A stretch of 49,194 nucleotides of DNA from Alphaproteobacteria bacterium (GTDB lineage: Bacteria > Pseudomonadota > Alphaproteobacteria > Sphingomonadales > Kordiimonadaceae), in assembly GCA_021774735.1 (NCBI GenBank), contig JAJFIS010000002.1, forward strand, positions 1 to 49,194. Direction: 5' to 3'. Every line of letters begins with the position of its first letter. The first letter of the stretch is position 1. The notes beneath the pieces were generated by a model. It was not told the DNA's origin, did not search any database, and worked only from the letters and a program-made list of their open reading frames with translations. The translations under genes and the position numbers were made by a program. Below, piece by piece: positions 1 to 49,194 of the stretch.

Positions 1-198
1 ATACCTATAAAGCGTTAGATGCCCCCATAACCCCAGCCTAAACCAAGCAGGAACATCAAACTTAACTTTTTGGAAATGCGCAAGTAGTCCTAAAACCACC
101 GTCCGCATCTCCCTTCCATCTAACTTGTCAAAGATCAAAGCTGAAGGCCGAAGCCATCATCCCGCCGAAGCTGCTTTCGCGTTGTGCCCCGTCGGTGG
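1..198 (-). other. Probable rRNA operon leader with boxA-like element (16S lies beyond the left edge)
   Basis: Downstream of the promoter on the minus strand the sequence is non-coding in character and contains ATCTTTGACA at 126-135. This resembles the boxA antitermination element (consensus TGCTCTTTAACA) of rRNA leaders. It is followed by a G-rich stretch. The conserved 5' end of 16S rRNA is not present, so the mature rRNA should begin to the left of position 1. A 36-codon open frame starts at an ATG at 108 (minus) and runs off the edge; I take it as chance because it lies inside the leader. Positions 300-598 hold nothing else I recognise. Confidence 0.6.
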
Positions 199-204
199 AG
201 GCGG

Positions 205-233
205 GTTATATGCCCCTACCCCACTTCTGTCAA
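205..233 (-). promoter_or_regulatory. Strong rRNA-type promoter reading leftwards
   Basis: Read on the minus strand there is a perfect -35 box TTGACA (228-233), a 17-bp spacer and a -10 box TATAAC (205-210), followed by a GC-rich discriminator. Just upstream (about 238-268) lies an A/T-rich tract resembling an UP element. This layout, together with the leader that follows, is what alphaproteobacterial rRNA operons look like. Transcription would start near 198 and leave the window through its left edge. The boxes are directly visible; assignment to an rRNA operon is inference, because no 16S sequence lies inside the window. Confidence 0.78.
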
Positions 234-598
234 ACACCTTTTTCCATTTTTTTGAAATAATTTACACAAGGGGGAAAATAGCCGCTTCGGGACCTAGATT
301 TGACTAAATTTACCCCAAATACGCAATAATATTACGCAGAACGTCAAAATTAACCAAACAATGGCGATAAACTAGGTGTTTGGGACTATAAATTTTACAA
401 GCAAAGGGTGGGTGTTTGCCGACTCTAAGCCATTAGCGCTTCATGACCAGCAATCAATTGATCCATAAGGGGCAAAAGAAAGAAGATATTAGTGGCTCTT
501 AAATAATATGATTGGCTTATTTATAATATGAATATGCCTGAAATACCTTGATTTTTACCCAGCTTTAGTTTGCATTAAGTGATCAGGAGATTTACAGC

Positions 599-1579
599 AT
601 GGACATTGACGACCCTATCGTTGGTACAATAACGGAAAATGGCCTTACCCGCCCCAAAATAGGCTTGGCATTAGGTAGTGGCGTTGCCCGTGGCTGGGCC
701 CATATTGGCATTGTTCGCTGCTTAAAAGAAGCTGGCATTCCCATTGATGTTGTCGCTGGCACATCCATCGGCGCGGTCGTTGGTGGGGCTATGGTCTCTG
801 GCGGGCTGGACGCATTAGAGGAATGGGCTTTAGATTTAAAAGAATATAATTTTTTCCGCTGGCTCGATTTTAAATGGGGCCGCAGCGGCCTATTTGGCGG
901 TTCCCACCTGAATGAACTTATGGACACCAAATTTGGTAACCACAAAATTGAAGACCTACCCATCCCTTTCACAGCGGTAGCCACTGATTTAAAAACAGGT
1001 CATGAGCTATGGCTGAATAAAGGGGACTTGGGCGACGCTATTCAAGCGAGTTTTGCACTGCCCGGTGTATTTCAGCCACAAAAAATTGGCAAACGCTGGC
1101 TGGTGGACGGCGCACTCGTTAACCCCGTGCCCGTTTCCGTATGCCGCGCTGCAGGCTGTGAGATGGTGATAGCGGTTAATTTATCAGAAGATCTATATGG
1201 CCGATCCCGCGCTGCCAGAGAAGATGGTAAAACAACGGGTGAATACGGAGTGTTCGCCGATATTGTAAAATCGCCATCCGTTGTGGGCCGCAAAGGAGCC
1301 TCAACAGTATTCCGTAAATTATTTGACCATAAAGACAATGCCCCAAGCTTATTCGCCAATATGGTGGCATCGCTGAATGTTATTCAAAATCGGCTGGCGC
1401 GGTCCCGCATGGCGGGGGATCCACCGGACGTTACCATCAGCCCCAGAGTTGGTCATATCGGCTTGATGGAATTTCACCGTGCAGAAGAATTGATCATGGA
1501 AGGCCAGCTTGCTTACCGCGACACGGAACAGCAATTACGTGATACGCTTGATGGCATCACCTATAGAATAAATAGCTAA
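599..1579 (+). CDS. Patatin-like phospholipase family protein (RssA-like)
   Basis: A predicted 326-residue serine hydrolase of the bacterial patatin / RssA family, expected to act as a lipid acyl hydrolase, probably in the cytoplasm or at the inner membrane. The Ser-Asp dyad is visible. The oxyanion-type loop is GSGVARG (26-32), the nucleophile elbow is GTSIG with Ser56, and the Asp is in the DGA motif at Asp170. No signal peptide is seen. The ATG at 599 is preceded by AGGAGA at a suitable distance. It is convergent with the CBS-domain gene, only 10 bp away, and no clear terminator lies between them. Length is close to that of E. coli RssA (about 300 residues). The family is clear; the substrate cannot be told. 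Confidence 0.9.
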   Translation: MDIDDPIVGTITENGLTRPKIGLALGSGVARGWAHIGIVRCLKEAGIPIDVVAGTSIGAVVGGAMVSGGLDALEEWALDLKEYNFFRWLDFKWGRSGLFGGSHLNELMDTKFGNHKIEDLPIPFTAVATDLKTGHELWLNKGDLGDAIQASFALPGVFQPQKIGKRWLVDGALVNPVPVSVCRAAGCEMVIAVNLSEDLYGRSRAAREDGKTTGEYGVFADIVKSPSVVGRKGASTVFRKLFDHKDNAPSLFANMVASLNVIQNRLARSRMAGDPPDVTISPRVGHIGLMEFHRAEELIMEGQLAYRDTEQQLRDTLDGITYRINS

Positions 1580-1589
1580 GCATACCCAT

Positions 1590-2018
1590 TTAACCTGTCG
1601 CTATATAGTCTTTCAGTGCTTGCGCTTCATGCTCAGCTTCTGAAATGCGCTCTTTAACCACATCACCGATAGTGATAATGCCAACAAGCTGATCATCATC
1701 CATCACCGGCACATGGCGAATACGACGTTCGGTCATGGTGGCCATTACGGAATTAATCGATTCGCTTGATGCACAAGTCACCACTGATTTTGTCATTAAA
1801 GATTGAACGCTGTCGGCCAGAACACCCTGACCGCGAATGGCGATGCCTCGCACAATATCGCGCTCTGATATAATCCCAACCATTGTGCCGCCTTCCATGA
1901 CCAAAAGCGCGCCAATCCTGCGCTCACCAAGTGTTTTGGCTACATCCTCAACACTATCGTCACTACTGGCGGTAATAATTTCGCTATCTTTGCCGCGTAA
2001 AATATGGCTCACGAGCAT
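1590..2018 (-). CDS. Tandem CBS-domain protein
   Basis: A 142-residue protein made almost entirely of two CBS domains (about residues 8-60 and 73-130). Such stand-alone pairs usually bind adenine nucleotides and act as small regulatory modules. Internal motifs include GIISERDIVRGI and GIITIGDVVKE, the typical end of each CBS repeat. The start is fixed by an excellent ribosome-binding site, AAAGGAGGA, 8 nt before the ATG at 2018. The frame stays open upstream to 2108, but that extension has no such site and is unlike the family. The partner protein is unknown and no neighbour is an obvious target. Confidence 0.9.
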   Translation of the reverse strand: MLVSHILRGKDSEIITASSDDSVEDVAKTLGERRIGALLVMEGGTMVGIISERDIVRGIAIRGQGVLADSVQSLMTKSVVTCASSESINSVMATMTERRIRHVPVMDDDQLVGIITIGDVVKERISEAEHEAQALKDYIATG

Positions 2019-2348
2019 AGAGGTCCTCCTTTCAATTAAAATTGAGTATCGGTTGCTCCTCGGGTAATACGCCCAAATGGGCCATCTCCCATACATAAGT
2101 ATGCCCAATCAATGGGTGATTAGAAAGGAAATTCCCAGTGAAGCATAGCTTTCGTGGATTTTTTATGCATAGAATTATAACCATTTCCCCTTTTGTTGCG
2201 TCTGAATTTGGCGTATGACAAGCAGCTAATAATTCCAGTGGCATCGGCCTGATGGCCCAAGTTTTCACAAGATTAAAAATGACTATGATAATCCATTGGA
2301 ACGCAATGATGACAAAAGCGACCGTTAACCGAAATATGGAGATTGAAT
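2019..2348. other. Intergenic region between divergent genes, no gene seen
   Basis: These 330 bp separate the divergent CBS-domain and mscS genes and should hold both promoters. I could not fix either promoter by eye. A small inverted repeat (CATAC-ATAA-GTATG, about 2090-2105) is visible. A short minus-strand frame here is unlike any protein I know. Confidence 0.4.
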
Positions 2349-3503
2349 ATGGCAGGCAGTGAGGCCTTAAAAGATTTTACCAAGCTAGTAGAGGATGTTT
2401 GGGTCAATGGCCTATACGGTGTGGATATTGGCCAATTGTTAACCGCCTTTGCAATTTTTGCCCTTTTCTATTTAATGCGTAATTTGTTTTCCCGCTTGAT
2501 CATACACCGTATCACTAAGCTAACGCAGAAAACCACCAATGAGATCGATGATGCTGTGGTTGAAAGCCTTGCTGGGCCTATGCGCTTCATTCCTGTGGTA
2601 ATGGGCGTATTTTTTGGTCTTTATGTTATTGATATGGACCCAGATACAGCTGCGTTCGCCGAGCGGATCAATAAATCACTGATCGCTTTCACCATTTTCT
2701 GGGCGCTCTACAGCGCCGCCAAACCTATTGGGCTTTTATTGCATAAGGCCAATAGGTTTCTCTCTGTTTCCATGATCGATTGGCTAGCAAAACTGGCACG
2801 AGTGTCTTTTGCGATAATCGGCGGAGCAACTATACTCGAAATGTGGGGGATTGAGGTAGGACCCCTTGTGGCCGGGCTTGGCCTGTTTGGTGTAGCTGTA
2901 GCCTTAGGTGCTCAGGACCTATTTAAAAACCTAATTGCCGGCATATTTGTCATTGGCGAGCAACGCTTCCAACCCGGCGATTGGATATTGGTTGATGGTG
3001 TTGTTGAAGGCACGGTGGAGCATGTTGGCTTTAGAACGACCACCGTTCGCCGCTTTGATAAAGCACCGGTTTATGTGCCTAATGCACGACTGTCTGATAA
3101 TGCTGTCACCAATTTTTCCCGCATGACATATCGCCGTATACGCTGGGTTATTGGTATTGAATATAGTGCTACAAGCCGCCAATTGCAGCAGATACGCGAT
3201 GAAATAGAAGACTTTATTACCGACAATCCTGATTATGTCCGCCCTGAAGAAACTTCCACATTTGTGCGCATTGATGAATTTTCCGCCTCATCGGTGGATA
3301 TCATGCTTTATTGTTTCACGCGTACAACCAATTGGTTGGAATGGCTGGCGATCAAGGAACAATTATTATTAAAAATAAAGCGCATTGTAGAAGATGCTGA
3401 TACCGGCTTTGCCTTTCCAAGCCGGACCATATATATTGAAGCCGTACCGGGTGATATTGAAGCTATGCCGAAAAGCATTGACCCTAAAAAGGAAGTATCA
3501 TGA
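2349..3503 (+). CDS. MscS-family mechanosensitive ion channel
   Basis: An inner-membrane small-conductance mechanosensitive channel of 384 residues that would release solutes on hypo-osmotic shock. Several N-terminal hydrophobic segments precede the family's pore-lining helix, rich in Gly and Ala (AGLGLFGVAVALGAQDLF, about 175-192). After this come the beta domain (GDWILVDGVVEGTVEHVG), the PNARLSDNAVTN stretch and a cytoplasmic alpha/beta domain. The ATG at 2349 is chosen over an in-frame TTG at 2343 because GGAG is well spaced only for the ATG. The stop overlaps the next start (ATGA), so it probably forms an operon with yciA and yceI. A second, shorter MscS lies at 47868. Confidence 0.92.
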   Translation: MAGSEALKDFTKLVEDVWVNGLYGVDIGQLLTAFAIFALFYLMRNLFSRLIIHRITKLTQKTTNEIDDAVVESLAGPMRFIPVVMGVFFGLYVIDMDPDTAAFAERINKSLIAFTIFWALYSAAKPIGLLLHKANRFLSVSMIDWLAKLARVSFAIIGGATILEMWGIEVGPLVAGLGLFGVAVALGAQDLFKNLIAGIFVIGEQRFQPGDWILVDGVVEGTVEHVGFRTTTVRRFDKAPVYVPNARLSDNAVTNFSRMTYRRIRWVIGIEYSATSRQLQQIRDEIEDFITDNPDYVRPEETSTFVRIDEFSASSVDIMLYCFTRTTNWLEWLAIKEQLLLKIKRIVEDADTGFAFPSRTIYIEAVPGDIEAMPKSIDPKKEVS

Positions 3504-3895
3504 CCAATGAATTTACCAATAAAAAAGCCACTATCCGAACCGTACCACAACCATCGGATCTTAATCTGAATGGCCATATTTTTGGTGGTTGGATACTTGC
3601 CCAAATGGATATAGCGGGCGGGGTGGCCTCAGCTAATGTCGCTAAAGGTAAAGTCGCGACCGTGGCTATCGAAGCCATGACATTCCACCGGCCAATTGAG
3701 ATGGGTGATCTGATCAGCATTTACACTGATATTGAACGAATTGGCAGAACATCCGTAACTATTTCCATGACCGTAACCCGTGCCCCGCGCGGTAGAGATG
3801 AGACCGATATTGTTACCGAAGGACGTTTCATCTATGTGGCTTTGGATGAAAACCATAAGCCGCGCCCTATTGATCCTGCAGGAGAAAAATTGTGA
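3500..3895 (+). CDS. Acyl-CoA thioesterase, YciA-like hotdog protein
   Basis: A 131-residue hotdog-fold thioesterase that hydrolyses acyl-CoA to free acid and CoA. It matches the YciA family along its whole length. The signature NGHIFGGWILAQMD (about 21-34) contains the helix with the catalytic Asp. It is followed by VAIEAMTFHRPIEMGDL and by an RFIYVALDE strand. The start ATG overlaps the mscS stop by 4 nt, and its own stop overlaps the GTG of the next gene, so translation is probably coupled. No targeting signal is present, so it is cytoplasmic. Substrate range is usually broad in YciA enzymes and cannot be read from the sequence. Confidence 0.92.
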   Translation: MTNEFTNKKATIRTVPQPSDLNLNGHIFGGWILAQMDIAGGVASANVAKGKVATVAIEAMTFHRPIEMGDLISIYTDIERIGRTSVTISMTVTRAPRGRDETDIVTEGRFIYVALDENHKPRPIDPAGEKL

Positions 3896-4485
3896 AGCAT
3901 CTATTATTTGTCTATTTAACCATGCTTGGTTTCAGCATCAATGTATCCGCTGAAGAAGCATCTGACATTTGGCTCTTGGAAAGTGATGCCTCAACCGTTG
4001 GCTTTGGCAGTATCAAGTCCGATACTATTATGGAGGGTCACCATTTTACCCGCATCAATGGACGAGCTGATATGAAAGCTGGCATCGCTTCAGTTGAAAT
4101 TGATAGCTGTAGCGCTGACACAGGCATTGATATCCGCAATGAGCGCATGCGTGCAGAACTGTTCATATGTAGCAAATTCCCAACGATTAATATATCTGCA
4201 ACAATCCCAAAAGGTATTGAAAAAATGGCTGCGGGTGGCGGTTTCATTTTAACGGACCATACAGTTCATGTTCAGATGAACGGCGTAACTGTTGATATTG
4301 AAATTGATCTTATGGTTAATGCTATAGACGCTGACCATATCATCATCACCAGTACTGAACTTGTGGTGATTGAGGCAGATTGGTGGGGTATGGATACCGG
4401 CATCGATAAACTTCGCGAACTGGCAAAGTTACCGTCTATCAGCTATAATGTGCCGGTTAATTTCACCTTGATCTTTTCAAAATAA
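3892..4485 (+). CDS. YceI-family periplasmic protein
   Basis: A 197-residue exported protein. A signal peptide covers about the first 20 residues, with cleavage expected after NVSA. The rest resembles the YceI lipocalin-like fold, a beta barrel that binds polyisoprenoid-type lipids in characterised members: a start such as WLLESDASTVGFGSIK and the later GVTVDIEIDLMVNAIDADHI. The start is GTG at 3892, overlapping the yciA stop (GTGA), with GGAGA upstream. It ends the mscS-yciA-yceI operon. The ligand and role are unknown. Two cysteines (in DSCSAD and ICSKF) could form a disulfide in the periplasm. Confidence 0.8.
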   Translation: MKHLLFVYLTMLGFSINVSAEEASDIWLLESDASTVGFGSIKSDTIMEGHHFTRINGRADMKAGIASVEIDSCSADTGIDIRNERMRAELFICSKFPTINISATIPKGIEKMAAGGGFILTDHTVHVQMNGVTVDIEIDLMVNAIDADHIIITSTELVVIEADWWGMDTGIDKLRELAKLPSISYNVPVNFTLIFSK

Positions 4486-4498
4486 TAACAGCTTGAAC

Positions 4499-4906
4499 TT
4501 AACTTGATGGCTTTGGCAACGGCACGGGTTTAGGCTCTGTCCGCGTTTCGGGCCATTTGATGTTGGCGCTGCACATGCGGGCAATATCATCTAGTTTTTT
4601 ACGGTTGTCCTTTGATACCTTCGATTGGGCAAGCTCGGCAGAGAGGTCTAGATAAATATCGAAGCTAAAGCGTTTTTTAAATTCAGAGACCGTACAATCA
4701 CAGAGCTGTTTGCAAATGGCTGCATCATTTAATTCTTTCATACATTCATTGCTGCAACGCTGGCGATCTAATTCTAACAACTCTTTGGGAATTTCTTGTG
4801 CCACGGCAATCGCTGACATAAGCAGAACAAAACTTGTTGATATAGCAGAAATACGTTTTGCGCTTTTAACCCAAGTGAACATATAACAAACCTTACTGTT
4901 GAGCAT
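4499..4906 (-). CDS. Small secreted Cys-rich protein of unknown function
   Basis: I do not recognise a family. The 135-residue product has an N-terminal hydrophobic stretch (about 20-36) with a good signal cleavage site after AVA (residue 36). The mature part carries a compact cysteine pattern: C51-x3-C55, nine residues, then C65-x3-C69-x-C71, plus a lone C112. The C-terminus is proline-rich (KPVPLPKPSS). The twin CX3C spacing recalls disulfide-stapled helical hairpins. The start at 4906 has AAGGTGAG upstream; an internal ATG at 4882 is also possible and still leaves a signal peptide. It is convergent with yceI and divergent from msrA. Confidence 0.65.
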   Translation of the reverse strand: MLNSKVCYMFTWVKSAKRISAISTSFVLLMSAIAVAQEIPKELLELDRQRCSNECMKELNDAAICKQLCDCTVSEFKKRFSFDIYLDLSAELAQSKVSKDNRKKLDDIARMCSANIKWPETRTEPKPVPLPKPSS

Positions 4907-4988
4907 CTATCTCACCTTCAGGATAAGATTTTGTGCTAATCATACTATCATAACGCCTAACAGGATGAATGGCAAAGGAGACTATATA

Positions 4989-5471
4989 ATGGCATCAAAT
5001 ATAAAAGTGGCAACATTTGGCGCTGGGTGCTTTTGGGGTGTGGAAGAATTGTTTCGTGTTCTAGGGGGCATTCTTGAAACATCCTCTGGCTATATGGGCG
5101 GCAGCAAAGCGGCGCCAAGCTACGCCGATGTTTGCTCGGGCAAGTCGGGTCACGCCGAGGTGGTTCATCTAACCTATGACCAAGAGGTGATATCTTATAC
5201 AGACTTACTGGAATTATTCTTCAATAATCATAACCCCACGGAACTGAACCGACAGGGTCTCGATGTTGGCAGTCAATATAGGTCTGTGATTTTCTACCAC
5301 GATGCTGACCAAAAACACATGGCCGAAAAAGCAACCGCGCTTCTTGCTTCATCAGCGCGGTATAAACGACCCATCGTGACCCAAATCCTTCAAGCCCAAG
5401 CATATTGGCCTGCGGAGGATTATCACCAACAATATTTGGCAAAAAGAGGCCTTAGTAGCTGTCATATTTAA
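4989..5471 (+). CDS. msrA: Peptide methionine (S)-S-oxide reductase MsrA
   Basis: A 160-residue repair enzyme that reduces (S)-methionine sulfoxide in proteins. The catalytic motif GAGCFWG places the nucleophilic Cys at residue 14. Other family blocks are visible: SSGYMGG, SGHAEVV, FFNNHNPT, QYRSVIF and AEDYHQQYL. A Cys three residues from the C-terminus (SSCHI, residue 158) is a likely resolving cysteine recycled by thioredoxin. The ATG at 4989 is preceded by AAAGGAG; the frame is open further upstream but without a site. It is a stand-alone gene, convergent with zur, and no msrB fusion is present. Confidence 0.95.
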   Translation: MASNIKVATFGAGCFWGVEELFRVLGGILETSSGYMGGSKAAPSYADVCSGKSGHAEVVHLTYDQEVISYTDLLELFFNNHNPTELNRQGLDVGSQYRSVIFYHDADQKHMAEKATALLASSARYKRPIVTQILQAQAYWPAEDYHQQYLAKRGLSSCHI

Positions 5472-5485
5472 TTATTTTTGAATGA

Positions 5486-5950
5486 TTAAGCGGCAGCTTT
5501 TGTTTTGCACGCGGCACATTGCCCGTGGATCTCAACAGTCTGGCTCGTCGTTTCAAAATTTGCCGCATCAGCAAGTAATTTTAATTGCTGATTCAATCCT
5601 TCGGACGAAGATTCTTCAACATCCCCACAGCTATCGCAAATTAAAAACTGGCTGATATGATTTGCACCGGCGTTTGGGCAACCAACATAGGCATTAATAG
5701 ATTCTATTTTATGGACAAAGCCCTGCTCTATCAGAAAATCAAGGGCGCGGTACACTGTCGGTGGTTTCGCACTTCCGCCCTCAAGGGCCAGACGGTCCAG
5801 CAAGTCGTAGGCCTTAACCGAAGAATGGCCAACCCAAACCATCTCCAACACCCGACGCCGCAAATCAGTGAAGCGCACCCCTCGCTCTCGGCAAATAATA
5901 TCTGCCTGCTTTAAAGCACTATCAATGCAATGTCCGTGATCATGGGCCAT
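5486..5950 (-). CDS. zur: Zinc uptake regulator, Fur family (Zur)
   Basis: A 154-residue Fur-family repressor. The N-terminal winged helix contains the recognition helix region PPTVYRALDFL (63-73). The C-terminal part has two CxxC pairs, C105/C108 and C145/C148, the structural zinc site of Fur/Zur proteins. The His-rich start (MAHDHGHC) and the adjacent divergent ZnuD-type receptor favour Zur over Fur or PerR. The start at 5950 has GGAAGGA upstream; the open frame extends further but reads unlike the family. With zinc bound it should repress zinc import genes, probably including the divergent receptor. I saw no clean Zur palindrome between the two genes. Confidence 0.88.
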   Translation of the reverse strand: MAHDHGHCIDSALKQADIICRERGVRFTDLRRRVLEMVWVGHSSVKAYDLLDRLALEGGSAKPPTVYRALDFLIEQGFVHKIESINAYVGCPNAGANHISQFLICDSCGDVEESSSEGLNQQLKLLADAANFETTSQTVEIHGQCAACKTKAAA

Positions 5951-6127
5951 GAGGGTCCTTCCAATTAACCAAGAAGTATATCTATTAACGACATTTTTTA
6001 TTTTAAAGTCAATCTTTGGTGTGCCAGTGCTTGACTTAAGGCCCATCATAACGCAATTAAGCCATCACAATCAACGTAGAAGCACATGCTAAAAATAGTG
6101 TAAGTTTGATATTGGGAAAATGGCCGC

Positions 6128-8155
6128 ATGACTAAAAAAATCAACTGTATAAAAAAAATTTGGTTCTCTGCTAGCGTCCTTGCTTTGTCGGCCCCCGCAA
6201 TTGCCCAATCTGAGCCGGAAAAGGGTGATGATTTAGAAGAGATTATTGTCACGGGTACCGTTGGCCGCAATTTAAGCGAAGACCTATCGCAGAGCGCTAC
6301 AGCATTGAGAGGTGAAGCCCTTGACCATGCCCGAAAGGCTACACTTGGTGCGACACTTGATCAGATACCTGGCATAGCAGTTGCCAGTTTCGGCCCAGCG
6401 GTTGGACGGCCTGTTATTCGAGGCCTCGGCGGTGATCGCATTCGAATTTTAATCGGCGGCATTGGGTCCATTGACGCTTCCAGCACCAGCCCTGACCACG
6501 CAACAGCCATTGATGCAGCCACAGCAGAGCGCATCGAAGTGCTGCGAGGGCCATCAACATTGCTATATGGCAATAATGCTGTTGGTGGTGTGATCAATGT
6601 TTTCGATGGCCGCATACCAACGCGCAGGGTCACAGAAATCGACGCTAGGCTGAATGCCCAATATGGCACTAACGGCGATGAAGTTGACAGCAGTGCTTGG
6701 TTAACTATGCCGATGGGCAAAAATCAGGCCCTGCATATTGACGCAAGTGTCTTAGACCGAGGGGATATGTCGGTCGGTAGCAATGCAAAATCACGTCAGC
6801 AACTTGCTCTTGACGGTGAAGATGCCAATGATAGTGACAGTGGAAAAATAGCGAATACCCAAGTTACCCGCTATAAATTTGCCGCTGGCATGACCCATTT
6901 CATGGACAACGGTTTTGTTGGTGCTTCAGTCAGCTATCTTTCCAGTGAATATGGCCTGCCGGGTGAGGGTGAAGAAGGTGGTGAAGACGCTCCCATCATT
7001 GATCTGGACCAATACCGCCTTGATGTGATGGGGGAGCTAGAACTTGATCTGGCCCTCATAGACCAATTGGATTTTCGCTTTGGTTATGCTGATTATCGCC
7101 ACGCAGAGCTGGAAGGTGCTGAGACCGCCTCTGTTTTCACAAACAAAGGCTGGGAAGGCCGTGTCGCTGCCAGTAAAAAGTCAGGCAATTTATCTTATGC
7201 TTTTGGTGTTCAATTTAAACACCGGAATTTTGGTGCGGCAGGCGAAGAAGCTTTCGTGCCAGATAGCATTACGGACCAAGGGGGTATCTTTGGTGTAATA
7301 TACGCTGATATTGGCAAATGGCTTTTTGAGGCTGGGGGCCGCGTGGAACACCAAAGCGTTGATGCCAACGCCACCAATTTTTCAAAAAACTACACGTCCA
7401 GCTCGATCTCTGCCACCGCTATAAGGCGTTACGGCGAGGATTGGACCGCGAGCTTTATGGCCTTTCGAACGGGCCGCGCACCAAGTGCAGAAGAGTTGCT
7501 ATCTGACGGGCCTCATTTAGCCACAAATAGCTTTGAGCTGGGTAATCCTGCACTAGGGCTTGAGACGGCGACGGGGTTTGAGGTCGCCACCCATAAAAAG
7601 GAGGGCCCCATAACCTTCGGCGCGGCTTTTTTCTATACTTATTATGATGATTTTATCTATGAACGCTTCACAGGCAAAATCAGGGATGGCTTGCCTATCG
7701 CTACTTTCATCGCCCATGATGCCCGCTTTTGGGGGCTTGAGCTGGAGACAGAATTTTCCATTTTAGACCATAGTGATCACAATGTTCATCTGCATATAAA
7801 CGGTGACTTTGTCAACGCAAAGGACACCGGCACCGAGCAAGCTTTACCGCGCATTCCCCCACTTAGTATCAATGCAGCTATTGATTATAACAGTGAGAAA
7901 ATTGACGCCACCATTCAAATGACATGGGCCAATCACCAGCAACGCACAGCACCGTTTGAGCTGGCCAGTGACAGTAATTTTAAGTTAGATTTATCCCTTG
8001 GTTACCGGCCATATGGTGCGCATAACGGCCTTGAATTATTCATTCAAGCCAATAACATCCTCAATAGTGAAATTCGCCATCATACCAGTTTCTTGAAAGA
8101 TAGTTTGCCCGAGCAAGGCCGGGATATAAAAGCAGGCTTCAGGGTGCGTTTTTAG
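6128..8155 (+). CDS. znuD: TonB-dependent outer-membrane zinc receptor, ZnuD-like
   Basis: A 675-residue outer-membrane receptor that imports a ligand, most likely zinc, with TonB energy. A signal peptide ends after AIA (about residue 26). A plug domain (about 38-160) includes the conserved PVIRGLGGDRIRIL and EVLRGPSTLLYGNNAVGG. A beta barrel follows, ending in a C-terminal Phe. Family-specific stretches such as IGSIDASSTSPDHA, SDGPHLATNSFELGN and HHTSFLKD are those of ZnuD receptors. The loop at about 278-290 is acidic (GEGEEGGEDA). The ATG at 6128 has only a weak ribosome-binding site. The stop is 5 bp from the rodA stop (convergent). Divergence from zur supports zinc, but a haem or other metal ligand cannot be excluded. 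Confidence 0.88.
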   Translation: MTKKINCIKKIWFSASVLALSAPAIAQSEPEKGDDLEEIIVTGTVGRNLSEDLSQSATALRGEALDHARKATLGATLDQIPGIAVASFGPAVGRPVIRGLGGDRIRILIGGIGSIDASSTSPDHATAIDAATAERIEVLRGPSTLLYGNNAVGGVINVFDGRIPTRRVTEIDARLNAQYGTNGDEVDSSAWLTMPMGKNQALHIDASVLDRGDMSVGSNAKSRQQLALDGEDANDSDSGKIANTQVTRYKFAAGMTHFMDNGFVGASVSYLSSEYGLPGEGEEGGEDAPIIDLDQYRLDVMGELELDLALIDQLDFRFGYADYRHAELEGAETASVFTNKGWEGRVAASKKSGNLSYAFGVQFKHRNFGAAGEEAFVPDSITDQGGIFGVIYADIGKWLFEAGGRVEHQSVDANATNFSKNYTSSSISATAIRRYGEDWTASFMAFRTGRAPSAEELLSDGPHLATNSFELGNPALGLETATGFEVATHKKEGPITFGAAFFYTYYDDFIYERFTGKIRDGLPIATFIAHDARFWGLELETEFSILDHSDHNVHLHINGDFVNAKDTGTEQALPRIPPLSINAAIDYNSEKIDATIQMTWANHQQRTAPFELASDSNFKLDLSLGYRPYGAHNGLELFIQANNILNSEIRHHTSFLKDSLPEQGRDIKAGFRVRF

Positions 8156-8160
8156 CCCTA

Positions 8161-9315
8161 TTACCCAAGCCCTGAGCCCTTAGGAGCAAGGGATACATCC
8201 CGGTGAGATGCGACGGATAAAATAAGCCCATAAGCGATCATAAAGGTTATCATCGCTGACCCACCGTAAGATACGAGGGGAAAAGGCACCCCGACCACGG
8301 GCAAAAGCCCCATGACCATGCCAACATTAATGAAAATATACATGAACAAGGTGAAGGATAGGCCAACCGACAATAGACGGCCAAACTGATTACGGCACCC
8401 AAGACCGATTAAAATACCATAGCCAAGAATGATCAGGCACACTCCGAGCAGAGCAAAGCCTCCTAACATGCCAAACTCTTCAACAACAACAGTGAAGATG
8501 AAATCTGTTTTCATTTCAGGCAGAAAATTGAGTTGGCTTTGTGTGCCTTGCAAAAAGCCTTTACCCGACATACCGCCTGAGCCAAGAGCGATCTTAGACT
8601 GGGTAATTTGATACCCTGCCCCAAGGGGATCACTTTCAGGATTTAGAAAAGTTAAAATCCGGTCCCGTTGATAGTCTCGCAGCATCGGCCAAATCACCCA
8701 AGGCGTTATGGCCAGCACAGCACCACCGCTCCAAAAGATATAAGACCGCGCTCCGGCCATAAAAATTGTTATGGCACCCACTGCAAAAATCATCAGCCCT
8801 GTGCCCAAGTCAGGTTGGCGAATAACAACCAACACCGGCACGGCGATTAAAAATAGCGGCGGCAACAGGTTGAACAGTCTTCGGCTTTGATAAAAATCTA
8901 AGCCGTGGAAGTAGCGCGCGAGCGCCAAAATTGTTGCAACTTTCATCAGTTCAGACGGCTGCAAGCGGGCGATGCCCAGATCAAGCCACCGCTGCCCACC
9001 CATACCTGTTGCTCCAATGAGCTCAACGGCGAGTAACAAGGCCAAGCCGCCAATCCACGCTGGGTAAGCAAGAGCAAACCAGATACGAATATCCGTTGCC
9101 GCTATCACTAACATTAACAGCATCGTTGGCAACAGCCGAATGAGGTGGATGCGGGCCCAAGGTTCAAAAGACCCCCCCGCGACCGAATATTGCATAGCGA
9201 CCCCAAAACCACCGAGTATCAGAATCAGAAGAATAATAAACCAATTGAGGCCCAGTAGCCTCTGCCACCAATTTTTATCTGTCCGGCGTGGGGCAAACAT
9301 GCGGGCACTACCCAT
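8161..9315 (-). CDS. rodA: Rod-shape peptidoglycan glycosyltransferase RodA
   Basis: A 384-residue SEDS-family membrane protein with about ten transmembrane segments. RodA polymerises lipid II into glycan strands in lateral wall synthesis, paired with the PBP2 transpeptidase. Family blocks include GATGMGGQRWLDLG, LQPSELMKVATILALA, RQPDLGTG and the C-terminal PLVSYGGSAM. The ATG at 9315 lies inside the end of mrdA, with an 8-nt overlap, so the two are translationally coupled. It is the last gene of the mreB-mreC-mreD-mrdA-rodA operon. The assignment to RodA rather than FtsW rests on this context and on the sequence. Confidence 0.96.
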   Translation of the reverse strand: MGSARMFAPRRTDKNWWQRLLGLNWFIILLILILGGFGVAMQYSVAGGSFEPWARIHLIRLLPTMLLMLVIAATDIRIWFALAYPAWIGGLALLLAVELIGATGMGGQRWLDLGIARLQPSELMKVATILALARYFHGLDFYQSRRLFNLLPPLFLIAVPVLVVIRQPDLGTGLMIFAVGAITIFMAGARSYIFWSGGAVLAITPWVIWPMLRDYQRDRILTFLNPESDPLGAGYQITQSKIALGSGGMSGKGFLQGTQSQLNFLPEMKTDFIFTVVVEEFGMLGGFALLGVCLIILGYGILIGLGCRNQFGRLLSVGLSFTLFMYIFINVGMVMGLLPVVGVPFPLVSYGGSAMITFMIAYGLILSVASHRDVSLAPKGSGLG

Positions 9316-11191
9316 ATTGACCTCCAGTGGCGGCTGAATTTAAGGCAGCACTACCCTGTTTTTTTGGTTGAAGCCCGGATTGATTTGCAATGGCAAAGTC
9401 AAGAATATCCCGGCCAACCGCAGCCGCTGCTCGCCCCCCACCCCCATGCTGCATAAGAACCGCGACCGCATACCTACTATCAACAACAGGGCCATAACCG
9501 ACGAAGACACCATGGTCGCGTGATGCCCAAGCTATATCCTCATTTTTAAGCACACCCTTTTCGCGCTCTTCCATTGTTATTCGGCGCACCTGTGCCGTTC
9601 CTGTTTTCCCAGCGAGCTGAGGGGCTGATTTAGGGCGCCTCACGTCATATGCCGTCCCCTGAGGGCGCATAACACCCGCCATAGCTTGATGTAGAAAATC
9701 CATATATTGCGGTGCTATGCCCAAGGACTGAAACTGAACGCTTTTTGATATATCTAGTTTGCCTTCATTAAAAATGAGGCGTGGCTCGACCATATTACCA
9801 CTGGCTAAGCGGGCCATCATAACTGCCAATTGCAGGGGTGTTGCCAGCATTGCGCCTTGGCCAATAGAAACATTCAAGGTTTCACCCAATTGCCATTTTT
9901 CGCCCTGCGTCGCCAGTTTCCAACCACGGTCAGGCACCAACCCCCTTCGTTCACCGTCAATGCCAATATCATATTTAACACCTAAACCAAATCGACGGGC
10001 GGACTTAGCCAGATCATCAATATCAAGTAATTCAGCTATGTGATAAAAATAAACATCACAGCTGCGGGCGATAGCTGTCTTAAGGTCAACGGCCCCATGT
10101 CCCTTTCGCTGCCAACAGTGGAATGTATGATCCCCCAATTCGTGTTTGCCTTCGCAGGTGAAGCGCGTATTTGGCTTAATCAAACCTTTTTCAAGCGCCG
10201 CAAGAGCCACTAGCATTTTTACAGTTGACCCGGGTGGAAATTGACCCCCGGTGCATTTGTTTAAAAGCGGTTTGCGGGGATCATTTAACAGCGATTGCCA
10301 GTTTTCCCGGCTCATGCCCCCTATGAAATCATTGGGGTCATAGCTAGGAGTAGAAGCCAGCGCCAAAACATCACCGTTAGTAATGTCGATCACCACTACC
10401 CCTGCGGCTTCTTCACCCAATCTTTTATTCACATATTTCTGTAAATCACTATCCAGCGTCACCCGTAAATCGGTGCCCTCTGATGCTTCTTGGCGTGGTG
10501 GCAATTCTCGCACTTCGCGGCCAACAGCATTTACCTCAACACGTTTGCGACCTGCACTTCCTTGTAAGGTATCTTCAAAACGCTTTTCCAACCCCTGTCG
10601 TCCGATTTTAAAACCCGGTAACAACAGAAGTGGGTCCTTTGATATATCTAAATCTTCAGCGCGGGGAGCCGCTACATAGCCAACGATATGCGCAAACTCT
10701 TGGCCGTGTGGATAATAGCGGATCATGCCTTCATCGGGGTAAACCCCCGGCAAGTCAGCGACTTCAGCGTTTAAGCGGCTGAAATCTTGCCAGTTTAAAC
10801 CATCCGTTATCTGAACCGGTATAAATTTCCTCTGCCGAGAGGCTTGCTCTTCGACGCGGGCGATTTGGTGAGGCTGCAGCTTGATCATCTTGCTAATTTT
10901 AGCAAGGGTTTGGCTCACTTTGCCTGTTTGCTCAGGGATCAAATAAACTTGAAAATCTCGTCTATTATCTGCTATCGCGCTGCCAAAGCGGTCCAAAATA
11001 CGCCCCCGTTCAGGCGATAGTAACCGAGTACTAATACGGTTTTCATCGGCCCTTAACCTATATTTTGCGCCCTGAACAATTGATAAGTAATAGAGCCGCC
11101 CACCAAGAATTGTGATAGCCAACCCTTGCAGCCCAGCAACCAGCAAGGCCCGGCGGGAAAATAATGTATATCTTAGTCCTTCTTTTGCCAT
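9308..11191 (-). CDS. mrdA: Penicillin-binding protein 2 (peptidoglycan D,D-transpeptidase)
   Basis: A 627-residue class B PBP that cross-links peptidoglycan in the Rod complex. One N-terminal membrane anchor (about 13-33) is followed by the PBP dimer/pedestal domain (about 50-230) and the transpeptidase domain. The active-site motif STVK puts the nucleophile at Ser322. The second motif is in RSCDVYF, and the third is KTGTAQ with Lys529. The transpeptidase domain begins around VVVIDITNGDVLALAS. Length is typical of PBP2. It starts 6 nt after the mreD stop and overlaps rodA. It is the usual target of mecillinam-type beta-lactams. Confidence 0.96.
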   Translation of the reverse strand: MAKEGLRYTLFSRRALLVAGLQGLAITILGGRLYYLSIVQGAKYRLRADENRISTRLLSPERGRILDRFGSAIADNRRDFQVYLIPEQTGKVSQTLAKISKMIKLQPHQIARVEEQASRQRKFIPVQITDGLNWQDFSRLNAEVADLPGVYPDEGMIRYYPHGQEFAHIVGYVAAPRAEDLDISKDPLLLLPGFKIGRQGLEKRFEDTLQGSAGRKRVEVNAVGREVRELPPRQEASEGTDLRVTLDSDLQKYVNKRLGEEAAGVVVIDITNGDVLALASTPSYDPNDFIGGMSRENWQSLLNDPRKPLLNKCTGGQFPPGSTVKMLVALAALEKGLIKPNTRFTCEGKHELGDHTFHCWQRKGHGAVDLKTAIARSCDVYFYHIAELLDIDDLAKSARRFGLGVKYDIGIDGERRGLVPDRGWKLATQGEKWQLGETLNVSIGQGAMLATPLQLAVMMARLASGNMVEPRLIFNEGKLDISKSVQFQSLGIAPQYMDFLHQAMAGVMRPQGTAYDVRRPKSAPQLAGKTGTAQVRRITMEEREKGVLKNEDIAWASRDHGVFVGYGPVVDSRYAVAVLMQHGGGGRAAAAVGRDILDFAIANQSGLQPKKQGSAALNSAATGGQYG

Positions 11192-11197
11192 GGCTTA

Positions 11198-11710
11198 CTA
11201 TAACAGATTTTTGCGTATACGGTTTAAAAGCCACGCCGTTGGTGGATAGGCAAAAATAGTGATCACATATTGTTGCAATAGAGGCAGCGGCGGCATGATT
11301 TGGTTACTTGCATAGCTTGATGCAGCCCAAGCAACAGCGTAATTCAACAAAGCTCCTGCCGCGAATACAATCCAATATATGATACCACTACGACCTTTAA
11401 AATACTTAAGCTGTGATAAGGCTCCAGCTCGGACCATCAAGAGCATCAATATATTCAGCCCCATAGGAACATTCATCCATAAATCAAGCAGTAATCCTGC
11501 AAAGGCTGCAGCACCAAGGGGCATTGCCATTGGGCGGTGACAGGTCCAATAAAAAACGGCTATCAGTGGCAAATGTGGGAAAGCAAAACTAGAGGCACCC
11601 GTGCCAATGGGCAACATCATGAGGATGGTGAAAAACACAGTTATTCCAAGTGGAACAAGACCTGCAAATCCACTGCTACCAAAAATGCTGATGCTCTCTG
11701 CTTTTTTCAT
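11198..11710 (-). CDS. mreD: Rod shape-determining protein MreD
   Basis: A 170-residue integral membrane protein with about five or six hydrophobic segments, no soluble domain and a basic C-terminus. MreD is poorly conserved and is recognised here by size, hydrophobicity and position. The segment GLLLDLWMNVPMGLN matches the family's conserved DLxxxxPLG-type motif. Its ATG overlaps the mreC stop (ATGA) and mrdA follows after 6 nt. It is part of the complex that joins MreB filaments to wall synthesis. Confidence 0.9.
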   Translation of the reverse strand: MKKAESISIFGSSGFAGLVPLGITVFFTILMMLPIGTGASSFAFPHLPLIAVFYWTCHRPMAMPLGAAAFAGLLLDLWMNVPMGLNILMLLMVRAGALSQLKYFKGRSGIIYWIVFAAGALLNYAVAWAASSYASNQIMPPLPLLQQYVITIFAYPPTAWLLNRIRKNLL

Positions 11711-12588
11711 AGCCCGCCCCCTGACACTCTCTCGGCTTCTGGTGGAACAGGGCGATAGGCCAAAATTTTAATATAATCAAGCCGTTCCAAAAGCCCTGCG
11801 GGCTTGATAAATGCTTGCTCATTTATAATCTCAACGACAATACCCACTAACAGATCAGGCGGATAAACACCGCCGTGGCCAGAGCTGAGGATCCTATCTC
11901 CAACTAAAATATCATTATCACGAGGCAAAAAACCTAGCTTAAGAAGGTCGTCATTCTGGCCCATAGAGATTGCGAGGTCGCCCGTCCGCTCCACCCGAAC
12001 CGGCACCCGACTGTTTAAGTCTGTTACGAGTAAAACCCTGCTGGAATAAACCCCTAGTTCTGTGACCCTGCCTATAAGGCCGATATCATCAACCGCTGGC
12101 CAACCACGCTCGATCCCATCACTGGATCCACCATTGACCATTACATTGCGCTCAAAAGCGCCGCCGCCAACGCCCACAACCCTAACCGCTGCTGCCGTTG
12201 GCACGGTGCGCCCCGGAGCCTTTAACAAAGCGCGCAGTCTAATATTTTCATGGCTTAGTTGGGCCGCAGCCTCCTGCCACTGCAACAAACGCTGATTTTC
12301 ACTGCGCAATTCAGCATTAAGAATATAGGTGTCTGATACACCTACGATGCGCTCTATACCCGATTGTATCGCCCGGATCGGTTGGTCAAAAAGGGAAAGC
12401 ATCGGGGCAACGCCGTCCCCTGCCACTTCACGCATCCAAGCGGGGGCACTACTCTCATAACGCTCTAACGTTAAAAGGCTAAGCGCAATTGCAAGATAAA
12501 TGAGGAAGCCATATTGGGCTTTGCGCTGACGAATAGTCATCCGGGAATGCTGTGTTGACCCTCGTACTGTTGACGAAATTGGTCGCAC
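11707..12588 (-). CDS. mreC: Rod shape-determining protein MreC
   Basis: A 293-residue bitopic inner-membrane protein: a short cytoplasmic tail, one transmembrane helix (about 27-45), a coiled-coil region (about 85-120, LRSENQRLLQWQEAAAQ) and a periplasmic beta domain. Typical blocks are VVGVGGGAFERNVMVNGG, GIERGWPAV, GRVTELGVYSSRVLLVTD and ILSSGHGGVYPPDLLVG. MreC forms the periplasmic scaffold that activates PBP2. The chosen start is GTG at 12588, with GGAAGGG upstream; the next ATG at 12540 has no recognisable site. The stop overlaps the mreD start. Confidence 0.94.
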   Translation of the reverse strand: MRPISSTVRGSTQHSRMTIRQRKAQYGFLIYLAIALSLLTLERYESSAPAWMREVAGDGVAPMLSLFDQPIRAIQSGIERIVGVSDTYILNAELRSENQRLLQWQEAAAQLSHENIRLRALLKAPGRTVPTAAAVRVVGVGGGAFERNVMVNGGSSDGIERGWPAVDDIGLIGRVTELGVYSSRVLLVTDLNSRVPVRVERTGDLAISMGQNDDLLKLGFLPRDNDILVGDRILSSGHGGVYPPDLLVGIVVEIINEQAFIKPAGLLERLDYIKILAYRPVPPEAERVSGGGL

Positions 12589-12621
12589 GAAACATACCCT
12601 TCCCGTTAATATCTTCTTGAA

Positions 12622-13656
<1,035 letters not shown>

Positions 13657-13907
13657 TCATGCCTCGCTAAATCAATCTGTTGCATGCCAGCGCCTGTGGT
13701 GCCAACACCTACCATATGTGCGTTATGAGGCTTTGTTTGCCCCTTATCAAGTCTTCATACCATCCTTAAGTAGATGAGCCTCATTTTTTGTGTTTCATAG
13801 GCATATTTGCCGTGAAATAAGGCGAAAGCATGAAAAGCCTCGGCAAATCATCCATTTATCTGCCGTTTCGAAACGAATCGCTTTTAGCCAATTTTCATGG
13901 GCGACAA

Positions 13908-15443
13908 TTATCCCACTGCTGACGGCGCCTGTCTCTCACGTTTAACAAATAATTTGTTCGCTGCTGACACATAAGCCCTTGCCGCTGCTGTCACCGTATC
14001 TTCATGTGCGCCTTGACCATTAACCAGACGGCCATCTTCTTCCAGTCGCACCGTGCATTCCGCCTGCGCGTCGGTGCCCTTTGTAACCGCATGCACCTGA
14101 AATAAAACCAAATGTGGTGACAGATCGGTTAGCTCTTTGATGGCGTTAAAAACAGCATCAATCGGCCCAGCACCATAAGCCACCGTATAGACATTCTCGT
14201 CGTCAATTTGCAGAGCCAGATCAGATATCGCCCGCCCTTTGGTCGAGCTATGCGTGCTAACACTCACCACTTGAATACGGTTTAAAGCGGTCGCCACCTC
14301 ATCATCTACAAGGGCGATGATATCTTCATCATAAATATTTTTCTTGCGGTCGCCCAGCGCCTTGAAACGCTTAAAACATTCCTGGAAGGCATTGTCCCCA
14401 AGCTCATAGCCAAGGTCTTTTAGTTTATCGGCAAAGGCATGGCGGCCACTATGCTTGCCCATCACCAGCAGTGATTTTTTCAGGCCAACGGATTCAGGCG
14501 TCATAATTTCATAGGTTTCAGCCGCTTTTAAAACGCCGTCTTGGTGGATGCCACTTTCATGGGCAAAAGCGTTTGCGCCGACAATAGCTTTGTTATTTTG
14601 CACCGTGAAACCAGTAACGGTGGAAACCAACCGTGATGCCTGCGTTATCTCCTCAGCATTAATTGCGGTCTCATAGGGCAGAATATCACCCCGGGTACGC
14701 AGCGCCATGACCACTTCTTCCATCGCGGCATTGCCCGCCCGCTCACCGATGCCGTTTATCGTACATTCAATTTGGCGTGCCCCGCCGATGACCCCCGCGA
14801 CCGAATTGGCGACCGCTAAGCCTAAATCATTATGACAGTGGGTCGAAAATATCGCTTTATCGGCATTTGGCACCCGCTCAATGACATTGCGGAACATAGC
14901 GCCATATTCATCGGGCGTGGCATAGCCTACGGTATCGGGCAGATTAATCGTCGTCGCCCCGGCATTAATCGCGATCTCGACCGCCCGGCACATAAAATCC
15001 AATTCACTGCGGGTGGCGTCTTCGGCGCTCCATTCCACATCTTCCACCAGCGACCGAGCTTTTGAAACTGAACTATGGATTGCTTCCAGCACATTGGAAG
15101 GCTCCATTTGCAATTTCACCTTCATATGCAAAGGGCTGGTGGCAATGAAAGTATGAATGCGGGGCTTTAAGGCAGGCTTTAAGGCTTCTGCCGCGCGCTC
15201 AATATCGCCCGGAGCAGCGCGGGCGAGCGAACATATTATGGCTGATTTTGATTGTTCGGCGATTTTGTTTATGGCTTCAAAGTCACCGTTGGAGGCAATG
15301 GCGAACCCTGCTTCAATAACGTCAACATTCAGCGCTTCTAATGTGCTGGCAATGCGTAATTTCTCTTCCAAAGTCATCGAGGCACCGGGGGATTGCTCAC
15401 CGTCTCTCAGCGTCGTGTCAAATATACGAACATGGTCTGACAT
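13908..15443 (-). CDS. leuA: 2-isopropylmalate synthase
   Basis: A 511-residue enzyme that condenses 2-ketoisovalerate with acetyl-CoA in the first committed step of leucine synthesis. The TIM-barrel domain starts [13 protein letters not shown] (8-20). The metal-binding HxH is at H202/H204 in HCHNDLG, and GIGERAGNA is present. The C-terminal part (about 390-500) is the leucine-binding regulatory domain, which gives feedback inhibition. The ATG at 15443 has AAGGAG at a good distance; an in-frame GTG 9 nt upstream touches that site and is rejected. The gene has a 370-nt leader with a leucine-rich peptide, so attenuation-like control is likely. Confidence 0.96.
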
Positions 15444-15511
15444 TTCAGACACTCCTTATCATAATAGATTTAAAATATACTTGGATTTACAAATAATTAC
15501 TATCTGAAATT

Positions 15512-15560
15512 GCCCTTAAGCGAGATGGTGTTACTTATCTTTACCCCGCCGCTTAAGGGC
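15512..15560 (-). promoter_or_regulatory. Leader stem-loop upstream of leuA (possible attenuator)
   Basis: Two arms, GCCCTTAAGCG and CGCTTAAGGGC (15550-15560 and 15512-15522), are perfect 11-bp complements separated by 27 nt. The 5' arm in the transcript contains the stop codon of the leucine-rich leader peptide. Upstream, AGGGC inside the leader frame can pair with GCCCT of the same arm, giving mutually exclusive folds. No U-run follows the stem, so it is not an ordinary intrinsic terminator. The leader segment CTTATCA is also complementary to TGATAAG at the leuA ribosome-binding site, so translational control is an alternative. Confidence 0.55.
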
Positions 15561-15648
15561 TGATAAGTCGCCCTAATAATGGTGTTGATAGCCTCGCAAG
15601 GCCCGCTGAATACAAATGTGCCGATAAATTTACAGGTAAAAGCACCAT
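15553..15648 (-). CDS. Putative leucine leader peptide of leuA
   Basis: A 31-codon frame in the leuA leader starts at ATG 15648 with a purine-rich GAAGGGGG just before it. It encodes nine leucines (codons 3, 4, 8, 12, 17, 20, 24, 25 and 28), including two Leu-Leu pairs. Leu content near 30% in such a short frame, just upstream of a leucine biosynthetic gene, is the hallmark of an attenuation leader. Its TAA stop (15553-15555) falls inside the 5' arm of a perfect 11-bp hairpin in the transcript. No signal peptide or domain is present. The composition and overlap are visible directly; the regulatory role is inference. Confidence 0.68.
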   Translation of the reverse strand: MVLLPVNLSAHLYSAGLARLSTPLLGRLISP

Positions 15649-15820
15649 GCCCCCTTCATCGGGCAGGGTCGCATAAGCTATAATATGCTCGTTCCTTAAC
15701 ATGGGCCTGATCCATTATTTTTAGCAGCAATTAAACCAATTGCACTTTCTTCATAGCATGATGGTTTGCATATGGAAAATATTTTAATTTTTTACAATTG
15801 AGGTATAATCGTCAGCCTTC

Positions 15821-17224
15821 TCACCCCTCAAAGGGACCGCAGACCAAGGCGCGTTCAACGCCGGGAGTGAGATGATCCAAGCCGTCGATGAGGCGTTCAC
15901 GGCCCAGTAACACATCGCGGATTTGGCCGCTGTAGCGCACGGCGGTTTCGCGCATCATGCCCAGCATCGGCCAACCCCACAGCGCGGATACCGTCACGCC
16001 GTCTTGCACGAAATGCGGGTCAGTTAGGAAGGTGCAAGCCAGCACAGGCTCCACCGGGCTGCGATTAGTGGGACTGCCGCCAACGAGGTCGATCACCACC
16101 GAGCCATCCACCATCACATTCTTTAGGTGATCATTACTGACCAGAAATTTCACCCCGCGCAAATAAGCCGGTTGCTCGGCGCCGTTAACGACCAAGTCGG
16201 CGTCCTTCAGCCAAAATTCGATCCGCCCTTTAGCGGTGTGGGTGCGGCCCAAAATGCTGATAACCTCCACTCCTTGGTCAAAAAGCTCATGCATAGCGCC
16301 TTGCCCCACATTGCCGTAACCAAGGATGACCGCTTTGGTTTTCGCCTTAACGTGGTCGGGTCGGTTTTCAGCTAGCAATTTCATGCCGTAACGTGCGCCC
16401 GCCATGCCGGTTTCGTGCAAACATTGAATGCGGCGCAGGCCCGTGGGCAAAGGCGGATGGCTTTCCCGGTAGGCTCTCACCGCTTCCTCGCCCGCGTCGT
16501 TTATGAAGGCCCGCACGTCAAACAAATGGGTGCCGAGCGCACTCAACTGCGCGAGAATACCCTTGTCATCCGTGAATGTCTCACTGTCATAAACATACAG
16601 CGCATTGCCGCCAACGGCATCGAGCGCATCGAAGCTGATGCTGTCATGCAACAGCTTCACCGAGCGTGGGTCCCGGTTGCCCGAGCGGCGCACGCTGTAG
16701 GTCATCAGCGGTGTCCACTGCAGGATGCGCACGCGCAAGTTACCAATGCTATTATCGGCCATGAAGGGCGCAAGGGCGGCCGCCATCGCGGTACGGCCCA
16801 ATATCTCGGTGTCGGTCTGCACCTTGGGGCTTTCCAAAATTTCTTCCATCGCCAGCACGTTGATGCGGCTATCTTCCAGCAACTTCGCGCGCTCGGGGTA
16901 GCTATGGAAATGCGCCATGCAAAAAAGCGTCGCGCCGGGCTTCATCATCTTTATCGTATCCAGCGCCGGGCCTTTGAACTTAATCAACAGGTCTTTGTCG
17001 CGGTAGATGCTCTCCGCACCTTCCATAGTGGCGCCCGCGCGCTCATATTCAGCGTCCAAGAAGCCGACGCCTTCGCCCGCGCCAAATTCAACCGAAATGC
17101 TGTGGCCAGCCGAGACCAGCGCTGCCACGTCATCCGGCACCAAGGCCACGCGCTTTTCAAGCCCGCCGGGGTTTTCTGGTGACGCAATTTCACGCGCTAC
17201 GGCGATATTTTTAAAGGATGTCAT
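15821..17224 (-). CDS. Alanine dehydrogenase/PNT-family NAD(P)-dependent dehydrogenase, atypical
   Basis: A 467-residue protein of the AlaDH/PNT (alanine dehydrogenase and transhydrogenase alpha) superfamily. The N-terminal domain shows the family pattern: EKRVALVPDDVAALVSAGH, EFGAGEGVGFLDAEYERAGA, then LLIKFKGP and HFHSYPERAKLL, positions where AlaDH has its substrate Lys and His. A later Rossmann core has GYGNVGQGAMHE (about 302-313). At about 467 residues it is roughly 100 longer than standard alanine dehydrogenase, with extra sequence between the two halves. The substrate is therefore uncertain. Base composition is visibly more GC-rich than its neighbours. ATG 17224 is chosen over TTG 17227, with AAGGCA upstream. 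Confidence 0.72.
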   Translation of the reverse strand: MTSFKNIAVAREIASPENPGGLEKRVALVPDDVAALVSAGHSISVEFGAGEGVGFLDAEYERAGATMEGAESIYRDKDLLIKFKGPALDTIKMMKPGATLFCMAHFHSYPERAKLLEDSRINVLAMEEILESPKVQTDTEILGRTAMAAALAPFMADNSIGNLRVRILQWTPLMTYSVRRSGNRDPRSVKLLHDSISFDALDAVGGNALYVYDSETFTDDKGILAQLSALGTHLFDVRAFINDAGEEAVRAYRESHPPLPTGLRRIQCLHETGMAGARYGMKLLAENRPDHVKAKTKAVILGYGNVGQGAMHELFDQGVEVISILGRTHTAKGRIEFWLKDADLVVNGAEQPAYLRGVKFLVSNDHLKNVMVDGSVVIDLVGGSPTNRSPVEPVLACTFLTDPHFVQDGVTVSALWGWPMLGMMRETAVRYSGQIRDVLLGRERLIDGLDHLTPGVERALVCGPFEG

Positions 17225-17325
17225 CAAGCTGCCTTATGATAAATTACATTACGGTATGAGATGCCCCTAGTTTGTTAGACACCTTGTAGTATCCGATATT
17301 AACCTAACACTATTAGTAATTCTGT

Positions 17326-17386
17326 TACATTGTAAGAATATTTGAGCAAATAACTTGAAGAAATATGATCTTTAGCCTACAATGTA
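17326..17386 (+). promoter_or_regulatory. Paired palindromes, likely ParD operator region
   Basis: Two near-identical odd-centred palindromes, TTACATTGTAA (17325-17335) and TACAATGTA (17378-17386), lie about 52 bp apart, close to five helical turns, upstream of the parD start. A third imperfect palindrome (TACCA...TGGTA) follows at about 17385-17400, next to the probable -10 region. Ribbon-helix-helix antitoxins normally bind such sites and autorepress, so these are good operator candidates. This is inference from position and symmetry. Confidence 0.45.
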
Positions 17387-17418
17387 CCATATATTGGTAT
17401 AACATAAGGAGTGATAAT

Positions 17419-17658
17419 TTGGGTAGAAATACAAGTGTCACGCTAGGTGATCACCTCGAAGAATATGCCGGTGAACAGGTAAAAGTAGGCCGTTACGGCT
17501 CTATTAGTGAAGTTGTCAGGGCGGGTGTGCGCCTTTTAGAAATACAAGAGCATAAATTAAACGTCTTGCGTAATGCCTTGGTTGAAGGTGAAGAGAGCGG
17601 AAAACCTGAACCCTTTAGCATGCAAGATTTTCTTGATGAGCAAGATTTTTTAAAGTAG
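17419..17658 (+). CDS. parD: Type II antitoxin, ParD family
   Basis: A 79-residue antitoxin. The N-terminal ribbon-helix-helix (NTSVTLGDHLEEYAGEQVKVGRYGSISEVVRAGVRLLE, about 3-41) matches ParD. The acidic C-terminal tail (EPFSMQDFLDEQDFLK) is the usual toxin-wrapping part. The start is TTG at 17419, because AAGGAG (17406-17411) sits 7 nt before it and the family begins here. The stop codon is directly followed by the parE ATG. It lies on a small island inside the branched-chain amino acid cluster. Confidence 0.88.
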   Translation: MGRNTSVTLGDHLEEYAGEQVKVGRYGSISEVVRAGVRLLEIQEHKLNVLRNALVEGEESGKPEPFSMQDFLDEQDFLK

Positions 17659-17949
17659 ATGCACAAATATAGCCTAAGGCCAAAAGCCCGTAATGACTTG
17701 CGCAAAATTTTAAAATATACGGCAAATAAATACGGGAAAATGCAAGCTAAAAAATACGCTTTTGATTTGGATGTTGGCATACTCCAAGTGTGTGAGTATC
17801 CCAAATCGGGTCTTAATGTATCATATATTAAAGCAGATTATTGGCGCATTAACATTGAAGCGCATGCCGTATATTATAAAATCACTAATAATCAAATTGA
17901 TATTATCCGCATTCTTGACCAACGGATGAACCCCGAAAACTGGTTATAA
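17659..17949 (+). CDS. parE: Type II toxin, ParE/RelE superfamily
   Basis: A 96-residue basic toxin of the RelE/ParE superfamily. Family features are the opening YSLRPKARNDLRKILKYTAN, the central SYIKADYWRINIEAHAVYYKI and the closing IIRILDQRMNPENWL. ParE toxins that have been studied poison DNA gyrase. The start ATG abuts the parD stop with no gap, the usual coupled arrangement with the antitoxin first. Length is normal and no defect is visible, so the module should be intact. Confidence 0.9.
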   Translation: MHKYSLRPKARNDLRKILKYTANKYGKMQAKKYAFDLDVGILQVCEYPKSGLNVSYIKADYWRINIEAHAVYYKITNNQIDIIRILDQRMNPENWL

Positions 17950-17979
17950 TATTAGGGGTAAGGGAAATTAGCTAATCAG

Positions 17980-18010
17980 TATCTTACACTATCGGATATA
18001 GTGTAAGATA
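17980..18010 (+). repeat. Perfect 13-bp inverted repeat between two TA modules
   Basis: Arms TATCTTACACTAT (17980-17992) and ATAGTGTAAGATA (17998-18010) are exact reverse complements around a 5-nt spacer. The repeat sits 30 bp after the parE stop and touches the point where homology to a HigB-type toxin begins. It shares the TTACA/TGTAA half-sites of the parDE palindromes. No T-run follows, so it is either an operator or a deletion or insertion junction rather than a plain terminator. Confidence 0.7.
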
Positions 18011-18172
18011 AAGCCCGCGCTCACCTATCGCAGTATTTATACGGTGAAATATGGCAATGACTTATGGGTGGTTCATGTTTTTCAGAAGAAATCAACGAAA
18101 GGCATTAGCACACCCAAAAAAGATATAGACCTTCTCAAGGCACGTTTAAAACGAATAAAGGAGATCTATTGA
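18002..18172 (+). pseudogene. 5'-truncated HigB/Gp49-like toxin remnant
   Basis: An open frame with no proper start codon encodes the C-terminal half of a phage Gp49-like (HigB) toxin: TYRSIYTVKYGNDLWVVHVF, QKKSTKG, then TPKKDIDLLKARLKRIKEIY. In intact relatives this block follows about 50-60 further residues, which are absent; a stop codon (TAG, 17999-18001) closes the frame upstream. Only a GTG at 18044 could start a short product. The stop overlaps the start of the next gene (TGATG), the normal toxin-then-antitoxin order of higBA. I read it as a decayed toxin. Confidence 0.72.
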
Positions 18173-18441
18173 TGGCTGATGATGATTTTGAAATGGTGTG
18201 TGGCAGTGGTAATATATACCGTGATTTTGGCCATCCTGATGCAGACACATTGCAAATGAAAGCCCATCTTGCGGATGAAATTATTAGCATATTAAATAGT
18301 CGCAAACTTTCCGTTCGTGCGGCGGGTAAGTTAGTTGGTGAGGATTACTCTGATATTTCCAAGATCAGAAATGCCAATTTAGGCCGCTTTACTCTTGACC
18401 GCCTGATACGAATTGAGGGCATGCCTTACATTCCTTTTTGA
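18172..18441 (+). CDS. XRE-type HigA-like antitoxin, C-terminus altered
   Basis: An 89-residue helix-turn-helix protein of the type paired with Gp49-like toxins: a start such as GSGNIYRDFGHPDADTLQMK, then the HTH core LADEIISILNSRKLSVRAAG and the recognition part DISKIRNANLGRFTLDRLIRI. Relatives usually continue 10-15 residues after RLIRI, but here the frame ends with EGMPYIPF. AAAGGAG precedes the ATG at 18172. The last 16 bp overlap the 3' end of a convergent AT-rich gene, so the normal C-terminus may have been lost at an insertion junction. It may still bind DNA. Confidence 0.72.
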   Translation: MADDDFEMVCGSGNIYRDFGHPDADTLQMKAHLADEIISILNSRKLSVRAAGKLVGEDYSDISKIRNANLGRFTLDRLIRIEGMPYIPF

Positions 18442-19268
18442 ATAGTTTGAATAAAAAATTCAGGTGTTATATAGGTCTCACAGCTTGGGGTCGCTGTAGA
18501 AACTAATCGGCCTATTATGGGGTTATTTGGGATAAACCCATGAACGATTTTCGAAACGATTTTGCCATTTTGAGACAATGTTTCACTAGAGTTCAAATTG
18601 AGATAGAAATAATTGGTAATAGTTTTTTTATCCCGTTCATACTTATATATCAAAGCATTAACTGGTATTTCTGTGATGGTAAAGGTAAAGCATATTGAAC
18701 TTTTAGGTTTATTGACAGCATCTTTTCTTTCCCATTTTGAACCTAAGGCAATAGAAAATTTTTCATGAGCAATGCAATTAGTCGGAGAGGTTTTGATGCT
18801 GTGTCTTTCAAAAGTAACCATTTTTCCTTTGATATCTAAGTCACCTACATAATTAGACAGAAACTTTTCAATTTTTCCGCGCAAAATTCGGCGATCTAAC
18901 TCTACAAATGATATTTTTCTCTCTTTAGAAGAAAGTAATTGCTTAAGCTTATAGGATAATGTGCCATCATATCCGAGTGTATAAACTATAGGCCCAGTTT
19001 CATAATCAGATAGAGTTTCAATACCAGTTAGGCTTCTGCAAATTGGCGGCATTATCCAGGAACGAATAGACATATCAATAGGTATCCAGAACATAGCAAT
19101 CACTAATATGATGCGTCGATATTTGTTATATTTTGGCCGGTCGCGCAGGACAATTTTATGCTTTTTAAGGGCATATTTTTCTATGCCTTTCAGAATGAGT
19201 AATGCTAACCCCCAAACAAAAGTGAATACGAAAACTATTACTGCAATAACAAAGATAATTTGAAACAC
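18426..19268 (-). CDS. Hypothetical membrane protein on AT-rich island
   Basis: No family recognised. The 280-residue product has two N-terminal hydrophobic segments (about 3-27 and 52-73) separated by a basic stretch (KYALKKHKIVLRDRPKYNKYRR). A soluble domain of about 200 residues follows, rich in Lys, Ser and Thr, with several cysteines. The gene is clearly AT-rich compared with the flanking ilv and leu genes, which suggests transfer. The start is GTG at 19268 with only a G-rich weak site. Its 3' end overlaps the HigA-like gene by 16 bp (convergent). A role in defence or as an accessory gene is possible but not supported by any motif I can see. Confidence 0.6.
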   Translation of the reverse strand: MFQIIFVIAVIVFVFTFVWGLALLILKGIEKYALKKHKIVLRDRPKYNKYRRIILVIAMFWIPIDMSIRSWIMPPICRSLTGIETLSDYETGPIVYTLGYDGTLSYKLKQLLSSKERKISFVELDRRILRGKIEKFLSNYVGDLDIKGKMVTFERHSIKTSPTNCIAHEKFSIALGSKWERKDAVNKPKSSICFTFTITEIPVNALIYKYERDKKTITNYFYLNLNSSETLSQNGKIVSKIVHGFIPNNPIIGRLVSTATPSCETYITPEFFIQTIQKGM

Positions 19269-19365
19269 GCTTCAGCCCCCATTTAACCTGTATCGCAAAA
19301 CAATAGCGTATTCAGTAATTGCAAACTACTTAAAGTTTAAACGCCATATCTATCAGATCGCCCAA

Positions 19366-19393
19366 GCAAAAAGGGGCAGCGACGCCACCCCTT
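19366..19393 (-). terminator. Rho-independent terminator after ilvC
   Basis: On the minus strand a 10-bp stem (AAGGGGTGGC / GCTGCCCCTT, two G-U pairs) with a 3-nt loop is followed by a T5 run. It lies 35 bp after the ilvC stop and would end the ilvI-ilvH-ilvC transcript before the island. Confidence 0.82.
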
Positions 19394-19427
19394 AGTATTT
19401 GGTTCTATTTCGATTGAATAAGCGCGG

Positions 19428-20459
<1,032 letters not shown>

Positions 20460-20521
20460 TCAACTGGCCATTTTAATATATGGGGGTTTCCCCTGCTGGC
20501 CTTTTACCTTAAAAAATAACT

Positions 20522-21034
20522 CTATAAACCGTCTGAGCCACGCGACAGCGCCACCGCGCCGGTGCGCGCCACTTCGACCAAGCCCAAACCCTTCATCTGC
20601 TCAATGAAGGCATCAATTTTGTCTGCCGCGCCTGTTAGCTCAAAAATAAAGCTGGAAAGGGACGAATCCACTGCTCGTGCGCGGAAAACATCCGCCACCC
20701 GCATGGCTTCCACCCGCATTTCACCAATGCCGCTTACTTTCACCAGCGCAAGGTCCCGCGCTACATAGGGGCCCTCAATGGTTAAGTCTGCCACCCGGTC
20801 CACCGCCACCAAGCGGTCTAGCTGCGCTTTAATCTGTTCGATAACCATAAGCGTACCAGTAGTGACCACGGTAATGCGCGAGCGATGCTCATCGCTTTCA
20901 ACCTGCGCCACGGTCAGACTTTCAATATTATAGCCTCGGCCAGAAAATAAACCGATAACGCGGGCCAGAACGCCGGCTTCGTTATCAACAATAACACTGA
21001 TGGTATGGGTGCGAATATCGCCTTTTTCTTTCAT
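20522..21034 (-). CDS. ilvH: Acetolactate synthase small (regulatory) subunit
   Basis: A 170-residue regulatory subunit. The N-terminal ACT domain (about 8-85: HTISVIVDNEAGVLARVIGL, then RGYNIESLTVA) binds valine and confers feedback inhibition on the large subunit. The C-terminal half has the typical VKVSGIGEMR and FELTGAADKIDAFI. The frame is open up to 21088, but the ATG at 21034 gives the family N-terminus; its ribosome-binding site (AAGAGACAG) is weak, so the start is not certain. It follows ilvI directly and precedes ilvC. Confidence 0.94.
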   Translation of the reverse strand: MKEKGDIRTHTISVIVDNEAGVLARVIGLFSGRGYNIESLTVAQVESDEHRSRITVVTTGTLMVIEQIKAQLDRLVAVDRVADLTIEGPYVARDLALVKVSGIGEMRVEAMRVADVFRARAVDSSLSSFIFELTGAADKIDAFIEQMKGLGLVEVARTGAVALSRGSDGL

Positions 21035-21094
21035 GGGGTCTGTCTCTTTATAAACTTTATTTGTTAGCGTACCACGTTGCATAAACATAGCATG

Positions 21095-22876
21095 TTACAC
21101 TACAGCTTGCGATATTTCATCATCCGCAGTTTTGCGAATGTCACCCGCCAGCATCATTTCATTATGGGCGGCACCTGCGGGCACCATCGGGAAGCAATTT
21201 TCCAGCTTGGCGACTTGGCAGTCCACGACAACGAGGCCGGGGGTGTCGATCATGCGCTGAATGCCCGCGTCAAGCTCATCAATATGAGAAATGCGAATGC
21301 CTGTACCGCCGTAAGCCTCAACCAATTTAACAAAATCTGGCAAGGCATCGCTGTAACTGCTTGAATATCGCCCTTCAAAAGTTAGTTCCTGCCACTGGCG
21401 CACCATGCCCATATATTCATTGTTGAGAATGAAAACCTTCACCGGCAAACGGTGCTGAATGGCGGTGCCTAATTCTTGAATATTCATCTGGATGGACGCT
21501 TCACCGGCAATATCGATCACCAACTTGTCAGGGAACGCTATTTGCGCGCCGATGGCCGCGGGAAGGCCGTAACCCATGGTGCCGAGCCCGCCTGATGTTA
21601 ACCAGCGGTTAGGGTCATCAAAGCCAAAATACTGCGCCGCCCACATTTGGTGCTGCCCCACTTCGGTGGCAATTATAGGGTCTAAGCCCCTAGTCATCTC
21701 AAACAAACGCTTAATGCTATGCTGCGGCATAACCACATCGCTGTTTTGGCTGTAGGCTAAACAGTCCCGCGCGCGCCATATATCGATCTGCTGCCACCAT
21801 TGGTCCATGGCCGCTGCGTTGAGGGATGCTTTGTTAGCTTTCCATGCGGCAATGATTTGCTTTAAGACGATGCCCGCATCGCCCACTACGCCCAGATCAA
21901 CCTGCACATTTTTATTGATCGATGACAGGTCAATATCGATCTGTATCTTAGTGGAATTCGGTGAAAATTTATCAACCCGCGACGTTATCCGATCATCAAA
22001 GCGCGCCCCAACCGCCAACATAACATCACAGTCATGCATCGCGTGGTTGGCTTCCCATGTGCCGTGCATGCCCAGCATACCAAGCCACTGCTTGTCGCTG
22101 TCTGCAAAGGCACCAAGGCCCATCAGTGTGCTTGTGACCGGTATATTGGTCATATGGGCAAGCTCGGTTAGGGCTTTCGATGCTTCTGGCCCCGCGTTAA
22201 TAACCCCGCCGCCGGAATAAATTATGGGTCGCTTGGCGCTCATCAAAAGCTCAACAATCTGCTCTATCTCGATTTCATTGGCAATTGTGCGGGGTCGGTA
22301 TGTGCGGTGCTCTGCCTTTTGGGGGACTTTATAAACCGCCTGCTCTACCTGAACATCTTTTGGAATATCTATCACCACAGGGCCAGGGCGGCCTGTCGTT
22401 GCTACATAAAAAGCTTCATAAACCACTTGCGGCAAAAGCGCTGTTTCCTTCACCAAATAATTATGCTTGGTGCAGGGCCGCGTAATGCCAACCGTATCGG
22501 CTTCTTGGAACGCATCATTGCCGATCAAATGGCGCGGCACTTGGCCGGTTAGACAAATCACGGGAATACTGTCGAGCATGGCATCGGTTAAACCGGTTAC
22601 AGCATTGGTGGCCCCGGGACCTGAGGTCACCAACACTACACCGGGCTTGCCGGTAGAGCGGGCATAGCCTTCGGCTGCATGCACGGCGGCTTGTTCGTGG
22701 CGCACAAGGATGTGTCTTATTTTATCTTGACGATAAATTTCGTCGTAAATAGGCAGAACGGCGCCACCCGGATAGCCAAATATAACCTCAACACCCAGTT
22801 CCGTGAGTGCTTGCAGTATCATCTGAGCGCCATTCATCTTTGGTGCTACTTTGTTTTTTCCACCTATATCCGTCAC
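21095..22876 (-). CDS. ilvI: Acetolactate synthase large (catalytic) subunit
   Basis: A 593-residue ThDP enzyme that makes acetolactate and acetohydroxybutyrate, the first common step of valine, leucine and isoleucine synthesis. The catalytic Glu is in RHEQAAVHAAEGYARSTG. The FAD-type central domain and the C-terminal ThDP domain are complete. The ThDP metal motif reads GEASIQMN, so Glu459 stands where Asp (GDG or GDA) is expected, with the usual NN 25-30 residues later (FILNNEYMG). The start is GTG at 22876 with GGTGAG upstream; ATG 22837 is an alternative. It has a roughly 300-nt structured leader and heads the ilvI-ilvH-ilvC operon. Confidence 0.96.
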   Translation of the reverse strand: MTDIGGKNKVAPKMNGAQMILQALTELGVEVIFGYPGGAVLPIYDEIYRQDKIRHILVRHEQAAVHAAEGYARSTGKPGVVLVTSGPGATNAVTGLTDAMLDSIPVICLTGQVPRHLIGNDAFQEADTVGITRPCTKHNYLVKETALLPQVVYEAFYVATTGRPGPVVIDIPKDVQVEQAVYKVPQKAEHRTYRPRTIANEIEIEQIVELLMSAKRPIIYSGGGVINAGPEASKALTELAHMTNIPVTSTLMGLGAFADSDKQWLGMLGMHGTWEANHAMHDCDVMLAVGARFDDRITSRVDKFSPNSTKIQIDIDLSSINKNVQVDLGVVGDAGIVLKQIIAAWKANKASLNAAAMDQWWQQIDIWRARDCLAYSQNSDVVMPQHSIKRLFEMTRGLDPIIATEVGQHQMWAAQYFGFDDPNRWLTSGGLGTMGYGLPAAIGAQIAFPDKLVIDIAGEASIQMNIQELGTAIQHRLPVKVFILNNEYMGMVRQWQELTFEGRYSSSYSDALPDFVKLVEAYGGTGIRISHIDELDAGIQRMIDTPGLVVVDCQVAKLENCFPMVPAGAAHNEMMLAGDIRKTADDEISQAVV

Positions 22877-22931
22877 AAATCATCTCACCGTAAAATATCT
22901 AAACAAACTTTATACTACCTAAATAAGCTCT

Positions 22932-22963
22932 GGGCTTCCTACCGCTTAATTTCGCGAAAGCCC
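22932..22963 (-). promoter_or_regulatory. Stem-loop in ilvI leader next to a short-ORF stop
   Basis: In the transcript GGGCTT (22958-22963) pairs with AAGCCC (22932-22937) around a 20-nt loop, 56 nt before the ilvI start. The stop codon TAG of a short upstream frame (22963-23079) abuts the 5' arm. This mirrors the leuA leader, where the leader stop also falls at the base of a stem. A regulatory role is inference. Confidence 0.35.
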
Positions 22964-23079
22964 TAACAAATTCGGCCCATAGTAGCCACCAAAATAATTG
23001 GGGGCGCTGCAGAAGCGCCTTCCCAAATCCCAAAATAATTGGGGGCGCTGCAGAAGCGCCCCCGGGGGGTGGGTTTCAT
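22963..23079 (-). CDS. Possible short leader ORF of ilvI
   Basis: A 38-codon frame from ATG 23079 spans both copies of a duplicated hairpin and ends just before the last stem of the ilvI leader. Residues 28-31 are Ile-Ile-Leu-Val, and Ile37 precedes the last Cys, which would suit a leader that senses branched-chain amino acids. There is no convincing ribosome-binding site and the rest is Pro, Gly and Ala dictated by the GC-rich repeats, so this is only a candidate. Confidence 0.3.
   Translation of the reverse strand: MKPTPRGRFCSAPNYFGIWEGASAAPPIILVATMGRIC
22989..23019 (-). repeat. Direct repeat copy A with hairpin, ilvI leader
   Basis: A 31-bp sequence identical to the copy at 23030-23060. 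On the minus strand it reads as a GC-rich stem (GGCGCT-TCTGC-AGCGCC) followed by the T-rich AATTATTTT, resembling an intrinsic terminator. Here the stem is 6 bp, because the sequence flanking the 5' arm differs from copy B. Confidence 0.85.
23030..23060 (-). repeat. Direct repeat copy B with terminator-like hairpin, ilvI leader
   Basis: Exact 31-bp copy of 22989-23019, offset by 41 bp. With its flank the stem extends to 9 bp (GGGGGCGCT / AGCGCCCCC), followed on the minus strand by AATTATTTT. It lies between miaA and ilvI, both read leftwards, so it could end the miaA transcript, attenuate ilvI, or both. Confidence 0.85.
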
Positions 23080-23178
23080 CACAATTTAGAGGTCAACCTG
23101 GGCCGCTAACCTCCAGCATCAACGTAAGAATTGACTAATACGTTAATAAATTCATTTTATTGAACGATTATTGCGTAG

Positions 23179-24126
23179 TCAACCCCTGTTTTTGACAATA
23201 TCGTTCAAAATAGCCCCCGTATAGCTTTCTATATCTTGCGTATGGACCCTTCCCCAGTCTGGAAACTGATTTCTGAACCAAGTGAGCTGTCTTTTAGCAA
23301 ATCGGCGGGTCAACATCTTAGCCTCAAGCGCCGATTCGTCAGCCCCAATTTCACCCTTCAAGAAGGCCGTAATACTTGGTACCCCTAAGGATTTCATGAC
23401 CGGCATGTCTGCGCCGTAACCCATCTTCAAAAGTACCTCAACCTCTTGTAGCGCCCCGGCTTCCATCATCAGATCATACCGTTGATCACAGCGGGCATAG
23501 AGCTGCTCTCGCGGCATATCTAAAATATATTTCACGACGCCCCCGGTTTTATCCATAGTTGAAAGAGGGCCGGGCTCGGTTCGTTCATGCCACGTTGCCA
23601 ACGAAACACCGGTGGATTTTATCACCTCCAGCGCCCTCGCCACGCGTTGCCCATCAGCGGGGTTCAGGCGCTCTGCCATAACCGGGTCCAAGGCGCTCAA
23701 AGCGCTATGTAGAAACGCGGCCCCCTTTTCCTGTTGGTCGCGGCGGATATCACTACGAACAACAGGGTCAACATCGGGAATGTGGGCAATACCATTGAGT
23801 AATATTTTAAAATATAACCCCGTACCCCCCAACACAATGGGGGTCCGACCCTCTGCCCAAGCCTCTTCAACTGCTTGCATCGCCTGCTCTGCCCAAAAAG
23901 CCGCGGAACAGGGCTGATCCCCCGCCAGAAAACCATAAAGCCGGTGAGGCACCATGGCTTCTTCCGCCACGCTTGGCCGCGCAGACAAAATTCTTAGTTC
24001 CCTATAAACCTGCATGCTGTCAGCATTGATGATGACACCATCCAGCGCCTCGGCCAGCTTTAGCCCAAAAGCAGACTTGCCGCTGGCGGTTGGACCTGCA
24101 ATAAGGATGGCATGTTTCAAATTCAT
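23179..24126 (-). CDS. miaA: tRNA dimethylallyltransferase
   Basis: A 315-residue enzyme that adds a dimethylallyl group to A37 of tRNAs reading UNN codons. The P-loop is GPTASGKS (11-18). It is followed by NADSMQVYRELRILSARPS, PHRLYGF, the LGGTGLYFKIL strand and the C-terminal RRFAKRQLTWFRNQ motif. Length is typical. It is divergent from serB with 37 bp between the starts. It reads towards ilvI, separated from it by about 300 bp of leader containing duplicated hairpins. Confidence 0.97.
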   Translation of the reverse strand: MNLKHAILIAGPTASGKSAFGLKLAEALDGVIINADSMQVYRELRILSARPSVAEEAMVPHRLYGFLAGDQPCSAAFWAEQAMQAVEEAWAEGRTPIVLGGTGLYFKILLNGIAHIPDVDPVVRSDIRRDQQEKGAAFLHSALSALDPVMAERLNPADGQRVARALEVIKSTGVSLATWHERTEPGPLSTMDKTGGVVKYILDMPREQLYARCDQRYDLMMEAGALQEVEVLLKMGYGADMPVMKSLGVPSITAFLKGEIGADESALEAKMLTRRFAKRQLTWFRNQFPDWGRVHTQDIESYTGAILNDIVKNRG

Positions 24127-24163
24127 TCCTTAACTTCCTGAGGCCGCATAATATGAAGCCTTA

Positions 24164-25108
24164 ATGGTTGAGACAAAGGCCCATAGTCCCATGAGAATGG
24201 TGTTAACACTGATCGTCAACCCTGAAAAGTCAACTAAAGCTGGGGACCTTTTAAATTACTGCGCACAAATAGCAATTATTCTACTGCAAAAACTGGATCT
24301 CTCTTTCGAAAGTGAAACGCTAGCAGAAGGTGAGGCCATAGACATTTATTTTAAAGCTTCAGCCGAAATACATGCACAAATCCAAACAAGATTAAATATC
24401 GAATATGCCTCCCTGTCATGCGACTGGCATATGCAGCCTGTTGCAGGTCGGCGCAAAACCATGCTGATCGCAGATATGGATAAGACCATGATCGGTCAAG
24501 AATGCATCGATGAGCTAGCTGACTTTATGGGCATTAAAGACAAGGTATCAACCATCACAGAGGCCGCCATGCGCGGTGAAGTGGATTTTGATGAAGCGCT
24601 GACCGCTCGGGTTGCCTTGCTTGCGGGAATGCATGTTCAAACTCTGGAACAATGCTTTGTTGAACGCATCAGTGTTTCCCCGGGAGCCTATAGCTTGGTG
24701 CGCACCATGGCTGATGCTGGCCACACAACAGCACTGGTTTCAGGGGGCTTTACTTTTTTCACCCAGCGTATCGCCGATAGATTGGGCTTTGGGCTTAACC
24801 GCGCCAACCAGCTGGACATTCAAGCTGGGGCTTTAACCGGTAAAATACTTGACCCCATCTGCAATGCCAAGACCAAAGAAGACACGTTGGTTGAAATTTC
24901 TGACGAACAAAATATTGAACCAAACATGATTATGGCTGTGGGGGATGGTGCCAACGATATTCCAATGATATTGCGTGCTGGATTAGGGGTGGCTTATCAC
25001 GCCAAGCCCAAAGCCTCAGCCGCTGCCGATTTTTCGGTTAAGCACTGTGACCTGTCCGCCCTACTTTTTGTTCAGGGGTATCCGCGCTCAGAATTCATCA
25101 TTAAATAA
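24164..25108 (+). CDS. serB: Phosphoserine phosphatase
   Basis: A 314-residue HAD-superfamily enzyme for the last step of serine synthesis. The catalytic DxDxT is DMDKTM with nucleophile Asp104 and acid/base Asp106. HAD motif II is VSGGFT, and motifs III and IV include KEDTLVE and GDGANDIPM. The N-terminal 85 residues are the usual ACT-like regulatory part of longer SerB proteins. The ATG at 24164 has a poor ribosome-binding site; ATGs at 24191 and 24197 are possible. A terminator shared with convergent degP follows. Confidence 0.94.
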   Translation: MVETKAHSPMRMVLTLIVNPEKSTKAGDLLNYCAQIAIILLQKLDLSFESETLAEGEAIDIYFKASAEIHAQIQTRLNIEYASLSCDWHMQPVAGRRKTMLIADMDKTMIGQECIDELADFMGIKDKVSTITEAAMRGEVDFDEALTARVALLAGMHVQTLEQCFVERISVSPGAYSLVRTMADAGHTTALVSGGFTFFTQRIADRLGFGLNRANQLDIQAGALTGKILDPICNAKTKEDTLVEISDEQNIEPNMIMAVGDGANDIPMILRAGLGVAYHAKPKASAAADFSVKHCDLSALLFVQGYPRSEFIIK

Positions 25109-25133
25109 TAGTCTAAACAACGGTCCCACCATG

Positions 25134-25164
25134 AAAAAACCCCGGCACGTTGGCCGAGGTTTTT
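25134..25164. terminator. Bidirectional terminator between serB and degP
   Basis: A GC-rich stem (ACCCCGGC / GGCCGAGGT with one bulge) is flanked by A6 on the left and T5 on the right, so it can work in both directions. It lies between the convergent stops of serB and degP. Confidence 0.85.
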
Positions 25165-25187
25165 ATCTTTAGCTTTTCAAACTTTCA

Positions 25188-26699
25188 TCAATCCTTGTCT
25201 TCATCATCGCCGTTAATACGCAACGGAAGGTGATAAGAATTGCCCTGAAAATGAACCAGCATCAAAGCGTTTTTACGGCCTTTTTCACGGGCGGCTTCAA
25301 TCTGCTCTTTAACTTCATCAGGTGTAGATACCGGATGGCTGTTAACCCGCATGATAACAACGCCGGGCTGAACACCCGCAGTTACCGCTTTGCTGCGTCT
25401 TGCCACTCGGATAACCACCACGCCTTCCACATCTTCACTGATGCGGAAACGGCGGCGCGCTTCACCGGTAATGTTAGACAGCTCCATACCCTCAACCAAA
25501 CCACGCTGCGGCTTTTCTCTTTTGTTCGGTTTAGTCTCTTCGGCTTCCTCAGCTTTTTCTTCAGCCAGTTCACCGGTTTTGACACTCAGCGTGATTTTTT
25601 CACCGCTGCGGATGACCACCACCTTAACAGCTTTGCTGATCTCTGTGGAACCAACAAGCCGGGTTAAAGAGCGCGAACCTTCCACAGGTTTGCCGTCCCA
25701 AGTGATAATGATGTCTTCCACTTGAATACCGCTTTTATCGGCTGGGCTATCAGCTGTAACTTCGGAAACGATAGCACCTTCTTCAACGTCCAGATCAAGA
25801 CTTTCAATCACAGCTTCGGTTAGCGGCTGAATGCTGACACCTAACCAACCGCGCTTGGCTTTGCCATATTTTTCAAACTGGCCGATTAGAACTTGGGCAT
25901 AGGTGGATGGTATGGCAAAACCAATACCAACATTGCCGCCAGAGGGTGACAATATCGCCGTGTTCACACCAATCACTTTACCATCCATATTAAAGATCGG
26001 ACCGCCGCTGTTGCCGCTGTTGATGGAGGCATCGGTTTGGATCATATCATAGTATGCGCTAGCGTTAATGTCGCGTCCACGGGCTGAAATTATACCTGCC
26101 GTTACAGAGCCCTCAAGGGAAAAAGGGTTACCAATAGCGAGCACCCAGTCACCGATACGAGCCTTGTCAGAATCGCCAAAGGAAACAACGGGCAAGTCTT
26201 CACCGGCTTCAATTCTGAGCAAGGCCAAATCACTGCGGGCATCGCTGCCCACGACAGTTGCTTCAAATTCACGCTCATCGTTTAAACGCACAGTAATGGT
26301 GTCTGCGTCGGCGATCACATGGTGATTGGTCACCACAAGGCCACTAGAGTGAATAATAAAGCCAGAACCCTGCGCCTGTGCACGGCGGGGTTCTTCTTCG
26401 TCCTTGCCAAAACGTTCACGGAATTCTTCCCACAGCTCACCGCCGGGCATGCCTTCTGGGGCGGGAGGTAAATCGCGACGCGCCCGAGATTTGATCACTT
26501 GTTCGGTATGAATACTGACCACAGCTGGCTGTAATTTCTCGACAAGGTCAGCAAAACTATTTGGGGTTCCCCGGGCGGCGGCGGGCGCTGTATAAAATGC
26601 CAATGCCGCAATGGCCACGAGCGTAAACATTAATATGAATGCCAAACCCTGTCGCTGTAATCCTGTTATTTTTGCACTTGTTCTTTTTTGAGGTAACAC
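25188..26699 (-). CDS. degP: Periplasmic serine protease DegP/Do family
   Basis: A 503-residue HtrA-type protease and chaperone of the periplasm. A hydrophobic signal or anchor (about 19-42) precedes the trypsin-like domain, with catalytic residues His127 (NHHV), Asp157 (SDLALL) and Ser231 (GNSGGP). Two PDZ domains follow (about 275-370 and 405-490), separated by a charged Glu/Lys-rich linker. The Q-linker/LA loop region is acidic and basic (FGKDEEEPRR). The start is GTG at 26699 with AGGAG 8 nt upstream. Position beside hflK-hflC and DUF2065 is the usual alphaproteobacterial arrangement. Confidence 0.95.
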   Translation of the reverse strand: MLPQKRTSAKITGLQRQGLAFILMFTLVAIAALAFYTAPAAARGTPNSFADLVEKLQPAVVSIHTEQVIKSRARRDLPPAPEGMPGGELWEEFRERFGKDEEEPRRAQAQGSGFIIHSSGLVVTNHHVIADADTITVRLNDEREFEATVVGSDARSDLALLRIEAGEDLPVVSFGDSDKARIGDWVLAIGNPFSLEGSVTAGIISARGRDINASAYYDMIQTDASINSGNSGGPIFNMDGKVIGVNTAILSPSGGNVGIGFAIPSTYAQVLIGQFEKYGKAKRGWLGVSIQPLTEAVIESLDLDVEEGAIVSEVTADSPADKSGIQVEDIIITWDGKPVEGSRSLTRLVGSTEISKAVKVVVIRSGEKITLSVKTGELAEEKAEEAEETKPNKREKPQRGLVEGMELSNITGEARRRFRISEDVEGVVVIRVARRSKAVTAGVQPGVVIMRVNSHPVSTPDEVKEQIEAAREKGRKNALMLVHFQGNSYHLPLRINGDDEDKD

Positions 26700-26760
26700 T
26701 CTTGGTACTCCTGTTATTCTTCTTTTGGTAAAGCCTAACCATAAATCCTGTTTCTACAGG

Positions 26761-26949
26761 TTAGCCTTTTACCATCCATACTATGGCAACACCAATCGTC
26801 GCTAAGGTCAAGCCGGTAAGGCGTATGTTTGCGGCAGATTGTGCCATCAATGCGACAAGAAGCCGTTTTAGCTGATTTGGAAATAGCGCCCAAGCTACGC
26901 CTTCGATAAAAAAGACCAGCCCGAGCGCTATAATAAGTTCCAACCACAT
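26761..26949 (-). CDS. DUF2065 small membrane protein
   Basis: A 62-residue protein with two transmembrane helices (about 3-23 and 43-60) and the family hallmark of an acidic residue in FIEGVAWALFP. DUF2065 (YjeT-like) genes regularly sit next to hflK and hflC, as here, but their role is unknown. AGGGGA precedes the ATG at 26949. It lies 33 bp after hflC and 61 bp before degP, so all four genes may be co-transcribed. An overlapping frame on the same strand is out of register with this family and is ignored. Confidence 0.88.
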   Translation of the reverse strand: MWLELIIALGLVFFIEGVAWALFPNQLKRLLVALMAQSAANIRLTGLTLATIGVAIVWMVKG

Positions 26950-26982
26950 GGATGGATTTCCCCTGAATAAAAGCTTACGCCT

Positions 26983-27945
26983 TTATTTTTTCTTCTTATC
27001 ACCTTCGATAGATTTCAACCGATTGAGGAAATCACCATTGGGCGACATCACCATGGTCGTACTATCTTTACCCAGTGATTTTCGGTAAGCTTCCATCGTG
27101 CGGTAAAACTCGAAAAAGTCCACGTCTTGACCGTAAGCTTCTGCGAAAATTCGCACGGCTTCACCGTCGGCTTTACCGCGCGTTTCAGCGGCAATCCGCT
27201 CTGCTTGAGAAGTGATTTCCGCAACGCGCAAGTCCGTTTCAGCGCGAATGGTAATGGCTTCTTTGTCACCGATGGCGCGGGCTTCCTTGGCTTCCCGGGC
27301 GCGTTCTGCAATCATCCGGTTGAAAATAGCCAGGTTATTTTGCCTTGGCAGATCAACGCGCTTCAAGCGCACATCGACAATTTCAACGCCGAGTGCTGCT
27401 GCACTGGCATTCACCACATCGCGGATTTCATGCATGATGGCGGTACGCTTGCCACCTTCAACGCTCTCAAGGGTTAAAATCTGCTGATTATTATTCTGCA
27501 AATCATCCGTGGTACCACCCGAGACAATGTCGCTGAGCGTATGTTTACCGAGGATTTCCCGCACGGCAGGTTCCAAAATTTGACCGAGACGATCTGTGAC
27601 GCCACGCTCAATGGAAGTGCCGCCACCGCTATATGCCGCCTGAAAAGCGCGCAGAGGGTCGGCAATTTTAAAGCGGGCAACAGCATCAACCACCATACGT
27701 TTTTGGTCTGATGATAGAACATTTTCCCAATTACGCGTATCAAGCCGCAGGGCACGTTTGTCCAATAACACTACTTGCTGAACAACAGGAAGTTTCCAGT
27801 GTAAACCAGGCTCAGTGATGGTTTCTTTATGTTCACCATATTGCAGAACCAGTGCCTGCTGGCCTTCGTTTACCGTGTAAGCAGAAGCCACAACAGCCGC
27901 ACCTGCTACGCCTAATAGGCCTAAGAGAATAATCTTGCTTTTCAT
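26983..27945 (-). CDS. hflC: HflC, FtsH protease modulator
   Basis: A 320-residue SPFH/band-7 protein with one N-terminal transmembrane helix (about 4-24) and a periplasmic band-7 domain. HflC and HflK form a large cage around the FtsH protease and influence membrane protein turnover. Blocks such as EGQQALVLQYGEHKETITEPG, DKRALRLDTRNWE, VDVRLKRVDLP and IFNRMIAERAREAKEARAIG are typical. The C-terminal coiled region ends KSIEGDKKKK. ATG 27945 lies 3 nt after the hflK stop. Confidence 0.96.
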   Translation of the reverse strand: MKSKIILLGLLGVAGAAVVASAYTVNEGQQALVLQYGEHKETITEPGLHWKLPVVQQVVLLDKRALRLDTRNWENVLSSDQKRMVVDAVARFKIADPLRAFQAAYSGGGTSIERGVTDRLGQILEPAVREILGKHTLSDIVSGGTTDDLQNNNQQILTLESVEGGKRTAIMHEIRDVVNASAAALGVEIVDVRLKRVDLPRQNNLAIFNRMIAERAREAKEARAIGDKEAITIRAETDLRVAEITSQAERIAAETRGKADGEAVRIFAEAYGQDVDFFEFYRTMEAYRKSLGKDSTTMVMSPNGDFLNRLKSIEGDKKKK

Positions 27946-27948
27946 GAT

Positions 27949-29061
27949 CTAGTTCCCTTCTTTCTTATTTTTTTTACCAAGCTCATTAATCGGCAAATAA
28001 GGCACAACGCCGGTACCGTCATCATCCAAAATGACCTTATCCATACCACTTAGAATTTCTTCCATGGTTTCCAGATAAATCCGGCGCTTGGTAATGTCTT
28101 TGGCTTTCAGATATTCTTTGTAAACTGCGGTAAAGCGAGCAGCCTCACCCTTGGCACCGTTAACAATGCGGGCTTGATAAGCGAGAGCACCCTGGGTTAA
28201 GCGTTCAGCCTCGCCCTCGGCTTGCGGTATTTTTTCATTACGGTAACCGTCAGCTGTTGCAATTTTTTGTTCGCGGTCTGCTTGGGCCCGCTGCACATCG
28301 GTGAAGGCATCAACAACTTCATTCGTGGGAGGGCTAGCCCCTTCGATTTGGAAACGCTTGATGTTGATACCTGATTCGTACTCATCTAAAACTTTTTGGG
28401 TTAATTGCAGTGCTACTGACTGAATAACATCGCGGCCATCTGTAATGACCTCTTGAAAGGTACTGCGACCAACAACCTCACGCAGCACACTACGGGCTAC
28501 AGCTTTCACTGTTTCTTCTTGGTCCTCCAATTTGAACAGATAATTGTTGGCGTTTTTAATGTCCCAAACAATTGTATAAGCGACATTCACGATATTTTCG
28601 TCGCCCGTAAGCATTTGACCTTCAGGGTGCCCGCTATCAGAAATATTAGAGCGCCGCGAACCACCACTTTGCGTGCTGCTTCTGCCCACTTCAATCGTGT
28701 GTTCACGAGTTACCGCAGGAGTTAATACTGATTCAATTGGGTAAGGAAAGCGGATATGAAGTCCGGGTAGTAGCTCAGTTACAACTTTACCAAAGCGCAG
28801 GACAACACCACGTTCGTTATTTTCTACTTGATAAATGCCTGTGGTCAACCACAAAATGACGAAAGCAACCAAGCCCAGTGTAAAGCCCGTTTTGCCGCCC
28901 ATGCCGCCGGGCATCGCGCCCTTTAGCTTGTCTTGGCCCTTGCGGATAAATTCATCAATGTTCGGTGGCTCACCGCCGCCGCCCGAGCCGCCACTACCGC
29001 CACCACGCGGGCCACTGCCCCACGGATTTTGATTATTGCCACCATTATTTTGACCTGCCAT
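27949..29061 (-). CDS. hflK: HflK, FtsH protease modulator
   Basis: A 370-residue partner of HflC. The Gly- and Asn-rich cytoplasmic start (1-32) and the segment up to GGMGGKTG precede one transmembrane helix (about 58-78), then the band-7 domain (NNERGVVLRFGKVVTELLPG, LKRF-like IKRFQIEGASPP) and a coiled C-terminal part. The very Gly-rich N-terminus is normal for HflK. It heads hflK-hflC-DUF2065-degP and is divergent from mrp with about 195 bp between the starts. That interval should contain both promoters. Confidence 0.96.
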   Translation of the reverse strand: MAGQNNGGNNQNPWGSGPRGGGSGGSGGGGEPPNIDEFIRKGQDKLKGAMPGGMGGKTGFTLGLVAFVILWLTTGIYQVENNERGVVLRFGKVVTELLPGLHIRFPYPIESVLTPAVTREHTIEVGRSSTQSGGSRRSNISDSGHPEGQMLTGDENIVNVAYTIVWDIKNANNYLFKLEDQEETVKAVARSVLREVVGRSTFQEVITDGRDVIQSVALQLTQKVLDEYESGINIKRFQIEGASPPTNEVVDAFTDVQRAQADREQKIATADGYRNEKIPQAEGEAERLTQGALAYQARIVNGAKGEAARFTAVYKEYLKAKDITKRRIYLETMEEILSGMDKVILDDDGTGVVPYLPINELGKKNKKEGN

Positions 29062-29256
29062 TATACATCTCCCCGTCTGTTGATTGCGGTTGATTGGCTA
29101 TTTGCCAACCTATTATACAAGTAATTAAGGCTTCCTGCCATGTTATTACACATGAACGGTTGTCCATAGTCCTTGCATGGCTATATAGGTAGCGCAACAG
29201 ATTCTGCAATGTCTGGCGCATAAAATTCACACTATTGTTATTTTCAGGAAGTTTTT

Positions 29257-30330
29257 ATGGACAAGCTAACCAAAGACACCGTCTTAAATGCCTTAAAACC
29301 TGTGGCCCATGCTTTGGCGCGCACAGTTGAAGATTTAGTGAGTTCCGTCGCCATAGAAGGCGGAAATGTAGGGCTTGTTATCGACTTTAAAGACCGGCCA
29401 CCACAAAACCCTGATGATGTTCGTATCGACGTTGAAGAAATTATCAAAAATCTAGACGGTGTGTTTGAAGCCTCTGTTGTGATGACCGCTGCGCGCGCAG
29501 CAGCACCTAAACCCGCTAACCCGCCTGAAATGAAACCCGCTGGAAAATCTGAAATTCCGGCACCAAGCCCTATTGAGGGCGTTAAAAACATCATTGCAGT
29601 TGGTAGCGGCAAAGGCGGCGTTGGTAAATCAACAACAGCAATTAATATTGCCATCGCCCTAAGCGAGCAGGGATTATCTGTGGGCGTGCTGGACGCCGAT
29701 ATTTTTGGGCCAAGCTTGCCAAAATTACTCGGCATCGAAGGCACTAAGCCCCAATCCAAGGACGGTAAAATTATCCCGGTCGAAGTGATGGGCCTGAAAG
29801 TAATGTCTATCGGCTTAATGCTCGCGAACGATGACCCTATCATTTGGCGTGGGCCACAGGTTATGCGGGCGACCGGACAATTGCTAAGCGATGTCGCTTG
29901 GGGAACGCTTGATGTGTTGGTGGTTGACCTGCCCCCCGGCACCGGTGATGTGCAATTGACCTTGGTGCAAAAAGTGCCCCTGACTGGCGCTATTATTGTC
30001 TCCACCCCGCAAGACTTGGCGCTTATCGACGCGCGAAAAGGCCTGCAGATGTTCCGCAAGGTTGGAACGCCCATCATAGGTATCATTGAAAATATGAGCT
30101 TTTTCACTTGTCCTAAATGCGGTGAGCAATCTGATATATTTGGCCATGGTGGCGCACGGGATGCTGCCATTGATCTTGGGGCAGATTTCCTAGGCGAAAT
30201 ACCCTTGCATATGTCGGTGCGGGCGGGTTCAGACGCGGGCAACCCGGTGGTGCGCGCTGCACCACTTAGCAAACACGCCGCCATATATAATGATATTGCT
30301 GAAAAAATAGCTGGGAAATTGGACGTTTAA
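29257..30330 (+). CDS. mrp: Fe-S cluster carrier ATPase Mrp/ApbC
   Basis: A 357-residue P-loop protein that loads or carries [4Fe-4S] clusters to target proteins. The N-terminal 80 residues are a DUF59/MIP18-type domain. A Pro- and Ala-rich linker (about 82-107) follows, then the deviant Walker A GSGKGGVGKS (116-125), DADIFGPS, the Walker B VVDLPPGTGD and the cluster-binding CPKC (Cys285, Cys288). CAGGAAG lies before the ATG at 29257. Its stop overlaps the folA stop by 4 nt (convergent). The class I fumarase encoded at 34.9 kb is a possible [4Fe-4S] client. Confidence 0.96.
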   Translation: MDKLTKDTVLNALKPVAHALARTVEDLVSSVAIEGGNVGLVIDFKDRPPQNPDDVRIDVEEIIKNLDGVFEASVVMTAARAAAPKPANPPEMKPAGKSEIPAPSPIEGVKNIIAVGSGKGGVGKSTTAINIAIALSEQGLSVGVLDADIFGPSLPKLLGIEGTKPQSKDGKIIPVEVMGLKVMSIGLMLANDDPIIWRGPQVMRATGQLLSDVAWGTLDVLVVDLPPGTGDVQLTLVQKVPLTGAIIVSTPQDLALIDARKGLQMFRKVGTPIIGIIENMSFFTCPKCGEQSDIFGHGGARDAAIDLGADFLGEIPLHMSVRAGSDAGNPVVRAAPLSKHAAIYNDIAEKIAGKLDV

Positions 30331-30809
30331 CGCCGCTCAAGCAGCACATAATCATGGGCAGGGCCGTCCCCCACCGCCTCAACATGGCGGCGAGAGACCT
30401 CTTGCCAGTCATCAGGGTTGATAGCGGAGAAATAGGCATCGCCTTTTGGCTTCATATCTACCTCTGTTAAATATACCCTATCTGCTTGCAACAAAGCATG
30501 GGCGTATATCTGCGCGCCGCCGATGATCATCACCTCTTCCACGCCGCCAACTAAAGCTATGGCATCAGATAAAGAGGAAACCACCTCAGCGCCTTCCAAA
30601 TGCAGCTTCTCATTCCGGCTGATGACAATGTTGCGCCGCCCCGGTAGGGGCCTGCCAATGCTGTCAAATGTTTTACGGCCCATAACAATGGGCTTGCCCA
30701 TGGTGACAGCTTTGAAATATTTAAGGTCCTCACTCAGGTGCCACGGCAAATCGCCTCCGACACCAATGACCCCATTTTTCGCCACTGCAACGATGATAGA
30801 TACGATCAT
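30327..30809 (-). CDS. folA: Dihydrofolate reductase
   Basis: A 160-residue NADPH-dependent reductase that regenerates tetrahydrofolate. Typical DHFR blocks are present: [20 protein letters not shown] (4-23), the nucleotide-binding [16 protein letters not shown] (42-57), VISRN and [16 protein letters not shown], then YLTEVD. The acidic active-site position in [13 protein letters not shown] fits the bacterial enzyme. Its start overlaps the thyA stop (ATGA), so the two are co-transcribed. That couples methylene-THF use by ThyA to the recycling of DHF. Confidence 0.97.
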
Positions 30810-31600
30810 ACCGCAACTGCCCCTTTAATGTGGGGGTGGCATTCATATCCATCGATGCGGATATCATCGAAGGTGAAATCGAAAAGGTTGGTGACATCGG
30901 GGTTAAGCCACAGAGTTGGCAGGGGTTTAACGTCCCGGCTTAGCTGCAAGTCGGTCTGTTCAATATGATTGCTGTATAGATGCGTATCACCAAAAGTGTG
31001 GACAAAATCCCCCACCTTTAGGCCACAAACTTGCGCGATCATATGGGTGAGCAATGCATAGGATGCAATGTTGAAAGGCACCCCCAAAAACACATCGGCA
31101 CTGCGTTGGTATAGCTGGCAACTTAGCTTGCCGTCCGCCACATAAAATTGGAAAAGGCAGTGGCAAGGCGGCAGCGCCATATGGTCAACATCGGCCACAT
31201 TCCACGCTGAAACAATAAGACGGCGGCTGTTAGGGTTATTTTCAATCTGCTCAAGCAGCTGGGTAATTTGGTCAACACTATCGCCTGATGGTGTGGGCCA
31301 ACTGCGCCACTGGTGGCCGTAAACGGGGCCAAGGTCGCCTTTTTCATCCGCCCATGCATCCCAAATGGAAACGCCATTATCTTTCAAATACTGAATATTG
31401 GTATCACCCGCGATAAACCATAAAAGTTCATGGATAATCGACTTCAAATGCAGCTTCTTGGTCGTCACCATCGGGAAGCCTTGGCTAAGATCAAAGCGCA
31501 TTTGATGACCAAAAACACTGTAAGTGCCGGTACCGGTGCGATCCCCCTTGAAGGTGCCTTGCATACGAATGCGCTGCATTAGGTCAAGATATTGCTGCAT
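30806..31600 (-). CDS. thyA: Thymidylate synthase (ThyA type)
   Basis: A 264-residue enzyme that methylates dUMP to dTMP with methylene-tetrahydrofolate. The nucleophile is Cys146 in [10 protein letters not shown]. Other conserved parts are the N-terminal [40 protein letters not shown] and DTHLYSNH. The length matches E. coli ThyA. It precedes folA with a 4-nt overlap. Upstream, on the other strand, lies the tmRNA gene, and about 135 bp between them hold the divergent promoters. Confidence 0.98.
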
Positions 31601-31817
31601 TGAAGCCCCTAGCCTGAATTATTAGTGTAACCACACCATAAAACTAGCGCTCCTTGATCGCTTTGCCTAGTGGAAAGCTGATAAAAATCATCTGAAAAGA
31701 CTTTAAAATGCCATCATCATATCCTATGTAAGGTCTTGTCAGTTCGCTGACTATGGCAATAAACGGCGCAGTAAGTACGCATTGCGGACCCGGGGGCGGT
31801 ACCCGGCGCCTCCACCA

Positions 31818-31851
31818 TAAAGGCTCTAAAATACTTTAGAACCTTTATGAT
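31818..31851 (+). other. tmRNA intervening sequence (processed out)
   Basis: The segment between the mature 3' CCA and the mature 5' G of the permuted tmRNA. It forms a long hairpin with the flanks (ATAAAGGcTCTAAA / TTTAGAaCCTTTAT, one mismatch, loop about 4 nt), stacking on the acceptor stem. In alphaproteobacteria such a loop is removed by tRNA-type nucleases to give two RNA pieces. Confidence 0.85.
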
Positions 31852-31937
31852 GGGGGCGAAATAGGATCGACGTGTGAGGAAAGTTGTTAGCTTTTTGCTC
31901 AGGATGGCACCGCTGTGATGGGCCAATTTTGATAAAT

Positions 31938-31976
31938 GCAAATGACAACAATGTCGAGTTTGCTGTTGCTGCGTAA
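31938..31976 (+). other. ssrA proteolysis tag reading frame
   Basis: Resume codon GCA at 31938, then codons for NDNNVEFAVAA and the stop TAA (31974-31976). The Ala-Ala end is the ClpX recognition signal, and the Asn-rich start fits the SspB-binding part of alphaproteobacterial tags. The adaptor SspB is encoded 2.3 kb downstream. Confidence 0.95.
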
Positions 31977-32210
31977 GCAGTTTTAGTAAACGCATCTATC
32001 TAATCCCTGGTCGTTGACGCGGTCAGGTGGGGCTTGGTCCACCTAGCAACAGAACGGACCACTTTATTTCAGTCTAAATTTACGCATATTCCTAACCATT
32101 TCTTCATAAATAAACTGTTAGATAGCAACATGGTTCAATGAAAGTGCCCTATTATGATTAGGGTTGACTGCTCGCATAATGCAGCACCAGACAATTTTTA
32201 GGGTAATTCT

Positions 32211-34088
32211 ATGCCAATTTTGGGGCGTAAATGGATATCAAGGATGGCAATCACTCTAGCCATTCTTTTCATATCTGCTCCCATAACAAGCCCGCAATTA
32301 ATAGCAGAAGAGAAGCTGGACCGCACTGACATAATTATGGCCTACTTGATAAATTTCACACATCAGGTGTCATGGCCTAACGCCATAAGTCATAAGAGCT
32401 TTCACTTGCATATCATTGATTCTGAGCCTGAACTTTTTGACCTGATAAAACAAACAACAGAAATTGAAAGTCGACACGGCGGGTCTATGATCGTTAGCTA
32501 TTCTACTGATGGAAAGATCCCGACAGGCACTCACCTTATTTTCCTGGCGGCAAGTAAATCAGAGCTATTTGAGCAAATATTCACCACCATTCAAAATCAA
32601 CCTGTATTATTAATCACATCGGGTCATCAAGAACTTGATCAAATCATGATTGATCTCATCAATATAGATAGCGATCATCCCAATTTCATCATCAATAGAG
32701 CAAATATCACCCAGCAGGGTTTATCCTTTGACTCGAAAATAACCCAGATTAAAGGTGCTGAGATAGGGTTGGATATATTAACGTTGCAAGACCGAATGGA
32801 ATTAGCAAAACACCATCGAGAGATAAACAGTCTTAAAAAATCTCTTGTAGCCAGTATGGAGAAAAATGCTGCATTACAGCAGGAAATCGCTAATTCTAGC
32901 CTGAAAATAGAACAGCATAAGCGTAAAATTGATGAGCAAGTCCATGGCTTAGAAATTCAAGAAACAACGATAGCGTCACGTGATGCAAAACTTAAAAAAC
33001 AGCAAACCAATCTTGCAACATTGCAAGGCAATATAAACAACGCCGAAAACACATATGCAGACCAACAAAATGAGATAAACCAGCAGGCCGAACTTCTTGA
33101 AAAATTAAATGAGCAAATATCCGTCCAACTATCGGCGCTTGGCTTGGTGGTTGCCTTATTCATAATTGTTTCCATTTTCGCGGCTTTAATTTACCAAGCG
33201 TTTCGGCAAATTCGTACCATGAATGCCGCACTTGCAAATGAAAAAGAAGATGCCGAAGATGCCCGTGCTGAACTTGCAAAACTTAATAGTGAGCTTGAAT
33301 ATAGAGTTATTAACCGCACCAAGGGTTTGCAATTGGCTATGGAAAGGGCAGAAATTGCCAGCCAGTCAAAGTCTGACTTTCTTGCCCATATGAGCCATGA
33401 ACTTAGAACGCCGCTGAATGCCATCATTGGATTTTCGGAAGCTTTGGCAAGCAAAGACCCGATAATGGTGAAAATGGTGAAAGCTAAATCCCATGAATAC
33501 GGCGAATATATACACCAAAGCTCCACCCATTTGCTGAGCATTATCAATAACCTCTTAGACATGTCCCGGGTGGAAGCTGGCAAAATGGATCTGCATGACG
33601 AAATATTCCAAATTAGCAGTCTCCACGAGCAACTGAAAAATATGGTCCGGCCTATTTTACAATCAAAAAGCCAAAAGCTTGTATTCAACGTAGAAGAAAC
33701 TGAGCCTTCATTACTTGCGGACCAACGGTTGGTCTCACAAATGATCATTAACCTTATTTCCAATGCCAGCAAATACTCAGAGGCAAATCAGACTATAGCT
33801 GTTGGTACCAAAATAAATGCATCCGGCTGTTTTGAAATTTTCGTATCCGACACGGGTGTTGGCATGACCAAACAGGGAATAGAGCGCGCTCTTGAAACCT
33901 TTGGCAAGGTTAGAAATGCTTTCTCCACTACCCAAGAGGGAACCGGACTTGGGCTGCCTTTAACCAAAGCTTTAATCGAAGAGCATGATGGCTCCCTTAC
34001 CATTGAAAGTGTTTTGAATGAGGGGACACATGTAATTCTTACCTTCCCCAAATACCGTAGTAAAATGCCCAATTCTTCTACGAGCTAA
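32211..34088 (+). CDS. Membrane histidine kinase with N-terminal YfiR-like domain
   Basis: A 625-residue sensor kinase. A signal or first membrane segment (about 12-30) leads into a periplasmic YfiR-type (DUF4154) domain (about 38-180: DIIMAYLINFTHQVSWP, LIFLAASKSELFEQI, GLSFDSKI). A long coiled coil (about 195-305) and a transmembrane helix (about 308-332) follow. Then come a second coiled coil, HisKA with phospho-acceptor His396 (MSHELRTPLN), and a HATPase domain with N box NLISNASKYSE, DTGVGM and GTGLGL. No receiver domain is attached and no response regulator gene is adjacent, so its partner is elsewhere. The ATG at 32211 has only a weak ribosome-binding site. Confidence 0.9.
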   Translation: MPILGRKWISRMAITLAILFISAPITSPQLIAEEKLDRTDIIMAYLINFTHQVSWPNAISHKSFHLHIIDSEPELFDLIKQTTEIESRHGGSMIVSYSTDGKIPTGTHLIFLAASKSELFEQIFTTIQNQPVLLITSGHQELDQIMIDLINIDSDHPNFIINRANITQQGLSFDSKITQIKGAEIGLDILTLQDRMELAKHHREINSLKKSLVASMEKNAALQQEIANSSLKIEQHKRKIDEQVHGLEIQETTIASRDAKLKKQQTNLATLQGNINNAENTYADQQNEINQQAELLEKLNEQISVQLSALGLVVALFIIVSIFAALIYQAFRQIRTMNAALANEKEDAEDARAELAKLNSELEYRVINRTKGLQLAMERAEIASQSKSDFLAHMSHELRTPLNAIIGFSEALASKDPIMVKMVKAKSHEYGEYIHQSSTHLLSIINNLLDMSRVEAGKMDLHDEIFQISSLHEQLKNMVRPILQSKSQKLVFNVEETEPSLLADQRLVSQMIINLISNASKYSEANQTIAVGTKINASGCFEIFVSDTGVGMTKQGIERALETFGKVRNAFSTTQEGTGLGLPLTKALIEEHDGSLTIESVLNEGTHVILTFPKYRSKMPNSSTS

Positions 34089-34230
34089 CCAATTTACTCC
34101 AACGTCTCATACTAAAGGTTGTTCCCCTGAATAATGCAATGTCAGGTTAGAAATGTGATAATTTACTTGGCTAATCACAAGTGATCACCCTATAAAGCTT
34201 TATCAATGACCCTGTAATGATGGACTAAAT

Positions 34231-34728
34231 ATGTCAAAGATCACCATTGACTATGACACCCGCGTCCAAAACGCCCTTCGTGGTGTTGTACGTGATGTTT
34301 TATGTGACGCAGCTAAAGATGGCTTAGAAGGGGATCATCATTTTTATGTGGCCTTTAAAACCCAAGCGGAAGGGGTGAATATTCCAGCCCATCTTGCCAG
34401 CCGCTTTCCTGATGAAATGACAATTGTCCTGCAGCATAAATTTTGGGGCTTGAAAATATTTGATGACCATTTTGAGGTCGGCCTTAGTTTCAACCAAAAA
34501 CCTGAGCATCTAACCATTCCCTTTAATGCTATCCTTGGTTTTGTAGACCCCAGTGTGCAGTTTGCCCTGCAATTCCATGATGACGACTTCACTAGCGTCC
34601 AAGAGGGCATTGATGAAATGCAGGATGAAATCATTGAACCAGAAGTTGCCGAAACTGATACAGCCATAAATACACCAGAAAGCGACAGCGATAAGGTTGT
34701 AACCCTTGATGCTTTCCGCCGGAAATAA
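34231..34728 (+). CDS. sspB: SspB, ClpXP adaptor for ssrA-tagged proteins
   Basis: A 165-residue adaptor of the alphaproteobacterial SspB type. The conserved fold (about 5-115) includes YDTRVQNALRGVVRDVL, HHFYVAFKT, FPDEMTIVLQHKFWGL, FEVGLSFNQKPEHLTIPF and FVDPSVQFALQF. An acidic, disordered linker (about 125-152) follows. The C-terminal VVTLDAFRRK is the short peptide that docks on the ClpX zinc-binding domain. SspB tethers ssrA-tagged substrates to ClpXP. It lies about 2.2 kb from ssrA itself, on the same strand, with the kinase gene between, and precedes fumarase. Confidence 0.93.
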   Translation: MSKITIDYDTRVQNALRGVVRDVLCDAAKDGLEGDHHFYVAFKTQAEGVNIPAHLASRFPDEMTIVLQHKFWGLKIFDDHFEVGLSFNQKPEHLTIPFNAILGFVDPSVQFALQFHDDDFTSVQEGIDEMQDEIIEPEVAETDTAINTPESDSDKVVTLDAFRRK

Positions 34729-34785
34729 AGCCCCTATATGTGGGCTGATAATATGCCATTTGATCGCCCCTCATATCCTGCATAT

Positions 34786-34813
34786 ATTATTTTGGCCAGA
34801 CGCCCAAAATAAT
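34786..34813 (+). repeat. Inverted repeat between sspB and fumarase
   Basis: Perfect 10-bp arms ATTATTTTGG (34786-34795) and CCAAAATAAT (34804-34813) with an 8-nt loop lie 46 bp before the fumarase start. It could be a weak terminator for sspB or an operator; AT-rich flanks make both plausible. Confidence 0.6.
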
Positions 34814-34859
34814 CGTATGAATAACCGCAGCATATAGCCAAAAATATTGGAGCCTTTTC

Positions 34860-36470
34860 ATGACCGACTGGACATACAGAAAACTTCTGCAATTGGGTGA
34901 TGACACCACTGAATATCGCAAGATAACCAGTGATCATGTGGAAACAATAGTCGTGGACGGCAAAGTAATTCTAAAAGTGTCTGACGCGGGCCTGCAACTG
35001 CTGGCATCAACCGCCATGCGCGATATTGCCCATCTGCTTCGCCCTGCTCATCTGGCCCAGCTCGCCATAATATTGGACGACGATGAGGCCAGCGATAATG
35101 ACCGCTTTGTCGCCCGGGAATTGTTAAAAAATGCCAATATCGCAGCTGGTATGGTTCTGCCAAGCTGCCAAGACACCGGCACCGCCATCATTATGGGCAA
35201 GAAAGGCCAATATGTTTGGACGGACGGCGATGATGCTGCTCCGCTGACCGAAGGTGTGGTTGATACCTATACCAAGACCAACCTGCGCTATAGCCAGATG
35301 GCCCCTATCAACATGTATGACGAGCGAAACACCCGCAATAACACCCCCGTTCAGCTCGATTTATATGCCGACAAAGGCAATGAATATCATTTTCTTTTCA
35401 TGGCGAAAGGGGGCGGCTCGGCCAATAAAACTTTCCTCTATCAGCAAACACCGGCGACACTGCGTGAAGACCGGATGATGGCTTTTTTGGAAGAGAAGAT
35501 TAAAACGCTCGGCACATCGGCCTGCCCACCCTATCATCTATCCATCGTTATTGGTGGCCTAAGCGCTGAGCATAATTTAAAAACGGTCAAGCTTGCCAGC
35601 GCCCATGATCTTGATAATTTGTCCTTGAGCGGCGACGAAAGTGGTCGGGCTTTCCGCGACATACCCATGGAAGAAGCCATCCATAAAATGACCCAAAATA
35701 TGGGCATAGGTGCTCAATTTGGCGGTAAATATTTCTGCCATGATGTCCGGGTTGTGCGCTTGCCGCGCCATGGTGCCAGCTTGCCGGTGGGCATCGGCGT
35801 ATCTTGCTCGGCGGACCGTCAAGCCAAGGGAAAGATCACCGCTGACGGCATTTTCATTGAAGCACTGGAAACCGACCCGGCCAAATATATGCCCGAGATT
35901 AACGGGGAAACGCTTTCACAAGAAGTGGTTCATATTGACCTCAACCGCCCGATGGATGATATCCGCGCTGAGCTTAGCCAATATCCGATCAAAACCCGCC
36001 TGAGCCTGAGCGGCACCATCATCGTTGCCCGTGACCTCGCCCATGCCCGCATTCAACAAAGCTTGGATGATGGCGGCTCCATGCCAGATTATTTCAAAGA
36101 CCATATCGTCTATTATGCCGGTCCCGCCAAAACACCGGAGGGCTATGCATCCGGCAGCTTTGGCCCCACCACCGCAGGTCGGATGGACAGTTATGTGGCA
36201 CCCTTCCAAGCACTGGGCGCCAGCCTCATCAGCTTAGCTAAAGGTAATCGCAGCAAAGCCGTAACCAAAGCATGTAAGGAGCATGGTGGCTTTTACCTTG
36301 GCAGCATTGGCGGCCCGGCTGCTATTCTGGCCAAAGACAACATCCGCAAGGTGGAAGTGCTCGATTTCGCTGATCTGGGCATGGAAGCAATATGGAAAAT
36401 CGACATCGAAAATTTCCCTGCTTTCATCGTCGTTGATGACAAAGGCAATGACTTTTTCGCCAATATTTAA
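34860..36470 (+). CDS. Class I fumarate hydratase ([4Fe-4S] type)
   Basis: A 536-residue oxygen-sensitive fumarase of the FumA/FumB type that interconverts fumarate and malate in the TCA cycle. The three cluster-ligand cysteines of E. coli FumA (105, 224, 318) correspond to Cys103 (SCQDTG), Cys222 (SACPPYH) and Cys316 (GVSCSAD). The N-terminal alpha domain and the C-terminal beta domain (from about 370) are both complete. Conserved stretches include [26 protein letters not shown] and [21 protein letters not shown] precedes the ATG at 34860. No class II fumC is seen in this window. Confidence 0.95.
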
Positions 36471-36553
36471 GGCGCATATTGTCGCAGTCTCACTGTTTTG
36501 CTTGAAATTTCTCATCACTTAGGGATTTGTAAGGCTAATAGGAGAACATAACC

Positions 36554-37741
36554 ATGGCTGTGAACGAACAAATCCAAAAGCGCCGCGCCTATGATGGCCC
36601 CGTAATTTTCGAGCGAGGCTTCCGGCCCTTCTTTTTCCTCGCCGGGCTATGGTCCATTATCGCGCTTGTGCCTTGGGTATTATATTATAGCGGCCTTTGG
36701 ACCCCTGCCAGCGATATTAACCTGATGCAATGGCACGGCCATGAAATGCTATTTGGCTATGCCAGTGCTGCGGTCTTCGGTTTTGCCCTGACCGCCATTC
36801 CCAATTGGACAGGCAGGTTGCCCGTGCTGGGCTTACCGCTCGCCGGGCTAACCATGAGCTGGGTATTAGTGCGAATTTTGGCACTTATCTCACTCATGGA
36901 CCCCTATTATCTAACCATACAAATGTGGTGGGAAGCCATAACCTTCGCCGCCTTCGCCCTGCTTATCATCCGCGAAATTACCGCTGGTAAAAATTGGCGC
37001 AATTTACCCATCGCCATCATGGTAACGCTTTTCGGTATTGGCGCATTTTTTTCCAACCTCACACGGCTTGAAGCTTTTGTATCTGACATAAATTTTTTGC
37101 ATCTTGGCATCGCTGTTTTGATCATGCTTATCAGCCTTATCGGCGGGCGTATTGTGCCTAGCTTCACCACCAATTGGCTAAAGCAGCAGGGGTTAAGCCA
37201 GCGGGCGGTAAACCCCATGCAGCGCTTCGACCAACTAACATTGGCGGTCAGCCTCATCGCGCTTGTCCTTTGGCTTCATGACCCTTATTTCGGTGCAACT
37301 TTAGCCCTGACAGCAATTGCGGCACTGATGCATTTCATCCGCCTTAGCCGGTGGCAGGGCATGCATACTGCCAGAGAACCCATCGTCTTCATGCTCCATG
37401 CTTCCTATGCATGGATTGGTCTTGGCTTTGCGGCAGCTTCCCTGGCGGCCTACGGCTTGATAGACATCGCCACAGCCCTGCATGCATGGACCGCAGGAGC
37501 CATCGGCGGCATGACCCTATCAGTGATGATGCGGGCGACCTTGGGGCATTCTGGCAAGGCGATAAAGGCCGATAAAATTATGACAGGGGTGTTTATTTTC
37601 GTCCAACTGGCCGCCATATTGCGCCTTGCCGCTGGTTTCAGTGATGATCCCATAATCTGGGTCCAAATTTCATCTGTTTTTTGGGCTTTGGCTTTTGTGC
37701 TTTATCTATGGCGTTTCACACCTCTATTTTGGCGCAAATAA
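36554..37741 (+). CDS. nnrS: NnrS family membrane protein
   Basis: A 395-residue membrane protein with about 10-12 transmembrane helices. NnrS family members bind haem and copper and are linked to protection from nitric oxide, though no enzyme activity is firmly known. The family start FERGFRPFFFLAGLW and the MQWHGHEMLFGYASAAVFGFALTA region with conserved His are clear. Later blocks GGRIVPSFTTNWL, LHAWTAGAIGGMTLSVMMRATLGHSG and FRP-type ends agree. GGAG lies upstream of ATG 36554. No nor or nir genes are in the window; it follows the oxygen- and NO-sensitive Fe-S fumarase by 83 bp and may be co-transcribed with it. Confidence 0.92.
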   Translation: MAVNEQIQKRRAYDGPVIFERGFRPFFFLAGLWSIIALVPWVLYYSGLWTPASDINLMQWHGHEMLFGYASAAVFGFALTAIPNWTGRLPVLGLPLAGLTMSWVLVRILALISLMDPYYLTIQMWWEAITFAAFALLIIREITAGKNWRNLPIAIMVTLFGIGAFFSNLTRLEAFVSDINFLHLGIAVLIMLISLIGGRIVPSFTTNWLKQQGLSQRAVNPMQRFDQLTLAVSLIALVLWLHDPYFGATLALTAIAALMHFIRLSRWQGMHTAREPIVFMLHASYAWIGLGFAAASLAAYGLIDIATALHAWTAGAIGGMTLSVMMRATLGHSGKAIKADKIMTGVFIFVQLAAILRLAAGFSDDPIIWVQISSVFWALAFVLYLWRFTPLFWRK

Positions 37742-37797
37742 AATGAGCTATTTAGAACGCCTTGACATAACAGGCATGTTCGCCAAAATGGCTTACT

Positions 37798-38025
37798 ATG
37801 CTTGACCTTAGTGATGCAAAATTAGAAAAACATTCGGTAACCATTGCCGGGCACCGCACCAGCATATCATTGGAGCGGGTTTTTTGGCACCATCTGCGCC
37901 GCCTTGCCGAGCGTGAGAAACTGTCGGTGAATGAACTTATTCGCCGCATTGATGAAGCCCGCACAGGGTCGCTCTCTGGGGCGCTCAGAGTTTATGTCAT
38001 GGGTGATATGGCCCCCAAAAGCTAA
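37798..38025 (+). CDS. Ribbon-helix-helix domain protein (RHH_4 type)
   Basis: A 75-residue small DNA-binding-type protein: KHSVTIAGHRTSISLERVFW as the ribbon and first helix, then LRRLAEREKLSVNELIRRID and the tail SGALRVYVM. This whole-length pattern is common in alphaproteobacteria as a stand-alone ribbon-helix-helix protein of unknown target. It is not paired with a toxin here. The stop codon TAA shares its last base with the first copy of a 31-bp tandem repeat. Start ATG 37798 has a weak ribosome-binding site. Confidence 0.82.
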   Translation: MLDLSDAKLEKHSVTIAGHRTSISLERVFWHHLRRLAEREKLSVNELIRRIDEARTGSLSGALRVYVMGDMAPKS

Positions 38026-38086
38026 CGTGTATTCCTATGGGTTTGCGCCTTCTTCACGTGTATTCCTATGGGTTTGCGCCTTCTTC
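38025..38086. repeat. Tandem 31-bp duplication of the asmA 3' end
   Basis: Two perfect, adjacent 31-bp copies (38025-38055 and 38056-38086). The right copy includes the last codons (EEGANP) and stop of the AsmA gene; the left copy repeats the same codons beyond that stop, up to the stop of the convergent RHH gene. It looks like a recent slippage or unequal-exchange duplication. Confidence 0.93.
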
Positions 38087-41000
38087 AGCGGCTTTTTTGC
38101 GCGCAGCCTCTTCCGCCGCAGCTTTTTTCCGTGCAGCTTCGGCGGCGCGTTTCTGTTGCAATAATTTGATGAACCCAATGGCCGTTGACGTGACCGTTTC
38201 ACCTGGGCTTTTTGCAGGGTCCTCACCGGCATTACTACGCTGATTGGCCCCTTGGAACAGGTCACTACGCAGGCGGCGGCGAATGCCGGACATGACAAAT
38301 GATTGTAGTGCATCGGTCTGCCAATTAGCCTCAGGGCCACTTAAAGCACCGGCATAATTTACCGGTATAGGGGGGCTGTCCGGTGGGTTTGTCATCTGTA
38401 ATTGGCCCGATAAATCCGTGGTCATGGTTAGTAAATTCGTCATGCCAGACAGTCGCAACTGCCCCCAACTGCCCAGCGCTTCAAATTGGGTCAAGTCTGC
38501 CATCCCATTTTTTATATCAATCGCAATATTCAGATCAGAAAAGCTCGTAATGCCGCCAGCCAAGCTGTTACCAAGACCGCGAATGAAACCAGCGCCACTG
38601 CTGGCATTACCCACTTGCTGGGTAAGGGCCAAAATATTGATAAAGTTCAAAGTGCCCGCTTGACCCTTGCTTTCAATAGAACCGTCCAGTGAAGCTACCA
38701 AAGCCTTCTCAGAATTACCACTAGCCTTAAATGTAAGGTCAATATTGGTTGAGCCCGTGAGCGGCGCTGTACCAACCATAGATGCCATCAAACCATTCAA
38801 GTCCAATGTATCTGCTGCCAATTGGCCTTCAATGGCCAGCTCATCGGTTATTACGAAAGACATGTCCGCCGTCATCGGCGCGCTGTTCATCTTTGCACTA
38901 ATTACCGAAAGCTTTACTGTTCCAGCATCAAACTTGACGCTTGCATCTTCACTATCAAAGCGCTGGCCATAGAGATTTAAATTCTTTACTTTCAGGGCAA
39001 TCAAGCCTTCAAACATGCTTAGGTCAGGCAGATCAAATGCCGTATTTGACCAAGTCCTAGCGGCAGGCTTCGAAGCTTCTCCGCCTGCCCATGTTATGCC
39101 TGACAGCAAAATGTTACCTTCAATTTTATTGTTGGTCTGCTGCGATATGCCCCCGCTAATTCGCATATCACCTAGTGTTATATCCAGATCAGAAACCTTT
39201 AAAACTGTTGGCTTTTGGGTAACGACCGCTTTCATACTCAGTGGCTTTTGCACGGCATCTTTGCCTAAGGTACGCGTTATTTTTGATGCCATGCCTGTCA
39301 GATTATCCCGGCTATAATTGATCCGGAACTTTCTGCCCTCATTGTCGGCAGTTCCGTCCATAATTAAACGGCCACCAGCCACCGCGCCACTAGCTTTATA
39401 TTGGCCCAGCCCCTGACTTCGACTGACGCTATATATTAAATCGATGTTTCCAGCTGTTCGGTTCAGTGGCAGGCCAACATCGCGCGCCCAAGGGGCTGCA
39501 TAGCTATCGCGGATGACCCCTTGCAGGTCGATATCAGCAGCGTCATCACCACGGGGAACATACCGGCCCAGTGCCGTGAAATCACCTGCCCCGTCCGTTG
39601 GGCCTACTTTCAACGATATATCATAGCCCGCGTTGTTGCCCCGCAGCGATAGATTTGCATGCAACGCCCCTTGCATTCGCCGGGGTATCTCACCGGGGAT
39701 TAGCCCCGCAAAACGCGCAACTTGCCGCCCTAAAACTTGCCTCGCTTCAGCGCTGATATCGATTTGGTCCCAACTGGATGGACCACCAACAGTGCCGCTG
39801 GCCTTTAAGGTGCCCTTACCGAAGCCATTTGCGCTCAAACTTTCCAGCTTTACGGCGGTCTCCCCGCCCGACAGCGCCACCGCAAGCGCCGTAAAGCGCT
39901 GGTTTCGATAGGTGATATCTGAAACTTTTACCGTAACATTAAAGGCCGGTAATATGATCCCATCCGCTTCCTCAGCTGCGGCCAATTGGCTCGAAACTGT
40001 GGGCTGATAGCGATCTATATTTAGAGCATCGATGTTTATCGCTGCCATAATAGGTGCTTTTTCATCATCGCCCACCAACCCTGACATTTGCAGATCAAAA
40101 TTGGTTGTATCCACTTTCCCTTTAAGAACCGACAAAGTCCATGCATTGTCCTGCAGGGAAATTTGTCCCCCTATGCTTAAAGCTGTAAATCTTTCCGCTG
40201 CAAATTTTTCCACCGGCATGCCGAACCAAGCCAGCAACGGCCTGCCATTGCCACCATTTAATGAAAACACGCCTTCGCTGGTTCCCGTTGGGTTATATTT
40301 CGCTGTACCCGTTAGCGCCCCACCGCCCGGCAAAAGGGCTTGAAACTTATTAACCTCGAAACTTCCGTCGCGGCTATGCAGGCTAGCGTCCAGTCGCTGG
40401 ATCGCTTCGCCGTTCCAGCGCAAACTGCCGACCGAAATATCCATGTCTGCTGTAATAGCAAGGGGCTCAGTTTTTTCTTGGGGTGCAACAGCGCCGCTAT
40501 ATGTTGCCTTCAACCAAGTGTCTAAGTCAATTTGAGCGATATTTATTTTGCTGGCAATATAGGTCTCTGATCCAAATGTGATGGTAGCCTGCAAGGAGCC
40601 ACTCGCTGAACCAATATTTAAACGGCGTGATGTCAAATCCCCTGTCAGGCCTGTACGGCGCAATTTAGCATCCAATACAAATGGACTGTCCACACCCTGC
40701 ATGACAAGTTCTGAGCCTGACATAGCATTGAGGCTGGTGACAAACTCACTAAGCGCATGCCCTTCAAGCCTGATGCGAGTATCATAATTAGCGCTATTAA
40801 CGGACACTCTGCCAGATAGTTCCATTTCTCCGCCGGGTATGGTTGCTTGCAGTCGCAGGGAGCCATTGTCATCACCCGGATCAAAGCCTTGCCTGTGTTG
40901 CCAGCGGCCCTCAAAAGCGACGGGCACTTCATTCCAGTTAACCGTTCCCTGCCAGTTAAGCGGCCCATCAGGTGTTTTGCCTTCTGCCTTCATGTTGAAA

Positions 41001-41509
41001 TCTTGCAAGGAAAGCCTTTGGCCACCCGCCCGCTCAATGATCAAGGAGCCGCCGCTTAGGCGAAATTTGTCAATGGCCACAGGGCTGGTCGCTGAGCTGG
41101 CGGCTACCTCATCATTGCTAGCAGGCCAACCTTTTATGGCCCATTTGCCTGCGCTATCTTCAGCCAGCGCAATAGTAGGCTCAATCAAGCGCAATTCATT
41201 AACTTCAATATCGCCGACCAGAAGTGCGCCAGCTTTTAAGCGCAGGGAGATTTTATTCAAGCTGGCGATCTCAGTTGTTGTATTTGCCTCTGTTGCCAAA
41301 AAGCGGATTTGTTCCACATTCAGCGAAGGTGAAGGCAAAAGGCGCAGGGAGACATCACCGTCGATTAATACTTCAACGCCCAAGCTATCGCTGGCTAATT
41401 GGCTAATCTGACCCCGGTATTTATTCCAGTTGATCATGCTAGGCGCGATCAACAGCACCGCCACCAGTGTAACCAGAGTAATCGCTGATATCAAAATGGG
41501 CTTTTTCAC
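38066..41509 (-). CDS. AsmA family protein
   Basis: A 1147-residue AsmA-type protein. One N-terminal membrane anchor (about 5-25) is followed by the AsmA signature NWNKYRGQISQLASDSLG and INGDVSLRLLPSPSL-like VLIDGDVSLRLLPSPSLN. A very long periplasmic beta-rich region follows, of the kind now viewed as a lipid-transfer groove between the inner and outer membranes. The second half holds the AsmA_2-like repeats (GQAGTLNFINILAL, GITSFSDLNIAIDIKNG). The C-terminus is a Lys/Ala/Glu-rich helix (AAEAARKKAAAEEAARKKAA). The 3' end carries a 31-bp tandem duplication. It is divergent from the thioesterase gene. Confidence 0.9.
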   Translation of the reverse strand: MKKPILISAITLVTLVAVLLIAPSMINWNKYRGQISQLASDSLGVEVLIDGDVSLRLLPSPSLNVEQIRFLATEANTTTEIASLNKISLRLKAGALLVGDIEVNELRLIEPTIALAEDSAGKWAIKGWPASNDEVAASSATSPVAIDKFRLSGGSLIIERAGGQRLSLQDFNMKAEGKTPDGPLNWQGTVNWNEVPVAFEGRWQHRQGFDPGDDNGSLRLQATIPGGEMELSGRVSVNSANYDTRIRLEGHALSEFVTSLNAMSGSELVMQGVDSPFVLDAKLRRTGLTGDLTSRRLNIGSASGSLQATITFGSETYIASKINIAQIDLDTWLKATYSGAVAPQEKTEPLAITADMDISVGSLRWNGEAIQRLDASLHSRDGSFEVNKFQALLPGGGALTGTAKYNPTGTSEGVFSLNGGNGRPLLAWFGMPVEKFAAERFTALSIGGQISLQDNAWTLSVLKGKVDTTNFDLQMSGLVGDDEKAPIMAAINIDALNIDRYQPTVSSQLAAAEEADGIILPAFNVTVKVSDITYRNQRFTALAVALSGGETAVKLESLSANGFGKGTLKASGTVGGPSSWDQIDISAEARQVLGRQVARFAGLIPGEIPRRMQGALHANLSLRGNNAGYDISLKVGPTDGAGDFTALGRYVPRGDDAADIDLQGVIRDSYAAPWARDVGLPLNRTAGNIDLIYSVSRSQGLGQYKASGAVAGGRLIMDGTADNEGRKFRINYSRDNLTGMASKITRTLGKDAVQKPLSMKAVVTQKPTVLKVSDLDITLGDMRISGGISQQTNNKIEGNILLSGITWAGGEASKPAARTWSNTAFDLPDLSMFEGLIALKVKNLNLYGQRFDSEDASVKFDAGTVKLSVISAKMNSAPMTADMSFVITDELAIEGQLAADTLDLNGLMASMVGTAPLTGSTNIDLTFKASGNSEKALVASLDGSIESKGQAGTLNFINILALTQQVGNASSGAGFIRGLGNSLAGGITSFSDLNIAIDIKNGMADLTQFEALGSWGQLRLSGMTNLLTMTTDLSGQLQMTNPPDSPPIPVNYAGALSGPEANWQTDALQSFVMSGIRRRLRSDLFQGANQRSNAGEDPAKSPGETVTSTAIGFIKLLQQKRAAEAARKKAAAEEAARKKAAEEGANP

Positions 41510-41716
41510 GCTGTACCTTCCAATTTAGGTCAAAAGAGTTATCACACCTTAGATTATATCAAAGCAGTATGATCTATCTAAATCATGACAGCAATGGGAC
41601 GGACCTAGAATTATCACCCAAATTTATGAGCCAATCTACTTAGCCGACAAGCTTTATTGGCCTAGACAAACCATTGGTTTACGACCACAATTAACAATTC
41701 ATTGAGGAAAATATTT

Positions 41717-42211
41717 GTGACGGCACCCTATTATATTTGTAACTTTACCCCTGAGGATAAATGGTTTGACCGTAACGGGCATTTGAACGTTGCTGGATAT
41801 ATGCATTATTTCAGTAGTGGCGTTGAAGAAATGTTCAACCAAATTGGCTTTGGTGTAGACTATACTAAAGATGAAGACCGGTCTTTCTTTGCGGCGCAAC
41901 AACATATCAATTATTCGAACGAGGTTCACCGGGGTGAAACTATTGCCCTTAAATTTCATCTGTTAGATTTCGACCATAAAAGACTGCATAAATTTTACAC
42001 TATGTATAATGAAACTACTGGCAAGGAGGCCGCGACACTGGAAGCCATTGCGCTGCATATGAATATGACAGCCCGTAAAACCGCCAAATTCTCTGGTGAT
42101 CGCTATGCACTAATTGAAGATTTATTTGATAGTCATAAAAATATCGAACCGCATAAAAATATTGCTCGTACCATAGGCCTTGGCTCTCTCAGCAAAAGGG
42201 AGCAAGCTTGA
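41717..42211 (+). CDS. Thioesterase-like hotdog protein
   Basis: A 164-residue protein of the 4HBT-like hotdog group. The motif WFDRNGHLNVAGYMHYFSSG (about 15-34) is the D-x-(N/G)-H-(V/L)-N-(V/N) active-site loop of YbgC-type thioesterases. A beta-rich part (INYSNEVHRGETIALKFHLL, KRLHKFYTMYNETTGKEAAT) and the helix LEAIALHMNM follow. GTG 41717 is chosen because TGAGG is well placed before it; a TTG at 41702 has no site. Its stop overlaps the TTG start of the CLC gene, suggesting coupling. The substrate is unknown. Confidence 0.82.
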   Translation: MTAPYYICNFTPEDKWFDRNGHLNVAGYMHYFSSGVEEMFNQIGFGVDYTKDEDRSFFAAQQHINYSNEVHRGETIALKFHLLDFDHKRLHKFYTMYNETTGKEAATLEAIALHMNMTARKTAKFSGDRYALIEDLFDSHKNIEPHKNIARTIGLGSLSKREQA

Positions 42212-44022
42212 CCCAAACTCAACCTGCAAAATTGGTTAGAAAGAAACGATCTGCGCTGCGGCGGATGCGGTCTTTTTTGTTTGGGGCGCGCAAATTTGAA
42301 CATTGGATTCTCATTGTTCTATCAGTGATTATTGGCATAATTGCTAGCTATGCGGCGATTGGCTTTTACTTTTCTATCCACTGGGTATTGGAACAATCCT
42401 TCGGGGTGCAGGGCGAAACGCTGGCCAGTCACGCGGCCAAATTAGATTGGTGGCTGGTGTTAAGCATCCCAATTTTAGGCGGCTTGGTGGCTGGGCAATT
42501 GCTGCGTTTCTTACCAGGTAACCGCGCCTCTGGTGTCGCCGAAGTTATGGAAGCGGCGGCGCTTAGAAATGGTCGCATGAACCTGCGCGAAGGCATAGTT
42601 GCAGCCGTAACATCAGTCGTTTCCCTTGGCAGTGGCGCATCCGCCGGGCGCGAAGGGCCCGTCGTGCATTTGGGGGCGACGCTGTCTGCTTTTGTGGCAG
42701 AAAAATTACAGTTACCGCCGCAAGTTGGTCGCATATTGCTTGGCTGCGGCGTGGCGGCTGCGGTGTCATCATCGTTTAATGCCCCCATTGCCGGAGTGTT
42801 TTTTGCCCTTGAGGTTATCATTGGGCATTATGCCCTGCATGCCTTTGCCCCCATCGTTATATCTGCTGTCATTGGCGCTCTGGTTAGTCGTGCCCACAAA
42901 GGCGATTTCCCTACCTTTGAAGGCCTGACAAACCTATCAATTGCCAGCCCATGGGAATTTCCAGCTTTCTTCCTGCTCGGGGTCGCCTGTGCCTTGGTGG
43001 CAAGCGCCTTTATGCGCTCGTTAATTGCCGGGCAGCGCATTGAGAAATATCTGTCCTCTGTGCCCTATTATTTTCATCCGGCCATCGGCGGCATCATCAT
43101 TGGTGCCATGGCAATTTACCGGCCAGAAATTTTAAGCGTTGGCTATGAGGCCACCAGCAACGCCTTAATGGGCAGCTATAGCTTCGGGCTATTGTTTAGC
43201 CTGATCTTTTTAAAAATTATCGCGACCTCCGTAACCCTTGGTGCCCGTTTTGGCGGCGGTATCTTCAGCCCCAGTCTGTTTATTGGTGCCATGACGGGCG
43301 GTGCCTTTGGCATTGTCGTTGGGCAGATAGCGCCCGAGCTTGCCTCCTCACCCGGCCTTTATGCCGTCGTTGGCATGGGCGCGGTGGCGTCAGCCGTGCT
43401 CGGCGCCCCCATATCAACCATTTTGATCGTCTTTGAGCTCACGGGGGATTACAGCATCACCATCGCGGTAATGATCGCCAGTGCTATATCTAGTCTTGTC
43501 ACCAGTATTTTCTATAAAAAATCCTATTTCCATCATCTTTTGGCGTCGCGAGGCGTTCGGCTTGAAGGGGGTAAAGCGACCTATTTGTTGAAATCCGCCA
43601 AGGTAATGGACCACCTAGACCGCGACTTTTTCACCATCCGCGAAGAAGAGCCGGTTGAAGAGGCACGGGAATTGCTGATCGCCCAAGGGGGTGGCAAATT
43701 GATCGTGACCGACGAAGCCGGTAGTATGGTCGGGGTTTTAAGCTTTAATGAACTGCCCTTAAAAACCAGCGGCGAGGATGTTCCAAATGCAACATCCGGC
43801 GAAGTTTGTCGGCGAAATCCGGTGGCTGTGAAATCCAACGATCATCTTGAAATTGCCCTCAATCAAATGGACCTGTCCGGCGAAGATAGCTTGCCTGTGG
43901 TTAGCACAGATAAACACGGCCATGTTGTGGGAATCATCAGCCACCGCACGGTGTTAAGTGCCTATAACCGCGCCCTGATTGAAACCCAAGGTCACGACGG
44001 TAAACTTTCCGGGCACCCCTAA
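42208..44022 (+). CDS. CLC-family chloride channel/antiporter with CBS domains
   Basis: A 604-residue CLC protein. The membrane domain (about 30-435) has the anion-binding motifs GSGASAGREGP, with gating Glu149 (E148 in E. coli ClcA), GGGIFSPSLFIGA and GAPISTILIVFELTGDY. The C-terminal cytoplasmic part carries two CBS domains (about 465-590) that may sense nucleotides. The GREGP sequence fits a chloride/proton antiporter rather than the fluoride type. The start is TTG at 42208, overlapping the thioesterase stop (TTGA), with AAGGGAG upstream. Confidence 0.93.
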   Translation: MTQTQPAKLVRKKRSALRRMRSFLFGARKFEHWILIVLSVIIGIIASYAAIGFYFSIHWVLEQSFGVQGETLASHAAKLDWWLVLSIPILGGLVAGQLLRFLPGNRASGVAEVMEAAALRNGRMNLREGIVAAVTSVVSLGSGASAGREGPVVHLGATLSAFVAEKLQLPPQVGRILLGCGVAAAVSSSFNAPIAGVFFALEVIIGHYALHAFAPIVISAVIGALVSRAHKGDFPTFEGLTNLSIASPWEFPAFFLLGVACALVASAFMRSLIAGQRIEKYLSSVPYYFHPAIGGIIIGAMAIYRPEILSVGYEATSNALMGSYSFGLLFSLIFLKIIATSVTLGARFGGGIFSPSLFIGAMTGGAFGIVVGQIAPELASSPGLYAVVGMGAVASAVLGAPISTILIVFELTGDYSITIAVMIASAISSLVTSIFYKKSYFHHLLASRGVRLEGGKATYLLKSAKVMDHLDRDFFTIREEEPVEEARELLIAQGGGKLIVTDEAGSMVGVLSFNELPLKTSGEDVPNATSGEVCRRNPVAVKSNDHLEIALNQMDLSGEDSLPVVSTDKHGHVVGIISHRTVLSAYNRALIETQGHDGKLSGHP

Positions 44023-44082
44023 TTTCACCGATTGCTCGCTTCTTGCTTTCCGCATGCATGTGTGAATGCTATAGACTTTTTC

Positions 44083-46473
44083 ATGACCCATGATGACTTC
44101 GACTTAGACGGCCTAGATAGCCTTGAAACCACCCCAACCGCACCAACAAAGATGGCTGCTGGCAGTGCTGAGCCTGCCTATATGGTGGGATTAAACGAAG
44201 CCCAGCGCGATGCCGTTTTGGCGCTTGATGGCCCTGTTTTGGTGTTAGCCGGCGCGGGCACTGGTAAAACAAGGGTGCTGACAACCCGCCTGAGCCATTT
44301 GATGGTCACAGGCAAAGCAGCACCGTGGAATATGCTGGCGGTTACCTTCACCAATAAAGCCGCGCGCGAAATGCAAGACCGTGTCGCCCGCTTGCTTGGC
44401 CGACCGGTTGAAGGCCTATGGATTGGTACCTTCCATTCTGTTGCCGCTAAAATACTGCGCAAACACGCCGAAGTCGTTGGCTTGAAATCCAATTTCACCA
44501 TCCTTGATACCGACGATCAGATCCGGGTGATAAAGCAATTAATTCAAGCCGAAGGCATCGACGATAAGCGCTGGCCTGCGCGCATGATGGCGGGGCTTAT
44601 TGACCGCTGGAAAAACCGTGCTGCGACGCCAGAGCGGATACCAGAGAGCGAATCTTATGCCTATGCTGAGGGCTTAGGGGGCAAAATATACAAAGCTTAC
44701 CAAGCGCGCTTGAAAGTGTTAAACGCCTGCGATTTTGGCGATCTGCTGTTGCATAATATTACGCTGTTCCAAAGCAAGCCGGATATTTTGGCCCAGTACC
44801 ACGACCAATTTCGCTATATTTTGGTCGATGAGTATCAAGATACTAATGTGGCGCAATATTTATGGCTGCGCTTACTGGCCCAAGCCCACCATAATATCTG
44901 TTGTGTCGGCGATGATGACCAATCTATTTACGGTTGGCGCGGGGCTGAAGTCGGTAACATCCTACGCTTCTCAGAGGATTTCCCCGGCGCCAAGGTGGTT
45001 AAACTGGAGCAAAATTATCGCTCCACCGGTCATATATTGGCTGCTGCATCCGGCTTAATTACTGCCAATGAGGGCCGGCTTGGCAAAACGCTCTGGACCG
45101 ATTCCGGGAACGGTGAAAAGGTGAGCGTTCGCGGTGTGTGGGATAGCCGCGAAGAAGCCCGCACCATCAGCGATGAAATTGAGAGCATGCAGTTGAAAAG
45201 CTACCCTTTGAATGAGGTTGCTATTCTCGTTCGTGCGGGCTTTCAAACCCGCGAATTTGAAGAACGCATGATCAACCTCGGCCTGCCTTACCGGGTGGTC
45301 GGCGGGCCGCGCTTCTATGAACGCGCAGAAATCCGTGATGCTATGGCGTATCTCCGCGTCATCGCTCAGAGCGATAATGACCTGGCTTTTGAGCGTATCG
45401 TTAACCAGCCCAAACGCGGCCTTGGCACCTCCACGGTTCAGAAAATTCATCACCTGTCGCGCGCCCATAATATTTCCATGGTCAGTGCGGCCATGCAAAT
45501 AACCGAGCTTGATGAACTGCGCCCTGCCGCACGCCGCAGCCTTGGCGGGTTGATGGATAATTTCGCCCGCTGGCGCGGGTTGCTGGCAACCTTGCCCCAT
45601 ACGGAACTGGCTGAAATGGTGCTTGAGGAATCTGGTATCGTGAAAATGTGGCAGGATGACACTTCCCCGCAGGCCCCCGGCAAGCTGGAAAACCTACGCG
45701 AGCTGATCACGGGCATGGCTGAGTTTGAAAATCTTACGGGCTTTCTTGAGCATATCGAACTGGTGATGGAAAATGAAAAGAAAGACGATGTTGCCAAGCT
45801 TTCTATCATGACCCTGCACGCTGCTAAAGGCCTTGAGTTTAACATGGTGTTCCTGCCCGGTTGGGAAGAAGGTGTTTTCCCCAATCAACGCTCCTTAGAT
45901 GAAGGCGGCCTGAAAAGCTTGGAGGAAGAACGCCGCCTTGCTTATGTGGGCATTACCCGGGCACGGATAAAAGCCACCATCTATTTTGCTGGTAGCCGCC
46001 AAATATTTGGCCAGTGGCAAAGCAGCCTGCCTAGTCGTTTCATTGATGAACTGCCTGCGGACCATTTAGACATTGATTCTGAACAAGGCCTGCAAGGCAA
46101 CACAGCGCGCGGTGGTTGGCACAGCAGTGAGGGTGATGACGCAAGCAGTGATGACTTTGGTGGTTATGAAGCTTACGATCAAAATAATAGTGGCAGTGGC
46201 TATGGCCCCGGGTGGCAACGGGCGCAAAAATTTAAGGCGGGCGGCAGTCGCGGCGATAAAATTAACAAGCAGCGGGGGCCAAAGACCATCGATGGCAGCG
46301 CAAGGCGTGTTGCCAAAAAACCAGTGGTGAGCAATATTGCCATCGGTGAACGAGTTTTCCACGATAAATTTGGCTATGGCACTGTCACTGACGCTGAAGG
46401 CAACAAATTGCTGGTCAATTTTGAGAACAGCGGTGAAAAGCGGGTGCTAGACAGCTTTGTGAAATCCACATGA
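44083..46473 (+). CDS. uvrD: UvrD/PcrA-type DNA helicase
   Basis: A 796-residue SF1A 3'-5' helicase for nucleotide-excision and mismatch repair. The Q motif LNEAQRDAV precedes Walker A AGAGTGKT (56-63). The rest of the set is present: VDEYQDTN, GDDDQSIYGWRGA, QNYRST, LHAAKGLEFNMVF and AYVGITRAR. A Gly-rich disordered linker (about 670-735) leads to a C-terminal Tudor-like domain (FHDKFGYGTVTDAEGN...VNFENSG) that docks on RNA polymerase in relatives. ATG 44083 is preferred over an upstream TTG at 44032; neither has a strong site. It overlaps prmA by 4 nt. Confidence 0.95.
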   Translation: MTHDDFDLDGLDSLETTPTAPTKMAAGSAEPAYMVGLNEAQRDAVLALDGPVLVLAGAGTGKTRVLTTRLSHLMVTGKAAPWNMLAVTFTNKAAREMQDRVARLLGRPVEGLWIGTFHSVAAKILRKHAEVVGLKSNFTILDTDDQIRVIKQLIQAEGIDDKRWPARMMAGLIDRWKNRAATPERIPESESYAYAEGLGGKIYKAYQARLKVLNACDFGDLLLHNITLFQSKPDILAQYHDQFRYILVDEYQDTNVAQYLWLRLLAQAHHNICCVGDDDQSIYGWRGAEVGNILRFSEDFPGAKVVKLEQNYRSTGHILAAASGLITANEGRLGKTLWTDSGNGEKVSVRGVWDSREEARTISDEIESMQLKSYPLNEVAILVRAGFQTREFEERMINLGLPYRVVGGPRFYERAEIRDAMAYLRVIAQSDNDLAFERIVNQPKRGLGTSTVQKIHHLSRAHNISMVSAAMQITELDELRPAARRSLGGLMDNFARWRGLLATLPHTELAEMVLEESGIVKMWQDDTSPQAPGKLENLRELITGMAEFENLTGFLEHIELVMENEKKDDVAKLSIMTLHAAKGLEFNMVFLPGWEEGVFPNQRSLDEGGLKSLEEERRLAYVGITRARIKATIYFAGSRQIFGQWQSSLPSRFIDELPADHLDIDSEQGLQGNTARGGWHSSEGDDASSDDFGGYEAYDQNNSGSGYGPGWQRAQKFKAGGSRGDKINKQRGPKTIDGSARRVAKKPVVSNIAIGERVFHDKFGYGTVTDAEGNKLLVNFENSGEKRVLDSFVKST

Positions 46474-47393
46474 GCGCCGATAGCAACATACAGACATGGC
46501 GGGCGAGCTTTTTGGCCGCGCCAGAACGTGCGGAGGGCCTAGCCCTGCAACTAGAGCTGCTCAGTGATAGCTTAGGCGCTATTCCGCCCACTTTTTCATG
46601 GGTTGAGGAAAGCGAAGACGCTAATTGGCTGATGGAAGTGTGGTTCGCCGGAAAACCCGAACCTGATTTTATCGAGAGCTGGTTTAAAGCTTGCGACATG
46701 GCGGACACTGCGGTCACATTAGAATTGCTCGAAGAAAAAGACTGGGTCAGCGAAAGCCAAAAACTACTGGAGCCTGTGGATGCGGGGCGTTATTTCATCC
46801 ACGGCGCCCATGACCGGGACCAAGCACGCCCCGGGCGGATCAACCTGCAAATTGATGCGGGCCAAGCCTTTGGTACCGGCAAACACGAAACCACCAGTGG
46901 CTGTTTGATGATGCTGGATAAATTAGCCCGCAAAATTAAGCCAAGAAACGTGTTGGACCTAGGCACGGGTAGTGGTGTTCTGGGCTTAGCAGCCGCCCGC
47001 ACTTGGCGCACCAAGGTGGTGGGCAGCGATATTGACCCCATCGCGATTGAGGTGGCAGCCCCCAATGGCCCTTTAAACAATGTCCGCACCCGGGCGATTG
47101 GCGACCGCAATTGGGGCTATAAAGCTGTGATAGCGGATGGGTTAAACAATCCAGTATTTCGTAAGGAAGGTCCGTTTGATCTAATAATTGCTAATATTTT
47201 AGCGGAACCACTTGTGGATTTAGCGCCGTCTATTATTGCAGCTCTAGCGCCAAGCGGTTATCTGATACTCGCTGGGCTGCTTGATAGCCAAGAGGCCATG
47301 GTGCGTACGGCTTACCGTGGGCGGGGGCTTATATTTATGTCCCGAAAAAACATGGGATCTTGGCCTACGCTGCTATTGCGCAAGCCAAGATAA
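46470..47393 (+). CDS. prmA: Ribosomal protein L11 methyltransferase
   Basis: A 307-residue SAM-dependent enzyme that trimethylates ribosomal protein L11. The N-terminal substrate-recognition domain (about 1-120) includes EEKDWVSESQKLLEPVDAGR. The catalytic domain has INLQIDAGQAFGTGKHETT, the SAM-binding motif DLGTGSGVLGLAAA and the target-side NILAEPL (the NxLxxPL motif). The start ATG overlaps the helicase stop (ATGA). Length is typical of the family. Confidence 0.95.
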   Translation: MSADSNIQTWRASFLAAPERAEGLALQLELLSDSLGAIPPTFSWVEESEDANWLMEVWFAGKPEPDFIESWFKACDMADTAVTLELLEEKDWVSESQKLLEPVDAGRYFIHGAHDRDQARPGRINLQIDAGQAFGTGKHETTSGCLMMLDKLARKIKPRNVLDLGTGSGVLGLAAARTWRTKVVGSDIDPIAIEVAAPNGPLNNVRTRAIGDRNWGYKAVIADGLNNPVFRKEGPFDLIIANILAEPLVDLAPSIIAALAPSGYLILAGLLDSQEAMVRTAYRGRGLIFMSRKNMGSWPTLLLRKPR

Positions 47394-47422
47394 AATTTAT
47401 TCACTTTTAAGCTAAGACTGCT

Positions 47423-47611
47423 TTAAGCAGATATGTTTGGGTTGCCACCAAGCGCGCGCGGGCGCGTGATCCGTGGCAGGCGCACGGTGTGACGCTCTTG
47501 AGCGGTCATTTGGCCGGCATCAGCCATAAAGCCGAAAAGGTCGGTACCATGAAGAGAATAGGCAACTACATTTTCTACAGCGCCTTTGAATTCATTTGAA
47601 AAGATTTGCAT
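47423..47611 (-). CDS. Small hypothetical protein
   Basis: I do not recognise it. A 62-residue frame with a convincing ribosome-binding site (GATGGAG, 7 nt before ATG 47611). It has no signal peptide or membrane segment; the middle is mildly hydrophobic (LFGFMADAG) and the C-terminus is basic (RHTVRLPRITRPRALGG). It lies alone between convergent prmA and the divergent mscS gene, so it must have its own promoter. The frame is open further upstream to 47692 but without support. It may be a real small gene or chance. Confidence 0.5.
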   Translation of the reverse strand: MQIFSNEFKGAVENVVAYSLHGTDLFGFMADAGQMTAQERHTVRLPRITRPRALGGNPNISA

Positions 47612-47867
47612 GTCGTATCTCCATCTGCGCTTACGCGCTTGTTTTGGGTTTGGGCTGCTATTTTGTTGCTGGCCCTTTAATCGTTGCTTCATTGTTACTA
47701 AAAACTATATGCGCCCTAGCAACCCTCTTTAGAAGACATAGTTTTAGCATATAAGCCATGCAAAAATAGCATAGCTGTAACCTTACTTCGTGAAAAAACT
47801 GGCTTTTAGTGCATAGAATGAGCAAAGTAGGTAAAGTTGCAACGAATAGCTTAACGAGGAGCCTTCC

Positions 47868-48716
47868 ATGGAAGAGAGCATCACAGAATACAGCGATAAG
47901 ACCCAAGAGATGATCGATATGGCCATTGAGATGGTGACGATTTATGGCCTGAAAGTTATTGGTGCCATTGTCATCCTCATTCTTGGCTTTTGGATATCAA
48001 AAAAGCTTCGCGGCGGCGTTGTTAAAACACTTGAAAGGTCAAAAAAATCTGACCCTACCTTAAATCAATTCCTCGGCAGTCTGGTTTATTATGCCGCAAT
48101 CATGCTCACCCTTATTACGGTGATGGGCCAGTTTGGCATTGAAACCACTAGTTTTGTCGCCATTTTAGGCGCCATGGGCTTGGCACTGGGGCTGGCGCTG
48201 CAAGGCACGCTTGGTCATGTTGCATCTGGGGTTATGCTGCTGATATTCCGGCCCTTTAAGATTGGGCAGTTCATTGAAGCAGGGGGCTTTACCGGCACGG
48301 TGAAGTCTATCACATTATTCACCACCGAAATGGATACGGGCGATAATAAGCGCATCATCATCCCCAACGGCGCTATCTGGGGCAACGCGCTTATCAACTA
48401 TAGCCACAATGACAAACGCCGGGTTGATTTCACCTTTGGCATTGGCTACGGCGATAGCATCGACACCGCCATTGAGGTTATCAAAGCCTGCGCGGCGGCG
48501 GACGCCCGCATTCACAAAGACCCAGCAATTTTTGTTGCCGTTAGCGGATTAGGTGACAGCAGCGTTGATCTGGTAGCTAAAGCATGGTGCGACAGCGGCG
48601 ATTATTGGGGCATTTACCATGACATGACCAAAGCGGTAAAAGAAGCAATGGATGCAGCTGGCATAGACCTGCCCTACCCTCAAAGGGCAGTGCATATGGT
48701 GGGTAAAGGCGAATGA
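47868..48716 (+). CDS. mscS: MscS-family small-conductance mechanosensitive channel
   Basis: A 282-residue channel matching E. coli MscS in size and order: an N-terminal helix, TM1 (about 28-48), TM2 (about 65-85), and the pore helix TM3 with the Gly/Ala pattern GAMGLALGLALQGTLGHVASG (split 98-118). The beta domain (FKIGQFIEAGGFTGTVKSI, NKRIIIPNGAIWGNALINYS) and the C-terminal alpha/beta domain follow. ACGAGGAG precedes the ATG at 47868. The last codons overlap the start of a truncated kinase fragment. It differs from the longer MscS at 2349. Confidence 0.95.
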   Translation: MEESITEYSDKTQEMIDMAIEMVTIYGLKVIGAIVILILGFWISKKLRGGVVKTLERSKKSDPTLNQFLGSLVYYAAIMLTLITVMGQFGIETTSFVAILGAMGLALGLALQGTLGHVASGVMLLIFRPFKIGQFIEAGGFTGTVKSITLFTTEMDTGDNKRIIIPNGAIWGNALINYSHNDKRRVDFTFGIGYGDSIDTAIEVIKACAAADARIHKDPAIFVAVSGLGDSSVDLVAKAWCDSGDYWGIYHDMTKAVKEAMDAAGIDLPYPQRAVHMVGKGE

Positions 48717-49054
48717 GCATTTTGTCCGTCATCAAATTTACGCCCAGTGGTGGGAAAATAACAAATACTGTGCATTTAAATGATAATGGTGAAATGGTTC
48801 TGACAATAAGCGATACTGGCATTGGTATTAAGCCAGAAAATATTAAGAGAATCAAAGAGGCCTTTTGGCAAGAAGAGGGGTCATATTCTCGCCATTTTGA
48901 AGGAACGGGCTTGGGCATGGCAATAGTGACCCAACTAACGCAGTTGCATGATGCGACTATGGACATACAGAGTGTTTTGGGGGAAGGAACTTCTGTAACT
49001 ATAACGTTCCCAACAGATAGAGTGGTGAAACCTTCAGGATTAAGTCTGAACTAA
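48713..49054 (+). pseudogene. Histidine kinase C-terminal fragment (HATPase domain)
   Basis: A 113-codon frame that begins in the mscS stop (ATGA) and encodes only the ATP-binding end of a histidine kinase: the tail of the N box (VIKFTPSGGKI), the G1 box SDTGIGI, the F box region and the G2 box GTGLGMAI, then GEGTSVTITFP. The sensor part, the HisKA domain and the key Asn of the N box are missing. It could be translated by coupling to mscS but cannot be a working kinase. An IS256-family end lies immediately after its stop. I read it as a gene remnant left by deletion. Confidence 0.78.
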
Positions 49055-49096
49055 TGGTAGTGTCCTAAATTCCGTGTAAGTGACCATTTGGTTATA

Positions 49097-49126
49097 TTTC
49101 CAACATCAATATATTGATGTTGGAAA
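49097..49126. repeat. Perfect 30-bp palindrome at the transposase 3' end
   Basis: Half-site TTTCCAACATCAATA is followed directly by its exact reverse complement with no spacer. It covers the transposase stop and could form a cruciform or act as a terminator guarding the element from outside transcription. Confidence 0.9.
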
Positions 49127-49194
49127 ACGGTCATGGAACAGGACGGCGAATTGGTTCATGGCCTGCTTCCACACTCTGGGGGCCATTGTCCACT
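49106..49194 (-). CDS. IS256-family transposase, C-terminal end (partial)
   Basis: Read leftwards from the window edge, the frame encodes the last 28 or so residues, ending RVWKQAMNQFAVLFHDRFP and a short tail before TGA (49106-49108). The pattern W-K-x-A-x-N-Q-F-A-x-x-F-x-D-R is the usual C-terminus of IS256/Mutator transposases. The remaining roughly 370 residues are outside the window. The stop lies inside a 30-bp perfect palindrome. Confidence 0.65.
   Translation of the reverse strand, partial: WTMAPRVWKQAMNQFAVLFHDRFPTSIY

Follow-up and report, generated by a model that had tools for sequence, protein, structure and literature searches.

The window analysed here, a stretch of 49,194 nucleotides, carries the leuA gene for 2-isopropylmalate synthase on its minus strand, with ilvC and ilvB located nearby on the same strand. 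The region directly upstream of leuA contains a Leu-rich reading frame, a strong stem and a sequence complementary to the Shine-Dalgarno (SD) region of leuA (Table 1). Translation of leuA likely starts at the ATG at 15443, as judged from the spacing to the SD sequence and from the relatives: the motif AAGGAG (15457..15452), which overlaps TGATAAG, is positioned 8 nt upstream of this codon (15443..15441). Two small gene pairs are present between leuA and ilvC (17365..17949 and 18044..18441, both on the plus strand), whose translations read like ParDE-type and HigBA-type toxin-antitoxin modules, respectively, and a permuted alphaproteobacterial tmRNA gene is found at 31698..32063 (+). Upstream of ilvB, two near-identical copies of GGCGCTTCTGCAGCGCCCCCAATTATTTTGG, comprising a strong hairpin followed by AATTATTTT, occupy positions 22988..23060 (-) and are possibly terminators or a repeat in the ilvB leader. 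At ilvB of the window, no Leu-rich peptide with the same stem as at leuA was found.

The original prediction, which was made from the letters of this DNA, placed a frame of 31 codons, nine of them for Leu, behind a purine-rich site upstream of leuA. This frame is confirmed on the minus strand, the purine-rich site being AAGGGG, located 2 nt 5' of the nearer leader ATG. The frame is also open back to an ATG at 15702, giving 49 codons, and leader frames in relatives comprise about 45–60 codons; therefore, the true start of the leader in the window is uncertain. A terminator-like hairpin, TGCCC-GATGAAGG-GGGCA followed by TGGTGCTTTT, is located at 15648..15665 (-) and overlaps the ribosome-binding site of the 31-codon leader. 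The stop codon lies, as proposed, within the 5' arm of a perfect 11-bp stem (15560..15550 paired with 15522..15512), which ends about 70 nt upstream of leuA on the minus strand and lacks a subsequent U-run. In the lowest-energy fold modelled for the window, the CTTATCA/TGATAAG helix is stacked on this main stem. The motif pattern occurs exactly once in the window and the element is present once in the genome: a second match represents the same inverted repeat read on the opposite strand, and a third match is at chance level.

Table 1. Features of the leuA leader region in the window.
Feature	Position	Strand	Remarks
Leader peptide frame, 31 codons, 9 Leu	15553..15648	-	reads MVLLPVNLSAHLYSAGLARLSTPLLGRLISP*, ends GRLISP-stop
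Leu codon CTT at -4 before the stop	15565..15567	-	invariant, distance to stem fixed class-wide; 58/58 in unbiased survey
Leader strand CTTATCA (anti-SD), directly 5' of the stem	15561..15567	-	complementary to leuA SD region; co-evolution class-wide
Main stem, 5' arm GCCCTTAAGCG	15550..15560	-	holds leader stop TAA (15555..15553); covariation
Main stem, 3' arm CGCTTAAGGGC	15512..15522	-	covariation
leuA SD region TGATAAGGAG	15452..15461	-	TGATAAG (15461..15455) complementary to CTTATCA
leuA, 2-isopropylmalate synthase, bacterial type	13908..15443	-	NCBIfam equivalog match, E 2.4e-249

Relatives were inspected upstream of their leuA genes, which were located by protein. Those of the same family possess an open leader frame with a Leu-rich stretch, mostly ending in RL[ITV][GS]P-stop (HLLGP in locus L023), and the leader stop is positioned inside a stem such as CCCTTRAGCAC...GTGCTTAAGGG. 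The prediction had been made dependent on conservation of the frame and of both stem arms in close relatives, and it withstood this check, as the peptide end and the stem are both kept. Indeed, the stem covaries and is paired in 98% of cells in same-family relatives. Among 43 diverse members, double changes were detected in 8 of the 11 stem pairs, and the observed values were reached by none of 500 shuffles. In four loci (L204, L238, L251, L291) the Pro codon CCN at the end of the frame is replaced by CTC or CTN for Leu, and the 3' arm reads AGAGG in place of AGGGG. In six others (L197, L211, L273, L361, L365, L368) the stop has moved from its usual place in the stem, with the distance between Leu codon and stem remaining unchanged. 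Since the exchange of Pro for Leu is compensated and the stop is movable, it is the stem and its spacing to the Leu codon that are kept, rather than the proline or the stop. A small hairpin over the last codons (GGCCGA/UCGGCC), which is frequent in close relatives, was discarded, as it shows no compensatory change and is lost elsewhere.

In order to avoid selection by motif, we identified leuA by protein in 289 genomes and searched upstream of 117 genes for stems whose 5' arm contains a Pro codon followed by a stop. Such an arrangement was present in 60 of the 117 regions, as compared to 1.7% in shuffled sequence, and 58 cases, with a peptide ending in L-x-x-P-stop, were convincing. L198 and L242 turned out to be chance matches elsewhere in the region, L198 additionally having a normal element. 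As several of the remaining genes have recognisable variants, 58/117 represents a lower bound. Codon -4 specifies Leu in all 58 leaders (CTT in 53, CTA in 5) and codon -6 in 51 of them (88%), codon -5 is CGA for Arg in 35 and a Leu codon in 19, and residues -3 and -2 are variable. The leader frame is open over at least 35 codons in 97% of cases, as compared to 34–36% for the other frames, and an SD-like site precedes an in-frame leader start in only 29 of 58. Class-wide, Arg at position -5 is encoded by CGA in 35 of 36 cases and the base following the Leu codon at -4 is A in 57 of 58; these preferences for CGA and A at codons -5 to -3 go beyond what the peptide or the pairing accounts for. The conserved frame, Leu codons and stem support the notion of an amino-acid attenuator with a Leu leader peptide, as originally put forward, and two general features of leader attenuators are present: an open reading frame that is enriched in Leu codons and presumably translated, and a location directly upstream of leuA.

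The strong conservation of the C-terminal Pro and of Leu(-4) could alternatively reflect nascent-peptide arrest, in which L-x-x-P-stop would pause the ribosome at termination and the arrested complex would control leuA. Arrest at a Pro-stop pair is known from TnaC. However, the compensated Pro-to-Leu exchanges and the stops further on in several lineages argue that the stem is selected, and the variability of residues -3 and -2 likewise speaks against arrest, which we regard as very improbable. Equally little credence is given to the idea that a regulatory protein binds to the stem and the CUUA segment, a mode of action that has been proposed for the actinobacterial LEU element, and that leader translation is secondary. 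This would agree with the CTTA beside the stem being nearly invariant as nucleotides while the codon that begins with its A specifies different residues (I, T, S, R, M), but the codons remain Leu codons wherever their bases change (CTT, CTA, CTG), the frame is kept open, and Leu is enriched further upstream, too.

The distribution of the element was determined with covariance models. Model R1, built from close relatives, matched 53 of 385 genomes of the class, and nearly all R1 matches inspected lie upstream of leuA and have CTTCGACTTANNNGCCCCTGA...TCAGGGG, or a sequence close to it, in common. The broader model R2 matched 128 of the 385 genomes, almost always once per genome; a second match in G067 is not at leuA. 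In a sample of the phylum comprising 349 genomes, matches were obtained in 72 genomes of the class and in one genome outside (G479), the latter being a truncated match at an msrA-like frame and hence a false positive. Of 48 further loci, 47 precede leuA, and the remaining one, L319, comes from a family in which the element, with peptides ending in LRLTRP or similar, precedes yeast-type leuA. The element in L360–L370 precedes leuA of the yeast type and not of the bacterial type, so that one regulator serves two enzyme types. In one family (L373, L374), a cupin-like gene is inserted between element and leuA. A consensus scan of 84,980 bacterial and archaeal genomes yielded at least 120 matches. 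Among those listed, the 80 titled matches are alphaproteobacterial or from unspecified Proteobacteria, the titles including acetic acid bacteria, Rhodospirillales, Caulobacter, Rhizobium and Tistrella, and the listed matches with enough downstream sequence (untruncated) all precede leuA. The leuA genes of eight consensus matches read DTTMRDG in place of DTTLRDG, and at the consensus match L096 leuA is readable in a shifted frame.

The absence of a U-run after the stem, pointed out for the window, holds class-wide: five or more T within the following 8 nt were found in only 4 of 217 members, and terminator-like sites elsewhere occurred at chance level (2 of 156 versus 1 in shuffles). In L292, eight T follow the main stem directly, and therefore the stem looks like an intrinsic terminator in that lineage. 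The prediction had also envisaged a second, mutually exclusive stem, formed by a leader segment with the same arm. Such a pairing is possible in the window (CG-A-CTTA with TAAGCG), but it cannot be upheld as a mutually exclusive stem, since compensatory changes are absent and many relatives have lost it even though the leader segment is constant. No compensatory change was seen either in other candidate leader helices that could act as a shared-arm antiterminator. Classical transcription attenuation of the kind known from E. coli leuL or trpL, which relies on an intrinsic terminator together with an antiterminator, would fit a leader peptide with cognate codons as well as the T-run in L292, but it is largely refuted by the scarcity of T-runs and the chance level of other terminator-like sites, and by the alternative leader pairings being devoid of covariation. 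Accordingly, this mechanism appears most unlikely for the element at large.

The original prediction further held that a leader segment may occlude the ribosome-binding site of leuA, and this gained support from a class-wide analysis of co-evolution, in which each leader strand was matched to the leuA ribosome-binding region of its own species and to foreign ones over 140 sequence clusters with GC-matched controls, start codons and SD sites being assigned automatically. Cognate pairs of leader and SD region were stronger than non-cognate ones (-1.56 and -1.49 kcal/mol; p=3e-7 and 2e-8), and the stretch -20..-5 from the SD sequence likewise pairs better with its own leader (p ~1e-4). In contrast, no co-evolution was seen over the 140 clusters for the control segments, i.e. 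the spacer at -33..-18 and the 15 nt that immediately follow the stem, and a helix between the leader and the bases directly behind the stem, to which single examples had pointed, was not supported over the clusters. The variable triplet beside the stem finds its complement in its own spacer about twice as often as expected. Extreme cases are provided by L103 with 15 continuous base pairs (CCTTCGACTTAGGTG with CACCTGAGTCGAAGG) and by L053, in which the pairing has undergone a covarying shift (CTTCTG with CAGAAG). The mean effect is modest, and the Leu-rich segment that is used differs among lineages. In folding models, own leaders occlude the SD sequence slightly more than foreign leaders do (p=0.013), and masking of the leader strand raised the modelled SD accessibility from 0.36 to 0.52, a gain that is partly trivial. 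Sequestration of the downstream SD site by the leader strand, the feature that assigns an element to the translational attenuators, is thus detectable statistically over the clusters but marginal for the window alone, where the pairing beats 97.5% of other SD regions and only 84% of other leaders (p ~0.06 in shuffles).

The co-evolution data also bear on Rho-dependent control, which is the main rival to a translational attenuator. In this scenario, the ribosome stalled on the leader, or the stem left folded, would alter access of Rho to the spacer, and leucine would control termination rather than initiation. The class-wide lack of a U-run removes intrinsic termination and leaves Rho as a candidate, and the spacer between leader and leuA is untranslated. 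On the other hand, Rho does not predict that leader strand and SD region co-evolve, and many spacers are about 55–60 nt long, which would be short for Rho loading. Hence, we consider a role of Rho rather unlikely, while giving it more weight than any other rival.

We favour the view that the element is a translational leucine attenuator, to which we assign a probability of roughly two in three. This reading is built on the open frame, the Leu codons, the covarying stem, the near-exclusive linkage to leuA, the lack of a terminator and the co-evolution of leader and SD region; stalling, the direction of control and its action at the level of translation are inferred. According to this model, the leader peptide is translated, and when leucine is plentiful, the ribosome would pass the Leu codons, stop and leave, allowing the main stem to fold. 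The Leu-codon strand just 5' of the folded stem could then pair with the leuA SD region on the other side of the stem, and leuA would not be started. When charged tRNA-Leu is short, the ribosome would stall at the Leu codons, above all at the invariant CTT at position -4, thereby shielding the anti-SD strand together with the outer portion of the stem and setting the leuA SD site free. The switch would thus probably expose the leuA start site only under leucine scarcity. An extra constraint appears to act on CGACTTA, since this sequence is more constant than its varying partner on the SD side would require. Conceivably, the near-invariant CUUA is also read directly, the reader being, for instance, a protein or the uncharged tRNA-Leu of a stalled ribosome; we deem this unlikely, but it would amount to a new type of leucine sensor built on a codon-hairpin pair with fixed spacing.

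Several known systems share parts of this logic. In enteric bacteria, the leucine operon is immediately preceded by the leuL/leuA transcription attenuator, whose Leu-rich leader contains rare Leu codons. The element described here has in common with it the Leu-rich leader peptide, the rare Leu codons and the position directly before the leucine gene(s), but it operates without an intrinsic terminator or a conserved antiterminator, and its output is most likely translation initiation. In the case of ermC, a drug causes the ribosome to stall on the leader peptide through nascent-chain arrest, which releases an SD site that is otherwise sequestered. Liberation of the SD site by a stalled ribosome is what we propose here as well, but with tRNA charging as the signal. 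In its logic, the element comes closest to the actinobacterial LEU element found upstream of leuA, where the Shine-Dalgarno box of leuA is paired with Leu codons (Seliverstov et al. 2005, PMC1262725). Pairing of a run of Leu codons with the leuA SD sequence is the working principle common to both. However, the LEU element is described as a conserved pseudoknot in Actinobacteria, and mutation data cited there oppose Leu-codon attenuation (PMC1262725), whereas the present element, found in Alphaproteobacteria, has a simple covarying stem between the two strands and a Leu codon at a fixed distance. Compared by description, the two elements are likely a case of convergence. Within the same class, leader-peptide attenuation of amino-acid operons is represented by Caulobacter ilvBN (PMC4117421) and Sinorhizobium trpL (PMC10117765), which is a trait shared with the leuA element. 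For the Caulobacter ilv leader, a Rho-independent terminator and other amino acids are described (PMC4117421), and the leuA element is a different RNA. At gathering scores, Rfam searches of the window and of 18 related loci returned no match to the leader, and none was obtained in the leader up to E=1. No description for Alphaproteobacteria was found in the open literature; as Vitreschak 2004 and Lopatovskaya 2010, which deal with attenuation, may mention the element, we do not claim priority.

Taken together, the element would represent a class-wide leucine switch of Alphaproteobacteria, which is apparently translational and absent from Rfam, and whose members include acetic acid bacteria, Rhodospirillales, a Caulobacter record and a Rhizobium record. 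Its fold differs from that of the actinobacterial LEU element, although both would solve the same problem, and it serves two types of leuA enzymes. Finally, a general question becomes testable, namely how a ribosome can control a start site some distance away by stalling at one codon whose spacing to a hairpin is fixed.
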